Assembly (NCBI RefSeq): GCF_000155735.2
Contig: NC_020908.1
Span: 2,981,001 to 3,045,000 of the forward strand
Direction: 5' to 3'
Length of the DNA: 64,000 nucleotides
Source: Octadecabacter arcticus 238
GTDB lineage: Bacteria; Pseudomonadota; Alphaproteobacteria; Rhodobacterales; Rhodobacteraceae
Shown here: piece by piece, positions 1 through 64,000 of the stretch
How positions within the stretch are numbered: the stretch's first letter is position 1
Layout: the number at the start of each line of letters is the position of its first letter
The notes under the pieces: generated by a model
Seen by the model: the letters and a program-made list of their open reading frames with translations, nothing else
What the model was told of the DNA's origin: nothing
The model's database searches: none
Program-made: the position numbers and the translations under genes

Positions 1-767
1 GCCGCCTGTCTGAAGACGGTTTTGCGTCTGAAACCCGTCTGATCAGTGCCGAAGCCGCACTAGAAGCCGCCAATGCGGGCGTGCAACGCGCCTCTAGCGA
101 AGTGATATCAGCGCAAGCGGGCATTGAGGGTGCGCAAGCCACCGTCGCGGCAGATGAACGTGAAATTGAACGTTTGAACATCACCGCGCCCTTTGCTGGT
201 TTGCTTGAAAGTGACACCAGCGAACTTGGCTCGCTCATGCAGCCCGGCGCGCCCTGCGCCACCATTATCCAGTTGGACCCGATTAAACTTGTGGGATTCG
301 TGCCGGAAGCCAGCATCAGCCAGATCTCGGTTGGTGCCATGGCCGGTGCGCGCTTGACAACGGGGCAAGAGGTCGTGGGCCAAGTGACGTTCCTGTCGCG
401 CTCAGCAGATGAGCAGACCCGCACATTCCGCGTCGAAGTTCGGGTGCCGAACGCGGATCAGCGTATCGGTGACGGGCAAACGGCCGAAATTATCGTCGCC
501 TCGGACGGGCGCATGGCGCATCTTTTGCCAGCCTCATCGTTGACGTTGGACAATGACGGCGCCATCGGCATCCGTGCAATCGTCACACAAGATGGCAGCG
601 ACATCGATATCGCGCGATTCATGCCCGTGGGCATCATGCGCGACACCATTGATGGCATCTGGGTCACAGGCCTGCCCGACACGGTGGTCGTGATTGTTGT
701 CGGACAAGAATATGTGACAGACGGCGTGCCCGTCATTGCGACCATGCAGCAGGAGACTGACGGATGA
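1..767 (+). CDS. RND efflux periplasmic adaptor (HlyD/MFP family), 5' end outside window
   Basis: This is the C-terminal part of a membrane fusion protein that links an inner-membrane RND pump to an outer-membrane channel. The frame is open to the window edge (first full codon at base 3), so the GTG at 81 is internal and not the start. The visible part shows the end of the alpha-hairpin (residues rich in Ala, Glu and Ser), then the lipoyl/barrel segment with ITAPFAGLLE and LGSLMQPGAPCATI, which are typical of adaptors, and a beta-barrel and membrane-proximal domain. Its stop overlaps the start of the permease gene (ATGA), so the two are translationally coupled. The substrate cannot be read from the sequence. 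Confidence 0.9.
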   Translation, partial: RLSEDGFASETRLISAEAALEAANAGVQRASSEVISAQAGIEGAQATVAADEREIERLNITAPFAGLLESDTSELGSLMQPGAPCATIIQLDPIKLVGFVPEASISQISVGAMAGARLTTGQEVVGQVTFLSRSADEQTRTFRVEVRVPNADQRIGDGQTAEIIVASDGRMAHLLPASSLTLDNDGAIGIRAIVTQDGSDIDIARFMPVGIMRDTIDGIWVTGLPDTVVVIVVGQEYVTDGVPVIATMQQETDG

Positions 768-3700
768 TCAAAATCGTCGACGTCGCCGCCGCACGTGCGC
801 GCATGGTCATCGCCTTTATCATCCTGTCGCTTTTGGCGGGGGGATTCGCCTATTATGCCTTGCCGAAAGAGGGCGAACCGGACATCGAAATTCCGGTGAT
901 CTTTGTGTCCGTCCCCTTCCCCGGTATTTCAGCCGAAGATTCCGAAACGCTGCTGGTCCAGCCGATGGAATCGCAGTTGCGCGACCTTGACGGGTTGAAG
1001 ACAATGACCGCGACAGCGGCCGAAAACTACGCAGGTGTTGCGCTGGAATTCGATTTCGGTTGGAACAAGACCGAAACCATGGCCGACATTCGCGACGCGA
1101 TGAACACCGTCGAAAGCGAATTTCCGGATGGGGCCGATAATTATTCCATCAATGAAATCAACTTTTCCGAGTTCCCGATCATCATCGTCAACCTGACGGG
1201 CGACGTCCCCGAACGCACGCTTATCCAAGTGGCCGAGGATTTGCAGGAAACCGTCGAAGGCATCGAAGGTGTGCTTGAGGCACCGTTAACAGGCCAGCGC
1301 GCCGAGATGATTGAGGTCATCATTGATCCGCTCAAGCTGGAATCCTACAACGTCACGGCAAGTGAGCTGATCGACGTCGTCACCCAAAACAACTTACTGA
1401 TCGCCGCCGGTGAAGTAGAGACAGCACAGGGGTCGTTCGCTGTCAAAATCCCGTCCAGTTTCGATGAACCGCGCGACATTTACTCCCTGCCCGTCAAGAT
1501 CAACGGCGACCGCGTTATCACGCTGGGCGATCTTGCAGAAATCCGCCTGACGTTTGAGGACCGCGCAAGCACCGCGCGATTTAACGGGACGACGACAGTG
1601 GCGTTGCAGGTGGTCAAACGCCGTGGGTTCAATCTGATCGACACCGCACAAGAAGTCCGCGACGTGATCGACGCCGAAGTCGCGGCATGGCCGCAAGATT
1701 TGCGAGACGCCGTGCAAGTTGGCCTGTCCAACGACCAATCCCGCAACGTCAATTCCATGGTCCGCCAGCTTGAGGGCTCGGTTTTGACCGCCATCGCGCT
1801 GGTGATGATCGTGATCCTCGCAACCCTTGGCACGCGCCCAGCGCTGCTGGTCGGCTTTGCTATTCCGACATCGTTCCTGCTGTGCTTTGCATTCCTTGCG
1901 GTGATGGGCGTGACCATTTCAAACATCGTCATGTTCGGACTGATCCTTGCTGTGGGAATGTTGGTGGACGGGGCCATTGTGGTGGTCGAATTCGCCGACA
2001 AACGCATGCAGGAAGGCGCCGGCCCGATGGAGGCCTATACCGACGCCGCCAAACGGATGTTCTGGCCCATCGTGTCGTCAACCGCCACGACGCTCTGTGC
2101 GTTCCTGCCCATGCTGTTCTGGCCCGGTGTGCCGGGGCAATTCATGGGCATGCTGCCTGTGACAATCATCTTCGTTTTGTCCGCATCGCTGATCGTGGCG
2201 CTGATTTATCTGCCAGTCATGGGCGGCGTCACAGGGCGCATGTCGCGCGCCTTTGGCAACACGTCAGACGCTCTTAAGGCCCGCTTGCCGTGGTTCGTGA
2301 ATGCCCTCTTGGTTCTGCCCGCGATCATGATCGTGTTCACCGGCGCAATGATGACATTAAACCCCGGCTATCTGACCGGTGAACAGTTCAACAATGGCGG
2401 ATTTTTCGCCGCCCTGCCCGGGATGATCGTGTTCTTGTTGGGCGGCGTTGCCGTGTCGATCACTGTCGGTGCCGCCAAAATCGAACGCCCTGCAAAGCGT
2501 ATCAAGGCGGGCTACCGCCGCACGATCTTTGGCCGTTTTATCCATTTCATCGCCGGCAACCCGATTATGCCCATCGTGTCTATCGTTGGCATAGTCTTCC
2601 TCGTCTATTCGACGTTCATCTTTTTTGGTGCTAACAACAACGGCGTCGAATTCTTCGTTGAAAACGAACCGGAACAGGCCATCGTTTACGTCCAAGCCCG
2701 CGGCAACCTGTCGATTGCGGAAAAAGACATCCTCGTGCGCCAAGTCGAAACCATCACCCTGCAAGAACCTGGTATCCAGTCGGTCTTTGCCTTTGCCGGA
2801 GAGGGTGGTTTGAACCAAAACACCTCCGGTGCAAGTGGTCCAAAAGATGCAATTGGACAGCTGCAAATCGAATTGGTTCCATGGGACGACCGCCCCGCAT
2901 TCGCGCGCGCGAATGACATTGATTTGGCCACATTGGACGGTGATCTGGTGATCGCACGGCTGCAAACCGCCCTTGATACGATCCCCGGTATCCGCACTGA
3001 AATCCTAAACCTGTCGATGGGTCCGGGTTCGGCAAAACCGGTGCATCTGCGCCTGTCAGGTGGAAATTGGGATGAATTGCGCGTGGCCACCTCCCTCGCG
3101 CGGGACCAGTTCGACACAACGACCGGCCTGACCCTGATCGAGGACAGCCGCCCCCTGCCCGGCATTGATTGGGAAATCACTGTCGATGTGCAGAAAGCGG
3201 GCCGGTACGGCGCCAATGTCGCGGCAGTCGGTGGCATGGTGCAACTGGTGACACGGGGCATTTTGCTTGACACGATGCGGGTCGATACGTCGGACGAAGA
3301 AATCGAAATCCGCGTGCGCCTGCCCGAAGCCGACCGCGTGTTGTCCACCTTGGACAGCTTGCGCGTGCGCACGTCTTCAGGCCTCGTGCCGCTGTCCAAT
3401 TTCATCACCCGCGCGCCTGTTCCCGAACTGGCCCAAATTGATCGGATTGATCAAAATCGCTACTTTGATGTGAAGGCCGATGTGGCACCAAACCTCACAA
3501 AATTCACAATTGGCGAAGGCGATGACCTGTCCGTCCTCGGCCTGTTCCGCGAACTCCAGGACAGCGACGCCGCGCCAGACGCCAACCGCACGATCATGAC
3601 ATCGGACGGCACAATCTTTGTGCTAGTCGACCTGATCGATGCGCCAAACGTCGCGGCTGTGCAAACTGCCATCACGGACGGCGACGCGCTTCCCGTGGCC

Positions 3701-4528
3701 GTCAATGGCAATGAACGCATCGCGACAATAACCCAGTGGCTCGACACCAACCCCTTCCCCACCTCCGTCAGCTTCGAGTGGACTGGCGATCAAGAAGACC
3801 AAGCCGAATCCGGTGCGTTCCTCGCCAAGGCCTTCGCGGGCGCACTGGGCTTGATGTTCATCATCCTGCTGGCACAATTCAACTCGGTCTATAACTCGGT
3901 GCTTGTGCTGTTGGCGGTAATCCTGTCCACAACGGGTGTGCTGATCGGTATGCTGGTCATGGATCAGGCGTTTTCGATCATCATGACAGGCACAGGGATC
4001 GTCGCCCTTGCGGGAATCGTGGTGAACAACAACATTGTTCTGATCGACACCTATCAAGAATACGAACGCTACATGCCCCGCACCGAGGCGATCACCCGCA
4101 CAGCAGAAGACCGTATTCGCCCTGTGTTGCTGACCACCATCACCACGATGGCGGGCCTTGCGCCGATGATGTTCGGGCTTTCGCTGGACTTTATCGGTGG
4201 TGGCTATTCCATCGACAGCCCAACATCGCTGTGGTGGAAACAACTGGCCACGGCAGTGGTCTTTGGCCTTGGCATCGCGACCGTGCTGACGCTGGTGTTC
4301 ACCCCGTCCATGCTGGCCCTGCGTGTCTGGGTCACGACCTACGCGCGCTGGGGTGCGCAGCTGCTGTCCAAACTGTCGATGGGCAATTCCAGCCGCGCCG
4401 CACAAGACTGGGCGCTGAGCCGCGAAGCCAAACTGGTAAAGGCACCAGAAATCATCTGGGACGATCCTGATGATGAGGTGCCGGTTCCTGTGATGGGACA
4501 AGCAGGCGCCCTCAAAGCGGCTGAGTGA
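764..4528 (+). CDS. RND efflux pump permease (AcrB/MdtC-like)
   Basis: This is a 1254-residue inner-membrane proton-driven exporter, longer than AcrB (about 1050). It has an N-terminal membrane helix, a first porter domain, helices 2-6 around residues 335-500, a second porter domain, and helices 8-12 near 1020-1200. The TM4 motif reads LVDGAIVVVEF, so the second Asp of the usual DD proton-relay pair is Gly. The TM10 region reads GIVVNNNIVLID where AcrB carries the relay Lys. Residues about 505-580 hold two extra hydrophobic segments not found in AcrB. These substitutions occur in other RND subfamilies, so the protein may still be active. It forms an operon with the adaptor, and its stop overlaps the desaturase start (TGATG). 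Confidence 0.93.
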   Translation: MIKIVDVAAARARMVIAFIILSLLAGGFAYYALPKEGEPDIEIPVIFVSVPFPGISAEDSETLLVQPMESQLRDLDGLKTMTATAAENYAGVALEFDFGWNKTETMADIRDAMNTVESEFPDGADNYSINEINFSEFPIIIVNLTGDVPERTLIQVAEDLQETVEGIEGVLEAPLTGQRAEMIEVIIDPLKLESYNVTASELIDVVTQNNLLIAAGEVETAQGSFAVKIPSSFDEPRDIYSLPVKINGDRVITLGDLAEIRLTFEDRASTARFNGTTTVALQVVKRRGFNLIDTAQEVRDVIDAEVAAWPQDLRDAVQVGLSNDQSRNVNSMVRQLEGSVLTAIALVMIVILATLGTRPALLVGFAIPTSFLLCFAFLAVMGVTISNIVMFGLILAVGMLVDGAIVVVEFADKRMQEGAGPMEAYTDAAKRMFWPIVSSTATTLCAFLPMLFWPGVPGQFMGMLPVTIIFVLSASLIVALIYLPVMGGVTGRMSRAFGNTSDALKARLPWFVNALLVLPAIMIVFTGAMMTLNPGYLTGEQFNNGGFFAALPGMIVFLLGGVAVSITVGAAKIERPAKRIKAGYRRTIFGRFIHFIAGNPIMPIVSIVGIVFLVYSTFIFFGANNNGVEFFVENEPEQAIVYVQARGNLSIAEKDILVRQVETITLQEPGIQSVFAFAGEGGLNQNTSGASGPKDAIGQLQIELVPWDDRPAFARANDIDLATLDGDLVIARLQTALDTIPGIRTEILNLSMGPGSAKPVHLRLSGGNWDELRVATSLARDQFDTTTGLTLIEDSRPLPGIDWEITVDVQKAGRYGANVAAVGGMVQLVTRGILLDTMRVDTSDEEIEIRVRLPEADRVLSTLDSLRVRTSSGLVPLSNFITRAPVPELAQIDRIDQNRYFDVKADVAPNLTKFTIGEGDDLSVLGLFRELQDSDAAPDANRTIMTSDGTIFVLVDLIDAPNVAAVQTAITDGDALPVAVNGNERIATITQWLDTNPFPTSVSFEWTGDQEDQAESGAFLAKAFAGALGLMFIILLAQFNSVYNSVLVLLAVILSTTGVLIGMLVMDQAFSIIMTGTGIVALAGIVVNNNIVLIDTYQEYERYMPRTEAITRTAEDRIRPVLLTTITTMAGLAPMMFGLSLDFIGGGYSIDSPTSLWWKQLATAVVFGLGIATVLTLVFTPSMLALRVWVTTYARWGAQLLSKLSMGNSSRAAQDWALSREAKLVKAPEIIWDDPDDEVPVPVMGQAGALKAAE

Positions 4529-4748
4529 TGCCAGAGCCTACACAGGTTCTGGCATCACTCCCGCCGCGAACCCGCGCAGACCTGACCACCCGCAGCGATT
4601 CCGCGGGGCTGATGCATCTGGCAAAACATGCAAGCATCATCTTGGTGTTGGCGGGCTATGTTGCCACGGGCCTGCCGCTGTGGCGGGTTGCACTGCTGCC
4701 GCTTGGCATCGCGCTGGTGTTTTTGTTCACCTTATACCAATGGCCGAA

Positions 4749-5812
4749 TTAAGTGACCCTTGCCCATTCTCGATCTGTGATTGAACTTATTCGCTCTGGG
4801 TCGTTCGCAAAGAAGTTCCAAGCTTGTGCACATTTGTCGAGTATTTCGTCATAGGTGTCGAAAACTGTGATTGCGAGTTTATTAGCTCGCAGATAAGCCC
4901 AGACGTTTTCCATGGGGTTCAGTTCGGGTGAATACGGTGGCAGCTTAACGAGCGTAATTTTATCTGGCACCTGCAAACATTTTGCGCCATGCCACCCCGC
5001 CCCATCAACAATCAGCAAGGCATGTGAGCCGGGTGCGACAGCTTTTGCGATCTCATCAAGATGCAGCCCCATAGCCTCGGCGTTGACGTAGGGCAGGACG
5101 AGACCTGCGGCGGTACCACGTGCGGGACAAGCGGCACCAAAGATATAACTCCATTTGAAGCGTATATCACGGGGTGCGCGCGGGCGAGTTCCACGCTTGG
5201 CCCATTTACGGGTGAGTGTCCCCTGTTGTCCAACGCGGGCTTCATCTTGGAACCATACTTCAAGAGGCTTCCCCTTTGCATGTTCTGGCAGAGTATCGTT
5301 TACGAGGCTCGCAAAGTTTTTTTAAAAGCCTGCTGCGCTTCGCGATCAGTTTTCGGATGCTCTGGACGCACAGACAGGCGGCGAAAGCCATGCTTGGTTA
5401 GATATTTCCCAATCGTACGCACATGCAGTTTCACGTCGAACTCCTCTTCAACACGAGCCTGCAAGTCGACACAACGCCATCGTACTACGCCATCTTTTAC
5501 TGGGTCGGGCCCGGCCTCCACCCACGCCACAAATTGCGCCTGTTGCTTGGGCGACAACCGTGGTTTTGCCCCCTTGCCATTCCGATCCGATAACCCCTCA
5601 ATGCCTTCTGCGTTAAAGCGATGCGCCCAATCCCGAAGTGTTTGTCGATCCATACCACTGCTGCGGGCAGCCGTTTCACGATCCACCCCATCAAGCACCA
5701 GCGCTATGGCCAGTAGTCGCCGTACAACCCGCCCATCCTTGGTTCGCTTTGCCGCACGGCGCAAATCTTTCGCAGACATATCCGTGCGCGTAATTTTTAT
5801 GGCTCCACCCAT
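4749..5812 (-). CDS. IS630-family transposase, two frames joined by a predicted -1 frameshift
   Basis: The first frame (5812 down to about 5295) encodes the helix-turn-helix half (RRLLAIALVLDGVDRETAA). It stops shortly after an A7 run on the coding strand (5317-5323). The -1 frame continues without interruption to 4749 and carries the DDE catalytic half: VWFQDEARVG, LLIVDGAGWH and LPPYSPELNPMENVW supply the Asp, Asp and Glu. ATG 5812 is preferred because GGAGG lies five bases upstream; ATGs at 5839 and 5857 are also open. Frameshifting on A-rich runs is known in this family. A plain inactivating indel would look the same, so activity is not certain. Confidence 0.85.
5317..5323 (-). other. A7 slippage site inside the IS630 transposase
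   Basis: The coding strand reads GCTTTTAAAAAAACTTTGCG. The upstream frame reads A-F-K-K-T-L-R-A-S-stop. Re-reading one base gives A-F-K-K-N-F-A-S-L-V and opens the catalytic frame. Because the 0-frame codons before the run are TTT AAA AAA, ribosomal slippage or transcriptional addition of one A would both work. Confidence 0.6.
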
Positions 5813-6601
5813 GAGCACCTCCCAATCTATGGAGGTCATTGATTCAGAGTTTGCCAAAAATTAAAACCAAAAAAATGAGTCAGATATTATGGCCACTGGT
5901 ATTACAGCACGAATGCACCCATCAAACGCCGTTCCGTTCGGTCTGGCTGAATGAACTTGTCGGCCACATCTGCGCTGTCATGATCGCGCAACCGTTCCTG
6001 TGGTTTCGCACGTTCCACTTGGCGCATCACCGCCACACCAACGACCCGCACAAAGACCCAAAACTGGCTAGCGATTCAAAGCCGGACTCTTGGTCCGCAT
6101 TCGCATGGCATCTGGGCACCTTGGGATATTGGGCGTCAAAGCTGCGCACGCTGCGCGAAAACGCCCGCGGATCGTTCGATCAGACCACGTGTCGCCCCGC
6201 GCCCATACACGCCTAAAAACCGAAAGCCGCCTGTTGATCGCGCTTTACGCCGCGGGGACAGTTTTCACCCTGACCGTCAGTCCGATCCTGATCTGGATCT
6301 GGGCCTTGCCGCTGGCGCTCGGATTTCCGGTCCTTCGTCTGTATCTTTTGGCCGAGCACGGACGCTGCCCGCAGGTCGCCAATATGTTCGAAAACTCGCG
6401 CACGACACTGACGAACAAAGTAGTCAAACTGCTCGCGTGGAACATGCCCTATCACGCCGAACACCACGCCTATCCAAACGTGCCGTTCCACAATTTACCA
6501 GATGCCCACGCGGTCACGGCACCCCACTTGGAGGTCATTGCGGATGGCTACGTGGCCTTCACGAAAACCTATACCTTGCCGTTAAAATAACGACACGGCG
6601 G

Positions 6602-8431
6602 TTACGCCGCCTTTTCATCCTGCTGCTGGCGATGCCAAAGCTGCGCATAGCGCCCATCTGCGGCGATCAATGCATCATGGGTGCCCTGCTCAACGATCAC
6701 ACCTTCCTCAAGCACGACAATCCGGTCTGCATCCGAAATAGTGCTCAGGCGGTGCGCAATCGTCAGAACCGTGCGGCCTTGGCCCATCGCCTTAAGCTCG
6801 GTCTGGATTTCGCCCTCTGTCTCAGTGTCCAACGCGCTTGTCGCTTCATCAAGGATCAAGATCGGCGGGTCCTTGAGCAACGTGCGCGCAATGCCGACGC
6901 GTTGCTTTTCGCCACCCGATAACTTCAAACCACGTTCACCGACTGTCGTTTCATACCCGTCGGGCAGGCTTTCAATGAAGGTGTGGATTTTCGCCGCTTT
7001 CGCCGCGGCTTTGATGTCGTCAAAACTGGCCCCGTCCCGTCCATAGGCGATGTTGTAGCGGATCGTGTCGTTGAAAAGGACCGTATCCTGCGGCACGACA
7101 CCGATTTGGTCATGCAGGCTTTCCTGCGTCACATCACGAATGTCTTGGCCGTCAATCCGGATCGCCCCTTCGCCCACATCATAGAACCGGAACAAGAGCC
7201 GCGCGATGGTGGATTTGCCAGACCCCGATGACCCGACAATCGCCACGGTCTGTCCCGCTAGAACAGACAAATCGACGCCCTTCAAAATGGGTCGCGCCGC
7301 GTCGTAGCCAAAGAACACCCCGTCAAAGACCACTTCACCGCCTTGGACCTTTAGAACCTTGGCGTCCGGTTTGTCATTCACCTCCGCCGGTTGCCCGAGC
7401 AACGTAAACATATCGCCCATGTCGATCAATGCTTGGCGGATTTCGCGGTAAACCGTGCCCAAAAAGTTCAGCGGCATGGTGATTTGGATCATGTAGGCGT
7501 TGACCATCACGAAATCACCAACCGTCAACGCGCCGTTCTGCACACCGATTGCGGCCATGACCATCACCACAACCAATCCGCCGGTGATCAGCACCGATTG
7601 CCCGAAATTCAGAAACGCCAGCGAATAGGACGTTTTCAACGCGGCGGCGACGTATTGCTCCATCGCCCCATCGTAGCGATTTGCCTCGCGCTCCTCGGCG
7701 CCAAAATATTTGACGGTCTCGAAATTCAGTAGGCTATCAATCGCCTTTTGGTTCGCGTCAGTGTCTTGATCGTTCATCTCTTTGCGGATTTTCACCCGCC
7801 ATTCGGTGACGGTAAATGTGAACCAGATATAAAGCGAAATGGTACCCACAACGACAGCCAAGTACCAGACATCAAACAAGAAAAATAGAATGATTGCGAT
7901 CATGATCAGCTCAAGGATCAGCGGGCCAATGCTGAACAACAAAAACCGCAGCAGGAAATCAACGCCTTTGACACCGCGTTCAATGATCCGGCTCAAACCG
8001 CCGGTTTTGCGCGTGATGTGATAGCGCAAGGACAGGCGGTGAATGTGGGTAAATGTCTCAAGCGCGAGCGCGCGCAATGCCCGTTGCCCGACTTTGGCGA
8101 AGATCACATCGCGCAATTGCTGGAACCCGACGTTCATCAGGCGCACAAATCCATAGGCCACCGTCAGTCCAACCGCGCCAATCGCCAGCATCGACGCCGA
8201 TCCCTCGCCCGCCAGCGCATCAACCGCGCCTTTGTACAAAATCGGCGTTCCAACGGCAATCAGTTTGGCGAAAAACAGCACCGCCATGGCCGCCACGACG
8301 CGCCGTTTCACCCACAGTTCATCTTCCGGCCAAAGGTACGGGATCACACGCTTGATCACGTTCCAGCCTTCCACTTTGGTATTGTCGAGGTTCGCGGAAG
8401 TTTTGGTCGCGCGGCGCATAGTCGTTTCCAA
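6602..8431 (-). CDS. Atm1-type ABC exporter (fused membrane and ATPase domains)
   Basis: This 609-residue half-transporter probably acts as a homodimer in the inner membrane. Residues about 40-340 form the six-helix type I exporter domain and residues 360-600 the ATPase, with Walker A GSSGSGKST near residue 400, signature LSGGEKQR near 502 and Walker B ILDEATSALD. The N-terminal sequence (VIPYLWPEDELWVKRRVV) and the overall match point to the Atm1/HMT1 group, which exports glutathione-linked or metal-sulfur compounds; the exact substrate is inferred from family only. It lies downstream of, and on the same strand as, the VWA-MoxR pair with a 38-bp gap, so it may be co-transcribed with them. 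Confidence 0.92.
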   Translation of the reverse strand: METTMRRATKTSANLDNTKVEGWNVIKRVIPYLWPEDELWVKRRVVAAMAVLFFAKLIAVGTPILYKGAVDALAGEGSASMLAIGAVGLTVAYGFVRLMNVGFQQLRDVIFAKVGQRALRALALETFTHIHRLSLRYHITRKTGGLSRIIERGVKGVDFLLRFLLFSIGPLILELIMIAIILFFLFDVWYLAVVVGTISLYIWFTFTVTEWRVKIRKEMNDQDTDANQKAIDSLLNFETVKYFGAEEREANRYDGAMEQYVAAALKTSYSLAFLNFGQSVLITGGLVVVMVMAAIGVQNGALTVGDFVMVNAYMIQITMPLNFLGTVYREIRQALIDMGDMFTLLGQPAEVNDKPDAKVLKVQGGEVVFDGVFFGYDAARPILKGVDLSVLAGQTVAIVGSSGSGKSTIARLLFRFYDVGEGAIRIDGQDIRDVTQESLHDQIGVVPQDTVLFNDTIRYNIAYGRDGASFDDIKAAAKAAKIHTFIESLPDGYETTVGERGLKLSGGEKQRVGIARTLLKDPPILILDEATSALDTETEGEIQTELKAMGQGRTVLTIAHRLSTISDADRIVVLEEGVIVEQGTHDALIAADGRYAQLWHRQQQDEKAA

Positions 8432-8469
8432 TCTGAACTGAAGTGTTTACCTAGTGTGCCTGTGTCAGA

Positions 8470-9729
8470 TTAACCAGACTTGAGGCGCATCATCGCCAAC
8501 ATGCGTGCCTTATCACCCCCATCACGCGGATCGCAAATCGCTGCCGCCAGTCCTTGCAGCGATGCAATATTATGGCCTGCGCGAAAGCTGGTGACATGGG
8601 GCATCATGGCGCGAATTCCATGGGCCTTGGGTGCGAAGTTTTCCCAACGCATCAGCGGGTTGAGCCAGATCAGCTGTCGCGCAGACAGGTTCAGCCGTTC
8701 CATCGCCTTGGCCAAATCACCTGTGGCGTCGCGATCCAGCCCATCAGTGATCAACAAAACGCAGGCACCCTGCCCCAGCACACGGCGCGACCAGTCGCGG
8801 TTAAAGGCCGCAATGCAGGCCCCGATCCGCGTCCCGCCTTCCCAATCTTGCGCCTGCGCCCCGGCTGCGGCAAGTGCGGCATCAACGTCACGGGTGCGCA
8901 AATGGCGGGTGATGTTGGTCAATTGGGTACCGAATGTGAACCCATGGACGCTGCCCCATTGGTCGCCCTTTTGATTGGCAATTGAATGGACAAAATGCAG
9001 CACCGCACGGCTGTAGGCCGACATTGATCCCGAAATATCGCACAGAACGACCAAATTGGGCGCGCGCGTTCGCCTTGTCTTCATCGCAAACCCGCGGATT
9101 TCACCACCCCAGCGGTTGGCGATCCGCAGCGTTTGGCGCCAGTCGGGACTGCGCCCAGCGCCCGCTTTCATGCGCCGCGACACCAACGGATCTATCGGCA
9201 ACGTCAGCGTCGACAAGATGCGCTTGGCTAGCGTCATTTCATCGCCGCTCATTTGTTCAAAATCCAACGTGCGCAGGCGTTCTTGTGCTGAAACGGTCTG
9301 TGACGCATCAATGTCGATTTCTGTTGCGTCGTCTTGTGGTGCGTCCTTCGCCGGTGCCTCGACCCCGTCTAACAACGCCTCAGCCGCGCGTTTTTCGGCC
9401 GCTTTGGCGTGGCGGTCTTCTTGCACGCCGCGCACCATCGGCGTGATCAGCGACATCATATGATCAACGTATTTCGGATCGCGCCAGAACAACCGGAACG
9501 TCTGGGCGAACACCGCGCGGTGATCGGGGCGGCTGACAAAACAAGCCTGCAACGTGTAGAAAAAATCTGCCCGATCCGTAAACCCCGCAACCCTGACGGC
9601 CGCAACTGCATCCAGCACACGGCCCGGTCCAATCGGCAATCCCGCCTTGCGCAACGCCCGTGCGAAATGCGTGATGTTATGGCCGAGTTTGCCATCTTCG
9701 GGCAGATCAAGGCGCGGCAGGTCCATCAC
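8470..9729 (-). CDS. VWA-domain protein (CoxE-like)
   Basis: This 419-residue cytoplasmic protein has a C-terminal von Willebrand A domain. The MIDAS metal site DISGSMS lies near residue 230, and further Asp residues occur in the ITDGLDRD segment. The N-terminal half (LGHNITHFARALRKAGLPIGPGRVLDA) is typical of CoxE-like proteins. Such proteins work with a MoxR-type AAA+ ATPase, here the gene directly upstream (70-bp gap), as a chaperone-like pair for metal-centre insertion or complex maturation. No carbon monoxide dehydrogenase genes are nearby, so the client is unknown. Confidence 0.87.
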   Translation of the reverse strand: MMDLPRLDLPEDGKLGHNITHFARALRKAGLPIGPGRVLDAVAAVRVAGFTDRADFFYTLQACFVSRPDHRAVFAQTFRLFWRDPKYVDHMMSLITPMVRGVQEDRHAKAAEKRAAEALLDGVEAPAKDAPQDDATEIDIDASQTVSAQERLRTLDFEQMSGDEMTLAKRILSTLTLPIDPLVSRRMKAGAGRSPDWRQTLRIANRWGGEIRGFAMKTRRTRAPNLVVLCDISGSMSAYSRAVLHFVHSIANQKGDQWGSVHGFTFGTQLTNITRHLRTRDVDAALAAAGAQAQDWEGGTRIGACIAAFNRDWSRRVLGQGACVLLITDGLDRDATGDLAKAMERLNLSARQLIWLNPLMRWENFAPKAHGIRAMMPHVTSFRAGHNIASLQGLAAAICDPRDGGDKARMLAMMRLKSG

Positions 9730-9798
9730 GTTTGTCCAATTGGGGCGCTGCCCCCGGCCTGTCGGCCTCCCCCGGGATATTTACGAGACAAAGGCAAA

Positions 9799-10701
9799 TT
9801 ATAGATCATCAAGATCAGCCCGCGCCGCGTCTAAAATGCGTTTTGCCTCGGAGCCTTGCAGCGCTTGAATGTCGTCTTGGTATTTCAATATTGCACCCAA
9901 GGTGTCGCTGATGACCTCTGGCGACAGGGCGATCACGTCCAGCGCCAGCAGGCATTTCGCCAAATCAATTGTCTCTGCGACACCGGGTTTTTTGAACAGG
10001 TCTTCGCGGCGCAATGCTTGGACAAACGCGACAACTTCGCGTGAGAGGGCCTGTTGTGCTTGCGGCGCGCGGGTGGCTAGAATCTCCATCTCGCGATCAA
10101 AATCGGGGTAGTCGACCCAGTGATACAAGCAGCGGCGTTTCAGCGCATCATGCACCTCGCGGGTGCGGTTGGATGTCAGGATCACGATGGGCGGCTCTGG
10201 CGCTTTGATCGTGCCAAGTTCGGGAATCGTGACTTGGAACTCCGATAACGCCTCAAGCAGATAAGCCTCAAACGGCTCATCAGTGCGGTCGACTTCGTCG
10301 ATCAACAACACGGGCGCACCGCCGGGCTGGGGGCGCATGGCCTGCAGCAGCGGGCGTTCGATTAGATAATCCTCTGTAAACAGTTCAGCCTTTAGGGCTG
10401 TGCGATCCGCGCCACCGACGGCTTCGGCGGTGCGAATGGCGATCATCTGTTCGGCAAAATTCCATTCATATACCGCAGACGCCGCATCCAGACCCTCATA
10501 GCATTGCAACCGGATCAGGCGGCGGTCAAGGGAGGCGGCTATGGCTTTGGCGATCTCGGTCTTGCCTGTCCCCGCTTCGCCCTCCAGAAACAACTGGCGG
10601 CCCAATCGCTGCGACAAAAACACCACCGTCGCCAGCGAACGGCCACAAATATATCCCTGCGCTGCTAGGTCTGTCTGCACATCGTCAATGGTTTGCATCA
10701 A
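9799..10701 (-). CDS. MoxR-family AAA+ ATPase
   Basis: This 300-residue AAA+ protein has Walker A GEAGTGKTE at residues 41-49, Walker B LLIDEVDR, sensor 1 LTSNRTREVHDALKRRCLYH and an arginine-finger region (RRCLYHWVDYP), all characteristic of the MoxR group. It is first in a minus-strand set with the VWA protein and the Atm1-type exporter. By analogy with known MoxR-VWA pairs it should remodel a target bound by the VWA partner; the target is not indicated here. The start ATG at 10701 is followed by a second Met codon. Confidence 0.92.
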   Translation of the reverse strand: MMQTIDDVQTDLAAQGYICGRSLATVVFLSQRLGRQLFLEGEAGTGKTEIAKAIAASLDRRLIRLQCYEGLDAASAVYEWNFAEQMIAIRTAEAVGGADRTALKAELFTEDYLIERPLLQAMRPQPGGAPVLLIDEVDRTDEPFEAYLLEALSEFQVTIPELGTIKAPEPPIVILTSNRTREVHDALKRRCLYHWVDYPDFDREMEILATRAPQAQQALSREVVAFVQALRREDLFKKPGVAETIDLAKCLLALDVIALSPEVISDTLGAILKYQDDIQALQGSEAKRILDAARADLDDL

Positions 10702-10812
10702 TCGGCCCCTTTGTTTCCATAAGCTGCACGCAAATGCGCTTGCGTCAAGGCGCGCATTGTTCGCGCGGTTCAGGCAGGTTAGGTTAAAACTTGAGCATCA
10801 TGGAGGTCGGAA

Positions 10813-12033
10813 ATGAATGAGTCGTCAGCAATTCAAACGGGTCACGGACCTGATTTGGCTGCGTTTGAATGGTCAGACGCCCTGCGCCTTGAGGATCAGT
10901 TGAGCGAAGACGAACGCATGCTGCGCGACGCAGCTGCGACATTCGCCCAAACCACGCTGCAACCCAAAGTGCGCGACGCCTACCGCGAAGAAGTCACTGA
11001 CGCTGGCATTTTCCGCCAGATGGGTGATGCAGGTTTGCTTGGTCTAACCATCCCCGAAGAATACGGCGGGCTGGGCGCGGGGTATGTCACCTACGGGTTG
11101 GTCGCGCGCGAAATCGAACGCGTCGATTCTGGCTATCGCTCAATGATGTCGGTGCAAAGCTCGCTCGTGATGTATCCGATCCACGCCTACGGGTCCGAGG
11201 CGCAACGCAAAAAATTCCTCCCCGGATTGGCCAGTGGTGAGTTGATCGGCTGCTTTGGCCTGACGGAACCAGACGCAGGATCCGACCCTGCAGGCATGAA
11301 GACCCGCGCGGTAAAAACCCCGACAGGGTACAAGATCAGCGGTGCAAAGATGTGGATTTCCAACGCGCCGATTGCCGATGTCTTCGTGGTTTGGGCCAAA
11401 TCAGACGAACACGGCGGCAAAATCCGTGGCTTTATTCTTGAAAAAGGTATGACAGGCCTCACTGCGCCGAAAATCGGCGGCAAGCTGTCCCTGCGCGCCT
11501 CGGTAACGGGGGAGGTCGTGATGGACGGCGTTGAGGTTGGCGAAGACGCGTTGTTGCCAAACGTCCAAGGCCTGAAGGGGCCGTTTGGCTGTTTGAACCG
11601 CGCCCGCTATGGCATTGCCTGGGGCGTGATTGGGGCCGCAGAATTTTGCTGGCACGCGGCGTTGCGCTACGGACTTGATCGCAAGCAGTTCGGCAAACCG
11701 CTGGCGCAAACGCAGCTTTTTCAAAAGAAGCTCGCGGATATGCAGACAGAAATCACCCTTGGCTTGCAGTCTGCGCTGCAACTGGGCCGCTTGATGGACG
11801 CGGGCAAAGCCGCGCCTGCGATGATTTCCATGATGAAACGCAACAACTGCGGCAAGGCACTGGATATTGCGCGCGCATCCCGCGACATGCACGGCGGCAA
11901 CGGCATATCGGATGAATTTCACATCATGCGTCACATGGTAAACCTTGAAACCGTCAACACCTATGAGGGCACCCATGACGTACACGCCCTGATCCTTGGT
12001 CGCGCCCAGACTGGATTGCAGGCGTTCTTCTGA
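10813..12033 (+). CDS. gcdH: Glutaryl-CoA dehydrogenase (acyl-CoA dehydrogenase family)
   Basis: This 406-residue flavoprotein is predicted to oxidise and decarboxylate glutaryl-CoA to crotonyl-CoA in lysine and tryptophan breakdown. Evidence: the FAD-binding signature [18 protein letters not shown], the catalytic Glu at about residue 385 in [17 protein letters not shown] (the form seen in glutaryl-CoA dehydrogenases rather than generic acyl-CoA dehydrogenases), and the family's RMFGKPL-like [17 protein letters not shown] lies 7 bases before ATG 10813. It stands alone, divergent from the moxR group across 111 bp that presumably hold both promoters. Confidence 0.92.
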
Positions 12034-12146
12034 TGATTTTTTTGTGGATCAGGGCACAAACGCCTTACCGGCTGCCTATTTATGCCGCAATGCGCCACTA
12101 AATCTGCCAACTGTGAGTGGGATCACACCTTGGATATGGATATAAG

Positions 12147-13085
12147 ATGAAAGATACCGCTGCCGCATTTACCTATGATCTAGGCGACCTTGACCATTCT
12201 GCCTGGATGGAACGTGTCGAAGAAACCGCCGAAGAATTCGGACATGCCGAGTCTATTGGGCCGGACTATATGGCCCTGCTCATCGATGCTGGCCGCACGT
12301 TGCTGGTCAGCTTTGAGACCGTCGCATCTGTACGAAAACACAATGATGACGATGCGCCAATCGGTTGGGAATTCGTGCAAAGTCATGGCTGGTCAAGCCT
12401 GACACTGATGGCAAATGCGCAACCCGATTGGTTCCGCCATCCTGCAATGTTTGAGTATTTCGACCGGATGATCGACGACGGGTTCTTTGATGATTTCGAT
12501 CAGGTGTTGTTTTACGGTGCGGGTGCCGCAGGTTACGCCGCCGCCGCCTATAGCGTCGCCGCTCCGGAAGCGCAGGTTTTGATCATTCAACCACAAGCAA
12601 CACTGCGTCCAAGCTTGGCCCGTTGGGACCGCCGTCACCTCGAGGCGCGGCGCTTGGATTTTACGACCCGCTTTGGCTATGCGCCGATGATGGTTGAAAC
12701 AGCCGAAAAGGTCACAGTTGTTCACGATCCATCCGTGATTGAGGACGCCATGCACGCATCATTGTTTACCGGTGACAACATCACGCATCTGTCCTGCTCC
12801 TATCTGGGACCAAACGCAGATCTCGCGTTGATTGCAATGGATGTGATGCCAGACATGATCGAACAGGCGATGGACGGCACACTAACGGCCACCAGCTTCG
12901 CGAGCCTGTGGCGCGCACGGCAAACGTTTTCACCCTACCTGCGGACTTTGTTTCGTCGTTTGAATGGTCAAGACCGCCACGAACGGCTCTTGGCGCGCCT
13001 GTATCGCCACGTCGGGGCAAACGGCAAATGGCCGATGTTCTACAAAAAGCTGAAAGAACTCGAGGCAAAAGGCATCACCCTTTAA
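12147..13085 (+). CDS. Conserved protein of unknown function, 312 aa
   Basis: I do not recognise a firm family. The protein is soluble with no signal peptide or membrane helix. The centre reads LFYGAGAAGYAAAAYSVAAP followed by VLIIQPQATL, a glycine-rich turn after a beta strand and before a helix. That resembles the nucleotide-binding or nucleophile-elbow turn of an alpha/beta fold, but it does not identify a reaction. Related roseobacter proteins are, from memory, sometimes labelled phosphoadenosine phosphosulfate reductase; the sequence here has none of that enzyme's C-terminal ECG-type motif. ATG 12147 is chosen; a GTG at 12117 in the same frame is also open. Confidence 0.75.
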   Translation: MKDTAAAFTYDLGDLDHSAWMERVEETAEEFGHAESIGPDYMALLIDAGRTLLVSFETVASVRKHNDDDAPIGWEFVQSHGWSSLTLMANAQPDWFRHPAMFEYFDRMIDDGFFDDFDQVLFYGAGAAGYAAAAYSVAAPEAQVLIIQPQATLRPSLARWDRRHLEARRLDFTTRFGYAPMMVETAEKVTVVHDPSVIEDAMHASLFTGDNITHLSCSYLGPNADLALIAMDVMPDMIEQAMDGTLTATSFASLWRARQTFSPYLRTLFRRLNGQDRHERLLARLYRHVGANGKWPMFYKKLKELEAKGITL

Positions 13086-13093
13086 CCTACCTA

Positions 13094-14286
13094 TACTCCT
13101 GCGCCTGAATTGACCTGACGATTTTGGGCCTGCGATTCACTTCGTCGCATGGCCAAAGGCGGTTCAGTCTGTATTTTGAGTTTATGAGCAAGCAATACAA
13201 AACAGTCTCCTTATCCGACGAGCAGCGCATAGCACTTGAAGCGCTTTGCCGCCGCCGCAAAGTTGACGCCCTTGTTTGGAAACGGGCGCGCGCGTTTTTT
13301 CTTTTGGACGCAGGAGAAGACGCCGGAACGGTTTGCCGGATTTTGGATATTGGCCCGACAGTTTTGACGGAGTGGCGATTTGCCTTTGCCGGTGCGGGAC
13401 TATCGTTTTTCGGTCTGAAGGACTACAGCCAGCGTCAGGGTCATTTGTCCGTCGTGCAAGAGCAGGCGGTGAGAGCCCATTTCACCGCGCAGCCTGCCCG
13501 CAATGCCGATGAGGTCTGTGCCTATGTTCTAGCCGAGTGCGACCAAAACTACAGCACGTCGGGAGCCGCCAAGCTGATGCGCCGCCTGGGGTTCGCGTAT
13601 AAGAAACCACAATTACTGCCTGCACAGGCCGATGAAGCCAAGCAGGCTGCGTTTATTGCCAAATATGAGGCCCTGATGAACGGGTTGGCCGCAGATGAGA
13701 TGGTTGTCTTTTCGGACGCTGTCCACCCCGAACACCAGAGCCGCCCCGCCCATGGTTGGTTCCCCAAGGGACAAAAGACGGCCCTGAAGGCGACATCAGG
13801 GCGCAAGCGGCTCAACATTCAGGGCGCGCTTGACCTTGAGACTTTCCAGTTCACCTTTGTGGAAGGCGAGAAGATCAATGCCCAGACAACCCGACAGATG
13901 CTGGAAAAGTTGGAACGCAACAACCAAACCAAGACGGCCATCCACGTCTTTGTCGACAATGCCCGCTATCATCATGCCAAGATACTACAGCCATGGCTGG
14001 ACAGCCCAGAACGTCGGGTGAAGTTGCATTTCTTGCCAGCATATGCCCCGCACCTCAACCCGATCGAGCGTCTTTGGGGTGTTATGCACAAATGGGTCAC
14101 CCACAATCGGCACTATGCAACGTTCAACCAATTCACAGAGGCCATTTTCGACTTCTTCCGCAAGACCCTGCCAGAAAAATGGCCAGAGTTCCGCGACACC
14201 GTCACCGACAACTTCCGCGTCATATCGCTCAAGGAATACAAAGTGATTTGAGGGGAAAACCTCAGGTCAATTCAGGCGCGGGAGTA
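13094..14286 (+). mobile_element. IS630-family insertion sequence (type B), intact copy, 1193 bp
   Basis: The ends read TACTCC(T/C)GCGCCTGAATT and are inverted over about 28 bp (left from 13094, right ending 14286). TA dinucleotides flank both sides (13092-13093 and 14287-14288), the expected target duplication, so the original site was CTACC-TA-CCTAAC. The transposase gene is complete. A second copy at 21096-24984 is nearly identical outside its inserted DNA, which suggests recent transposition. It lies between two genes without breaking either. Confidence 0.93.
13184..14251 (+). CDS. IS630-family transposase (type B), complete
   Basis: This 355-residue protein has an N-terminal helix-turn-helix region (about 1-110) followed by a DDE domain. 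VVFSDAVHP, HVFVDNARYHHA and LPAYAPHLNPIERLW carry the three acidic catalytic residues, and HGWFPKGQK is the usual intervening motif. ATG 13184 (MSKQYK) is taken as the start because the frame upstream is element-end sequence. Unlike the type A element at 4.7-5.9 kb, it has a single continuous frame. Confidence 0.93.
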   Translation: MSKQYKTVSLSDEQRIALEALCRRRKVDALVWKRARAFFLLDAGEDAGTVCRILDIGPTVLTEWRFAFAGAGLSFFGLKDYSQRQGHLSVVQEQAVRAHFTAQPARNADEVCAYVLAECDQNYSTSGAAKLMRRLGFAYKKPQLLPAQADEAKQAAFIAKYEALMNGLAADEMVVFSDAVHPEHQSRPAHGWFPKGQKTALKATSGRKRLNIQGALDLETFQFTFVEGEKINAQTTRQMLEKLERNNQTKTAIHVFVDNARYHHAKILQPWLDSPERRVKLHFLPAYAPHLNPIERLWGVMHKWVTHNRHYATFNQFTEAIFDFFRKTLPEKWPEFRDTVTDNFRVISLKEYKVI

Positions 14287-14321
14287 TACCTAACTACCAC
14301 ACTGATTTAGCCGCAACTATA

Positions 14322-14603
14322 TCAGCTGCGACGATCCTCGATTCTACGCTGTCCCCAGCGCAGCAAACGCGCGCCGAAATAGCCCAACGCGCCACCCACC
14401 GCGAGGCCAAGTGGCGATCCGGTGTCGAGCACATTACACACCACGCCCACAATGATCATCGCGATCATGAACGCCAGCGCACGCACTTCGTTTTCTTGCA
14501 CCTCAACGTGTTGAGCCATGGATTTGGCAGCACGACGTGCCAGCGGATCTTCAACCATCGGCGTCACAGCGCCCGCGGCTATGGCAATCAAAAAACCAAA
14601 CAT
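14322..14603 (-). CDS. Small membrane protein, unknown function
   Basis: This 93-residue protein starts with a hydrophobic segment (FGFLIAIAAGAVTP), then a short acidic-basic stretch, two further hydrophobic segments (FMIAMIIVGVVCNVL and GLAVGGALGYFGARLL), and a basic tail RWGQRRIEDRRS. It is probably an inner-membrane protein with two or three helices. It has no family I can name. It is divergent from pyrC, with 139 bp between the starts. Confidence 0.65.
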   Translation of the reverse strand: MFGFLIAIAAGAVTPMVEDPLARRAAKSMAQHVEVQENEVRALAFMIAMIIVGVVCNVLDTGSPLGLAVGGALGYFGARLLRWGQRRIEDRRS

Positions 14604-14742
14604 TCAAATATCCTCTTTATTGCTTCATCTGGCTTACGCAACCTCGCCCCCGCTTGGCAAGGGCAGACAGGCCATGGCCAGAGCCTAAGCTGGGGCTCAA
14701 ACCCTCTGGTCAGCACGAGGTTGGCAGTGTACGAGGCACCCC

Positions 14743-15792
14743 ATGATCAAACAACGCCCAGATCGCATTACCATTCGCCAACCCGATGATTGGCACCTTC
14801 ACCTGCGCGACGGCGCAATGATGCAGGCCGTGGCACCTTTGTCCGCAGCACGCTTTGGCCGCGCGATCATTATGCCAAACCTTGTGCCCCCCGTCGTGAC
14901 CGGCGCTCAGGCGCGTGCGTACCGCGACCGGATCATGGCCGCCCTGCCCGATGATACCAGTTTCCGCCCGTTGATGACGTGTTATCTGACCGAAGATACC
15001 GACGCCGATGACCTGGCCGCCGCCCACCGCGACGGCATTATCACGGCCGTCAAATTATACCCCGCAGGTGCCACCACTAATTCCGCATCTGGCGTCTCCA
15101 ATTTTGACAAAATTCGTCCCATTCTGGAACGTATGGCCGACATCGGCCTGCCCTTGAGTGTGCACGGCGAAGTCACCGATCCCGACGTCGACATTTTTGA
15201 CCGCGAAGCCGTGTTTATCGACAAGGTACTAAAGCCGATCCGCAAAAGGGTGCCCGACCTTAAAGTGATCATGGAACACATCACCACGCAGGACGCGGTG
15301 GATTATGTGCGCGACAGCCGATCCAACCTCGCGGCGACGATCACCACGCACCATTTGATCATAAACCGCAATCACATCCTCGCGGGTGGGATAAAACCGC
15401 ATTATTACTGCCTTCCCGTTGCGAAACGCGAACGGCACCGTATTGCGCTGGTTCAGGCGGCAATATCGGGTGACAGTCGTTTCTTTCTTGGCACCGATTC
15501 AGCGCCGCACACGGACGCCAACAAACTTCTGCCCTGTGGCTGCGCTGGCTGTTTCACCGCGATCAATACTCTCTCGTGCCTCGCGGAAGTCTTTGACGTC
15601 GCAGGAAAAATGCACAAGCTCGAAAGCTTCACATCGCTGTCTGGCCCACGGTTTTACGACCTTGCGCCCAATGACGCGACCGTGACGCTGATCCGGGGCG
15701 ACGCAGTAACCTACCCCGACCATATCGACACCGCAGATGGCCCCGTCACTGTGTTCGACCCCGGCTTCCCACTGCACTGGCGCGTTGAATAA
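14743..15792 (+). CDS. pyrC: Dihydroorotase
   Basis: This 349-residue enzyme closes carbamoyl-aspartate to dihydroorotate in pyrimidine synthesis. It has the E. coli PyrC type length. Metal ligands H18 and H20 are in WHLHLRDG, the carbamylated Lys is near K104 in [13 protein letters not shown], and further His ligands lie in SVHGEV and TTHHL, with the catalytic Asp in [11 protein letters not shown] 14743 is followed closely by the conserved [13 protein letters not shown], leaving no room for a later start. pyrE begins 20 bp downstream, so the two form one operon. Confidence 0.96.
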
Positions 15793-15812
15793 CTCCAAGA
15801 AAAGAGACCTGC

Positions 15813-16487
15813 ATGATCCCCTCTTCGTTTCCCGACAAAGCCGAAATCGCTCGTCTGACCGCGCGGATGTTGATTGAAATTGGCGCGATTGATTTCAACG
15901 CAAAAGCGCCTTTCACCCATGCGTCCGGCAAAAAAGCCCCGACCTATGTGGATTGCCGCAAGCTGATCTCGTTCCCGCGTATCCGCTCAACTCTGATGGA
16001 TTTTCTGGCCGTCACAACCATGCGCGAAGTCGGGTTTGAGGCGTTTGATAACATCGCTGGCGGCGAAACTGCCGGTATCCCGTTTGCTGCATTGATGGCC
16101 GAACGCCTCGCCTTGCCAATGACCTACGTGCGCAAAAAACCCAAAGGCTACGGGCGCAATGCCCGCATTGAAGGTGTGATGACCGAGGGCCAGCGCGTTC
16201 TGTTGGTTGAGGATCTGACAACCGATGGCGGCTCAAAACTGTCATTCGTCGATGCGATCCGTGAAACGGGTGCGACCTGCAACGCAACGGCGGTGATCTT
16301 CTTTTACGGCATCTTTGAAGGCGTCGAACAAACACTGGCCGAACACGGCATTCAATTGCTGCACTTGTGCACATGGTGGGATGTTCTCGAAGAAGCCAAG
16401 ACGTCCGAATCCTTTGACGCGGTAACATTGGCAGAAGTCGAAGCCTATTTGCGCGATCCTGCCGGTTGGTCCGCCGCCCACGCCTGA
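15813..16487 (+). CDS. pyrE: Orotate phosphoribosyltransferase
   Basis: This 224-residue enzyme transfers ribose-5-phosphate from PRPP to orotate to give OMP. The PRPP-binding motif is [14 protein letters not shown] (around residues 130-143), and the flexible-loop segment is [17 protein letters not shown]. It is co-oriented with pyrC 20 bp upstream, so two consecutive pyrimidine steps are made together. A 190-bp gap follows before dnaB. Confidence 0.96.
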
Positions 16488-16678
16488 ATGCCGCGAATAA
16501 ATTAACCCCAACGGGGCCTTAACTTGCACTACATCTTGCGGACTTTACCCTATCCGCAGACTGCATCTTGTGGCATGATAAAGCCCACATCCTATCCACA
16601 ACTTTATACAGTTTGCACGGATAGTGCGGGTTTTGTATGACGACACAGCGGTGGATCGCGCATGCAGGGGCAAAATAA

Positions 16679-18166
16679 ATGAACGAGATTTCGACATTCA
16701 ACGCGACGGGCACACTTGAAACCACCGTCGATTCCGTCCCCCATTCGATTGAGGCTGAACAGCAGCTTCTGGGCGCGATCCTGACCAACAACGATATTTT
16801 TGATCGCATCGCATCCATCGTCGGGCCAAGTCATTTCTATGATCCGGTTCATGCCCGCATCTTTGATGTGGCCGCTGCGCGCATCGCCAAAAACAACCTC
16901 GCCTCCCCTGTGACGCTCAAGGCGTTTCTGGAAGACGACGAAGGGCTGAAAGAACTCGGCGGCCCCGCCTATCTTGCACGCCTCGCTGGGGCGGCAATTT
17001 CGGCGTTCGCGGCACGCGATTACGCACAGATGATCTACGATCTCGCAGTACGGCGCGAATTGATCACCGTTGGTCAAGACATCGCGGCTAAGGCCAAAAA
17101 GGTCGATGTGGACAACGAACCGAAAGAACAAATCGTTGAGGCCGAACAGGCCTTGTACAAACTGGCCGAACAAGGCTCGTCCGAGGGCGGATTTCAATCC
17201 TTCCTCAAGGCCGTAACTGATGCCGTCAACGTCGCCAACTCCGCGTATCAACGCGACGGCGGGCTGGCGGGCGTCGCCACAGACCTGATTGATCTGGACA
17301 ACAAACTGGGTGGTTTGCACAAATCCGACCTGCTGATCCTTGCCGGTCGCCCATCCATGGGCAAGACGTCGCTGGCGACCAACATCGCCTACAACGTCGC
17401 CAAGGCCTATAAAAAGGGCAAACTGGCCGATGGGTCAGAAGGCACCGTTGATGGCGGCGTCGTCGGGTTCTTCAGCCTTGAGATGTCGGCAGAACAGCTC
17501 GCGGGCCGTATCCTCGCCGAAGCCTCCGAAATCTCCAGCCACAAAATCCGCCAAGGCGATATGACCGAGGTTGAATTCCGCCGCTTTGTCGATGCCGCCA
17601 AACAGCTTGAAGCCTGCCCGCTTTATATCGATGACACAGCCGCCATCCCGATCAGCCAGCTGTCCGCCCGCGCCCGCCGTCTGAAACGCACCCACGGGCT
17701 GGACTTGTTGATCGTGGACTACCTGCAACTTGTCCGCGGCACGTCCGAACACCGCGTGCAAGAAATCGGCGAAATTTCCATGGGCCTCAAAGCCATCGCC
17801 AAGGAACTGCAAATCCCCGTCATCGCCCTGTCCCAGCTGTCACGACAAGTGGAAAACCGTGAAGACAAACGCCCACAACTCAGTGACTTGCGCGAATCCG
17901 GTTCTATTGAGCAAGACGCCGACGTCGTCATGTTCGTCTATCGCGGCGAATATTACACCGAACGCGAAAAGCCCGAAGACAGCAACATGGAAGCAATGGC
18001 GGCGTGGCAGAACAAAATGAACGACCAATTCGGCAAAGCCGAAGTGATCATTGGCAAACAGCGCCACGGCCCGATTGGCATGGTTGAACTGTCGTTCACG
18101 CCTGAATTCACCCGCTTTGGCAACCTTGTGAAACCTTGGCAGCAAAACGGTGATCAAGAATTCTAA
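16679..18166 (+). CDS. dnaB: Replicative DNA helicase DnaB
   Basis: This 495-residue hexameric helicase unwinds DNA ahead of the replication fork. The N-terminal DnaG-interacting domain runs about 15-170 (PHSIEAEQQLLGAIL), and the RecA-like domain has Walker A AGRPSMGKTSL near residue 222, LLIVDYLQL as Walker B, and the DnaB motif DLRESGSIEQDADVV. There is no intein. The 190 bp upstream hold a short GC-rich inverted repeat (CCCC-AAC-GGGG near 16505), which could end pyrCE transcription. Confidence 0.96.
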   Translation: MNEISTFNATGTLETTVDSVPHSIEAEQQLLGAILTNNDIFDRIASIVGPSHFYDPVHARIFDVAAARIAKNNLASPVTLKAFLEDDEGLKELGGPAYLARLAGAAISAFAARDYAQMIYDLAVRRELITVGQDIAAKAKKVDVDNEPKEQIVEAEQALYKLAEQGSSEGGFQSFLKAVTDAVNVANSAYQRDGGLAGVATDLIDLDNKLGGLHKSDLLILAGRPSMGKTSLATNIAYNVAKAYKKGKLADGSEGTVDGGVVGFFSLEMSAEQLAGRILAEASEISSHKIRQGDMTEVEFRRFVDAAKQLEACPLYIDDTAAIPISQLSARARRLKRTHGLDLLIVDYLQLVRGTSEHRVQEIGEISMGLKAIAKELQIPVIALSQLSRQVENREDKRPQLSDLRESGSIEQDADVVMFVYRGEYYTEREKPEDSNMEAMAAWQNKMNDQFGKAEVIIGKQRHGPIGMVELSFTPEFTRFGNLVKPWQQNGDQEF

Positions 18167-18220
18167 ACGCGGCTTGCGCCGCCCCTTGCGACCATCCGCG
18201 CGGGCTGGCACAACCACCCC

Positions 18221-19258
18221 ATGAGCACAGGTTTTTTATCGGTTGATTTAGATGCGCTGACCGCCAACTGGCGCAGCTTGGACGCAATGACGGACGTGGA
18301 AACATGCGCTGTCGTCAAGGCGGATGGCTACGGCCTCGGCGTGGCTAAAGTTGGCCGCGCGTTGATGAAGGCTGGCGTAAAACGCTTCTTCGTGGCCGTT
18401 CCAGAAGAAGGCGCAATACTACGTCACGCCGTTGGTCCCAATGTGGAAATTTGCATCTTTGCAGGCCACATGCGCGGCGACACCGACATGATCGCGGACA
18501 TGATGTTGACCCCGATGATCAACACAATCGGCCAGCTGACCCGCCACCTCGAGGCGCTACCAGACCATCCCTTTGGCGTGCAGCTGGACACCGGCATGAA
18601 TCGCCTCGGGCTTGAGATTGATGAATGGGCCTCCATCGCCGAAATCGCCCTGACGCAAAACTGTCGCCTCGTCATGAGCCACCTTGCCTGCGCAGACACC
18701 CCCGATCATCCGATGAACCGCAAACAGCTTGACCAGTTTCACCTGATGACGGACGGGATCAACGTGCCGCGCTCCTTGGCCGCAACCGGTGGGATATTGC
18801 TCGGCCCTGAATACCATTTTGACATGACCCGGCCCGGCATCGGCCTGTATGGCGGCGCGCCCTTCGCGGATGCTCTGCCCGTGGCCTATCTCGACCTGCC
18901 GGTCATTCAAGTACGTGATGTCGAAATTGGCGAAACTGTCGGCTACGCCAATGCGTGGACCGCGCAGCGTCCCTCGAAAATCGCGACCCTGTCAGGCGGT
19001 TACGCAGATGGGCTGACCCGTGCGCTGTCTGCTGGCGCCAACCTGTGGCACGGCGCGCAGCCTGTGCCGCTTGTGGGCCGCGTGTCGATGGACCTGATAA
19101 CGGCGGACGTCACCGACTTGCCCGAATTGCCCGGCGTGCTGTCAGTCCTTGGCCTTGATCAAACCGTTGACGAACTGGCAGCGCGGGCTGGTACGATCGG
19201 CTATGAAATCCTCACGTCGCTGGGACCAAGATACGAACGACGGTATTCTGGCGCATGA
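18221..19258 (+). CDS. alr: Alanine racemase
   Basis: This 345-residue PLP enzyme makes D-alanine for peptidoglycan. The PLP Lys is K33 in [10 protein letters not shown], the substrate-binding Arg lies in DTGMNRLG, and GYANAW and RVSMDL belong to the C-terminal beta domain; the Tyr of the GYANAW segment fits the second catalytic base. It is slightly shorter than E. coli Alr (359). Its stop overlaps the mlaE start by 4 bp (ATGA). Confidence 0.95.
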
Positions 19259-20031
19259 TTGGCTCGCTCGCCTCTTTGGGCGCTGGCGTTCTTGGGCTTT
19301 TGGCAGCAGTCGGGCGATTGGCGACATTCACCGGACAAACCATCAGCCACCTTGTGCGCCCGCCGTTTTATGGCCGCGAATTCGCCAACGCCCTGCTCCA
19401 AATCGGTTATTTATCCCTCCCCGTTGTTGGCCTGACAGCCTTCTTCACGGGCGGCGCATTGGCGTTGCAAATCTATTCCGGCGGCGCGCGTTTTAACGCC
19501 GAAGCCGTGGTGCCGCAAATCGTTGCAATCGGTATGGTCCGCGAACTTGGCCCCGTTCTGGTGGGCCTGATGATTGCCGCGCGGGTCACATCCTCCATCG
19601 CCGCCGAAATCGCCACGATGAAGGTCACCGAACAGATTGACGCGCTGGTCACCCTGTCGACGCATCCGATGAAATATTTGACCCTGCCCCGCGTTCTCGC
19701 GGCCACATTGGTGATGCCAATCTTGGTCGGCGTCGGGGACATCATCGGCATCTACGGTGGCTTCTTGGTTGGCACGGAACGGCTTGGCTTTAATGCAGCC
19801 GCCTATTTGCAAAACACCGCGGACTTTCTTGAACCAAGTGACATCGTCTCCTCCCTCGCCAAGGGTGCGGTCTTCGGGTTTATCGCGGCCCTCATGGGCT
19901 GTTATTACGGCATGAACAGCGAACGCGGCGCGATGGGGGTTGGTCGTGCAACAAAGTCCAGCGTTGTCGCCGCCGCCATTTTGATCCTCGCTGCGAACTT
20001 CCTTCTCACTGAGGCATTTTTCTCCGCATGA
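19255..20031 (+). CDS. mlaE: MlaE-family phospholipid ABC transporter permease
   Basis: This 258-residue inner-membrane protein has about five to six helices. The family features are [42 protein letters not shown] [19 protein letters not shown], and [13 protein letters not shown]. MlaE-type permeases work with an MlaF ATPase and an MCE-domain lipid-binding protein to move phospholipids between membranes. No MCE gene is seen nearby, so that partner must be encoded elsewhere. Start and stop overlap alr and mlaF by 4 bp each. Confidence 0.92.
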
Positions 20032-20774
20032 TCACACTTTCAGGGGTTCACAAAACATTCGGCACAAACGCAGTCCTGCGCGGCGTTGATCTGTCGGTGG
20101 CCAAGGGCGAAAGCATGGTGGTAATCGGCGGATCGGGCACCGGAAAATCCGTGCTGATCAAATCGGTGCTGGGCTTGGTCAAACCCGACGCGGGCACCAT
20201 CACGGTGGACGGCACGGACGTCAACAAAGGCGACCGGGACGCGTTTCTCGCGCGGTTCGGCATGCTGTTTCAGGGCGCGGCTTTGTTTGATTCACTCCCC
20301 GTTTGGCAAAACGTCGCCTTTCGTTTGCTGCGCGGTAGTCTCAAAAAGCCCAAAGACCAAGCCCGCGCCATTGCAATCGAAAAACTGCGCCGCGTCGGAC
20401 TTGGCAGCGACGTTGCCGACCGCCTGCCTGCGGAACTGTCCGGCGGCATGCAAAAGCGCGTCGGCCTTGCCCGCGCCATCGCTGCGGAACCGGAAATTAT
20501 CTTTTTCGACGAACCGACCACGGGACTCGACCCGATCATGGCGGGTGTTATCAATGACCTGATCCGCGAAATCGTCACCGAAATGGGGGCGACTGCGGTG
20601 ACGATCACCCACGACATGACCTCCGTGCGCGCGATTGCAGACAAAGTCGCCATGCTGCACGCGGGAAAAATCCGCTGGACTGGACCTGTGGGCGACATGG
20701 ACGCGTCCGGCGACCCCTATGTCGATCAATTCATCCACGGCCGCGCGACAGGTCCGATTGCGGCCGTGCGCTAA
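20028..20774 (+). CDS. mlaF: MlaF-family ABC transporter ATPase
   Basis: This 248-residue ATP-binding subunit pairs with the permease encoded immediately upstream. It has Walker A GGSGTGKSVLIKS (the Val-Leu-Ile-Lys form typical of MlaF), signature LSGGMQKRVGLARA, Walker B IIFFDEPTTGLDP and the H-loop TITHDM. It is the last gene of the alr-mlaE-mlaF run; the region beyond is non-coding up to the IS nest. Confidence 0.93.
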   Translation: MITLSGVHKTFGTNAVLRGVDLSVAKGESMVVIGGSGTGKSVLIKSVLGLVKPDAGTITVDGTDVNKGDRDAFLARFGMLFQGAALFDSLPVWQNVAFRLLRGSLKKPKDQARAIAIEKLRRVGLGSDVADRLPAELSGGMQKRVGLARAIAAEPEIIFFDEPTTGLDPIMAGVINDLIREIVTEMGATAVTITHDMTSVRAIADKVAMLHAGKIRWTGPVGDMDASGDPYVDQFIHGRATGPIAAVR

Positions 20775-21095
20775 CACCGAATTTCAACCGCCGTTTCTTA
20801 CTCTAGCGCGCCTCTTGCACTCCTCCCCCGCACCCAAACGAATCGCAAAACCGGATGTAGCCCAATAACCACGATAGGTGGGGTCGCTGTGCGAATATAT
20901 GGGCTGCGCCGCTGCGATCTACCACATCGTGGATCAGGCCGGTTCGCCCTCCTGACACAACTTTTGATTGCATAACCCCGTTTTGGAACTAATTTTGCCA
21001 ATATACTGTTATTGTTTATGTTTTTCTAAATTGGAGGTAAATTAGCCAAAATTCCCCCTTTGGCGTCGGAGATTTTCCGCCTATTATAACTTATA
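20775..21095 (+). other. Non-coding stretch, about 320 bp, between mlaF and the IS nest
   Basis: I see no supported gene. The last 100 bp are AT-rich (TATACTGTTATTGTTTATG, then CTATTATAACTTATA) and would, without the IS nest, lie directly upstream of the gene now starting at 25020. They probably contain part of that gene's original promoter. The first 170 bp hold only short frames with no recognisable product. Confidence 0.5.
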
Positions 21096-21712
21096 TACTC
21101 CTGCGCCTGAATTGACCTGACGATTTTGTGCCTGCGATTCACTTCGTAGCATGGCCAAAGGCGGTTCAGTCTGTATTTTGAGTTTATGAGCAAGCAATAC
21201 AAAACAGTCTCCTTATCCGACGAGCAGCGCATAGCACTTGAAGCGCTTTGCCGCCGCCGCAAAGTTGACGCCCTTGTTTGGAAACGGGCGCGCGCGTTTC
21301 TTCTTTTGGACGCAGGAGAAGACGCCGGAACGGTTTGCCGGATTTTGGATATTGGCCCGACAGTTTTGACGGAGCTTAGGCTCAAGTTTCAAATGCAACA
21401 CTCAGAGCCCTTTGGGCATAGGATGTTGTGATGGACATACGAAGCAAGCACCTCAGCAGCGAGGACCGTGGCGTAATATTAGCCGAGCATAATAGGGGCA
21501 GCAATCAGCGGTTGATCGGCCAGCTTTTGCATCGCCCGGCGAGCACGATCTGCCGTGAGCTGGCGCGAGGTCGGCAGGAAGACGGCAGCTATTGCCCGCA
21601 AGCGGCGCGGCAGGCCTATGATGCCCGGCGTGCGCGCTGCCCCTCCGTGCCAATAAGCGTGAGACAATTGACTGGCTAAAGTTTACACTTGAGGGCGTAG
21701 GAGAACGAACCC

Positions 21713-22195
21713 ATGGTTATGCCTTCACAATCACCACTTTCGCCAGATGCTGGATCTGGAGCCGTTTTGGCCCCGACGTCGCCTCCCCGCGTTGTTAATG
21801 CGCCGTTGGCTCCCACAGCGGAACTGACGAGCATCCCGAAGCGACGCAACTTCACAGCCAAATACAAACTGCGCATTCTGGATGAGACGGACCAAGTGGC
21901 AGACACTGGCGGGGTTTCCGCCATTCTACGGCGGGAGGGGCTTTATTCCTCTGCACTGACCGATTGGCGCCGTGCGCGGGCGGCCGGCACATTGGGTGCA
22001 TTGCAGCCAATGCGCCGTGGCCCACAAAAGGCACCTGCCAATCCATTGCAAGCTGAGCTGGCTAAGGCCAACCGTGAGGTGACAGCCTTGCGGCGCCGTC
22101 TGGATCAGGCGGAAGCCATCATTGCCATCCAAAAAAAAGTGGTGGGACTTCTGGACGAGATGGAGCAGACGCAAGAGCGCAGCGGCAAATCATGA
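21713..22195 (+). CDS. IS3-like OrfA (helix-turn-helix, coiled coil)
   Basis: This 160-residue protein has a Pro- and Ser-rich N-terminus, a helix-turn-helix region ([20 protein letters not shown], then [21 protein letters not shown]), and a C-terminal coiled coil ([20 protein letters not shown]) that should mediate dimerisation with itself and with OrfB. Its stop overlaps the orfB start (ATGA), suggesting coupled translation rather than the frameshift fusion used by many IS3 elements. Confidence 0.82.
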
Positions 22196-23205
22196 TGGCC
22201 GTCGCGATTGCATTGCCCACCGGCAGCGGCTTGACCTCGGCTGTCTGCGCCGCGCTATCATTATCGCGCGCGAGCGTTCTTCGACAGCGTGCGGCGCTGA
22301 CGGCACCACCACGCACACGCCCACCGCGCGCAGCGTCTTCGCGGGCTCTGCCGGAAAGGGAAAGAGACCAGGTATTGCACCACCTGCGCGAACCCCGCTT
22401 TGCGGATCAGACGCCCACAGAGGTCTTTGCCACCTTGCTGGATGAAGGCACCTATCTGTGTTCAATCCGCACGATGTATCGGATATTGGCCGCGCAGGGC
22501 GAAGTTGGCGAACGCCGCCGACAGCGCACACATCCCGTCTATCAAAAGCCTGAACTTCTAGCTGAAGCCCCCAATCAGGTCTGGTCTTGGGACATCACCA
22601 AGCTGAGGGGCCCGGTGAAATGGTCCTACTTCTATCTCTATGTCATCCTCGACATCTTCAGCCGCCGCGTTGTTGGCTGGCGCGTCGAGCACGCGGAGAG
22701 CGCCAGCCAGTTCAAAGAGCTGTTCATCGACGCGATGGAAAAACACGAGGTTCCACGCGATCAGCTGACATTGCATGCAGATCGCGGTGGGCCCATGAAG
22801 GCAAAGACGACAGCCCTGATGCTGGTTGATCTTGGTGTGCTCAAGTTCCACAGTCGGCCCCACACCTCAAACGACAACCCGTTCTCCGAAGCCCACTTCA
22901 AAACACTGAAATATCAGCCAGAGTTCCCCAAGAACTTTGAAACCATCGAGCAGGCTCGCGCATTCTGCCGCAGGTTCTTTGCATGGTATAACCAAGACCA
23001 TCATCACGCCGGGATTGGTCTGATGACGCCCGACCAAATCCATTTTGGGCAGGCCCAAGAAATCTACACCGCGCGACAAGCAACACTAGACGCGGCATTC
23101 CTCGCCACGCCCGAACGCTTCGTACACAAACCACCAAAACCGCCTCAAATCCCGACCGCCGTCTGGATCAACCCACCAAAACCAACCGAAGAAACCCAAG
23201 CCTAA
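22192..23205 (+). CDS. IS3-like OrfB transposase (integrase catalytic domain)
   Basis: This 337-residue protein has an N-terminal helical region and an rve-type catalytic core. The acidic triad lies in [23 protein letters not shown] and [34 protein letters not shown] is the usual C-terminal helix. It appears complete, so this innermost element may be the only mobile one in the nest. Confidence 0.87.
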
Positions 23206-24418
23206 AGTCCAAAAGCCACTGTCTCAAAGTCGTTGACACGTTCCGGCAGCGCGCGCGCAAGCTTGTGGAGGGGAGCGATCTTTATCGTTTTGTTCATGGC
23301 AAGCTCGTACATCTGCACTGGTCGCCTGAGCAGATTGCGCAGAGACTGCGTCTCATGAAGCCTGATGATCCATCCGCCCATGTGAGCCATGAGACCATCT
23401 ATGCCGCGATTTACGCGCAGCCACGTGGTGGGCTGAAGGCGGCGATGATCGAGGCGTTGCGTCAAGCGAAGCCTAAGCGTGGGCTCAAGCGCAGGACAGC
23501 GGCGGGCAGTGCTATGGTCCCGGAATCATTGCGCATTATCAATCACCCTGAAGAGATCGAAGCGCGACTGGTACCAGGCCATTGGGAGGGCGACCTCATC
23601 AAGGGCGCATTCAATCACTCGTCAGTGGGGACCTTGGTCGAGCGCAAGACACGCTTTGTCATTCTTTGCAAAATGGACGGCAATGGGGCCGAGGCCGCGC
23701 TCGACAGCTTCACCCGCCAGATGAGACGACTACCCGCTGCTTTGCGCAAGAGCATGACCTACGACCGCGGCTCCGAAATGGCCTGCCACCCCGAACTCGC
23801 CAGACGGTTGAAGATCGATATCTGGTTCTGCGATCCGCATGCGCCTTGGCAGCGTGGCAGCAACGAGAACACCAACGGACTGCTGCGTCAGTTCATGCCC
23901 AAAGGAACTGACCTGAACGGTGCAAGCCAAACATGGCTGAACGACGTTGCAAACCTGATGAACAACCGTCCAAGAAAAACTCTCGGTTGGAGAACACCCG
24001 CTGAAGCCATGGCCGACGAAATCGCGGCCTTCAAATCAACCGTTGCACTTGATGTTTGAATCCAAGGAGTGGCGATTTGCCTTTGCCGGTGCGGGACTAT
24101 CGTTTTTCGGTCTGAAGGACTACAGCCAGCGTCAGGGTCATTTGTCCGTCGTGCAAGAGCAGGCGGTGAGAGCCCATTTCACCGCGCAGCCTGCCCGCAA
24201 TGCCGATGAGGTCTGTGCCTATGTTCTAGCCGAGTGCGACCAAAACTACAGCACGTCGGGAGCCGCCAAGCTGATGCGCCGCCTGGGGTTCGCGTATAAG
24301 AAACCACAATTGCTGCCTGCACAGGCCGATGAAGCCAAGCAGGCTGCGTTTATTGCCAAATATGAGGCCCTGATGAACGGGTTGGCCGCAGATGAGATGG
24401 TTATCTTTTCGGACGCTG

Positions 24419-24432
24419 CTTGGATTCAAACA
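24419..24432 (+). repeat. 14-nt inverted copy of the IS30 terminus, inside the IS630 remnant
   Basis: Here the sequence reads CTTGGATTCAAACA where the intact IS630 copy (around 13720) reads GTCCACCCCGAACA-type sequence. The patch equals the reverse complement of the IS30 right end (24053-24066). The flanks on both sides follow the intact copy. The replacement adds one base and breaks the frame. Confidence 0.75.
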
Positions 24433-25019
24433 CCAGAGCCGCCCCGCCCATGGTTGGTTTCCCAAGGGGCAAAAGACAGCCCTGAAGGCGACATCAGGGC
24501 GCAAGCGGCTCAACATTCAGGGCGCGCTTGACCTTGAGACTTTCCAGTTCACCTTTGTGGAAGGCGAGAAGATCAATGCCCAGACAACCCGACAGATGCT
24601 GGAAAAGTTGGAACGCAACAACCAAACCAAGACGGCCATCCACGTCTTTGTCGACAATGCCCGCTATCATCATGCCAAGATGCTACAGCCATGGCTGGAC
24701 AGCCCAGAACGTCGGGTGAAGTTGCATTTCTTGCCAGCATATGCCCCGCACCTCAACCCGATCGAGCGTCTTTGGGGTGTTATGCACAAATGGGTCACCC
24801 ACAATCGGCACTATGCAACGTTCAACCAATTCACAGAGGCCATTTTCGACTTCTTCCGCAAGACCCTGCCAGAAAAATGGCCGGAGTTCCGCGACACCGT
24901 CACCGACAACTTCCGCGTCATATCGCTCAAGGAATACAAAGTGATTTGAGGGGAAAACCTCAGGTCAATTCAGGCGCGGGAGTATAGTTAAAAAAGGCAT
25001 TACAACCTGGGGGGTCAAA

Positions 25020-25733
25020 GTGTCTGCTATTTCATTCGTGGCACTTAGCCACCGCGTCCTACATTCAGTCTCAATGGTCCTGATCCTCGTGATCGGGTTG
25101 GCAGCGATCGGGCTGACCGCAGCGTCTGCCTTTGGCGTGACCCCTTGGCTCACATTCTCAGCAACGTTTGGCGAATTCACCTACCCCCAAGCAGGCATGA
25201 TCACACAGATCATTGCGACCATCATCCTCGCATCACTGTTTTTCTTTATGCCAAGCGCGGGTCGCATCCTGTCGCTTGAACGCTCGCACCGAAATTTCAG
25301 GCTTAGTATGGAAGACGTGGCGCGGGCCTATCACGTTTGCCACACGGCGGATCGTTCCGGCATCTTCACCATGAGCAGCGAATTTGACGCCGTGCGCGAA
25401 CGCCTTGCCTATCTGCGCGATCATCCTGATCTGGATTCTCTGGAACCTCAGGTGCTGGAAATTGCGGCGCAGATGTCGCACCAATCGCGTGAATTGGCTG
25501 ACATTTACAATGTTGAAAAAGTCGCCCGTGCGAAGATGTTCCTGCATCAACGCCAACAAGAGGCAGAGCGTCAGCAGCAGTTGATCATCGAAGCACACCA
25601 CGCCCTGCGCGACATCCGCAAATGGTCCCAACAGGTCGAACTGGAAGAAAGCGTCGTGGCATCCCAGCTGAGCCAACTTCAAGAACAGCTTGACGCGACA
25701 CTGCCCGCCCTTGGCTACACACTGGGCAATTAA
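25020..25733 (+). CDS. Membrane protein with C-terminal coiled coil, unknown function
   Basis: This 237-residue protein has two N-terminal membrane helices (about 13-40 and 56-80) and a largely helical cytoplasmic part with a Glu- and Gln-rich coiled coil (about 165-230). Relatives next to radA in this family of bacteria are often labelled 'DNA repair protein', but nothing in the sequence supports a catalytic role. The start is GTG 25020 after GGGGGGTCAAA. The IS nest ends only 35 bp upstream, so its original promoter is probably separated. Confidence 0.75.
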   Translation: MSAISFVALSHRVLHSVSMVLILVIGLAAIGLTAASAFGVTPWLTFSATFGEFTYPQAGMITQIIATIILASLFFFMPSAGRILSLERSHRNFRLSMEDVARAYHVCHTADRSGIFTMSSEFDAVRERLAYLRDHPDLDSLEPQVLEIAAQMSHQSRELADIYNVEKVARAKMFLHQRQQEAERQQQLIIEAHHALRDIRKWSQQVELEESVVASQLSQLQEQLDATLPALGYTLGN

Positions 25734-25819
25734 AGTGCTGATATTGTGCCGTTGCCGCAAAAACCAGCGGCTGAATAATCACGCTGGCGTCCAGTCAGCG
25801 CGCGTTTTAGGTGTGGCCC

Positions 25820-26263
25820 ATGTTAACAACCCTGCGCATTCTTAACCTGTCCCTTTTGGTGCTTTTTCCAATTGCGTGGTTCGCGCCCCTGTTGCGTGCA
25901 GCTCTGTTGCCGGTGTTTGGAATGGACGAAATCTCGGTGATGTCCGGCCTGCAAAGCCTGTGGGGGTCAGACGTTTTCCTCGCGCTGATCGTCACCACCT
26001 TCGCCATTTTCGCGCCCTACCTCAAAACCATTCTGCTGGCGTTGGTGCATTTTGATCTTCTTAAGGCCAAAGTTCTGCCAGTACTCGGCTACTTGGGCAA
26101 ACTGGCAATGGCGGATATCTTCCTCATCGCGCTCTATGTTGTCGTGGTCAAAGGCGCGGGGCGCGTGACGGTCGAAGGCGGCTGGGGGCTTTATTTGTTT
26201 ACTGGCTGTGTCCTCGCCTCACTCATGATCTCGACCCTCTCGGCCAAAACGCGCCCCTCCTGA
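25820..26263 (+). CDS. PqiA-like (paraquat-inducible protein A) membrane protein
   Basis: This protein of about 147 residues has four membrane helices. The segment LGKLAMADIFLIALYVVVVK matches the conserved W/K-x-MxDVF motif of PqiA-domain proteins, which accompany MCE lipid-transport systems in the inner membrane. It is a single PqiA domain without the Cys4 zinc site of full PqiA. ATG 25820 is preferred; GTG 25811 is also open. It sits before radA on the same strand. Confidence 0.78.
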   Translation: MLTTLRILNLSLLVLFPIAWFAPLLRAALLPVFGMDEISVMSGLQSLWGSDVFLALIVTTFAIFAPYLKTILLALVHFDLLKAKVLPVLGYLGKLAMADIFLIALYVVVVKGAGRVTVEGGWGLYLFTGCVLASLMISTLSAKTRPS

Positions 26264-26333
26264 CTTCATCTTGGTAAATACAACTCAAATCTAACCTATA
26301 GACGCCGCGCGTCCTTTGGGGCAAAAGGTGAAC

Positions 26334-27701
26334 ATGGCCAAAGATCCCTCCTTCACCTGCACCGCGTGCAATGCCGCCACCACCAAATGGTCGGGGCGCT
26401 GTGACACCTGTGAGGCGTGGAACACGATTGAGGAAGTCAAGCCGCTCTCCAATGGCCCGAAATCCAAAAAATCCATGGGCAGCGGGCGTGGTAAGCAGAT
26501 CACCCTGACCGATCTTGCAACGCTTGAACCCGAACCGCCGCGCACGATGTCTGGCGTCGGTGAATTGGACCGCACGTTGGGCGGTGGTCTGGTCAAAGCA
26601 TCGGCCATTCTGGTCGGCGGCGATCCCGGCATCGGAAAATCAACGCTGTTGTTGCAAGCCGCCGCACGGTTTGCGCGCAACGGGCTCAAAGTGCTCTACG
26701 TCTCGGGCGAAGAATCAGCGGCGCAAATTCAAATGCGGGCGCGTCGTCTCGGTTTGACCGAAAGCCCGGTGAAACTCGCCTCCGAAACCAACCTGCGCGA
26801 CATCCTCACCACGCTTGAAGCGGAAAAGCCCGATTTCGTCATCATCGATTCCATCCAGACCATGTGGCTGGATACTGTTGAGGCAGCACCTGGGTCGGTG
26901 AGCCAAGTCCGTTCCGCCGCTCATGAGCTCACAACCTTCGCCAAAACCAACGGCATCGCCGTGGTGTTGGTCGGCCACGTCACCAAAGATGGCCAAATCG
27001 CGGGTCCGCGGGTCGTCGAACACATGGTCGATACCGTTCTATATTTTGAAGGCGAACGCGGCCACCAATTCCGCATTCTACGTGCCGTCAAAAACCGCTT
27101 TGGTCCTGCGGACGAAATCGGCGTGTTTGAAATGACCGGCAAAGGCCTCGCTGAGGTCAAAAATCCCTCCGCGATGTTCCTCTCCGAGCGCGGAGATCCG
27201 GCACCTGGATCCGTCGTGTTTGCCGGAATCGAAGGATCGCGGCCAATGCTGTGCGAATTCCAAGCCCTCGTCGCGCCCTCCCCCCATTCCCAACCACGCC
27301 GCACCGTCGTGGGCTGGGATGGATCGCGCCTCGCGATGATTCTCGCCGTCCTCGAATCCCGCGCCGGCGTGCCGTTTACTGGCCTTGATGTGTACCTCAA
27401 CGTCGCTGGTGGCCTGCGCGTCACCGAACCCGCGGCGGATTTGGCCGTCGCCGCTGCGCTGATTTCCGCCCGCGAAGATGCCGCACTTCCCAAAGAGTGT
27501 GTTGTTTTTGGCGAAATAAGCCTCTCTGGTGGCCTACGACCTGCCCCCCAGACCGAAAATCGGTTGAAAGAGGCGTCAAAACTTGGTTTTACATCGGCAA
27601 TTACTCCGGTCCGTGCGAAACGTGGCGGAGACACGGCCGTGCAACTTCGGGAAATGACCGATTTGCTTGGCTTCGTTGAACAGGTATTCGGGGAACGTTA
27701 A
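26334..27701 (+). CDS. radA: DNA repair protein RadA
   Basis: This 455-residue ATP-dependent branch-migration protein acts in recombination. An N-terminal C4 zinc finger (CTAC near residue 10 and CDTC near 25) is followed by a RecA-like domain with Walker A GGDPGIGKST (about 95-105), the RadA-specific KNRFGPADEIGVFEM, and a Lon-like C-terminal domain (GLDVYLNVAGGLRVTEPAADLAVA). ATG 26334 puts the zinc finger right at the N-terminus; the in-frame TTG at 26316 is not needed. Confidence 0.96.
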   Translation: MAKDPSFTCTACNAATTKWSGRCDTCEAWNTIEEVKPLSNGPKSKKSMGSGRGKQITLTDLATLEPEPPRTMSGVGELDRTLGGGLVKASAILVGGDPGIGKSTLLLQAAARFARNGLKVLYVSGEESAAQIQMRARRLGLTESPVKLASETNLRDILTTLEAEKPDFVIIDSIQTMWLDTVEAAPGSVSQVRSAAHELTTFAKTNGIAVVLVGHVTKDGQIAGPRVVEHMVDTVLYFEGERGHQFRILRAVKNRFGPADEIGVFEMTGKGLAEVKNPSAMFLSERGDPAPGSVVFAGIEGSRPMLCEFQALVAPSPHSQPRRTVVGWDGSRLAMILAVLESRAGVPFTGLDVYLNVAGGLRVTEPAADLAVAAALISAREDAALPKECVVFGEISLSGGLRPAPQTENRLKEASKLGFTSAITPVRAKRGGDTAVQLREMTDLLGFVEQVFGER

Positions 27702-27727
27702 CTCCACATAAATAAGGCACGAAAGAC

Positions 27728-28321
27728 ATGGGCGATTTCACCATCATCGACGGCGTGGTTGCCATTGTTATTATTTTGTCGGCATTGCTGGCCTATAGCC
27801 GTGGATTGGTACGCGAAGCATTGGCCATCGTCGGCTGGATCGTCGCGACTGTCATGGCGTTTGTATTTGCCGATCAAGTGACACCGCTGGTGCGCCAAAT
27901 TCCCGTTGTCGGCGATTTCATCGGTGACAGTTGCGAATTATCCGTCATCGCGGCCTTTGCCGCAGTGTTTGCGGTTGTGCTGGTGATCGTCTCAATTTTC
28001 ACCCCGCTGTTTTCATCGCTGATCCAACGCTCAGTGTTGGGCGGCATTGATCAAGGCCTCGGGTTCTTGTTCGGTGCCTTGCGCGGCATCTTGTTGGTCG
28101 CCGTGGCGTTTTTCGTCTACCAGACCGTGCTTGAAGCCCAAGACATCGAAATGGTTGAAAACAGCCGTGCGATTGCAGTATTTTCCAAGATGACCGGCAG
28201 TATCGAACAACGCGACCCTGAGGCGGCCTTGGGCTGGATCACCACACAGTACGAACAGCTTGTCGGCGAATGTGGCGATCCGCAGACTGATGTCACACCA
28301 ACGGTTCCCGCAGATAACTAG
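27728..28321 (+). CDS. cvpA: CvpA-family membrane protein
   Basis: This 197-residue protein has four membrane helices and the CvpA N-terminal pattern (IIDGVVAIVIILSALLAYSRGLVREALAIVGWI). CvpA proteins support envelope homeostasis, and in enterobacteria the gene is linked to purF. Here purF follows in the same direction but a minus-strand gene (28325-28765) lies between, so the two are not one operon. It starts 26 bp after radA. Confidence 0.9.
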   Translation: MGDFTIIDGVVAIVIILSALLAYSRGLVREALAIVGWIVATVMAFVFADQVTPLVRQIPVVGDFIGDSCELSVIAAFAAVFAVVLVIVSIFTPLFSSLIQRSVLGGIDQGLGFLFGALRGILLVAVAFFVYQTVLEAQDIEMVENSRAIAVFSKMTGSIEQRDPEAALGWITTQYEQLVGECGDPQTDVTPTVPADN

Positions 28322-28324
28322 GGC

Positions 28325-28765
28325 CTAACGCCGACCCAAGATGCGGCCCAGACCGATGACAATCAACAATGCCGCGGCAATGAAATATGCTGGCAGCCCG
28401 AATTCGATGAAGTCCGCCAAGCTGCGGATCAAATCAATCGGGGTGCCACCATCGGGCAACGGCAGGCCGAGATCTTGCGCTTGATTGCGCACCCCCAGCA
28501 TCTGTTCGCCAATCAGACCGTAGGGAATGGCCCCTGCGATCAGCATCAAAAGCCCCGCACGCCTGCGCCGCAGCGCCTTAACCGCCGCCAAACCAGCGAT
28601 CGCGAAACTGGCCACAAACGCCCAGCCCCGCCAAGGCAGATCCGCTAGTGAAATCTGATTACCAATCATCCCGACAGGGCTCATCTCCTCGCCCAAGAAT
28701 GACAACCACGGCATGAAAAATGAGGCCGCCATGAGTGCGGCCGCAAGAATACCAAGCATCTGCAA
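28325..28765 (-). CDS. Membrane protein, unknown function
   Basis: This 146-residue protein has a signal-like first helix (ILAAALMAASFFMPWLSFLG) and three more hydrophobic segments (WAFVASFAIAGLAAV, LLMLIAGAIPYGLIG, LPAYFIAAALLIVIGLGRIL), with basic residues between. The loop around LPDGGTPIDLIRSLADFIEFG is probably periplasmic. No family is recognised. It lies convergent to cvpA with a 3-bp gap and divergent from purF. Confidence 0.72.
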   Translation of the reverse strand: MQMLGILAAALMAASFFMPWLSFLGEEMSPVGMIGNQISLADLPWRGWAFVASFAIAGLAAVKALRRRRAGLLMLIAGAIPYGLIGEQMLGVRNQAQDLGLPLPDGGTPIDLIRSLADFIEFGLPAYFIAAALLIVIGLGRILGRR

Positions 28766-28921
28766 ACTCCCCTGATTTTCGCCACCCTAGCGCTGACATT
28801 TGGCAGGCACAAAGCCCTTTCATCACGACACCGAAACACAGGTGGATCGGCTCGTGACACTTTCACGACAAAGGGTTAAACCCAGCCCCACGCGAAACCC
28901 TCGGATTCGGAGCTGTCCAAC

Positions 28922-30439
28922 GTGGCCAATAATCTGCGCGATCTCATGACCCCCGCCCATCCATTTGACACTGAATTCTTGCGCACCGACTGGCCCGGCG
29001 GTGACGACGACAAACTGAAAGAAGAATGCGGTGTCTTTGGCGTCGTAGGCGTCGATAACGCCGCCTCGGTCGTCGCCCTCGGACTGCATGCCTTGCAACA
29101 CCGTGGCCAAGAAGCGGGCGGCATCGTCACTCATGAATTCGGCCAAGGATTTAGTTCAGCACGCCGTTTCGGCTACGTGCGCGACAATTTCACCGATGCG
29201 GAAACCATGGCGACCCTGCCCGGCCCCATTGGCATCGGCCATGTGCGCTATTCCACATCCGGCTCCAAAGGTGCGACGCAAATCCGCGACGTACAGCCGT
29301 TCTTTGGTGAATTTTCCATGGGCGGCGCTGCGATTGCGCACAATGGCAACATCACCAACGCGCTGGCGCTGCGCAAAGAACTGATCGAACGCGGTTCTAT
29401 TTTTCAGTCCTCATCTGATTCCGAGTGCATCATCCACCTGATGGCGCGCTCAATGGGCAAACACATTCCCGATCGCATGGAAGAAGCCCTGCGCAAGGTT
29501 GAAGGCGCATTTTCCGTCGTCGCGATGACCCGCACCAAATTGATCGGCTGTCGCGACCCGCTGGGCGTGCGCCCGCTGGTGTTGGGCCAATTGGGCGACG
29601 GTTGGGTTCTGGCATCAGAAACCTGCGCGCTCGACATCATCAACGCGACGTTCATTCGCGAAATCGAACCCGGTGAAATGGTTGTCGCGACCAGCAAAGG
29701 CGTTGAATCCCACTTTCCGTTCCGCCCCACGAAATCGCGATTCTGTATCTTTGAACACGTCTATTTCAGCCGCCCCGACTCAATCCTCGGCGGGCGCAGC
29801 GTCTATGAAACCCGCGAAAACATTGGTCGTGAACTGGCAAAAGAAGCGCCTGTTGACGCCGACATGGTCTGCCCTGTGCCCGATTCAGGCACCCCAGCTG
29901 CGATCGGGTTTTCACTGGAATCCGGCATCCCCTACGCCATGGGCATCATCCGCAACCAATACATGGGCCGCACGTTTATTGAGCCCAGCGAATCCATCCG
30001 CAACATGGGCGTGCGCCTAAAGCTCAACGTCAATCGCGCGTTGGTCAAAGGCAAACGGATCATTCTGGTCGACGACTCAGTTGTGCGCGGCACCACATCG
30101 CGCAAGATCAAGGAAATGATCCTTGAGGCGGGCGCAGCCGAGGTGCATTTCCGCATCGCCAGCCCGCCAACCAAATGGCCTTGTTTTTACGGCGTCGATA
30201 CACCGCAACGCGACAAACTGCTGGCCGCCAACATGTCCGAAGAAGAAATGCGCGACCACCTTGGTGTCGATTCGCTAAAATTTATCTCAATTGACGGCCT
30301 GTATCGGGCCGTCGGGCAAGCCAAGGGCCGCAATCAGGACAGCCCGCAATATTGCGACGCCTGTTTCAGCGGCGACTATCCCGTCAAACCCACCGATATG
30401 GTGGAACAAGGGTTTGAAATGAAAACTGCCGCCGAATAA
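28922..30439 (+). CDS. purF: Amidophosphoribosyltransferase
   Basis: This 505-residue enzyme carries out the first committed step of purine synthesis, from PRPP and glutamine to phosphoribosylamine. The N-terminal nucleophile is C36 in EECGVFGVVG, exposed after removal of a propeptide. Then come ALQHRGQEAGGI and HNGNITN of the glutaminase domain, and the PRPP motif RIILVDDSVVRGTTSRK near residues 378-394. Cysteines in the C-terminal part (CPVPDSGTPA, CFYGVDTP, CDACFSGDYP) fit the iron-sulfur type of PurF. The start is a GTG. Confidence 0.96.
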   Translation: MANNLRDLMTPAHPFDTEFLRTDWPGGDDDKLKEECGVFGVVGVDNAASVVALGLHALQHRGQEAGGIVTHEFGQGFSSARRFGYVRDNFTDAETMATLPGPIGIGHVRYSTSGSKGATQIRDVQPFFGEFSMGGAAIAHNGNITNALALRKELIERGSIFQSSSDSECIIHLMARSMGKHIPDRMEEALRKVEGAFSVVAMTRTKLIGCRDPLGVRPLVLGQLGDGWVLASETCALDIINATFIREIEPGEMVVATSKGVESHFPFRPTKSRFCIFEHVYFSRPDSILGGRSVYETRENIGRELAKEAPVDADMVCPVPDSGTPAAIGFSLESGIPYAMGIIRNQYMGRTFIEPSESIRNMGVRLKLNVNRALVKGKRIILVDDSVVRGTTSRKIKEMILEAGAAEVHFRIASPPTKWPCFYGVDTPQRDKLLAANMSEEEMRDHLGVDSLKFISIDGLYRAVGQAKGRNQDSPQYCDACFSGDYPVKPTDMVEQGFEMKTAAE

Positions 30440-30573
30440 CGCCGAAACAAATGGACCAAACCGGCGCAATCCCCCCAACAGTCGGCCAGTTTACGCCGCA
30501 GCGCAGCATGGCCCCTAGACGATAAGGCAGCGCAGGACTACCTGCCCGGTCTGATCATCAAAGGCCACCGACC

Positions 30574-30822
30574 ATGACGACGACCGCAGCAACCGCGCAA
30601 AATGCCACCGAAACGGTCCCTATTGACCTGACGCAACCGCAACTTATTGGGCTGTTCGGCGGTGCGGGTGGACTGCGCGCCATGCTGCGCGGTGCAGATG
30701 GCACCGTCGTGATCGCCAACCCCGAAGACGTCACGCCGATGGGCGACGTCATGGAGATCACCGAAACTTATGTTTTGCTGCGCGATGGGCGCACCATCCG
30801 CCGCCTGACCCTGCCCCAGTAA
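30574..30822 (+). CDS. Small protein, unknown function
   Basis: This 82-residue soluble protein has a Thr- and Ala-rich start and a beta-rich C-terminal half (VVIANPEDVTPMGDVMEITETYVLLRDGRTIRRLTLP) that resembles the small beta-barrel ends of pilus or secretion assembly proteins. The match is too short to name. It lies between purF and an SDR gene on the same strand. Confidence 0.6.
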   Translation: MTTTAATAQNATETVPIDLTQPQLIGLFGGAGGLRAMLRGADGTVVIANPEDVTPMGDVMEITETYVLLRDGRTIRRLTLPQ

Positions 30823-30914
30823 TCCACCCCACCCAGACACGGCCCGACCAAGACACAGCCCCACGAAGTCACTGCGGGATTGCCAAGGCGCAGCCGCCGA
30901 CCTAAACGCAGCAT

Positions 30915-31568
30915 ATGACCAAAACAGCTCTCATCACAGGTGCGACGCGCGGACTAGGCGCTGCACTGGCAGAGGCCCTCGCGCCGACCCATCACATCAT
31001 TGCCGTGGGCCGCACCACCGGTGCGCTCGAAGACCTTGATGACCGGATCAAAGCCTTGGGCGGTGACGCGACGCTGGCCCCGATGGACATCACCGTCGAT
31101 CCGGCCATGCAGCAACTGTGCCGATCTATTTTTGATCGTTGGGGCGGGCTGAACCTGTGGATACACGCGGCTGTTCATGCAGCCCCCCTGACACCGGCCA
31201 GCCACATCGACCCTAAAGATTTCACCAAATCCGTGGACATCAATATCACCTCCACGTCGCGGATGATCTCCTACGTGGCCCCCCTGCTCGGCGCGGACGG
31301 CAAAGCGGTATTCTTTGAAGACCCCATCATCGGTCACGGCGGCGGCGCGGCCTATTTCGGCAGCTACGGTGCCACCAAAGCCGCGCAAATCGCGCTGGCG
31401 CGATCATGGGCCGTTGAAACCGTGAAAACCGGCCCGCGCGTGCATATTGCGATTCCAAACCCGATGCCGACAGCCACCCGCGCGCGGTTTTTCCCTGGCG
31501 AGGACCGCGGCCCACTTGCGGCCCCACGCGACGAAGCCGCCAGACTATTGCCCGCCATCCTCGCCTAG
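30915..31568 (+). CDS. Short-chain dehydrogenase/reductase
   Basis: This 217-residue NAD(P)-dependent oxidoreductase has the cofactor motif TGATRGLG at about residues 8-15, an NxxxxA-like WIHAAVHAA segment, and catalytic Tyr and Lys in SYGATKAAQ. It is shorter than classical SDRs (about 250), as in the YciK-like group. The substrate is unknown. It follows purF, and surE is downstream in the same direction. Confidence 0.87.
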   Translation: MTKTALITGATRGLGAALAEALAPTHHIIAVGRTTGALEDLDDRIKALGGDATLAPMDITVDPAMQQLCRSIFDRWGGLNLWIHAAVHAAPLTPASHIDPKDFTKSVDINITSTSRMISYVAPLLGADGKAVFFEDPIIGHGGGAAYFGSYGATKAAQIALARSWAVETVKTGPRVHIAIPNPMPTATRARFFPGEDRGPLAAPRDEAARLLPAILA

Positions 31569-31691
31569 GGTTTTGCGAGTCTTTGATGCAACGCCGCGCA
31601 CACCCGTTGCGCCCAACCCACGTTGCCCCATTGCCGCAGGGCACCCCCTGTCCTAACAAGGTGTCAAACGGGCCAAAAGGCGGGAACGACC

Positions 31692-32477
31692 ATGCGCATT
31701 CTCATCACCAATGACGACGGCATCAATGCCCCCGGCCTCGCAACGCTGACGGCCATTGCGCACGACGTGGCCGGACCGCACGGCGAAGTCTGGACCGTCG
31801 CCCCCGCGTTCGAGCAATCCGGCGTCGGCCATTGCATCAGCTACGCCGCCCCGACGATGATCGCCAAACTATCAGACCGTCGCTACGCTGCCGAAGGATC
31901 GCCCGCGGATTGCGTGCTGGCAGGTTTGTACGACGTGATGAAAGATGCGCGGCCCGATCTGATCCTGTCCGGCGTCAACCGTGGCAACAACGCCGCCGAC
32001 AACACGCTGTATTCCGGAACCATCGGCGCGATCATCGAAGCCGCCATTCAAGGCGTCAAAGGCATCGCGCTGTCGCAGTTCTTTGGCCCCGACAACAGGG
32101 ACCTTGATGATCCATTCGAAGCCGCTGCCAAACATGGCGCCGCCACCGTGCGCGCCCTTCTGGACAAAGGCATCTGGACCACCGACGCTTACAAAATCTT
32201 CTACAACGTCAATTTCCCGCCCGTTGCGGCAGCTGACGTCAAAGGCATGAAGGTCGCATCCCAAGGCTTTCGCGAAAACACCCGTTTTGGCATGCAGCCC
32301 GAAACAGCCCCCAATGGCCGCCGCTTTTTGTGGGTGACAGGTGGCCCGCAGGATGAACCGACTGGGGACGGCACGGACGTGAACGCCAACCTTGATGGCT
32401 ACACATCCATCACGCCAATGCGCGCTGATCTGACGGCCCATGACATGCTCGCTGACCTGACCGATCGTTTGAAATGA
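31692..32477 (+). CDS. surE: 5'/3'-nucleotidase SurE
   Basis: This 261-residue metal-dependent phosphatase is active on nucleoside monophosphates. The metal site D8-D9 lies in [11 protein letters not shown], and further family motifs are [12 protein letters not shown] and [18 protein letters not shown] 31692 gives the standard N-terminus; the frame is open upstream but that part has no similarity. It overlaps pcm by 4 bp (ATGA), the usual surE-pcm stress-survival pairing. Confidence 0.95.
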
Positions 32478-33124
32478 ACGCCATGTCCACCATCGCTGAA
32501 CGCCAGATGCAATTCCTGTTCGCCCTGCGCACAAAGGGCGTGACAGATGCGCGCGTGTTAACGGCGATGGAAAAAACTGACCGCGCGAGGTTCGTAAAAG
32601 GGCATTTTTCCGCCCGCTCCTATGAAGACATGCCGCTGCCAATCGCCTGCGGGCAAACGATCAGCCAGCCGTCTGTTGTCGGGCTGATGACACAGGCGCT
32701 CAACGTGCAACCCCGCAACAAGGTCCTCGAAGTGGGGACAGGATCGGGCTATCAGGCCGCGATCCTCAGCCACTTGGCGCGTCGGGTTTATACCGTTGAT
32801 CGCCACAAAACCCTGATGAACAATGCGCGTTTGATCTTTCAAGCCCTTGATATCACAAACCTTATGGCCTTCACTGCAGATGGATCGTTCGGTCTTCCCG
32901 ACCAAGCCCCCTTTGATCGTATCCTCGTGACCGCCGCCGCAGAAGACCCGCCCGGCCCGCTTTTGGCACAACTCAAAGTGGGCGGCATCATGGTGCTGCC
33001 CGTCGGCCAATCTAACTCTGTGCAGACCTTGATCCGCGTCAACCGCACCGAAACTGGCTTTGAGTACGAAGAATTACGCGCAGTGCGCTTCGTCCCCCTG
33101 CTTGAGGGCTTGGGAAAAGACTAA
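32474..33124 (+). CDS. pcm: Protein-L-isoaspartate O-methyltransferase
   Basis: This 216-residue SAM-dependent enzyme starts repair of isoaspartyl residues in aged proteins. SAM motif I is [15 protein letters not shown] (about 85-99). The family segments [18 protein letters not shown] and [21 protein letters not shown] are present. It is coupled to surE upstream; the NlpD-like gene follows after 61 bp. Confidence 0.95.
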
Positions 33125-33185
33125 AACAACGCTATACTGCGAAAAAAAGTTGGGCAGAAGATCCACCGCATTTGAGGAGTACGTC

Positions 33186-34433
33186 ATGGGCCCCCCCCGT
33201 TTCACCCAATTCGCTGATCCACGCGATTATTCGCGCGATTGTAAACGGGCCCCATCACGTCCCCGTCGCATGTTGTTCGCATCCGCCGCTTTGCTGGCCC
33301 TCGCCGCATGTGACGGCAACGGCAATCTGCAGGGTCAGAATTTCGACTGGGATATGCGCAATTTGGGCAGTGGATTTGATACCACTGAGGCCTCGCGTAA
33401 TCTGGCAAACCGGCCTCGCCCGGACGATCGTGGCGTGATTTCTTATCCTAATTATCAGGTGGTTGTTGCGGGTAGTGGCGAAACTGTCCGCCAAATTGCC
33501 AGCCGACTTAACGTAGATGCGAATGCGCTTGCGACCTTTAACGGTGTCGACGCTGACGTCCCGCTGCGCCGCGATGAAATCGTCGCCCTGCCCAACCGTG
33601 TCGCCGAACCATCCGCCACAACAGGGGCGATCACGTCCGGCCCGATCCAGACACCGACAGTCAATGTCTCGACGCTTGCATCCAACGCCATTGACCGCGC
33701 GGGCGAACAGACAACGGCGCCAATCGCCACCACTGCACCAATCCAAACCAATCCCGAACCGGGTCTGCACCGCGTCGCACGCGGTGAGACCGCATTCCAG
33801 ATATCGCGTTTGTATGACGTTCCCGTCTCTGCTTTGGAAGATTGGAACGGCCTTGGCGCGGACCTGATGGTGCGCGAAGGCCAGCAATTGATGATCCCCG
33901 TGGCAGGGGCAAGACCGCCCAGCCCCGCCGTAACCACAGGCCCCGGCGTTGGATCAAGCACACCAACACCGCCAAGTGCCATTGTGGCGCTGCCCTCAGT
34001 TGACGTCACACCACAATCCGCGGCCGCAGCCCCTGCCGCACCCGACATCGGCCAGCCGACAGCGCCATCCTCCGCCACCACCAGCGCACCGTTCATCTAC
34101 CCCGTGCAGGGAAGCGTGATCCGCGCTTATAATCCGGGCCGCAATGAAGGCATCGACATCGGCGTGCCAGCTGGCACCACGGTCAAGGCCGCCGCCGACG
34201 GCACCATCGCCGCCATCACGCAAAACACCAACGGCGCGCAAATCGTCGTGGTGCGCCACACTGGCAACATCCTGACGGTCTACGTAAATGTGAGCAATCT
34301 GACAGTGTCCAAAGACGACAGCGTCTCGCAAGGCCAAGCCATCGCATCCGTCGCTCCGGGATCGCCAAGCTTCTTGCATTTTGAGGTTCGTGACGGGCTC
34401 GAAAGCGTTGATCCGGCAGATTTCCTGCCGTGA
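33186..34433 (+). CDS. nlpD: NlpD-like lipoprotein: LysM repeats and degenerate M23 (LytM) domain
   Basis: This 415-residue envelope protein probably activates amidases during cell separation. The lipobox is LALAAC with C42, after an unusually long 28-residue basic leader. Two LysM segments follow (near residues 90-140 and 195-240), then a Pro- and Thr-rich linker and a LytM domain (about 305-415). The zinc ligands of active M23 enzymes are missing: the HxxxD site reads NEGIDIG and the YxHL position reads YVNVS. That is the pattern of non-catalytic activators such as NlpD and EnvC. ATG 33186 has GAGGAG 7 bp upstream. Confidence 0.88.
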   Translation: MGPPRFTQFADPRDYSRDCKRAPSRPRRMLFASAALLALAACDGNGNLQGQNFDWDMRNLGSGFDTTEASRNLANRPRPDDRGVISYPNYQVVVAGSGETVRQIASRLNVDANALATFNGVDADVPLRRDEIVALPNRVAEPSATTGAITSGPIQTPTVNVSTLASNAIDRAGEQTTAPIATTAPIQTNPEPGLHRVARGETAFQISRLYDVPVSALEDWNGLGADLMVREGQQLMIPVAGARPPSPAVTTGPGVGSSTPTPPSAIVALPSVDVTPQSAAAAPAAPDIGQPTAPSSATTSAPFIYPVQGSVIRAYNPGRNEGIDIGVPAGTTVKAAADGTIAAITQNTNGAQIVVVRHTGNILTVYVNVSNLTVSKDDSVSQGQAIASVAPGSPSFLHFEVRDGLESVDPADFLP

Positions 34434-34441
34434 TTTAATCG

Positions 34442-35278
34442 CTAGATCGTGACACCCATCCGGCCCGCAAGGTCGGTGAAATACTGCCAAGCGACGCGAC
34501 CGGATCTTGATCCTCGCGTCGCTTGCCATTCAATAGCTTCGGCGCGCAGAACATCCTCCGTAATGGTCACGCCGTGGGCATCACAATAGCCGCGGATAAT
34601 TGCAAGATATTCGTCCTGATCGCAGGGATGGAACCCCAACCACAGACCAAACCGATCCGACAGCGACACCTTTTCCTCAACCGCCTCGGACGGGCTGATG
34701 GCTGTTGAGCGTTCATTTTCAATCATATCGCGCGGCATCAAATGGCGGCGGTTTGATGTGGCATAAAGCACGACATTTTCGGGCCGACCTTCGATGCCCC
34801 CATCCAGAACCGCCTTGAGCGATTTGTAATGTGCGTCGTCGTGACCAAAGCTCAGATCGTCGCAGAACATGATGAACCGCTCGGGCCGCCCGCGCAAAAG
34901 CGCCAGACAGCGGCCAATACTGGGCAGGTCTTCGCGTTGCACCTCGACCATCTTCAGGGCCTCGTGTGTTGCCTGAACCTCGCCGTGTATAGCTTTGACA
35001 AGTGATGACTTTCCCATCCCGCGCGAACCCCACAAAAGGGCGTTGTTGGCAGGCAATCCTTTGGCAAATTGTACGGTGTTTGCGTGCAACGTGTCGCGCG
35101 CGCGATTAATGCCCAAAAGCAACGACAGGTCCACGCGATTGACGGTTTCAACCGGCTGCAAGTGATCCGGATCAGCATGCCAGACATAGGCTGTCGCGGC
35201 AAAATTTGGGGCGGCCGCGGGGGCTGGTGCCAATCGTTCCAGCGCCGCCGCGATCCGTCCTAAAACCTCATCACTCAC
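34442..35278 (-). CDS. DUF815-type AAA+ ATP-binding protein
   Basis: This 278-residue protein has Walker A GSRGMGKSSL at 84-93, Walker B FIMFCDDLSF and a sensor segment VLYATSNRRHLMPRDM, matching the DUF815 family of AAA+ proteins, whose role is not established. It overlaps tatC by 4 bp, so it is the last gene of the tatA-tatB-tatC run and is translated with it. It is convergent with the NlpD-like gene (8-bp gap). Confidence 0.88.
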   Translation of the reverse strand: MSDEVLGRIAAALERLAPAPAAAPNFAATAYVWHADPDHLQPVETVNRVDLSLLLGINRARDTLHANTVQFAKGLPANNALLWGSRGMGKSSLVKAIHGEVQATHEALKMVEVQREDLPSIGRCLALLRGRPERFIMFCDDLSFGHDDAHYKSLKAVLDGGIEGRPENVVLYATSNRRHLMPRDMIENERSTAISPSEAVEEKVSLSDRFGLWLGFHPCDQDEYLAIIRGYCDAHGVTITEDVLRAEAIEWQATRGSRSGRVAWQYFTDLAGRMGVTI

Positions 35279-36201
35279 TTGTCGGCCTCTTCCTCGGCCA
35301 GATCGTCGTCTTCGTCATCTTCAAACCAAAGCCCTTCGGCCCGCAATTTGGCTTCGCGCCGTCTCTCGACCCGCTTGACCAATTGAATCGAGATTTCGTA
35401 AAGCCCATAGACCACAACGAACAAGATCACCTGCGTAATGATATCGGGCGGCGTCACCACAGCGGCGAGCAGTAAGATACCAACGACGGCATATTTACGC
35501 ATGTTGCGCAGGCCCTCGGCGCTGACTAATCCGGCCTTGCCCATGAGCGTCAGCAACACAGGCAATTGGAAACACATCCCGAACGCCATGATGAATTTTA
35601 GTGTGATATCAAGGCTTTCGTTGACCTTACCAAAGAACGTGATGCGAATTCCGTCGTCCGCCACGGGCAAGTCCGCCGCACCGGGCACGTCAGATCCAAT
35701 TACGTTTGCCATCAAATCAGCAATGATCGACGGCACGTCCGCAAAGCCAAGAAAGAACGCCATCGCCAGCGGGGTCACGACGAAATGCGCAAACGATGCG
35801 CCGAGCAGGAACATCACCGGCGATGCGATGAGAAACGGCAGAAACGCACCTTTTTCTTTGGAATAAAGTCCCGGTGCCACAAACCGCCACAACTGGAATC
35901 CGATGACCGGAAACGCCAGCGCAAAGCCGAACACCATTGAAATGCGGAACAATGTGAACAGATATTCTTGCGGTGACGTGTATTGCATGGTCGGCGATGG
36001 ATCTCCCAATTCGCGCAACGCGGATTCAATCGGCCCTAGCAAAAATTGCAAAATCGGCTCGGCCACGGTGAAGATGATCACGATGCCAACGATGAACGCC
36101 AGCACCGCGCGGATAAGTCGTGTCCGCAGTTCGGCCAGATGTTCGATCAACGGCGCAGCACTATCTTCCATGCCGTCGTCGGGGTTGTCAGACTCGCTCA
36201 T
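35275..36201 (-). CDS. tatC: Sec-independent protein translocase TatC
   Basis: This 308-residue inner-membrane receptor for twin-arginine signal peptides has six helices. The family N-terminus is APLIEHLAELRTRLIRA, with the essential Glu and Arg-rich loop, and the periplasmic F-x-P-type stretch is LWRFVAPGLYSKEK. A longer than usual loop (about residues 150-190) and an acidic C-terminal tail (EDDEDDDLAEEEADK) extend it beyond E. coli TatC (258). It overlaps tatB by 4 bp. Confidence 0.96.
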   Translation of the reverse strand: MSESDNPDDGMEDSAAPLIEHLAELRTRLIRAVLAFIVGIVIIFTVAEPILQFLLGPIESALRELGDPSPTMQYTSPQEYLFTLFRISMVFGFALAFPVIGFQLWRFVAPGLYSKEKGAFLPFLIASPVMFLLGASFAHFVVTPLAMAFFLGFADVPSIIADLMANVIGSDVPGAADLPVADDGIRITFFGKVNESLDITLKFIMAFGMCFQLPVLLTLMGKAGLVSAEGLRNMRKYAVVGILLLAAVVTPPDIITQVILFVVVYGLYEISIQLVKRVERRREAKLRAEGLWFEDDEDDDLAEEEADK

Positions 36202-36791
36202 TTGGCGTCCTTTGCAGGCGACTTGGCTTTGACGGGGGCTTTAACAGGAGCCTTGGTGGCGGCCTTTTTCGGCGCGGCCTTTTTTGCAGCTGTCGTCTTT
36301 GGCGGCGCCTTTTTAGCTGCCGCCGCCTTCGGCGCTGCCTTCTTTGGCGCAGCTTTGGGCGCCGTCTCAGGGCCAGCCTCCACCTTCGCATCCGCTTTCT
36401 CAGCCGCAATCCGGTCTTCAGCGGCCTTCGCCATCGCCTTATTAAGCTTCTCAGCAGTTGCAGTGCGCTCTGCGGACAGCTTGGTCTTCAGCGCCTCGGT
36501 CTCACCACCAGCCTTGAGGGTCGATTTCACCGCCCCTTGGGACGCTTCTCGGATCTTATCGACACCGAACTTTTTGGGGTTCGCTGCGGCTTTGATGGTT
36601 TTGTTAATTTCGTTAATGCCTGATTCGTCAGCAGCAGCATTCATCGCGCTGGAAAACTCCCGCGCCATGCCTTTTGCCTTACCAACGAATTGTCCGACCT
36701 GTCGGAACATTCCCGGCAGGTCCTTGGGCCCGATGACGATCAACGCCACGATCCCGACGACCAACATCTCCATCCAGCTAAGATTAGGCAT
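36198..36791 (-). CDS. tatB: Sec-independent protein translocase TatB, with a Lys/Ala/Pro-rich tail
   Basis: This 197-residue protein has an N-terminal membrane helix (about 8-22), the conserved GPKDLPGMFRQ amphipathic start, and a long helical region to about 140. TatB recognises Tat substrates together with TatC. Residues 143-197 are a histone-H1-like tail of repeated KAAPK and AAKKA units, strongly basic. It is coupled to tatC, and tatA lies 24 bp upstream. Confidence 0.93.
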   Translation of the reverse strand: MPNLSWMEMLVVGIVALIVIGPKDLPGMFRQVGQFVGKAKGMAREFSSAMNAAADESGINEINKTIKAAANPKKFGVDKIREASQGAVKSTLKAGGETEALKTKLSAERTATAEKLNKAMAKAAEDRIAAEKADAKVEAGPETAPKAAPKKAAPKAAAAKKAPPKTTAAKKAAPKKAATKAPVKAPVKAKSPAKDAK

Positions 36792-36815
36792 CCGCCGTCT
36801 CCCGATTGGTCAGAG

Positions 36816-37031
36816 TTAAACTTTTGTATCTTCGTCGGCGGGTGTCACGTCTTTGACATCATCAGACATCGTCTCTTCGATCTCTTTGCTGCTGTCGTCC
36901 ACGCCCTTTTTGAACGCGGTGATGCCTTTGCCAACTTCACCCATCAGGGACGAAATTTTGCCGCGCCCGAACAGGACCAGCACCACGACAGCGATCAAAA
37001 GGAGGCCCGGAAGACCGATATTGTTGAGCAT
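36816..37031 (-). CDS. tatA: Sec-independent protein translocase TatA
   Basis: This 71-residue pore-forming subunit has an N-terminal helix ([20 protein letters not shown]) with the conserved [16 protein letters not shown] hinge and amphipathic helix, and an acidic C-terminus. It is first in the operon tatA-tatB-tatC-DUF815; its promoter should lie within the 190 bp shared with the divergent YafY-type regulator. Confidence 0.95.
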
Positions 37032-37224
37032 GTTTTATCTCCAGAAAAGGGGCGATCTGGCCCGCATTAGCATTTCAAGACCTAGACGTAGTGCCGCTGT
37101 GGATGTTTTGAAAGGCCAAATCGCCTGTATCCACACCTAATCCGCAAGGGTTTGCCGTATGTTGTGCCACTATTCTGGCAACTGACAGCTTTTTGTCATA
37201 AACTATCCCAACAGGAGGACCCAC

Positions 37225-37911
37225 ATGCGCCGCGCTGACCGATTGATGACCCTGATTCGCCATCTGCGTAGCGGCGATTTGCACCGTGCCTCTGATCTCG
37301 CGGTTGCGATGGACGTTTCCTTGCGCACGATTTACCGCGATATGGAAACACTGGCCAAATCCGGCGTCCCCGTTGAGGGTGAGCGCGGAACAGGGTATCG
37401 CATCACCGCCGCCATCACCCTGCCACCGCTAAACCTGTCTATGGCCGAACTCGAAGCATTGCATATCGGCCTCGCGGCGATGCGCCAATCGCATGACCCC
37501 GATCTGGCTGCCGCCGCCTCCAGTCTGGCAACAAAACTCGACGGGGTGCTGCCAGAGGTCAACGCGCCCAAGGCCCTTGCGGTCTATCCGTTCGCCGATG
37601 CCGCGCGCGGCTTCCAGCACCTGCCAAAAATCCGCAGCGCCATACGCGCACGGCAAAAACTATTGCTCAGCACTGGCACACGCGACCGGACGGTGCGCCC
37701 GCTGCAACTGGATTACTGGGGTCGCCTGTGGACCTGCGTTGTGTGGTGCGACACCAGCCGCAAATTCGACGATCTGCGCATCGACGAAATCACGTCACTG
37801 CGAATCTTGCCGAGTTTGTTTGTCGAAGAAAAAGGCAAACGCCTACGTGATTATCAATCAGGCAGAGCGCGGGAAGATGAAACATTTGTCGCGCCGGATC
37901 ATCAGCCATAG
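37225..37911 (+). CDS. YafY/DeoR-type transcriptional regulator with WYL domain
   Basis: This 228-residue protein has an N-terminal winged helix (MRRADRLMTLIRHLRSG, then LAVAMDVSLRTIYRDMETLA) and a C-terminal WYL-like ligand-sensing domain (RPLQLDYWGRLWTCVVWCD). WYL domains bind nucleic acids or small ligands. AGGAGG precedes ATG 37225. The last 54 bp overlap the 3' end of the convergent ABC ATPase gene. The target genes are not evident. Confidence 0.88.
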   Translation: MRRADRLMTLIRHLRSGDLHRASDLAVAMDVSLRTIYRDMETLAKSGVPVEGERGTGYRITAAITLPPLNLSMAELEALHIGLAAMRQSHDPDLAAAASSLATKLDGVLPEVNAPKALAVYPFADAARGFQHLPKIRSAIRARQKLLLSTGTRDRTVRPLQLDYWGRLWTCVVWCDTSRKFDDLRIDEITSLRILPSLFVEEKGKRLRDYQSGRAREDETFVAPDHQP

Positions 37912-38952
37912 GACCGTGCCTTTTTTGGGCAAGAACACCGACGGAATGACCGCCTTCATTTGGCTGCCATCATCCAGGGTGAATTCCACCAGACTTTCGA
38001 TCCCCATAAACCGCGCCCGCTTGACTGTACCCCGCGCAGGCGTGCCGTCGGCTATGGTCGCATTCGGCCCCTTGCCCGCACGATCAAAGTCGATCTTCAA
38101 ATGCTGTGGCCGGATCACGATGTCCACCGCCGTGCCATCCGCCACACCGGGTACAAGGAATTGACCAAACTGCGTGGCCGCCAATGCGCCGTGGACATGT
38201 GCAGGCACGGTGTTGATATCGCTAAAGAAACCAGCGGCTTCTTTGTCGACAGGCGTATTGTAGATATTATAGGGTGCGCCCATCTGGACGATCTTCCCAT
38301 CGCGCATCAGTGCGATTTCATCGGCCATGCGCATCGCTTCGCCCGGCTCATGGGTGACCAGCAAAACGGCAGTACCTTCAGCCTTTAGCACCTCAAGCGT
38401 TTCATCGCGGATGTCATCGCGCAGACGGTCATCAAGGCCGGAAAAAGGTTCATCCATCAGCATGATTTTGGGCCGCGGCGCAAGCGCGCGGGCAAGTGCG
38501 ACTCGCTGTTGTTCGCCCCCCGAAAGCTCATGTGGATAACGGTCAATGTGGGCGGACATGCCAACACGTTCCAGCAGTTCTTGGACCCGCCCACGGGTCT
38601 TGGATGCACGCCCCGACAGCCCGTAGGCGACATTGCCTGCCACGCTCAAATGCGGGAACAGCGCGAAATCCTGAAACATCAGGCCCGTTGCGCGCCCTTC
38701 GGGCGGGACGCGGAACACGCCGTCGCAGACCAATGCTCCGTCCGCCCAGATCGACCCTGCGTCCTGCTTTTCGATGCCTGCAATCATTCGCAATGTCGTG
38801 GATTTGCCGCAACCTGATGGCCCCAGCAAACAGGTCACCTGCCCCGGCATGATCGACAACGACACGTCATCCACAACCCGCAGCCCGCCAAAGCTGCGCA
38901 CCAAATTGCGAATTTCTAGACGCGGTTGCAGGGGGGATGTGTCGCTCACCAT
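37858..38952 (-). CDS. ABC transporter ATPase, FbpC/PotA-like with TOBE domain
   Basis: This 364-residue importer ATPase has Walker A GPSGCGKST at 44-52, Q-loop FQDFALFPHLSV, signature LSGGEQQRVALARAL, Walker B IMLMDEPFSGLD and H-loop VTHEPGEAM. The C-terminal TOBE region (about 240-350) groups it with ferric iron, sulfate, putrescine and sugar importers; the FGGLRVVDDVSL start and overall form best fit the iron (FbpC) group. No permease or binding protein gene lies alongside, so it is an orphan subunit here. Confidence 0.85.
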   Translation of the reverse strand: MVSDTSPLQPRLEIRNLVRSFGGLRVVDDVSLSIMPGQVTCLLGPSGCGKSTTLRMIAGIEKQDAGSIWADGALVCDGVFRVPPEGRATGLMFQDFALFPHLSVAGNVAYGLSGRASKTRGRVQELLERVGMSAHIDRYPHELSGGEQQRVALARALAPRPKIMLMDEPFSGLDDRLRDDIRDETLEVLKAEGTAVLLVTHEPGEAMRMADEIALMRDGKIVQMGAPYNIYNTPVDKEAAGFFSDINTVPAHVHGALAATQFGQFLVPGVADGTAVDIVIRPQHLKIDFDRAGKGPNATIADGTPARGTVKRARFMGIESLVEFTLDDGSQMKAVIPSVFLPKKGTVLWLMIRRDKCFIFPRSA

Positions 38953-39090
38953 TGCAGGCCCTTAATCCTTACCGAAAATATCGGGTATAGATCGCAGATA
39001 ACAACGCGCCCCACAGAGAGCAAGGCGTGCGGGCAAGTCATCCAAGTAAGTCGCGCGGCCAGATCACCAAACCAAGCCGCGCCACATGCC

Positions 39091-39870
39091 CTAAAGCGTC
39101 GCGTTCACTGCGCCACCATCCAGCAACAGGTTTTGCCCGACAATGAAACCCGCATGGTCCGAACACAAAAACGCACAGGCCGCGCCAAATTCTTGTGCCG
39201 TTCCGTAGCGTCCAGCAGGGATCGTCGCAGACCGGTTCACCTTAGCCTGTTCCATAGAAATGCCCTGCGCCGTGCTGACACCCGTGTCCAATTGGATCGC
39301 GCGGTCTGTTGCGTGAATCCCGGGCAAAAGGTTGTTGATCGTCACGCCGGACCCAGCCACCTGCCGCGACGTTCCGGCGACAAATCCTGTCAGACCCGTA
39401 CGGGCGGTATTGGACAGCCCCAGTGCGGGGATCGGCGCTTTGACCGACCCCGACGTGATGTTCACCACACGCCCCCAGCCGCGATCAATCATCGCAGGCA
39501 TCAAGGCTTGCATCAAAGCAATCGGCGTCAGCATATTGGCATCCAAGGCGGCAATAAAATCGTCGCGATCCCAGTCCGACCATGTTCCCGGTGGCGGGCC
39601 GCCTGCATTTGTCACCAAGATATCAACGCCTTGCGCCGCTGCTAAAACAGCCTCTCGACCTGCCGGCGTCGTTATATCGGCCGCAACCGTTACGACATCC
39701 ACACCGTGTACTGCGCGAATCGCCGCAGCCGTGGCTTCCAATGCGTCAGACCCGCGCGCGTTCAAGACCAGATCGACGCCCTCAGCGGCCAACGCCTCAG
39801 CGCAGCCCCGCCCGAGACCCTTAGAGGATGCACAAACCAGTGCCCGCTTGCCTTTGATGCCCATGTCCAT
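39091..39870 (-). CDS. SDR-family protein without the usual Tyr-Lys pair
   Basis: This 259-residue protein has the cofactor motif SSKGLGRG, the NAG motif TNAGGPPPG and the SDR C-terminus, so it has the FabG-like fold. In place of YxxxK, the region after the catalytic Ser reads VKAPIPALGLSNTARTGLTGF, in which neither Tyr nor Lys is in position. This LSNxxR variant exists as a subfamily of SDRs, so it may act by another mechanism or only bind. It is a single gene with a 140-bp gap to the ABC ATPase. Confidence 0.82.
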   Translation of the reverse strand: MDMGIKGKRALVCASSKGLGRGCAEALAAEGVDLVLNARGSDALEATAAAIRAVHGVDVVTVAADITTPAGREAVLAAAQGVDILVTNAGGPPPGTWSDWDRDDFIAALDANMLTPIALMQALMPAMIDRGWGRVVNITSGSVKAPIPALGLSNTARTGLTGFVAGTSRQVAGSGVTINNLLPGIHATDRAIQLDTGVSTAQGISMEQAKVNRSATIPAGRYGTAQEFGAACAFLCSDHAGFIVGQNLLLDGGAVNATL

Positions 39871-40023
39871 TCCGTAATTCTCCCTTAGACGAGGCTAAAA
39901 GCCCCGTAATTTAACCGATAATCAACAATCGCCCATTTACAGACGAACCGTTGAAGATATTCTGCCCTATTTCTAGGGTAGTTCCCTTTGCAAAGACCAC
40001 CCCAATGAGTAGAGTAGTTTCGC

Positions 40024-41007
40024 ATTACCTATACCCCTCGCAACACCATTGCAGTTTTCGCGTCAAACGATTTTGTCGTGACCGATGGCGTGGCCGAAGG
40101 CGAAGGCGTGACGTTCAAGGACGACCTTGTGCTTGATGACGTCTACCAGCTCTCCCCGAACCTCACGCGCAAGGCTTTAACATACGAAAAATGCGACGGC
40201 ACAGCCTTCATCGTCGCCGATGACACCGAGATCGGGACACCGGGAAATCAACTGTATCTCGACTGCACGATCACCTTGATGGGCCCTGACAGCACGACCT
40301 ACGAAGCGCTGGTCTGGGTCGAAGTCGAAGGCGATGAAGCTGCTGAGGTTTACCTGATGCCATTGGCGACCCTGCGCGCAGAATACGATTATCGCCTTGT
40401 TGGGGCTGATCGCGAAACAGCGGCGGCAAAATTCGGCGATGTTGCCTGCGTGCGCTTCGCCCGTGGCACCAACATCACGCTGGCATCCGGCGCGCAAATT
40501 CCGATTGAAGACCTCAAGGTCGGCGACCGTGTCCTGACCCGTGACGCAGGCCCACAGCAAATCCGCTGGATCGGCAACACGACATTGCGCGCCGTGGGCG
40601 ATTACGCCCCCGTGGTCATCACCGCAGGTGCGCTGTTTAACACCCGCGATCTGGTCCTCTCCCCTGACCACCGCCTGTTCATCTACCAACGCGAAGACCG
40701 CATTGGCGCTGGCCGATCCGAAGTGCTTGTAAAAGTCCGCCACCTGATCAACGGCACGACTGTTTACCAACAGCGCGGCGGGTTTGTGGACTATTTCCAG
40801 ATCCTGTTTGACGATCACCAGATCATCTACGCCGAAGGCATCGCCGCCGAAACGCTGCTGGTAGACGCGCGCACCCGCGCAGCCCTGCCCGATGACGTCA
40901 GCGCGACCGATCATCTCGACACGTCGCATCAGGCGTTTGAAGTTACCGAAAGCCTCGCCAATCGTCCCGACGTGGTCGCGCTGCTGAAACGCGCCTCGTC
41001 CAGCTAG
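40024..41007 (+). CDS. Hint-domain protein (possible ATT start)
   Basis: The C-terminal half is a Hedgehog/intein (Hint) domain: CVRFARGTNITLASGAQIPIE with the candidate nucleophilic Cys, then LKVGDRVLTRD, QQIRWIGN and LSPDHRLFIY with the block-B type His. Roseobacters carry many such proteins, probably secreted or self-processing. The start is unclear. The first GTG is 40078, but the in-frame codons upstream (TYTPRNTIAVFASNDFVVTDG) look like the family's conserved N-terminus. They run back to ATT 40024, after which an in-frame TAG (40015) closes the frame. Either an ATT start is used, the gene has lost its start, or translation begins at 40078. Confidence 0.75.
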   Translation: MTYTPRNTIAVFASNDFVVTDGVAEGEGVTFKDDLVLDDVYQLSPNLTRKALTYEKCDGTAFIVADDTEIGTPGNQLYLDCTITLMGPDSTTYEALVWVEVEGDEAAEVYLMPLATLRAEYDYRLVGADRETAAAKFGDVACVRFARGTNITLASGAQIPIEDLKVGDRVLTRDAGPQQIRWIGNTTLRAVGDYAPVVITAGALFNTRDLVLSPDHRLFIYQREDRIGAGRSEVLVKVRHLINGTTVYQQRGGFVDYFQILFDDHQIIYAEGIAAETLLVDARTRAALPDDVSATDHLDTSHQAFEVTESLANRPDVVALLKRASSS

Positions 41008-41049
41008 CTCCCGATTGCCCTTACCCGCCGCCCCCGCTATAGCGCGGTC

Positions 41050-42648
41050 ATGACAAATCGCCCTGCCCTCCCAGCTGAAATTGCCCGCCGCCGGACCTTT
41101 GCGATCATCTCGCATCCCGACGCAGGCAAGACGACCTTGACGGAAAAGTTTCTGCTGTTTGGCGGAGCGATCCAGATGGCGGGCCAAGTGCGCGCCAAAG
41201 GCGAGGCACGGCGCACGCGATCGGACTTTATGCAGATGGAAAAGGACCGCGGAATTTCCGTATCCGCATCTGCAATGTCGTTTGATTACAAACACTTCCG
41301 CTACAATCTTGTCGACACACCGGGCCACTCTGATTTTTCCGAAGACACCTACCGCACCCTCACGGCCGTGGACGCCGCCGTCATGGTCATTGACGGCGCC
41401 AAAGGCGTGGAATCCCAAACCCGCAAACTGTTTGAGGTGTGCCGCCTGCGCGACCTGCCGATCCTGACATTTTGTAACAAAATGGACCGCGAAAGCCGCG
41501 ATACTTTTGAAATCATCGACGAAATTCAAGAAAACCTCGCCATTGACGTGACACCAGCCAGCTGGCCCATCGGCACGGGCCGCGATTTTATCGGCTGTTA
41601 TGACATTCTGCGCGACCGCCTTGATATTATGGACCGCGCAGATCGAAATACGGTCGCCGCAAGTGTTGAAATCAAAGGCTTGGACGACCCAAAATGGGAA
41701 GAATACGTGCCAGAACGCCTGCTGGCGCAGTTTCGTGAAGAAATCGAAATGGCGAAAGAACTGCTGCCCAAACTCGACCCCAAGGCGGTGCTCGAAGGGA
41801 CAATGACGCCGATCTGGTTTGGTTCTGCGATCAATTCATTTGGCGTGCGCGAATTGATGGAAGGGATCAGTCAATACGGCCCCGAACCCCAGCCGCAAAC
41901 CGCCCAGCCCCGCACGATCCTGCCCGAAGAAAAGAACGTTACCGGATTCGTGTTCAAGGTTCAGGCCAATATGGACCCAAAACACCGCGACCGCGTTGCG
42001 TTCGTGCGCATGGCTTCGGGCCACTTCACCCGCGGGCAAAAACTGACCCATGTGCGCACCAAGAAACAGATGGCAATTTCCAATCCCGTGCTGTTCCTCG
42101 CGTCTGACCGCGAACTCGCCGAAGAAGCTTGGGCTGGCGACATCATCGGCATTCCCAACCACGGCCAATTGCGCATTGGCGACACACTGACCGAAGGCGA
42201 AGTCCTAAACGTCAAAGGCATCCCAAGCTTTGCACCCGAACTGTTACAAGGTGTGCGATCAGGCGATCCGTTGAAATCCAAACACCTCGAAAAAGCGCTG
42301 ATGCAATTCGCCGAAGAAGGCGCTGCCAAAGTGTTCAAACCCTCCTTCGGGTCCGGCTTTATTGTCGGCGTCGTCGGTCCACTACAATTCGAAGTCCTCG
42401 CCTCGCGGATCGAACTGGAATACGGCCTGCCCGTGCGGTTTGAACAATCCCAATTCACCTCAGCCCGCTGGGTCTCTGGTGACAAAATCGCAGTGGAAAA
42501 ATTCAGCACCGCCAACAAGCTGCACATCGGAACCGACAGCGACGGCGACACCGTCTATCTGACCCGCCTGCAATGGGACATTGACCGCGTCGGGCGCGAT
42601 TACCCCGACATCAACCTGACAGCGACCAAGGAAATGATGGCCGAATAA
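41050..42648 (+). CDS. prfC: Peptide chain release factor 3
   Basis: This 532-residue GTPase removes RF1 and RF2 from the ribosome after termination. G1 is SHPDAGKTTL at about 21-30 with TEKFLLFGGAIQMAG, the switch region is RGISVSASAMSF, G3 is DTPGHSDFSED and G4 is NKMDRE, followed by the RF3 domains II and III. The length is normal for the family (529 in E. coli). It is a single gene, followed by a 112-bp gap. Confidence 0.97.
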   Translation: MTNRPALPAEIARRRTFAIISHPDAGKTTLTEKFLLFGGAIQMAGQVRAKGEARRTRSDFMQMEKDRGISVSASAMSFDYKHFRYNLVDTPGHSDFSEDTYRTLTAVDAAVMVIDGAKGVESQTRKLFEVCRLRDLPILTFCNKMDRESRDTFEIIDEIQENLAIDVTPASWPIGTGRDFIGCYDILRDRLDIMDRADRNTVAASVEIKGLDDPKWEEYVPERLLAQFREEIEMAKELLPKLDPKAVLEGTMTPIWFGSAINSFGVRELMEGISQYGPEPQPQTAQPRTILPEEKNVTGFVFKVQANMDPKHRDRVAFVRMASGHFTRGQKLTHVRTKKQMAISNPVLFLASDRELAEEAWAGDIIGIPNHGQLRIGDTLTEGEVLNVKGIPSFAPELLQGVRSGDPLKSKHLEKALMQFAEEGAAKVFKPSFGSGFIVGVVGPLQFEVLASRIELEYGLPVRFEQSQFTSARWVSGDKIAVEKFSTANKLHIGTDSDGDTVYLTRLQWDIDRVGRDYPDINLTATKEMMAE

Positions 42649-42760
42649 TCCCACCAGAGTCGGACTTGCAACAAACCGCCGAACCCAACTTTGGATTATT
42701 GATCAACGCGGCGAAAATTCATAACCTTTGTCCAAACATAAATGGCCAAGGATCGTCTCG

Positions 42761-43201
42761 ATGAAAAACACTGTCTCGCTCGCCGCACTCGCCGCCCCCC
42801 TAACGCTGGCGGCAGGGTCCGTTTGGGCCGATGATTTGGCCGCATCATGGGATCTTCTGGCCGCGATCTCAGTCGAAGAAATCGTGACCGACACGACCTA
42901 TGAAGTGCGTAAAATCTTTCCCGCCGCCGTTGAGAACGGCATCGATCAGTTTGACATCACGGGCTTCATCGTGCCGCTGACCGACGGGCCAGACATCACC
43001 GATTTCATTCTTGTGTCCGATATGGGGTTCTGCCCGTTTTGCGGATCGCCAGAACACGGCACATCCTTGCAAGTGACAATGGCAGACCCTTTGACAGGCT
43101 TTGAAGAAGGCAGCCGCATCACCCTGCGCGGCGCCCTTCAAGCCGTGACCGATCCAGAAACATGGCAGACGACCGTAATGACAAACGCCCGCGCCCTATA
43201 G
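42761..43201 (+). CDS. Exported protein with CxxC motif, unknown function
   Basis: This 146-residue protein has a clear signal peptide (MKNTVSLAALAAPLTLAAGSVWA, cleavage after AxA near residue 23). The mature part contains FILVSDMGFCPFCGSPEHG, a CxxC pair in a beta-rich setting that could bind metal or undergo thiol chemistry. It resembles the small periplasmic DUF3299-like proteins, but I am not sure. ATG 42761 is preferred over the in-frame TTG at 42728. An unusual palindromic element begins 20 bp after the stop. Confidence 0.75.
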   Translation: MKNTVSLAALAAPLTLAAGSVWADDLAASWDLLAAISVEEIVTDTTYEVRKIFPAAVENGIDQFDITGFIVPLTDGPDITDFILVSDMGFCPFCGSPEHGTSLQVTMADPLTGFEEGSRITLRGALQAVTDPETWQTTVMTNARAL

Positions 43202-43220
43202 CGCCAAGATGGGCGATCCT

Positions 43221-43269
43221 AATTTTGTACAAACCATGCACAAGGGTGCCGGATTTTTGTACAAAACCG
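43221..43269 (+). repeat. Paired-palindrome intergenic element, copy A (split by IS4)
   Basis: It reads TTTTGTACAAACCATGCACA, then 12 variable bases, then TTTTGTACAAAACCG, and originally continued as TTAAAAC, now found beyond the IS4 at 44446. The two TTTTGTACAAA palindromes are 32 bp apart centre to centre. The same arrangement occurs on the minus strand at 61321-61377. Probably a protein-binding site or a dispersed extragenic repeat. Confidence 0.7.
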
Positions 43270-44435
43270 CATACTACACGACAGTAGGGTGGTTGAGGGT
43301 GTCAGAAGGTGATTTAGGAGCGGACTCTTATCGCTAAAAAAGGTTCCACGGATGATCACGAAAGCCCTGACGACCCTCAAGAAGAGGTTATCCCCCCATT
43401 TAGAGTTGAGCAACAGTCGCCTTGAAACGATGTGCCTCTTGATCATGGGAATGGTGAATGCCCGGACGGTAAATTTGAGCCATCTGGCCTGTGAGTTTCC
43501 TACCGATAGCAAGGTTGAAAGCACCTACCGTCGCCTACAACGCTTTTTCCAGCATGTTGATCTTGGCTCGGATTGGGCGGCCCCCTTGCTTGTTAAAATG
43601 ATTGGTTCTGGCCCCACCTGGCATTTATGCTTGGACCGAACAAATTGGAAAATTAGCCAACGCCATGTCAACTTCTTGGTCTTAGCCATTGTCACACGCC
43701 GCCACCGTATTCCGTTGATGTGGAGCGTTTTGGGGCGTGCAGGGAACAGCGATACTGCTCAGCGCATTGCCTTGATGAAACGTTATCTGTCGGTGTTTGA
43801 GGTCTCCACCATCAAGTTCTTGTTAGCGGACCGGGAATTCATTGGAGCACAATGGTTGGATTTTCTTCATAAAAACAACGTCCCATTTGTCATCCGTATC
43901 AAAGCAAACCAACTTGTGACCACACAGGACGGGAAAACGCAAAATCTAAGCACCTTGTTGCGCACCTGTCGCGGTAAGCGCAACTTTGATGCCCGATTTG
44001 GAGGCAACAATTTGGGGGAGGCCACGTGGTTTAGCTTTGCTGCAAAGCGCATCAAGGGGGGTGAGCTTTTGATCGTCGTCTCTAACCGGCCCGCACATCG
44101 GGCCCTCGCCACCTACAAGAAAAGATGGGCCATTGAGAGCCTCTTTGGCGACACAAAGACACGCGGCTTCAATCTTGAAGACACACGACTGACCATCTCC
44201 AAAAAACTTGAGCTTCTTTTAGGTCTCGTTGCGCTCGCGGTTGCATGGGCATCTAAAACCGCCACAAAGCTTATTGGAGGCGGGAAAATGAAGCGGAAAA
44301 AACACGGATATTTTGCAAAGTCATTCTTTCGAATTGGCTTCGATCAGCTCCGTAAACTGCTCAGGTCAGACCCAAACGCCGCTGTCTCACCGTGGATACT
44401 AATTCCACACATAATCACAAGAGTCGTGTAGTATG
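43270..44435 (+). mobile_element. IS4-family insertion sequence, 1166 bp
   Basis: The terminal inverted repeats begin CATACTACACGAC at both ends. The flanks TACAAAACCG and ACAAAAACCG form an imperfect duplication of about 10 bp. One complete transposase is present. It has inserted within a conserved palindromic element, 20 bp before the start of the gene at 44456, separating that gene from its upstream DNA. Confidence 0.88.
43352..44431 (+). CDS. IS4-family transposase
   Basis: This 359-residue DDE transposase has acidic residues in WHLCLDRTNWK, FLLADREFIG and YKKRWAIESLFGDTK. The last shows the Y-x2-R-x3-E-x6-K signature of IS4. The protein looks complete and ends 4 bp before the right end of the element. 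The A+T content is higher than in the neighbouring chromosomal genes, as expected for a transferred element. Confidence 0.92.
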   Translation: MITKALTTLKKRLSPHLELSNSRLETMCLLIMGMVNARTVNLSHLACEFPTDSKVESTYRRLQRFFQHVDLGSDWAAPLLVKMIGSGPTWHLCLDRTNWKISQRHVNFLVLAIVTRRHRIPLMWSVLGRAGNSDTAQRIALMKRYLSVFEVSTIKFLLADREFIGAQWLDFLHKNNVPFVIRIKANQLVTTQDGKTQNLSTLLRTCRGKRNFDARFGGNNLGEATWFSFAAKRIKGGELLIVVSNRPAHRALATYKKRWAIESLFGDTKTRGFNLEDTRLTISKKLELLLGLVALAVAWASKTATKLIGGGKMKRKKHGYFAKSFFRIGFDQLRKLLRSDPNAAVSPWILIPHIITRVV

Positions 44436-44455
44436 ACAAAAACCGTTAAAACACC

Positions 44456-45052
44456 GTGACATTGCGCAACCGCGTCCAACCTGACGGGCAAATCACCGAC
44501 GTGGCGATGCGCGGCATGTTCACCGGAAATTGCGGCATTCTGCACAGCACTGACAAGATCATGGGCCCCGCTTTGTGGAAACATCACGCATGGATTTGCT
44601 GCACACTTAATTGGCAAGAACGGCGACGTGACGTGATGACAGGCCGCAACTGGACAGAACTTTTTTTCCTTGATGAAGCCGTCGCAATGGCCGCCGGACA
44701 CCGCCCCTGCGCCTATTGTCGCCGTTCAAATTATAACGCGTTTTCAGATGCTTGGGGTGGTCGCTTGAAGGCGCCGCAGATGGACACCGTGCTGCACGCG
44801 GCCCGTGCAGTTCATGGCGCGCGCGCCCTGCAAACCCACCACGCAGACGCCGCCACACTGCCCGCAGGAACCTTCATTAAAACAACTGAAATCAATTTGT
44901 TAACCACAGAGGCGGCCCTGCCCTACAGCCCGTCAGGCTACGGCGCACCGAAATCGCGCCCCACAGGCAACGTCATAGTCCTCACCGCTCAGCCGATGAT
45001 CGACGTTCTGCGTCGGGGCTATGCCCCCAAACTGCACCACACCGCAGGGTAA
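44456..45052 (+). CDS. Conserved protein of unknown function, 198 aa
   Basis: This soluble protein contains RNRVQPDGQI, RGMFTGNCGILHS, WICCTLNWQ, MTGRNWTELFFLDEAVAMAAGHRPCAYCRR and NLLTTEAALPYSPSGYG. These are highly ordered segments typical of a widespread uncharacterised family that I cannot name with confidence; the HRPCAYCRR part carries a CxxC pair. The start is GTG 44456 because the conserved N-terminus begins right there. No Shine-Dalgarno sequence is visible, and the IS4 lies 20 bp upstream, so expression may be altered. Confidence 0.8.
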   Translation: MTLRNRVQPDGQITDVAMRGMFTGNCGILHSTDKIMGPALWKHHAWICCTLNWQERRRDVMTGRNWTELFFLDEAVAMAAGHRPCAYCRRSNYNAFSDAWGGRLKAPQMDTVLHAARAVHGARALQTHHADAATLPAGTFIKTTEINLLTTEAALPYSPSGYGAPKSRPTGNVIVLTAQPMIDVLRRGYAPKLHHTAG

Positions 45053-45181
45053 CTCCTTTGATAACTTGACGTTAGCGCGGCCTAGACGTAAGTGTTCGCC
45101 ACCCAAAGGGCAGGCAATATGGCCAGCCCGGCCGCGTGACGATTGCGGCAAATAGGCTGCAAACTCCGCGAAAGGATTAAC

Positions 45182-46810
45182 TTGATTAAATTCAGTGACT
45201 TAAAACTTGACGCCAAGGTCCTCAAGGCCGTCGAAGAAACTGGCTACGAGACGCCAACCCCCATTCAAGCCGGTGCGATTCCCCCCGCATTAGAAGGCCG
45301 CGACGTGCTGGGTATTGCCCAAACGGGCACTGGCAAAACCGCCGGCTTCACGCTGCCGATGATCACCATGTTGAAACGAGGCCGCGCCCGTGCGCGCATG
45401 CCCCGGTCCTTGGTGCTGGCCCCAACTCGTGAATTAGCCGCGCAAGTGGCTGAAAACTTTGACACTTATGCCAAATACACCAAGCTGACCAAAGCGTTGT
45501 TGATTGGTGGCGTGTCGTTCAAAGAACAAGACAACCTGATTGATCGCGGCGTCGACGTTCTGATTGCCACCCCCGGCCGTCTTCTGGACCACTTTGAGCG
45601 TGGCAAACTGATCCTGTCGGACGTGAAAATCATGGTCGTCGATGAGGCTGACCGCATGCTCGACATGGGTTTCATCCCTGATATTGAACGCATTTTTGGG
45701 CTCACCCCGTTCACCCGCCAGACGCTGTTCTTCTCTGCAACGATGGCACCCGAAATTGAGCGGATCACCAACACATTCCTGTCCAACCCCGCCAAAATCG
45801 AAGTCGCACGCGCCGCAACAACGTCCGAGACGATTACGCAGGGCGTGATTATGTTCAAAGGCTCCAAGAAAGCCTCTGAGGCCAGTGAAAAACAAAAGCT
45901 TCTGCGCGATATCATCGCCAGTGAGGGCGCTGATTGCCGCAATGGCATCATCTTCTGTAATCGCAAGATTGACGTCGATGCAGTTGCTAAATCAATGACA
46001 AAGGCGGGTCTGGATGCCTCCCCGATCCACGGCGATCTGGAACAGTCACACCGGATGCGCACACTTGCGAAATTCCGCGACGGCACGCTGCGCTTTCTTG
46101 TGGCATCCGACGTTGCGGCCCGGGGCCTCGATATTCCGAACGTAAGCCACGTGTTTAACTACGACGTTCCCAGCCACGCGGAAGACTATGTGCACCGGAT
46201 TGGTCGCACGGGTCGGGCGGGCAAAACCGGTACGACGATCATGATTTGCACACCGCGCGACCAGAAGAATTTCGATGATATTGAACGGCTTGTGGAAATG
46301 GCGATCCCTAGAATGGAATTGCCAGGCATGGCGTCGGTGGCACCGGTGGCGACACCTGTGGATGCCGCAGCACCAAGCGACGACAAGCCAAAACGGACAC
46401 GGACCCGTGGCGGTCGTGGTCGTAGGACTGATGCGGAAAAGGTAGCAATTTCGCCCGTAGATGCGGCACAGGCTGACACCGCGCAGCAGGACACACCCAA
46501 GGTCGAAACACCCGAAGCGGGCGCAGCCAAGGCCAAGGCTGAAACCCCAATGGCTCAAACCCCAGCGGTCGAAACTGCAAAAGTTGATCCGCCACGGTCT
46601 GAGACAAAGAAGATTGAATCACCTAAAGCGGAACCAACACGGAATGCCCCGCGTCAGGATCACAGCGACAACTCCAATCGTGAGCGATCACGCGGTGGAC
46701 ACAATCGGGGTGGACGCGACAACCATGATCGTGGACCCAAGATTGTGGGTATGGGCGATGATGCTCCAACGTTCATCACTTTAAGTTTTGATGAACGACA
46801 GGATGGCTAA
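45182..46810 (+). CDS. DEAD-box RNA helicase, RhlE type
   Basis: This 542-residue ATP-dependent RNA helicase remodels ribosomal or messenger RNA. Motifs in order: PTPIQ (Q motif), AQTGTGKT (I), PTRELA (Ia), TPGRLLDH (Ib), VVDEADRMLDMGF (II, DEAD), SAT (III), ASDVAARGLDIP (V) and YVHRIGRTGRAGKTG (VI). From about residue 390 a low-complexity tail of Ala, Thr, Pro, Lys and Glu repeats and an RGG-like stretch follow, ending with the family's PKIVGMGDDAPTFITLSF. The start is TTG 45182 with AAAGGA in front; the frame upstream to 45143 has no similarity. Confidence 0.93.
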   Translation: MIKFSDLKLDAKVLKAVEETGYETPTPIQAGAIPPALEGRDVLGIAQTGTGKTAGFTLPMITMLKRGRARARMPRSLVLAPTRELAAQVAENFDTYAKYTKLTKALLIGGVSFKEQDNLIDRGVDVLIATPGRLLDHFERGKLILSDVKIMVVDEADRMLDMGFIPDIERIFGLTPFTRQTLFFSATMAPEIERITNTFLSNPAKIEVARAATTSETITQGVIMFKGSKKASEASEKQKLLRDIIASEGADCRNGIIFCNRKIDVDAVAKSMTKAGLDASPIHGDLEQSHRMRTLAKFRDGTLRFLVASDVAARGLDIPNVSHVFNYDVPSHAEDYVHRIGRTGRAGKTGTTIMICTPRDQKNFDDIERLVEMAIPRMELPGMASVAPVATPVDAAAPSDDKPKRTRTRGGRGRRTDAEKVAISPVDAAQADTAQQDTPKVETPEAGAAKAKAETPMAQTPAVETAKVDPPRSETKKIESPKAEPTRNAPRQDHSDNSNRERSRGGHNRGGRDNHDRGPKIVGMGDDAPTFITLSFDERQDG

Positions 46811-46830
46811 ACCTTTCAATTAACAAACAA

Positions 46831-46860
46831 AAAGGGCACCCAAACGGGTGCCCTTTTTCG
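46831..46860. terminator. Bidirectional intrinsic terminator between the helicase gene and RNase J
   Basis: A perfect 11-bp stem AAAGGGCACCC / GGGTGCCCTTT encloses an AAAC loop, with T5 on the plus side and A-rich sequence on the minus side. It lies between two convergent genes and can end both transcripts. Confidence 0.9.
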
Positions 46861-46888
46861 TTTCTGGTGTTTGGTCATCAGGCTTGAT

Positions 46889-48559
46889 TTAGGCCAGTCG
46901 TGAAATGACCACAGTGACTTCTGGCTTCTTCCCAATCTCACTATAGGCTGTCTTCCGTGCGATGGTGCGCAGCTCTTTTTCGAGCTTTTCATCGTCGGCC
47001 AACGTGCGATCATTTGCGCGACCCAAGAACTGGCTTAGGTCTTCTTCGAGGACATCCACAAGCGGCGCATTGTTGCGACCCTGCTTTGGCAGGCCCATGA
47101 TTTCGCACCACGGATCGCCCATTGGATCGCCGTTTTCGTCGATGATCAATGTCACGATCACATGGCCATTCAGCGCCATGCGAATACGGTCGCGCACAAC
47201 ACCGTCAAACTGGCCGACTTTGACCGATCCGTCGAGATACATGCGGCCTGTCTCGATATGCTCGACAACTTTTGCCTTGTTGCCGGACAGATCGACCATC
47301 ATGCCATTGACGGCCAACACACCCTGCACGCCAGCAGCTTCGCCGATATTGACGTGTTCGCGCAGGTGGCGGTGTTCACCGTGCATCGGAATCAGCGTTT
47401 GTGGCTTGATCAGATCGCGCATGGTGTCCAGATCAGGGCGGTTCGCGTGGCCGGAGACGTGATACAGCCCGCCACTGGAATCGTCGACCACATCCACACC
47501 CAACTCACTGAATTGGTTCATGATATGAATGACGCCCTTCTCGTTTCCGGGAATGGTTTTCGATGAAAACAGGAACGTGTCGCCCTCTCTCATCGTGATG
47601 CCCATGTACTTGCCATTGGCCAGTTGTGCAGACGCCGCGCGGCGTTCACCCTGCGATCCAGTCACCAACAACAACACGTTTTCACGCGGCAAGTTGCCCA
47701 CCTCTTCTGGGGGGATCACATGTGGAAAGTCGTTCAGAATGCCGACTTCAGTTGCGGCTTCTACCATGCGGCGCATGGAACGGCCCAACAGACAGACAGA
47801 CCGACCCGCACGTTCAGCGGCCAGCGCAATCGTGCGCACGCGCGACACGTTGGACGCAAATGTTGTCGCCGCAACCATGCCTTTGGCGTTGATCAGAAAC
47901 TTTTCGATCTCTGGGCCGACGGTGGATTCGCTACGGCCTTCTTCGCGCGAAAACACATTGGTGGAATCGCAGACCAGCGCTTTGACACCGTCTTTGCCCA
48001 GTGATGCCCAAAGATCATAATCAAACGGCTCACCGATACCGGGTTCGACATCAATCTTGAAATCGCCGGTATGGATGATGCGCCCACCTTTGCTGTCAAT
48101 CACCAGACCTGAGCTTTCAGGGATGGAGTGTGAAATCGGCACAAAACCAACCTCAAACGGGCCAACCTTTACGGTTTCAGGCCATTTCCCCACGGTCTTC
48201 ACTGTCTTGTCAGAGAACCCGTGTTCGGACATTTTGCGCCGCGCAAGGTTGGCGGTAAACGCACGCGCATAAATCGGCGCGCCAAGGCGTTCGTACAAAT
48301 GGCCAACAGCGCCGACGTGGTCTTCATGGCCGTGGGTGATGAAAATCGCCTCAATCTGGCTTTTGCGCGCGGCAAGCCACGAGATATCCGGCAGGATCAA
48401 ATCAACCCCCGGTGTGCCGTCCATATCGGGGAACGTGACCCCCAAATCAACTACAATCAGTCGTTCCGCGTCCGCTGGGCCGTAGCCGTAAACGTAACAA
48501 TTCATACCAATCTCGCCCGCGCCACCGAGGGGGAGATACATCAATCTAGCTTTGCTCAT
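46889..48559 (-). CDS. rnj: Ribonuclease J
   Basis: This 556-residue metallo-beta-lactamase/beta-CASP nuclease functions in 5'-end RNA decay and rRNA maturation. The zinc site is ITHGHEDHVGA. Other motifs are HTGDFKID, DSTNVFSREEGRSES and the beta-CASP HVSGHANRPDL. The N-terminus LMYLPLGGAGEIGMNCYVYG is standard. It is the last gene of the minus-strand run nuoN-birA-coaX-rnj, with coaX ending one base before its start region. Confidence 0.95.
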   Translation of the reverse strand: MSKARLMYLPLGGAGEIGMNCYVYGYGPADAERLIVVDLGVTFPDMDGTPGVDLILPDISWLAARKSQIEAIFITHGHEDHVGAVGHLYERLGAPIYARAFTANLARRKMSEHGFSDKTVKTVGKWPETVKVGPFEVGFVPISHSIPESSGLVIDSKGGRIIHTGDFKIDVEPGIGEPFDYDLWASLGKDGVKALVCDSTNVFSREEGRSESTVGPEIEKFLINAKGMVAATTFASNVSRVRTIALAAERAGRSVCLLGRSMRRMVEAATEVGILNDFPHVIPPEEVGNLPRENVLLLVTGSQGERRAASAQLANGKYMGITMREGDTFLFSSKTIPGNEKGVIHIMNQFSELGVDVVDDSSGGLYHVSGHANRPDLDTMRDLIKPQTLIPMHGEHRHLREHVNIGEAAGVQGVLAVNGMMVDLSGNKAKVVEHIETGRMYLDGSVKVGQFDGVVRDRIRMALNGHVIVTLIIDENGDPMGDPWCEIMGLPKQGRNNAPLVDVLEEDLSQFLGRANDRTLADDEKLEKELRTIARKTAYSEIGKKPEVTVVISRLA

Positions 48560-48560
48560 A

Positions 48561-49337
48561 TTAGTTATTTTGGTCCTTGTTATACCTGTGGATCACGGTA
48601 AGTCCGTGCATCGTCAGGTCATCTTCGATTGTGTCAAAAAGGGCGTAACCACTTGAAAACAATGGTGCCAGCCCTCCGGTTCCTACGACTTTCATGGGGC
48701 GGTCGTACTCGCCCTTTATCCGTTCACACAGGCCATTGATCAGGCCGACATAGCCCCAAAAAATACCCGATTGTATGCAGGCCACGGTGTTTGTTCCGAT
48801 AACGGTCTGCGGTTTGGTAATATCAACATGGGGCAATGCTGCCGCCGCTTGGTGCAGCGCCTCAAGGCTGAGGTTGATACCGGGGGCAATCACCCCGCCG
48901 ACATAGGCCCCATCATGGGCGACCACGTCAAAATTCGTCGCGGTGCCAAAATCGACAACCACCACATCACCGCCGTGGCGATCAAATGCGGCTGTCGCGT
49001 TTGCCAGACGGTCTGGGCCAACTTGGGTGCCCGCGTCGACACGTGGGGAAATGGGCAGCAGGCAATCGGCCTTGCCGATCACATAGGGGCGCGTATTGAA
49101 ATAGCGATCCGCCATGACACGCAGGTTGAACACAACACGCGGCACGGTGGATGAGATGATCACCTCATCTATCTGCGCCTCGATCTTGTTGTGGTGCAAA
49201 AGCGTGCTCCACCAGACGAAATACTGATCCGCCGTGCGTTGCCATTCGGTCGCGCAGCGAAATGTGCACAGGAACTCATCCCCGTCCCAAAGGGCGAAGA
49301 CGGTGTTGGTATTTCCTGTATCGATGCACAGCAGCAC
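48561..49337 (-). CDS. coaX: Type III pantothenate kinase
   Basis: This 258-residue enzyme performs the first step of coenzyme A synthesis. The family motifs are LLCIDTGNTNTVFALWD at the N-terminus (phosphate-binding DTGN), VGPDRLANATAA, VVVDFGTATNFDVV and GGVIAPGINLSLEALH. It is encoded between birA and rnj with gaps of 1 to 13 bp, hence co-transcribed. Confidence 0.95.
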   Translation of the reverse strand: MLLCIDTGNTNTVFALWDGDEFLCTFRCATEWQRTADQYFVWWSTLLHHNKIEAQIDEVIISSTVPRVVFNLRVMADRYFNTRPYVIGKADCLLPISPRVDAGTQVGPDRLANATAAFDRHGGDVVVVDFGTATNFDVVAHDGAYVGGVIAPGINLSLEALHQAAAALPHVDITKPQTVIGTNTVACIQSGIFWGYVGLINGLCERIKGEYDRPMKVVGTGGLAPLFSSGYALFDTIEDDLTMHGLTVIHRYNKDQNN

Positions 49338-49350
49338 TTAGCCACCCTTC

Positions 49351-50109
49351 CTAGAAAAACACATCCGCCGCCGCGATGTTGCGCGGTCCCTTAGCTGTGT
49401 TCAGCACCAGATAGCCATTTTCGTCGACAGTATCAAAGCGCCCGGTTACATTTTCGTTTGGAAGACGCGCGGTAATCGTTTCACCAAGCCGTGCGGCACG
49501 TGCCAACCATGCAGTGCGGATAGGGGCAAAGCCGTATGTGGTCAATTGGCGATCCCACTGTGCAAACGCCGGTGCAAGGTGTTTCAAGAACCCGTCGGGT
49601 GTAACGTCGACACCAGACTCAACCTTTACGGACACCGGATAGACCGCGCCGTCCTCAACTTGGGTCATGTCAGGGGCCGCAATCAGGTTCACGCCAATTC
49701 CAACGGCCACGCCCCACATCTGGCCCTTCACCACAAGGCTTTCTAGCAAGATGCCCGCAACCTTGCCACCATTCAGCAACACGTCGTTGGGCCATTTCAG
49801 CGCCAGTTTCGGACCATCCCCCATGACCGCGCGCAATGCATCGTCTACGGCTAGAACCGCCACAAAACTGCGCAGCGACGCCGTCTCAGGATCGTTGCAG
49901 GGAAGCGAAAGTGTTCCGTAAAAATTGCCCACAGGGGCCACCCATGGTCTGCCCCGCCGCCCGCGTGACGCCGTTTGGCATGTCGCGGTAAACCACGTGG
50001 CAGTCGGGTGCTGGCCCGCTTGTTCACGGGCGACATCAAGTGTCGACGAGACTTCGTCAAACGAAAAGTAGCCGACTCCAGCCGGCCAATCAGCAGTCTT
50101 AATTGACAA
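49351..50109 (-). CDS. birA: Biotin-[acetyl-CoA-carboxylase] ligase
   Basis: This protein of about 252 residues attaches biotin to carboxylase carrier proteins. The features are [14 protein letters not shown], a [18 protein letters not shown] segment equivalent to the biotinyl-AMP-binding GRGRxG loop, [18 protein letters not shown] and a C-terminal SH3-like domain ([17 protein letters not shown]). There is no N-terminal DNA-binding domain, so it is not a repressor. The start is probably TTG 50109, which overlaps the nuoN stop by 11 bp; an ATG at 50148 is open but lies deep within nuoN. birA after the last complex I gene is also known in Paracoccus. Confidence 0.9.
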
Positions 50110-51538
50110 GAGCCAACGACGCGGCTTCGGCAAGCGGTTCAATTCCAAACAAGTTCACCACACCAAGGATCATAACGGCAGCAGATGCCACCAAGAACCC
50201 CCACAAAACAGGCGATCCATTGCGGTCCAACTGGACCTCTTGTTGGGACCCGAAGTACATGAAGAACACGATCCGCAGATAATAGAACGCACCAATGACA
50301 GACGCCACGACGCCTGCGACAGCAAGCCATCCAAGGCCCGCGTCATAAGCCGCCTTCAGGACGTAGAACTTACCGAAGAAGCCAAGCATCGGCGGCACAC
50401 CGGCCAGCGAGAACAGCAAAATCAGCATCGCCAGCGCCTTGAGCGGCTCGCGTTTGGAATACATCTGCAAGGACGCAATGTTGGTAACGGGCATGCCGTC
50501 CTTTTCCATCGACAGGATGAACGCGAAGGTGCCGATGTTCATCGCCACATAGATGGCGAGGTAGACCAGCATCGCCTGCACGCCAAACGCCGTCCCCGCC
50601 GCAAGACCCATCAGCGCAAAGCCCATGTGTGCAATCGATGAATAGGCCATCAGGCGTTTGATGTCTGTCTGTCCGATGGCTGCAATGCCACCGATGAACA
50701 TGGAAAGAACCGACAGGAACGCGACGATCTGCTGCCAGTCATCAACGGATCGACCAAATGCATCGTGCATCACCCGCGCGAACAATGCCATCGCAGCAAT
50801 TTTGGGGGCGGTCGCAAAAAATGCGGTGACTGGTGTTGGCGATCCTTCATATACATCTGGCGTCCACATATGAAACGGCGCGGCGGACACTTTGAACGCG
50901 AAACCGGTGGTCATGAACACAAGGCCGAACAGCAGGCCGAGGGACACGCCGCCGTCCGTCGCCTCAATAATTCCCGAAAATGACGTCGTGCCTGAAAAAC
51001 CGTAGGTCAACGATGCGCCGTACAGCAAAAGACCCGATGACAATGCGCCCAGCACGAAATACTTCAAACCAGCCTCGGTGGATTTGATGCTGTCACGACG
51101 CAAGGACGCGACCACGTACAAAGCCAGTGATTGCAGTTCCAACCCCATATAAAGCGACATCAAATCGCCCGCAGAGACCATCATCATCATGCCCACAACA
51201 GACAGCGCAATCAAGATCGGGTATTCGAACCGCAACAAATCACGTTTGGCCATGTAATCCTGGCTCATCACCAAAACGGCGGCAGCGGCCAGAAGAATGG
51301 CGACCTTGGCAAAGCGTGAGAATGCGTCATCGACGAACATGCCAGAGAACGCAGTTGTTGTCCCCTCGCCCGTGGTGGCGATCCAGAACGCAAGTGCCAC
51401 AAACAGGCCGGACGTGATCCAGACCAGCAGCGGCGCAGCTTTGTCTTTCACCGTGTAAACCGCCGCGAGAAGTGCGCCCATCGCAAACAGCGACAGGATG
51501 ATTTCCGGCATGATGGTGTTCAGATCTTGGGACAGCAT
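50099..51538 (-). CDS. nuoN: NADH-quinone oxidoreductase subunit N
   Basis: This 479-residue antiporter-like membrane subunit of complex I has about 14 helices. Conserved Lys and Glu residues of the proton path are recognisable in [13 protein letters not shown] and in [13 protein letters not shown], and [14 protein letters not shown] is the usual NuoN motif. It is the last nuo gene of the operon; birA overlaps its end. Confidence 0.95.
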
Positions 51539-51549
51539 CTGTCGTTTCC

Positions 51550-53091
51550 TTAGTTCTGGGCCATTTGCGTGGCGGCGTCATATGCCGCCTGAGCAGTTTC
51601 AACTTGGACAACCAATGCGGTGACCGACGGCCCAATAATATCGGTAACAAGGGCGGGATAGATGCCCAAAAGCAGGGTCATGATAACCAGCGGTGTAAAA
51701 ATCCAACGCTCACGAGTCGTCATGTCGGTGATGGTTTTCAGGCTTTCCTTGATCAGGTCCCCCATGACGACGCGGCGATACAGCCACAGCGCATAGGCCG
51801 CCGACAAGATCACACCGGACGTGGCCACCGCTGCGACCCACGTGTTGACTTGGAACACGCCAACAAGCGTCAGGAATTCACCAACGAAACCAGATGTACC
51901 CGGAAGGCCCACGTTTGCCATCGTGAAGAACATAAAGATCATCGCGTAGGCGGGCATGCGGTTCACAAGACCACCGTAGGCATCAATGTCGCGGGTGTGC
52001 ATGCGATCATAGATCACTCCAACGCACAGGAACAAGGCGCCGGCGATAAAGCCGTGTGAAATCATCTGGAAGATCGCGCCGTCCAGACCCTGCTGGTTAA
52101 ACGTAAAGATGCCCATGGTCACGAACCCCATGTGGGCGACGGATGAATAAGCGATCAATTTCTTCATGTCCTCTTGCACCAGCGCCACAAGGGAGGTGTA
52201 GACGATCGCTATCGCAGACATCCAAAGCACCAGCGGCGCCATAACATCAGAACCCACAGGGAACATCGGCAGCGAGAAGCGCAAGAAGCCGTAGCCGCCC
52301 ATCTTCAACAGGATCGACGCCAGCACCACAGAACCCGCCGTCGGGGCCTGAACGTGCGCGTCCGGCAGCCATGTGTGGAAAGGCCACATCGGCATTTTCA
52401 CAGCGAAGGATGCAAAGAACGCCAGCCATAGCAGCGTCTGCATGCCGCCGACGATCTGTATACCAAGGATCGCGAAGTCATCGGTGCCAAACGGAAAGCC
52501 CATCAAGGATGGAATATCTGTCGTGCCAGCCGCCGAATACATGCCGACCATAGCCACCAGCATCAGCACCGAGCCGAGGAAGGTATAAAGGAAAAATTTG
52601 AACGACGCATAAATGCGGTTCGCTCCGCCCCAGATGCCGATAATCAGGAACATCGGGATCAATCCTGCCTCAAAGAACAGGTAGAACAAAACAAGGTCCA
52701 GCGCCATGAACACACCGAGCATCAGCGTTTCCAACAGCAAAAACGCGATCATGTATTCTTTGACACGGGTGTTAACCGACCAACATGACGCGATCACGAT
52801 TGGCATCAGGAACGTGGTGAGCATCACAAACAGGATCGAAATCCCGTCAACACCCATTTTGTAGTTTAGCCCCATGATCCATGTGCGTTCTTCGACGAAC
52901 TGGAACCCTGTATCCTGCGGGTTAAACCCGATCAGAATGAACAGTGACACAAGGAATGTCATCGCGGTGGCGGCCATAGCCAGCCATTTGGCATTGCGCT
53001 GTGCTGCCTCATCATCGCCGCGCAAGAACAGCGCAAGGATACCAGCGGCAATCGCGGGGATGAACGTGGTGATGGAAAGCAGGTTATCCAT
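51550..53091 (-). CDS. nuoM: NADH-quinone oxidoreductase subunit M
   Basis: This 513-residue antiporter-like subunit of the complex I membrane arm contains [21 protein letters not shown] with the conserved Glu, [23 protein letters not shown], and [18 protein letters not shown]. It overlaps nuoL by 1 bp and is followed by nuoN after 11 bp. Confidence 0.96.
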
Positions 53092-55250
53092 TATTCATAG
53101 TTCCCCGTGATCGTGAAGTAGGTGAGGATCACCGCAAGGCCGATTACCATGGCAAACGCGTAGGTAAAGACATAACCGGACTGCGCGCGCCCCGCGAGGC
53201 GGGTCAGCATCGGAATGATCCCGAGTGCGATTCCGTTCAAGCCGCCGTCGATGACATTGCCATCGCCGCGCTTCCACAGGAACCTGCCCAGCCACATAGC
53301 GGGTTTGATGAAGATAGCCGCGTAGAGTTCATCAAAATACCATTTGTTGAGCAGGAAGTTGTAGAGTGGCGCCTGCTGCTTCGCCAGCTGACGCGGCAAA
53401 TGTGGACTGCGGATATAAAACAACCACGCCGTGGCAAATCCGAGAACCATCGCGATAAACGGTGACAGCTTGACCCAGATCGGGACGGAATGCGCATCAT
53501 CAAGAGTGGTATTGTCAGGCGACACATAGATCGCGCCCTGACCGGGCTCACCCACAAAGGCGTAGTGACCCTCTGCTTGGCCTTCGGCTGCGTCATAGCC
53601 GTTTGCCTCATCATTGGTGGTTTCGTCACCGTGGTTTTCGACAGCCTCAACGGCATGATCAACGTCGCCCTCATCGCCGTGCGCGTCCTGTTCCGCGTAC
53701 GCCACACCAAAATATTGGCCGACATATTTCGCATTTCCAAAGAATGGCTTGTAGAACAACATGCCGGCACAGACCGCACCAATCGCCAGGATCGCCAGCG
53801 GCGCGAGCATCACGTTGGGCGATTCATGCGCATGTTCGTGCGTATGCTTGTCGCCGCGCGGTTTGCCATAGAACGTCAGGAACATCAGACGCCAGCTGTA
53901 GAAACTGGTGAACAGCGCTGCCACGACCAGCATCCAGAATGCATAGCCTCCGCCAGCGGCATAAGCCGATTCAATGATCGCATCCTTGGACACGAAGCCC
54001 GCAAAACCAACGGGGAACCCGATATCCAGCAATGGAATACCAAATCCTGTGATCGCCAGCGTACCGATCATCATCGCGCGGAAGGTCCATGGAAGTTTGT
54101 GGCGCAAACCGCCGTAGTTTCGCATGTCTTGTTCGTGGTGCATCCCGTGGATCACCGACCCCGCACCAAGGAACAACATCGCCTTAAAGAACGCATGTGT
54201 CAGCAGGTGGAACATCGCCACGGAATAGACACCAAGGCCCGCGGCCACAAACATGTAGCCCAATTGCGACATCGTTGAATAGGCGATGACGCGTTTGATG
54301 TCGTTTTGCACCAGACCGATTGTCGCCGCCACAAACGCCGTGGACGCGCCAATATAGACGATGAACGTGGTGGCAGACGGGGCGAATTCCATAATTGGCG
54401 ACATGCGACAGACAAGGAAAACACCCGCCGTCACCATGGTCGCGGCGTGGATTAGGGCCGACACTGGGGTCGGGCCTTCCATAGCATCCGGAAGCCACGT
54501 GTGCAGGAACAATTGCGCAGATTTACCCATGGCGCCGATGAACAACAGCACAGCGATCACTTCTGCGGCGTTCCAATCGCGCCACAAGAAGGTCAGCGTG
54601 GTTTCGGCCAGCGCTGGGGCCTCGGCAAAGATCACATCAAAGTTGATCGATCCGGTCAGGTAGAAGATCGCGAATATGCCCAGTGCAAAGCCAAAATCGC
54701 CCACACGGTTCACCACAAACGCCTTGATCGCGGCGGCATTGGCGGATGGTTTTTTATAGTAAAAGCCAATCAACAGATAGGATGCGACGCCAACGCCTTC
54801 CCACCCAAAGAACATCTGCACAAGGTTGTTGGCTGTGACCAGCATCAACATCGCGAAGGTAAAGAACGACAGATAAGCAAAGAAACGCGCCTTATACGCC
54901 ACGCCTTCGCCGAAGTTTTCGTCGTGCGCCATGTAGCCGAACGAATACAGGTGAACCAAGGCCGAAACCGTATTGATCACCACAAGCATGATCGCCGTCA
55001 GGCGGTCCATGCGGATGCCCCACGACGCGTCTAGCGTGCCCGATTGAATCCAGCGCATCAGTTCGATCGTGTAATAACCATTTTCATGGGCAGTGGCGTC
55101 GAACGTCAGCAGGATTATCCAGCTCAGGAACGCCGCGAGGAACAACAGGCCGGTGGTCAGCCACTGGGCCGCCGCCTCACCGATTATTTTCCAGCCAAAG
55201 CCGGCGACAATGGCACCGACCAGCGGGGCGAAAAGAATGATGGTTTCCAT
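53091..55250 (-). CDS. nuoL: NADH-quinone oxidoreductase subunit L
   Basis: This 719-residue distal proton-pumping subunit contains [56 protein letters not shown] and [15 protein letters not shown], which are typical. It is about 100 residues longer than E. coli NuoL, largely because of a His-, Asp- and Glu-rich insertion at about residues 518-587, placed before the last helices and the lateral helix region. Confidence 0.96.
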
Positions 55251-55255
55251 GGGTC

Positions 55256-55561
55256 TTAGCCTTTCATGACGTTGACGTCTTCGACGTCAATCGTCCCGCG
55301 GTTGCGGAAGAAACATACTAGAATCGCAAGACCGATGGCGGCTTCTGCCGCAGCAACCGTCAGCACGAACAGTGTAAACACCTGCCCCGCGAGGTCGCCA
55401 AGATAACTGGAAAAAGCCACGAAGTTGATGTTCACCGCCAGCAGCATCAACTCGATGCTCATCAACAGAATGATCACGTTCTTGCGGTTCAGGAACAGCC
55501 CGAAAATGCCGATAACAAAGAGGGCGGCCGCGACCGTTAGATAATGTTCAAGTCCGATCAT
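55256..55561 (-). CDS. nuoK: NADH-quinone oxidoreductase subunit K
   Basis: This 101-residue, three-helix complex I subunit carries the conserved membrane Glu residues in [19 protein letters not shown] and [14 protein letters not shown]. It lies 5 bp before nuoL and 2 bp after nuoJ. Confidence 0.96.
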
Positions 55562-55563
55562 AA

Positions 55564-56169
55564 TTACAGTCCCTGCCCCGGTTTGACGTCTTTGAGTTCC
55601 ATCTGTTTCGCAGGATCGCGTGACATCTGCACCATGACGTTCTGGCGTTTGACATCCGTGCGGTGGCGCAGAGTAAGCACGATCGCCCCGATCATCGCGA
55701 CCAACAGGATCAGACCCGAAAGCTGGAAGATCAGGAAATAATCATCATAGAGCACCAAGCCAAGCTGTTTGGTGTTTTCAACGTCCATGATCGGTTGCAC
55801 GAGGCGGGTTTCAAACCCGTCCGAATAGTCCCAAACGCCGAATGCCAGCGCCAGTTGCATCAACAAAACAACGCCGATCAGCAGGGCGAGCGGCATGTAG
55901 CGGGCCATTTCAGCCTTGAGTTCGGCGAAATCCACGTCAAGCATCATTACAACGAACAAGAACAACACAGCGACCGCGCCGACATAGACGATGATCAACA
56001 GCATCGCGACAAATTCCGCACCGAGCAGCACAAACAGGCCTGCCGACGACAGGAATGCAAGGATCAGCCACAGCACCGAATGCACAGGGTTGCGCGCCAG
56101 AACAGTCATCAGTCCGCCGCCAATCGTCGTCACCGCGAAGGCGTAAAAGGCAATCACTACTGGGGTCAT
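55564..56169 (-). CDS. nuoJ: NADH-quinone oxidoreductase subunit J
   Basis: This 201-residue, five-helix subunit of complex I contains the family segments [27 protein letters not shown] and [21 protein letters not shown]. Its start overlaps the stop of the small protein gene upstream by 4 bp, which places that gene inside the operon's translation chain. Confidence 0.95.
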
Positions 56170-56606
56170 GTGTCTTTTTCCTTCTTTGCGACGTCTTTGT
56201 CGAAAACGGCCTTAGCCAATTCCATCGCTTTGGTCATCGCCGGTGCGCCGCCAAACATGCCAGCCATCGCGATTGTTTCGCTCACTTCTTTGTGGGTCGC
56301 GCCTGCTTCTAACGCATGGCGCACCGTCAATCTGATCTGCGGTTCAGCCATCATCCCTTGTGCAAGGCCGCCCTGAATAGTCAGGCCCTGCAGTGTCAAC
56401 AACAGTTTGGTCTTGGCGTCCAGCGCATCAGGGTTGGCGCCTTTGCCCAAAAACTGTTCCAGCAATTCCTTGGACATCGTCGGAAACAGGTCTTCGACCC
56501 CCTTCATGGACTCTTTCATGACATCGGCAAATTCAGGGCTCACGCCCTTTGCCCAGTCCTGACCGGCCTTCATCCATGCATCAAAGGGGTTGTTTTGATC
56601 GCTCAT
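56166..56606 (-). CDS. Carboxymuconolactone decarboxylase-family protein inside the nuo operon
   Basis: This 146-residue soluble protein has the CMD/AhpD helical fold in its C-terminal part ([45 protein letters not shown]). It has no cysteine at all, so the CxxC peroxidase chemistry of AhpD is excluded. It overlaps nuoI and nuoJ by 4 bp each, so it is made with complex I subunits. The role is unknown; an assembly or accessory role is an inference from position only. Confidence 0.82.
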
Positions 56607-57097
56607 CGGTACGGTGCATCCATTTCAAGATTGCGGGCGATTTCGGCTTCCCACCGGTCGCCGTTATCAAGCAGTTTTTCTTTGTCGTAATACAATTCTT
56701 CACGGGTTTCCGTGGAGAATTCAAAATTAGGGCCTTCCACAATTGCGTCCACCGGACAGGCTTCTTGGCAGAAACCGCAGTAGATGCATTTGGTCATGTC
56801 GATGTCATAACGCGTCGTGCGGCGCGACCCGTCATCGCGTGGTTCGGCATCGATGGTGATCGCTTGCGCGGGGCACACCGCCTCACACAATTTACAGGCA
56901 ATGCAACGTTCTTCGCCATTTGGATAGCGGCGTAATGCATGTTCGCCGCGAAAACGCGGGCTCAGCGGGCCCTTTTCATGGGGATAGTTCAGCGTCGCCT
57001 TTGGCGCGAAGAAGTATTTGAACCCAAGGCGGAAACCCTTGGCAAAATCAGCCAACAGAAAGTACTTCGCAGCGCGGGTGTAATCGATTTCAGTCAT
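56603..57097 (-). CDS. nuoI: NADH-quinone oxidoreductase subunit I
   Basis: This 164-residue iron-sulfur subunit binds two 4Fe-4S clusters (N6a and N6b) through [12 protein letters not shown] and [19 protein letters not shown] 57097 ([13 protein letters not shown]) gives the standard N-terminus; the frame is open further upstream into nuoH but without similarity. The gap to nuoH is 1 bp. Confidence 0.96.
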
Positions 57098-57098
57098 T

Positions 57099-58139
57099 TC
57101 AGCCTCCCACCGCCCAGCGGGCCCAAAAGCCGCCGAGCACTTCAAATTTTGCAAGGAATGCCACCAACACGACCCAGAACAACGACAGTGGCAGGAAGAC
57201 TTTCCAACCAACGCGCATCAATTGGTCATAGCGGTAGCGTGGCGTAATCGCCTTCACCATGGCGAAGAGGAAGAACACCAATGCCATCTTCAGGATCAGC
57301 CAGCCAATTCCGTCTGGCAGGAACGGCAAAGGTGACAACCAACCACCAAGGAACATCAGCGACACCAGGGCGCACATCAGCACGACGGCCAACAATTCAC
57401 CGATCATGAACAACAAGAAAGGCGTGGATGAATATTCAACCTGATAGCCCGCAACCAGTTCGGATTCTGCTTCTGGCAGATCGAACGGTGGGCGGTTGGT
57501 TTCCGCCAGAGCGCTGATAAAGAACAAGATCATCATCGGGAAATGCGGGATAAAGTACCAGTTCAGCAGGCCCAAGTCGCCACTTTGCGCAGCAACGATA
57601 TCGCCAAAGTTTAGCGATCCGGTCGTGATGATCACACCAATGATGATCAACCCAAGCGACACTTCGTAAGAAATCATCTGCGCTGCAGATCGCAGCGACC
57701 CCAAGAACGGGTACTTTGAGTTGCTGGCCCAGCCGCCCATAATCACGCCGTAAACCTCAAGCGATGATACAGCGAAAATAAACAAAACCGCGACGTTGAT
57801 ATCAGCCAACACCCAGCCGTCGTTGAACGGAATAACCGACCACGCAACAACGGCCAGTGAAAACGAAATCATTGGCGCCAAGAAAAACACCGCCTTGTCA
57901 GCGCCCGCAGGCACGACGACCTCTTTGACGATATACTTGATGAAATCCGCAAACGATTGAAGTAGGCCAAACACACCAACTACGTTCGGGCCTTTGCGCA
58001 TCTGTACGGCGGCCCAGACTTTGCGGTCGGCGTACATCAGGAACGCCAAGGCCACCAAAAGCGGCACTAGGATCAACAGACATTGCCCGAGGATCAACAG
58101 GATGATCCCAAGATTGGTGTTGGTGAAAAATTCGACCAT
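57099..58139 (-). CDS. nuoH: NADH-quinone oxidoreductase subunit H
   Basis: This 346-residue membrane subunit forms the quinone chamber with NuoB and NuoD. It contains [36 protein letters not shown] and [20 protein letters not shown], the charged loop of the quinone site. ATG 58139 ([11 protein letters not shown]) is chosen over the open ATG at 58202, which precedes a non-conserved stretch. Confidence 0.96.
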
Positions 58140-58164
58140 ATTCACTCCCTTAACCCCTTGGCCC

Positions 58165-58542
58165 TCAGACCGTTGGGATAGATCGGCGCGCACATTCGGC
58201 AACCGTCACTTCCGCGCCTATCGTTCTTAGTCCACGTGGCAAAGCCGACGAGATGGTATAAACCGCATCCCCTGCCCAAATACCACCTTCTTCGTCCACG
58301 AGGGTGCGCACATTTCGCGCGAACCCATAGCCCCTGATCAATGCATACTGCGCCGCAGCACACTCCGCGTAATCCGTAACATCCTGCGCAGCGGTTGCGT
58401 TCGCCACTTTCACATGGAAATTAACCAGATCACCGTCCAGTAGGCGGGTTTCGATCCCGTCATAACGGATCGCACCCGTCGGATCGCTCGCGGTGGTTCC
58501 ACATGCGGCAAGCGCTGCGAATGCTATGATCGCGAGGCGCAT
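58165..58542 (-). CDS. Small lipoprotein between nuoG and nuoH
   Basis: This 125-residue protein has a very short lipoprotein signal: [14 protein letters not shown] with the lipidated C14. The rest is mixed alpha/beta with Cys residues in [12 protein letters not shown] and VAECARR, possibly a disulfide. It starts 2 bp after nuoG and sits in the nuo operon. No known role. Confidence 0.75.
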
Positions 58543-58544
58543 AT

Positions 58545-60608
58545 CTACTCTGCCGCGATGGGCGCTTTCGCCCGCTTTTTGGCATTGCCGCTAAGTTCAG
58601 CCATCAATTCAGACGCCCGCGCAATCGGATTGGTCAGGTAAAAATCGGTGACGGCGGTTTTGAACGTCGCCTTACCGAGCTTGCCCGCCTTAACGGCCTT
58701 CCAGTCATTTTGCGCAACGACATCAATATCAGCCAGATGCGGATGCTCGGCCACCATTGCTTGGCGTAGACCTGCAAGGCTGTCCCAGTTCTGCTTGGCA
58801 CCCATTTCGGCGGACAACGCCCGCAGAATAGCCCAATTTTCCTTGGCTTCACCAGGGGCAAAGCTTGCCCGCATCGCCAATTGTGGGCGACCTTCGGTGT
58901 TCACAAACAGCGCATTTTCTTCGGTATAAGCAGCGCCCGGCAGAATGATGTCGGCACGGTGTGCCCCACGATCACCGTGGCTGCCTTGGTAGATCACGAA
59001 CGGGCCATCTTTTTCATGCGCTACCACTTCGATACTTGAGCGCGGGGCGATGTCGATCTCGTCAGCGCCCATGTTGTAGATGACGTCAGCAGCTTCAATC
59101 GCCTTCATGCCGTCCGCATTGGTTGCATCCACATCCATAGCACCAACGCGACCAGCAGCGGTGTGCAGGACCAGCACCTTGGACGATCCGGCCTCGGCCA
59201 TCTGCATTGCAGTGCCCAAGACGGCAGATCCGTCTGCTTCGGTCAGCGCGCCCATGCCGACGATCATCAGTCCAGCAACGCCTTCATTGTCAGAATGATC
59301 CATCTCGGCCAGCTGCGCCAGCGCGTCACGATCCGTACCGATGTGGGTGTAATCGTATGACAAATCAATTGCTTCGCCGACAACCGCAACCTTCGCACCA
59401 TTCAGCCAAGCCTTGCGGATACGGGCGTTCAACACCGGCGATTCAATCGCCGGATTAGTGCCGATCAGCAGGATCATCTCTGCGCTGTCGATATCTTCAA
59501 TCGCGGCATTGCCTACATAACCTGAGCGATTCTTCCTCGGCAGTTTGGCATTATCAACACGGCATTCAACAACACCGCCCTGCCCTTCGATCAATTGCTT
59601 CAGAGAAAATGCAGCCTCGGTGCTGGCCAAATCGCCAACCAATCCTGCAACCTTTTTGCCAGCCATAGCAGCGGCCACAGCCTTGAGTGCTTCGTCCCAG
59701 CCCGCTTTGCGCAGCTTGCCATTCTCACGAATATAGGGGGTGTCCAAACGCTGGCGACGCAGACCGTCCCAGACGAAACGTGTCTTGTCGGAAATCCATT
59801 CTTCGTTCACGCCGTCATGGTTGCGCGGCAAAAGACGCATGACTTCGCGACCCTTCGTGTCAACACGGATGTTGGCGCCAAGGGCGTCCATCACATCAAT
59901 GCTTTCGGTCTTGGTCAATTCCCAAGGGCGGGCGGTGAACGCGTAGGGCTTGGACACCAATGCGCCAACGGGGCACAAGTCAATGATGTTGCCCTGCATA
60001 TTACTGTCCAGCGTTTCACCCAGATAGCTGGTAATTTCCGAATCTTCGCCGCGGCCAGTTTGGCCCATCTGCGAAATTCCTGCGACCTCGGTGGTGAAGC
60101 GCACGCAGCGCGTACATGAAATGCAGCGCGTCATATGAGTTTCGACCAGCGGGCCAAGATCAAGGTGATCAGACGCGCGTTTGGCTTCGCGGTAGCGCGA
60201 AAAATCGACACCGTAGGCCATCGCTTGGTCTTGCAAATCACACTCACCACCTTGGTCGCAAATCGGGCAATCCAACGGGTGATTGATCAGCAAAAATTCC
60301 ATCACGCCTTCGCGTGCTTTCTTCACCATCGGAGAATTTGTTTTAACAACAGGCGGTTGGCCTTCGGGACCGGGGCGCAAATCCTTGACCTGCATCGCAC
60401 ATGAGGCGGCAGGTTTCGGCGGGCCACCTACGACTTCGACCAGACACATGCGGCAATTGCCGGCGATGCTCAGACGTTCGTGATAACAGAACCGCGGGAT
60501 TTCAATGCCGGCTTCTTCGCACGCCTGTATGAGCGTCATAGCGCCCGACACTTCGACTTCGCGGCCGTCAATGATGATCTTGCGCAGATCGGGGTTCGCA
60601 TCAGACAT
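58545..60608 (-). CDS. nuoG: NADH-quinone oxidoreductase subunit G
   Basis: This 687-residue large iron-sulfur subunit has a 2Fe-2S N-terminal domain ([19 protein letters not shown] and a later Cys), the His-Cys site [19 protein letters not shown], the 4Fe-4S site [10 protein letters not shown], then a molybdopterin-type fold without cofactor motifs. The length matches the alphaproteobacterial/mitochondrial form rather than the 900-residue E. coli form, so the extra N7 cluster is probably absent. Confidence 0.96.
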
Positions 60609-60810
60609 GGGGCGTGTTCCCTGTTCCCGTATGGCTTATCCACCTAGCGGACCCAAAGCACAGGACCGCCTATTCGTCTGCGTTCTACCGCGACACGAGG
60701 CGGTTTGCCAGCCCGAAACCTACGAAAAGGCACTGCAAATCTATGCACAAAACGACGCGGGCTGAGGTGGTAACCCCCACCCACACCTCAAGAATTAGGG
60801 AATGCCTTGC

Positions 60811-61212
60811 CTAGCGCAGCAGGCGTCCCACTTGTGTGTCTTGCGCGATTTGGGACCGTGCAACCGCGCAATAGGTCGCCGCATCATCAGTGCGAACGCC
60901 CAATGTTTCAAGGCGTGCGCGGGCAATCGCCTCAAGTCTGTCTTTCTCGGCACGATCATCAACGAAGGTGTCGAATTCAGCGTTGGAATAGCCAAGGTCC
61001 CGCAAATGCGACTTTAAACCGTATAAAAAGTTCAGGCCGCGCAACAGGCGGGCGCTGACGCCGTTGCATTTGTCACCGAGTTCATAGGCCATGCCTGTCG
61101 CGATCAGGCCTTCGGTGACACGTTCCACATTGGCGGGGTTTGCGGTCGCGGTTGTAGCTGTCATCGTCAAGCCAAACACGGCTGCGGTGATTGTCGTTTT
61201 TAGGGTCGTCAT
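60811..61212 (-). CDS. Small exported protein (DUF5333-like) in the nuo region
   Basis: This 133-residue protein has a signal peptide (MTTLKTTITAAVFGLTMTATTATA, cleavage near 24) and a helical mature part with two Cys (GDKCNGVSARLL and TYCAVARSQI) that may form a disulfide. Its position next to nuoG in this bacterial family fits the domain I know as DUF5333; the name is from memory. A 200-bp stretch to nuoG holds only a weak hairpin (TGAGGTG/CACCTCA at 60763-60790). Confidence 0.72.
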   Translation of the reverse strand: MTTLKTTITAAVFGLTMTATTATANPANVERVTEGLIATGMAYELGDKCNGVSARLLRGLNFLYGLKSHLRDLGYSNAEFDTFVDDRAEKDRLEAIARARLETLGVRTDDAATYCAVARSQIAQDTQVGRLLR

Positions 61213-61320
61213 GACACAGGTCTCCAAAACAAACCGAGAGGTCTCAGCGGTTGAATAAGATGTCGGACAGGCGGCGCTGCTATTCAATAGCACGGTTCTG
61301 ATATCGCCTATTTGGGCGGG

Positions 61321-61377
61321 TTTTAGCGGTTTTGTACAAAACTTTGACCGCCGTGTGCATGGTTTGTACAAAATTTC
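61321..61377 (-). repeat. Paired-palindrome intergenic element, copy B
   Basis: On the minus strand it reads ATTTTGTACAAACCATGCACA-like sequence (identical to copy A over 20 bases), 12 variable bases, then TTTTGTACAAAACCG followed by CTAAAAC. The palindrome centres are 32 bp apart, exactly as in copy A. It lies 16 bp after the stop of the DUF3291 gene and about 110 bp before the start of the exported protein gene. Confidence 0.72.
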
Positions 61378-61392
61378 GCCGTAAGTATTTGT

Positions 61393-61845
61393 TTACGTTT
61401 TGGGCGATTTGGCGCGAATCCAGTCCCAGCCGAACGCACGCGCGCTGGGTCCGTTTTCGCGCAGGTCGTCGAGGCGCGCGAGCGCGTCTTCGCGGGTCGG
61501 CAACTGACCCTCCTCAATCCACCGCATGACGAAATGCTGCTCACCCAGCACCTCAAACCATTCGGCTTTGCGGTCCATGAATTTGGCATGGATGGTTTTG
61601 TACACGAACGCCTCAAGACTTGGCAGATCTTCCCAAACGGTGAGGTTGAACACCAGTTGCGGATCGTCGCCAATCGCGTTTTCGGTTTTGCCCGAGCCCT
61701 CGGTCGCACCCTCAGACATCCAGACGAATCCGGGCATGCGTTTTCCAAGGCCATTAATGCGATCAAGGTTGTCCATGAATTCTTTGACGCGCAGATCATC
61801 CGTGGGGGCGAGAAGACGGCCAATGTTGAGTTCGGCGAGGTGCAT
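61393..61845 (-). CDS. DUF3291-family protein
   Basis: This 150-residue protein of the dimeric alpha/beta-barrel type contains HLAELNIGRLLAPTDDLRVKEF, GFVWMSE and LVFNLTVWEDLPSLEAFVYKT, all typical of DUF3291 (monooxygenase-like fold, function unknown). Its start overlaps the stop of the membrane protein gene upstream by one base, so both are part of the nuo transcription unit. Confidence 0.82.
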   Translation of the reverse strand: MHLAELNIGRLLAPTDDLRVKEFMDNLDRINGLGKRMPGFVWMSEGATEGSGKTENAIGDDPQLVFNLTVWEDLPSLEAFVYKTIHAKFMDRKAEWFEVLGEQHFVMRWIEEGQLPTREDALARLDDLRENGPSARAFGWDWIRAKSPKT

Positions 61846-62123
61846 CAGCCCGCAACCTTGAAGTATTCCCAGACCACAATGCCCACAACGACAAGGAGAA
61901 TCACAGCGGCAACAAGCGTTAAGATCGCAAAAATAGCACAGAACGCGCCGCCTGCTACTGCGCCAACAATTGCATAACCGACGGTCGCCAATGTCGATGC
62001 CTCACCGATTAGAGCGACGAGCCAGCCGATGGCTGCGCCAACGATAGCGCCAATGACGCGTACGCGTCTGCTGCCCTCCATCCCGTGGGGGCCAAAGAAG
62101 TCATAAAAATCAAACATATCCAC
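61845..62123 (-). CDS. Small membrane protein, unknown function
   Basis: This 92-residue protein has an aromatic N-terminus (MDMFDFYDFFGPHGMEGSRR) and three hydrophobic segments rich in Gly and Ala (VIGAIVGAAIGWLVALIG, LATVGYAIVGAVAGGAFCAIF, LTLVAAVILLVVVGIVVW). Probably an inner-membrane protein. It lies 96 bp after nuoF and overlaps the DUF3291 gene by one base. Confidence 0.7.
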   Translation of the reverse strand: MDMFDFYDFFGPHGMEGSRRVRVIGAIVGAAIGWLVALIGEASTLATVGYAIVGAVAGGAFCAIFAILTLVAAVILLVVVGIVVWEYFKVAG

Positions 62124-62219
62124 GCTCTGCGTTGTGTCCGCGCCAATCTAGGAAAGATTAATACGCCCGTCCACCTGCATAAGCGCGCGCCCGATAACGC
62201 GGAGGCGCGCTGTCGCGCA

Positions 62220-63506
62220 TCACTCCGCCGCGACGGGCCCGCGTTTGTGGGCGATGCGGTCTTCGATCTCGCCCCTGAAATTCTTGATCAAGCCTTGGAT
62301 CGGCCATGCAGCAGCGTCGCCAAGCGCGCAGATCGTGTGGCCTTCGACCTGTTTGGTCACGTCCAGCAGCATATCGATTTCGCTCACGTCGGCGTCGCCT
62401 TTGACCAGACGGTCCATGACGCGCATCATCCAGCCTGTGCCTTCGCGGCACGGGGTGCACTGGCCACAGGATTCGTGTTTGTAAAATTTGCTCAACCGCC
62501 AGATCGCTTTGATCACGTCGGTATTTTTGTCCATCACGATGACGGCGGCGGTGCCCAAGCTGGACCCCTTTTCCTTAAGCCCGTCAAAATCCATGATCGC
62601 ATCGCGCATGTTTTCGCCGCGCACCATGGGTACGGACGATCCACCGGGGATCACGGCCTTGAGATTATCCCAGCCGCCACGAACACCACCACAATGCTTT
62701 TCGATCAGTTCTTCGAACGGAATCGACATGGATTCCTCAACGACGCACGGATTGTTCACATGGCCGCTGATCGCATAAAGTTTGGTGCCGGAGTTGTTGG
62801 GGCGACCGAAGCCTGCGAACCAATCAGGCCCACGACGCAGAATGGTCGGGACGGTCGCGATGGATTCGACGTTGTTCACCGTCGTTGGGCAGCCATACAG
62901 ACCCGCGCCAGCCGGAAACGGCGGCTTCATCCGTGGCATGCCCTTTTTACCCTCTAAGGATTCAAGCAATGCGGTTTCTTCGCCGCAGATATAAGCCCCT
63001 GCCCCGTGGTGCAGATAGATGTCGAAGTCCCAACCGGATTTGCACGCGTTTTTGCCGACCATGCCAGCGTCGTAACATTCGTCAATCGCCGCTTGCAGCG
63101 CTTCTTTTTCGCGGATGTATTCGCCACGAATGTAGATGTAGCAGGCGTTTGCGTTCATTGCGAAGGACGCGATCAGGCAACCTTCAATCAATGTATGCGG
63201 ATCATGGCGCATGATTTCGCGGTCTTTACACGTGCCAGGTTCGGATTCGTCGGCGTTGACCACAAGGTAGGACGGGCGACCGTCGGATTCTTTCGGCATG
63301 AACGACCATTTCAGGCCCGTCGGGAAACCCGCACCACCGCGACCACGCAGGCCAGATGCCTTCATCTGATCAACAATCCAAGCGCGGCCCTTTTTGATGA
63401 TGCCAGCTGTGCCATCCCAATGGCCACGTGCCTGCGCGCCTTTCAGCGTGCGGTCATGCATCCCGTAAAGGTTGGTAAAAATGCGGTCTTTATCAGCGAG
63501 CATCAT
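62220..63506 (-). CDS. nuoF: NADH-quinone oxidoreductase subunit F
   Basis: This 428-residue NADH-oxidising subunit binds FMN and cluster N3. [13 protein letters not shown] is the FMN/NADH glycine-rich motif, [19 protein letters not shown] the second, and the 4Fe-4S site is [15 protein letters not shown] with a later Cys in [13 protein letters not shown]. It is the most upstream complete nuo gene in the window. Confidence 0.96.
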
Positions 63507-63532
63507 GGGCCCCTTCCGTCAGTAGCAAAGCA

Positions 63533-63751
63533 TCATTTATCACGGGTCTTTTGCCACAGCTTCCATGTCACCACCAGTGACCAAATGAACGCACCAAGCG
63601 AGATCAGGTAGAACAGCATTTCAACCCGTGCCGGTGCGCCAAGGGCGCGGGTCAGTTGCGGCGCAAAAATGCTGAGCAATCCAGCGCATGCAATGACGAT
63701 GGCGGCTTGTCGGCCGAGGCGGGCGGTGTCTTGATCTGGTCGATTTTCCAT
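63533..63751 (-). CDS. Small membrane protein (DUF5337-like)
   Basis: This 72-residue protein has a polar N-terminus (MENRPDQDTARLGRQ) and two helices (AIVIACAGLLSIFAPQL and MLFYLISLGAFIWSLVVTW). It lies between nuoE and nuoF as in other Rhodobacteraceae; the DUF5337 name is from memory of that context. It may be a complex I accessory factor, but this is inference. Confidence 0.75.
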   Translation of the reverse strand: MENRPDQDTARLGRQAAIVIACAGLLSIFAPQLTRALGAPARVEMLFYLISLGAFIWSLVVTWKLWQKTRDK

Positions 63752-63803
63752 GGGGTGTTTGTGGCGTGTGCCCGATCAGAAGAAAAGAGGCGGACGCAAA
63801 AGA

Positions 63804-63835
63804 AAAGGCCCGCGCGGTATATCCGGCGGGCCTTT
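63804..63835 (-). terminator. Intrinsic-terminator-like hairpin inside the nuo operon
   Basis: A perfect 10-bp stem (AAAGGCCCGC with GCGGGCCTTT) encloses a 12-base loop, followed on the minus strand by TTTTCTTTT. It comes 24 bp after the nuoE stop and before the DUF5337 and nuoF genes, so it would reduce read-through from nuoE. Confidence 0.75.
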
Positions 63836-63858
63836 GGTCGTAATATTTCAGAGTTGCG

Positions 63859-64000
63859 TTACTTTTTGGAGCGTTTAGAGAATTCAGTGACACCGCCCTT
63901 AGCCAGCGTTTTCGCCTGTTTGATCCATTCGTCACGCACGATCCGGCCCTTGAACTTGAGGCGGCTGTCGACCCATTCGACTTCGGCCTTGCGCCATGCG
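63859..64000 (-). CDS. nuoE: NADH-quinone oxidoreductase subunit E, C-terminal end only
   Basis: The last 46 residues of a gene running off the window are visible: KAEVEWVDSRLKFKGRIVRD, then EWIKQAKTLAKGGVTEF and a basic end. This matches the C-terminal helix-hairpin-helix-type extension that Rhodobacteraceae NuoE proteins carry beyond the thioredoxin-like domain. The position directly upstream of nuoF supports this. The catalytic part with the 2Fe-2S site is outside the window. Confidence 0.75.
   Translation of the reverse strand, partial: AWRKAEVEWVDSRLKFKGRIVRDEWIKQAKTLAKGGVTEFSKRSKK

Follow-up and report, generated by a model that had tools for sequence, protein, structure and literature searches.

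The 64-kb stretch of DNA analysed here, which we call the window, is part of the 5.48 Mb genome of Octadecabacter arcticus and lies on a contig of 5,200,279 bases. It holds two copies, A and B, of an intergenic element made of two palindromes, and both were found where the preliminary description had placed them, with copy B on the other strand. Copy A begins at position 43223 with TTTTGTACAAACCATGCACA, and its second palindrome, TTTTGTACAAAA, occupies 43255-43266; the cores, TTTGTACAAA, lie at 43224-43233 and 43256-43265, giving a centre distance of 32 bp. The same centre distance of 32 bp separates the cores of copy B, at 61331-61340 and 61363-61372 on the minus strand. Allowing at most one mismatch, TTTTGTACAAAA occurs five times in the window, a number reached by none of 100 shuffles. 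The features of the two loci are as follows.

42728..43201, plus strand: gene upstream of copy A, without a Pfam match; its stop codon lies 22 bp before copy A
43223-43269, plus strand: copy A as a whole, with the right flank up to the IS; IS4-like insertion behind palindrome 2
43223..43234, plus strand: copy A palindrome 1; core TTTGTACAAA at 43224-43233, then CCATGCA
43235..43254, plus strand: copy A variable spacer; 1 mismatch to the sister genome in 22 letters
43255..43269, plus strand: copy A palindrome 2 and right flank ACCG; core TTTGTACAAA at 43256-43265
43270..44435, plus strand: IS4-like insertion in the right flank of copy A; ends CATACTACACGAC / GTCGTGTAGTATG
43352..44431, plus strand: transposase of this IS, 359 aa; Pfam DDE_Tnp_1
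44436..44452, plus strand: remainder of the copy A right flank beyond the IS; repeated target and TTAAAAC
61320..61329, minus strand: copy B right flank; minus-strand CCGCTAAAAC
61330-61373, minus strand: copy B as a whole, on the other strand relative to copy A
61330..61341, minus strand: copy B palindrome 2; core at 61331-61340
61342..61361, minus strand: copy B variable spacer; 4 mismatches to the sister genome in 22 letters, against 0 of 20 in the palindromes
61362..61373, minus strand: copy B palindrome 1; core at 61363-61372
61393..61845, minus strand: DUF3291 gene upstream of copy B; its stop codon lies 20 bp before copy B

The insertion in copy A is bordered on its left by ACAAAACCG and on its right by ACAAAAACCG, which we read as an imperfect target duplication. 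The preliminary description had joined the right flank of copy A across this insertion to the TTAAAAC beyond it. At the same place a sister genome carries an IS-free allele (L090) that reads TTTTGTACAAAACCGTTAAAACACCG, confirming that the joining was correct.

A search of the whole genome, as the preliminary description had proposed, raised the two copies to 17 places on the O. arcticus chromosome, 12 of them exact and 5 damaged. The 12 exact pairs were obtained by searching gaps of 21-23 bases (nine pairs at 22, three at 21), and the reversed-pattern control gave none. When mismatches were allowed at the 22-base gap, three further pairs with one or two changes appeared and none with three, so that the set has no blurred tail there; two more damaged copies were recognised by eye among single half-sites (L400 at 3912335 and L399 at 3448221). 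Exact half-sites number 32 in O. arcticus, 24 of them in exact pairs, and the corresponding reversed-pattern control gave 2. The 15 sites examined showed no positional bias along the chromosome (Rayleigh p about 0.39), and the skew computed from 20 O. arcticus stretches was too noisy to place the terminus.

We then looked at related Rhodobacteraceae. Only four of 394 sampled family genomes, O. arcticus counted in, contain an exact pair, as do 3 of 19 Octadecabacter genomes. In 12 relatives picked as carriers, however, the search yielded 84 pairs with a control of 0 in the 12. A scan of genome contigs returned at least 118 stretches with the pair, the counts per genus being lower bounds; by title, the Rhodobacteraceae among the matches listed belong to Octadecabacter, Shimia, Mameliella, Roseovarius, Jannaschia and single others. 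The 75 of 84 carrier pairs that were listed, from a search open to gaps of 18-26, have gaps of 20-22, with one of 19; Chachezhania has one pair with a gap of 23, and all 34 Mameliella pairs have a gap of 20. Centre distances in the pairs listed are mostly 30-32 bp, near three helical turns, with 29 and 33 occurring once each. The distance of exactly 32 bp first claimed for the element thus stands in copies A and B and is not general, since three of the 12 exact O. arcticus copies have 31 bp and other genera have 30-32 bp. Three Octadecabacter genomes recur in what follows: G412, which we take to be Octadecabacter sp. Hybrid_5; G414, presumably HE327; and G407, which is probably O. antarcticus 307. 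Relaxed pairs (TTTGNNCAAA), searched in 157 relatives, matched in 10 genomes, namely O. arcticus, G412, G414 and seven others with one or two matches each; three genomes have one control match.

The element measures 45-63 bp. Its functional parts are a pair of perfect palindromes, TTTTGTACAAA(A), spaced by about three helical turns. Octadecabacter copies occur in both orientations and, when oriented, read TTTTGTACAAACCATGCA, about 12 variable bases and AGTTTTGTACAAAACCGTTAAAAC; the variable stretch between conserved parts, first noticed in the two copies of the window, is seen across these copies. Mameliella copies consist of GTACGTTTTGTACAAAACGTAC, RNCGWWWYCNGCA and TTTTGTACAAA, followed by a looser CCGGCAAGG and GTTAACC, and Shimia copies, with the sequence TTTTGTACAAAACGG.TATT.GSCC..AAAA.TTTTGTACAAAACGGTCATTTTGCC, are a direct repeat of two similar units. 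Because the right flanks are similar in Octadecabacter, Shimia and Jannaschia, we infer that these elements are one family with genus-specific versions.

Comparison of O. arcticus with its sister genome G412 at 12 loci showed differing bases at 2 of 240 palindrome positions, 17 of 262 spacer positions and 88 of 1383 positions in the flanks within 60 bp. A separate count over 10 of those loci gave 1 of 200, 16 of 218 and, in flanks within 40 bp, 53 of 800 (palindromes against spacers, Fisher p = 2.6e-4). Since exact matching had been used to find the G412 loci initially, the flanks were searched directly for decayed copies, and none was found in the 40 of 61 candidate stretches that were scored. 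Three O. arcticus loci fall outside the comparison, two having no match in the draft G412 and one lying off a contig end. Judged from these alignments, the palindromes are under purifying selection, and a protein very probably reads the element.

A different picture was obtained in two congeners. G407 has no exact pair; it has elements at the same places as O. arcticus, and all seven that could be aligned through are damaged, with changes at 17 of 140 palindrome, 41 of 151 spacer and 172 of 783 flank positions, the remaining loci being lost, different or not alignable. G418, compared at four loci, is more decayed (18 of 80, 32 of 86 and 141 of 480, respectively). As the palindromes of both genomes have changed less than their surroundings, the decay looks later than the split and, on these alignments, may be recent or partial. 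At two loci of G414, both palindromes are exact while enclosing an unrelated spacer, once of different length, and other loci have decayed. Of the 15 places in the three Mameliella species, 11 are shared as orthologs by at least two of them. Over 27 pair comparisons, which share species and are not independent, 47 of 540 spacer bases and 574 of 2160 bases of the 40-bp flanks differ; the palindromes had been chosen by exact match, and the one difference counted in 540 palindrome bases is an alignment artefact. Positions -6 to -1 and 10 to 15 were no part of the search pattern; 14-15 of the 15 loci agree at each of them and 0-2 of the 27 ortholog pairs differ, although letters 10-15 were also used in choosing the orientation.

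Presence and absence of the element could be followed at two loci. At the gatC locus, compared in 19 genomes, the element stands after the stop codon of a tadA-like gene in O. arcticus, G412, G414, G407 and G418 (damaged in the last two), while a short gap without it is found in seven genomes (G406, G408, G411, G413, G415, G419 and G422); five have another upstream arrangement (G145, G409, G410, G416 and G417), and G420 and G421 were left unparsed. A DUF4166 gene was found in 10 of the 19 genomes, and in O. arcticus and G412 the element is translated in frame within it as KFCTN...FVQNRQN. In G406, G415 and G420 this stretch falls short by 21 codons; it is of intermediate length in G408, G413 and G422, damaged in G414 and ambiguous in G409. 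The pattern at both loci indicates that the copies are additions to an older locus, with borders between filled and empty sites too blurred to name a target duplication. The DUF4166/saccharopine-dehydrogenase-like gene with the in-frame copy (L026, 3213-4160, minus strand) encodes 315 aa in O. arcticus, compared to about 540 aa in relatives, and looks truncated.

Gene contexts were taken from a codon-usage gene caller, the tadA-like neighbour of the gatC copy being corrected by Pfam. A stop codon is the nearest gene boundary for 22 of the 24 Mameliella copies (which occupy 13 distinct places, one of them, with two loci, being ambiguous), for 11 of the 13 in Shimia and for 8 of the 15 in O. arcticus, and half of the Mameliella loci (12/24) lie 14-22 bp behind the stop codon. 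Orientation relative to the nearest stop is the same in 11 of the 12 Mameliella places judged, out of 13 with context. By the gene caller, 4 of 13 Shimia and 8 of 24 Mameliella copies are placed between convergent genes, and one copy among the 15 O. arcticus places with context lies inside a gene. A start codon follows 77-122 bp downstream of 8 of the 15 O. arcticus copies. Around copy A (as the IS-free allele of the sister), copy B and one Mameliella copy, no sigma-70-like promoter was matched within about 120-200 bp; alphaproteobacterial promoters may differ.

The neighbours identified by Pfam are mixed housekeeping genes: arfB-like, tadA-like, rpiA, pdxJ, pheS, a class IV aminotransferase, fabA-like, phosphoglucomutase, gltD-like and argG. 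To these, leuC, leuD, gatC and nuo can be added by reading. Few genes carry a copy behind them in more than one genus, namely rpiA (Octadecabacter and Mameliella) and, named by reading, a gltD-like gene (Mameliella and Halocynthiibacter) and a phaB-like gene (Jannaschia and Shimia). A GntR gene and a LacI gene each stand beside a single Mameliella copy, and no regulator recurred across genera within 2.5 kb when the top two matches per locus pair were considered, with L048 and L050 left out. The preliminary description had proposed looking for a common gene set downstream of the copies and for one conserved regulator gene beside them; neither emerged, nor did a consistent link to promoters or starts. 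Its wider expectation is borne out in part: further copies exist and their spacing is near-constant, mostly 30-32 bp, but the link to gene starts is not a constant one. In the leuC-leuD gap, inspected by eye in 17 genomes, exact palindromes occur only in O. arcticus and G412. Several congeners (L270-L281) have about four CCATAC repeats in this gap, where O. arcticus has the element; these are spaced by roughly one helical turn and follow a gene that by eye looks FtsK-gamma-like.

The two arms of the element can pair, and folding was compared with that of shuffled sequences. Spacers were not more stable than shuffles, 37 of 300 being as stable in Octadecabacter, 66 of 300 in Shimia and 206 of 300 in Mameliella; in a mixed remainder of 10 loci, spacer pairing was above chance (7 of 300). 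Pairing between left and right flanks in Mameliella was likewise not above chance, with 178 of 300 swaps as stable. Folded singly, the Mameliella right flanks (36 bp) were better than all shuffles (0 of 150), while for the other flanks and controls 6-122 of 150 shuffles were as good, including 8 for the Octadecabacter left flank and 6 for its distant control, and 8 and 14 for the Shimia left and right flanks, with 48 and 42 for their controls. In Mameliella (L343-L376) this flank beyond palindrome 2, 40-65 bp after the start of palindrome 1, is structured above chance and in several loci resembles GGCAAGG...CCTTGCC. This structured right flank is perhaps a gene-end hairpin coupled to the element.

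Terminator-like matches were found 80 bp from copy B and adjoining one Mameliella copy, where the tail enters the element, and none was found at copy A in the IS-free sister allele. The palindromes themselves make no GC-rich stem with a T run in the three regions scanned. By eye, intrinsic-terminator-like hairpins adjoin L016, L058 and L082. Rfam models at gathering score, applied to 11 loci, gave no match at the element; the sole matches, RNase P and a cobalamin riboswitch, lie at a distance of kilobases. Gene-end hairpins near some copies do not explain the invariant palindromes.

We put at close to even chances the reading that the element is a small double site, once mobile, for a putative dimeric DNA-binding protein and has been retained in a boundary or architectural role, not as a promoter operator. 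From its presence and absence, it would have multiplied within Rhodobacteraceae genomes by inserting as a small element and, after landing, would have been kept in place, often directly behind stop codons. Where active, two homodimers of one sequence-specific protein would occupy neighbouring positions on one face of the DNA, as the symmetry, spacing and purifying selection together suggest. Two protein dimers on one face had already been proposed for copies A and B, and the proposal gains indirect support at the sequence level from palindromes that are nearly invariant between O. arcticus and its sister, a spacer and flanks that drift and a spacing of about three turns across genera. The location near gene ends, in some cases between convergent genes and in Octadecabacter in either orientation, with no common pathway seen, points to sites that would act as architectural or transcription boundaries rather than promoter operators. 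In the G407 lineage, the putative reader protein was probably lost or changed, after which the sites would have decayed. A more far-reaching version, possible but doubtful, is a roseobacter chromosome-organising system in which a putative dimeric protein reads about 12-20 paired palindromes that a small mobile element, later domesticated, had placed behind genes; the whole set would decay on loss of the reader, as in the G407 lineage.

Much of the same evidence could be expected of a selfish element of REPIN or MITE type, with two conserved ends and a variable spacer, that serves no purpose for the host, is mobilised in trans by a transposase and looks conserved through recent spread: the copies are dispersed and mostly extragenic near gene ends, their consensus is lineage-specific, their insertions are polymorphic and their arms can pair. 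We nevertheless consider this unlikely, as orthologous copies keep their palindromes and not their spacers, a pattern not to be expected from recent copying or gene conversion. Spacer pairing is not above chance in the three large sets, and blastn found neither plasmid nor phage copies with one Mameliella element and no plasmid copies with one Octadecabacter element. Moreover, PF01797 (Y1/RAYT) has no match in nine of 13 genomes (the 12 carriers and O. arcticus, several being drafts), all nine being among the 12 carriers and including all three Mameliella with their 11-12 copies; matches were found in O. arcticus, G394, G403 and G404. The 48 matches in O. arcticus, many with identical scores as a multi-copy IS would give, are roughly in line with the 40 IS200/IS605 genes and pseudogenes in a table in the available part of its genome paper (PMC3646047).

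Operators of one transcription regulator for downstream genes, the reading toward which the preliminary description leaned, appear improbable. The start codons downstream of 8/15 O. arcticus copies, the conservation of dimer-type palindromes (2/240 vs 17/262 and 88/1383), the amino-acid and translation genes among the neighbours (leuC/leuD, pheS, gatC) and the GntR and LacI genes at single Mameliella copies would suit such a role, and individual copies may serve as plain promoter operators. Against it stand the mixed neighbours and the few shared between genera, the stop-codon bias, the convergent placements in Shimia and Mameliella, the in-gene copy and the negative promoter search around the three copies. 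An RNA element, a 3'-end structure ending or stabilising transcripts, is in our judgement likewise improbable, since each arm is a palindrome in itself and does not vary in its letters, properties that RNA pairing would not require, and since one copy is translated in frame. The palindromes' failure to form a stem with a T run, the Rfam result and spacers without selected pairing in the large sets count against it too. Its support comes from the arms' ability to pair, from the hairpins beside L016, L058 and L082, and above all from Mameliella, with its short distance behind stop codons, a constant orientation that an RNA role would also give, right flanks that beat 150 of 150 shuffles and the terminator-like match beside one copy; an RNA-level part may exist in that genus.

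Palindromic repeats scattered over a genome are commonly regarded as selfish or as passive hairpins. Here, the palindromes are kept letter by letter in one genome pair and damaged at the same positions in sister species, a contrast that lends itself to the search for the reader protein and to the question why the sites stay behind genes. Site sets that organise the nucleoid or chromosome, such as those of SlmA, Noc or MatP, comprise ten to some tens of palindromic sites per chromosome, near genes without a common function. The element is like these sets in number and mixed neighbours and differs from them in its paired sites at three-turn spacing and its lack of positional bias on the O. arcticus chromosome. 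Literature matches to TTTGTACAAA included no bacterial operator by title among those listed, and many are presumably Gateway attB1 primers; nothing combined GTACAAAA, Roseobacter and a binding motif. The available text of the O. arcticus genome paper contains none of the terms palindrom-, repetitive and repeats (PMC3646047).

Among repeat families, REP/REPIN elements with their RAYT, as described in the accessible part of one study, are likewise short extragenic doublets with conserved ends, a less conserved spacer and a species-specific consensus, but REPINs reach hundreds of copies compared to 10-20 here, and the arms here are perfect self-palindromes (PMC3116915). As a candidate, a RAYT-driven REPIN fits poorly; no RAYT was found in most carriers, and spacer pairing is not above chance in the large sets. 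CGTC REPs, as far as the available text describes them, are also alphaproteobacterial, dispersed and without a dedicated transposase, with some intragenic units; GTAG/CGTC REPs, however, have a tagged end at a short stem-loop, whereas the conserved part of the element is TTTTGTACAAAA twice (PMC3733652). By eye, no fixed GTAG/CGTC end was present in 15 Octadecabacter and 20 Shimia rows and 15 Mameliella loci. Rickettsia palindromic elements, in the portion of the source available, share the in-frame, translated copy (here the DUF4166 locus only) and differ in measuring about 150 bp, against about 63 bp here, where one copy among 15 O. arcticus places is intragenic (PMC10969869). CcrM-associated repeats of Caulobacter, covered in the same portion, are similarly dispersed, intergenic and alphaproteobacterial; unlike them, the element has no conserved GANTC, although some Mameliella spacers hold GATTC (PMC10969869).

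Outside the Rhodobacteraceae, the genome-contig stretches among the matches listed look scattered, except for a different dispersed repeat in Prochloron didemni (L079, L080, L085, L114, L118, L151 and L155), in which the same palindrome pair stands around GGTGATGCAGC or a similar sequence. A scan of viral contigs gave 12 stretches, none recognised as Rhodobacteraceae. One AT-rich IMG/VR contig (L175) has three TTTGTACAAA-N22-TTTGTACAAA pairs, at 3881, 6375 and 7777, with TTTCATGAA in mid-spacer; at least two of them lie directly behind open frames, and they look unrelated to the roseobacter element. Within the family, a Roseovarius metagenome-assembled genome (L089, L092 and L112) has pairs with extra TTGTAC units inside them, giving three or four phased half-sites in some copies.
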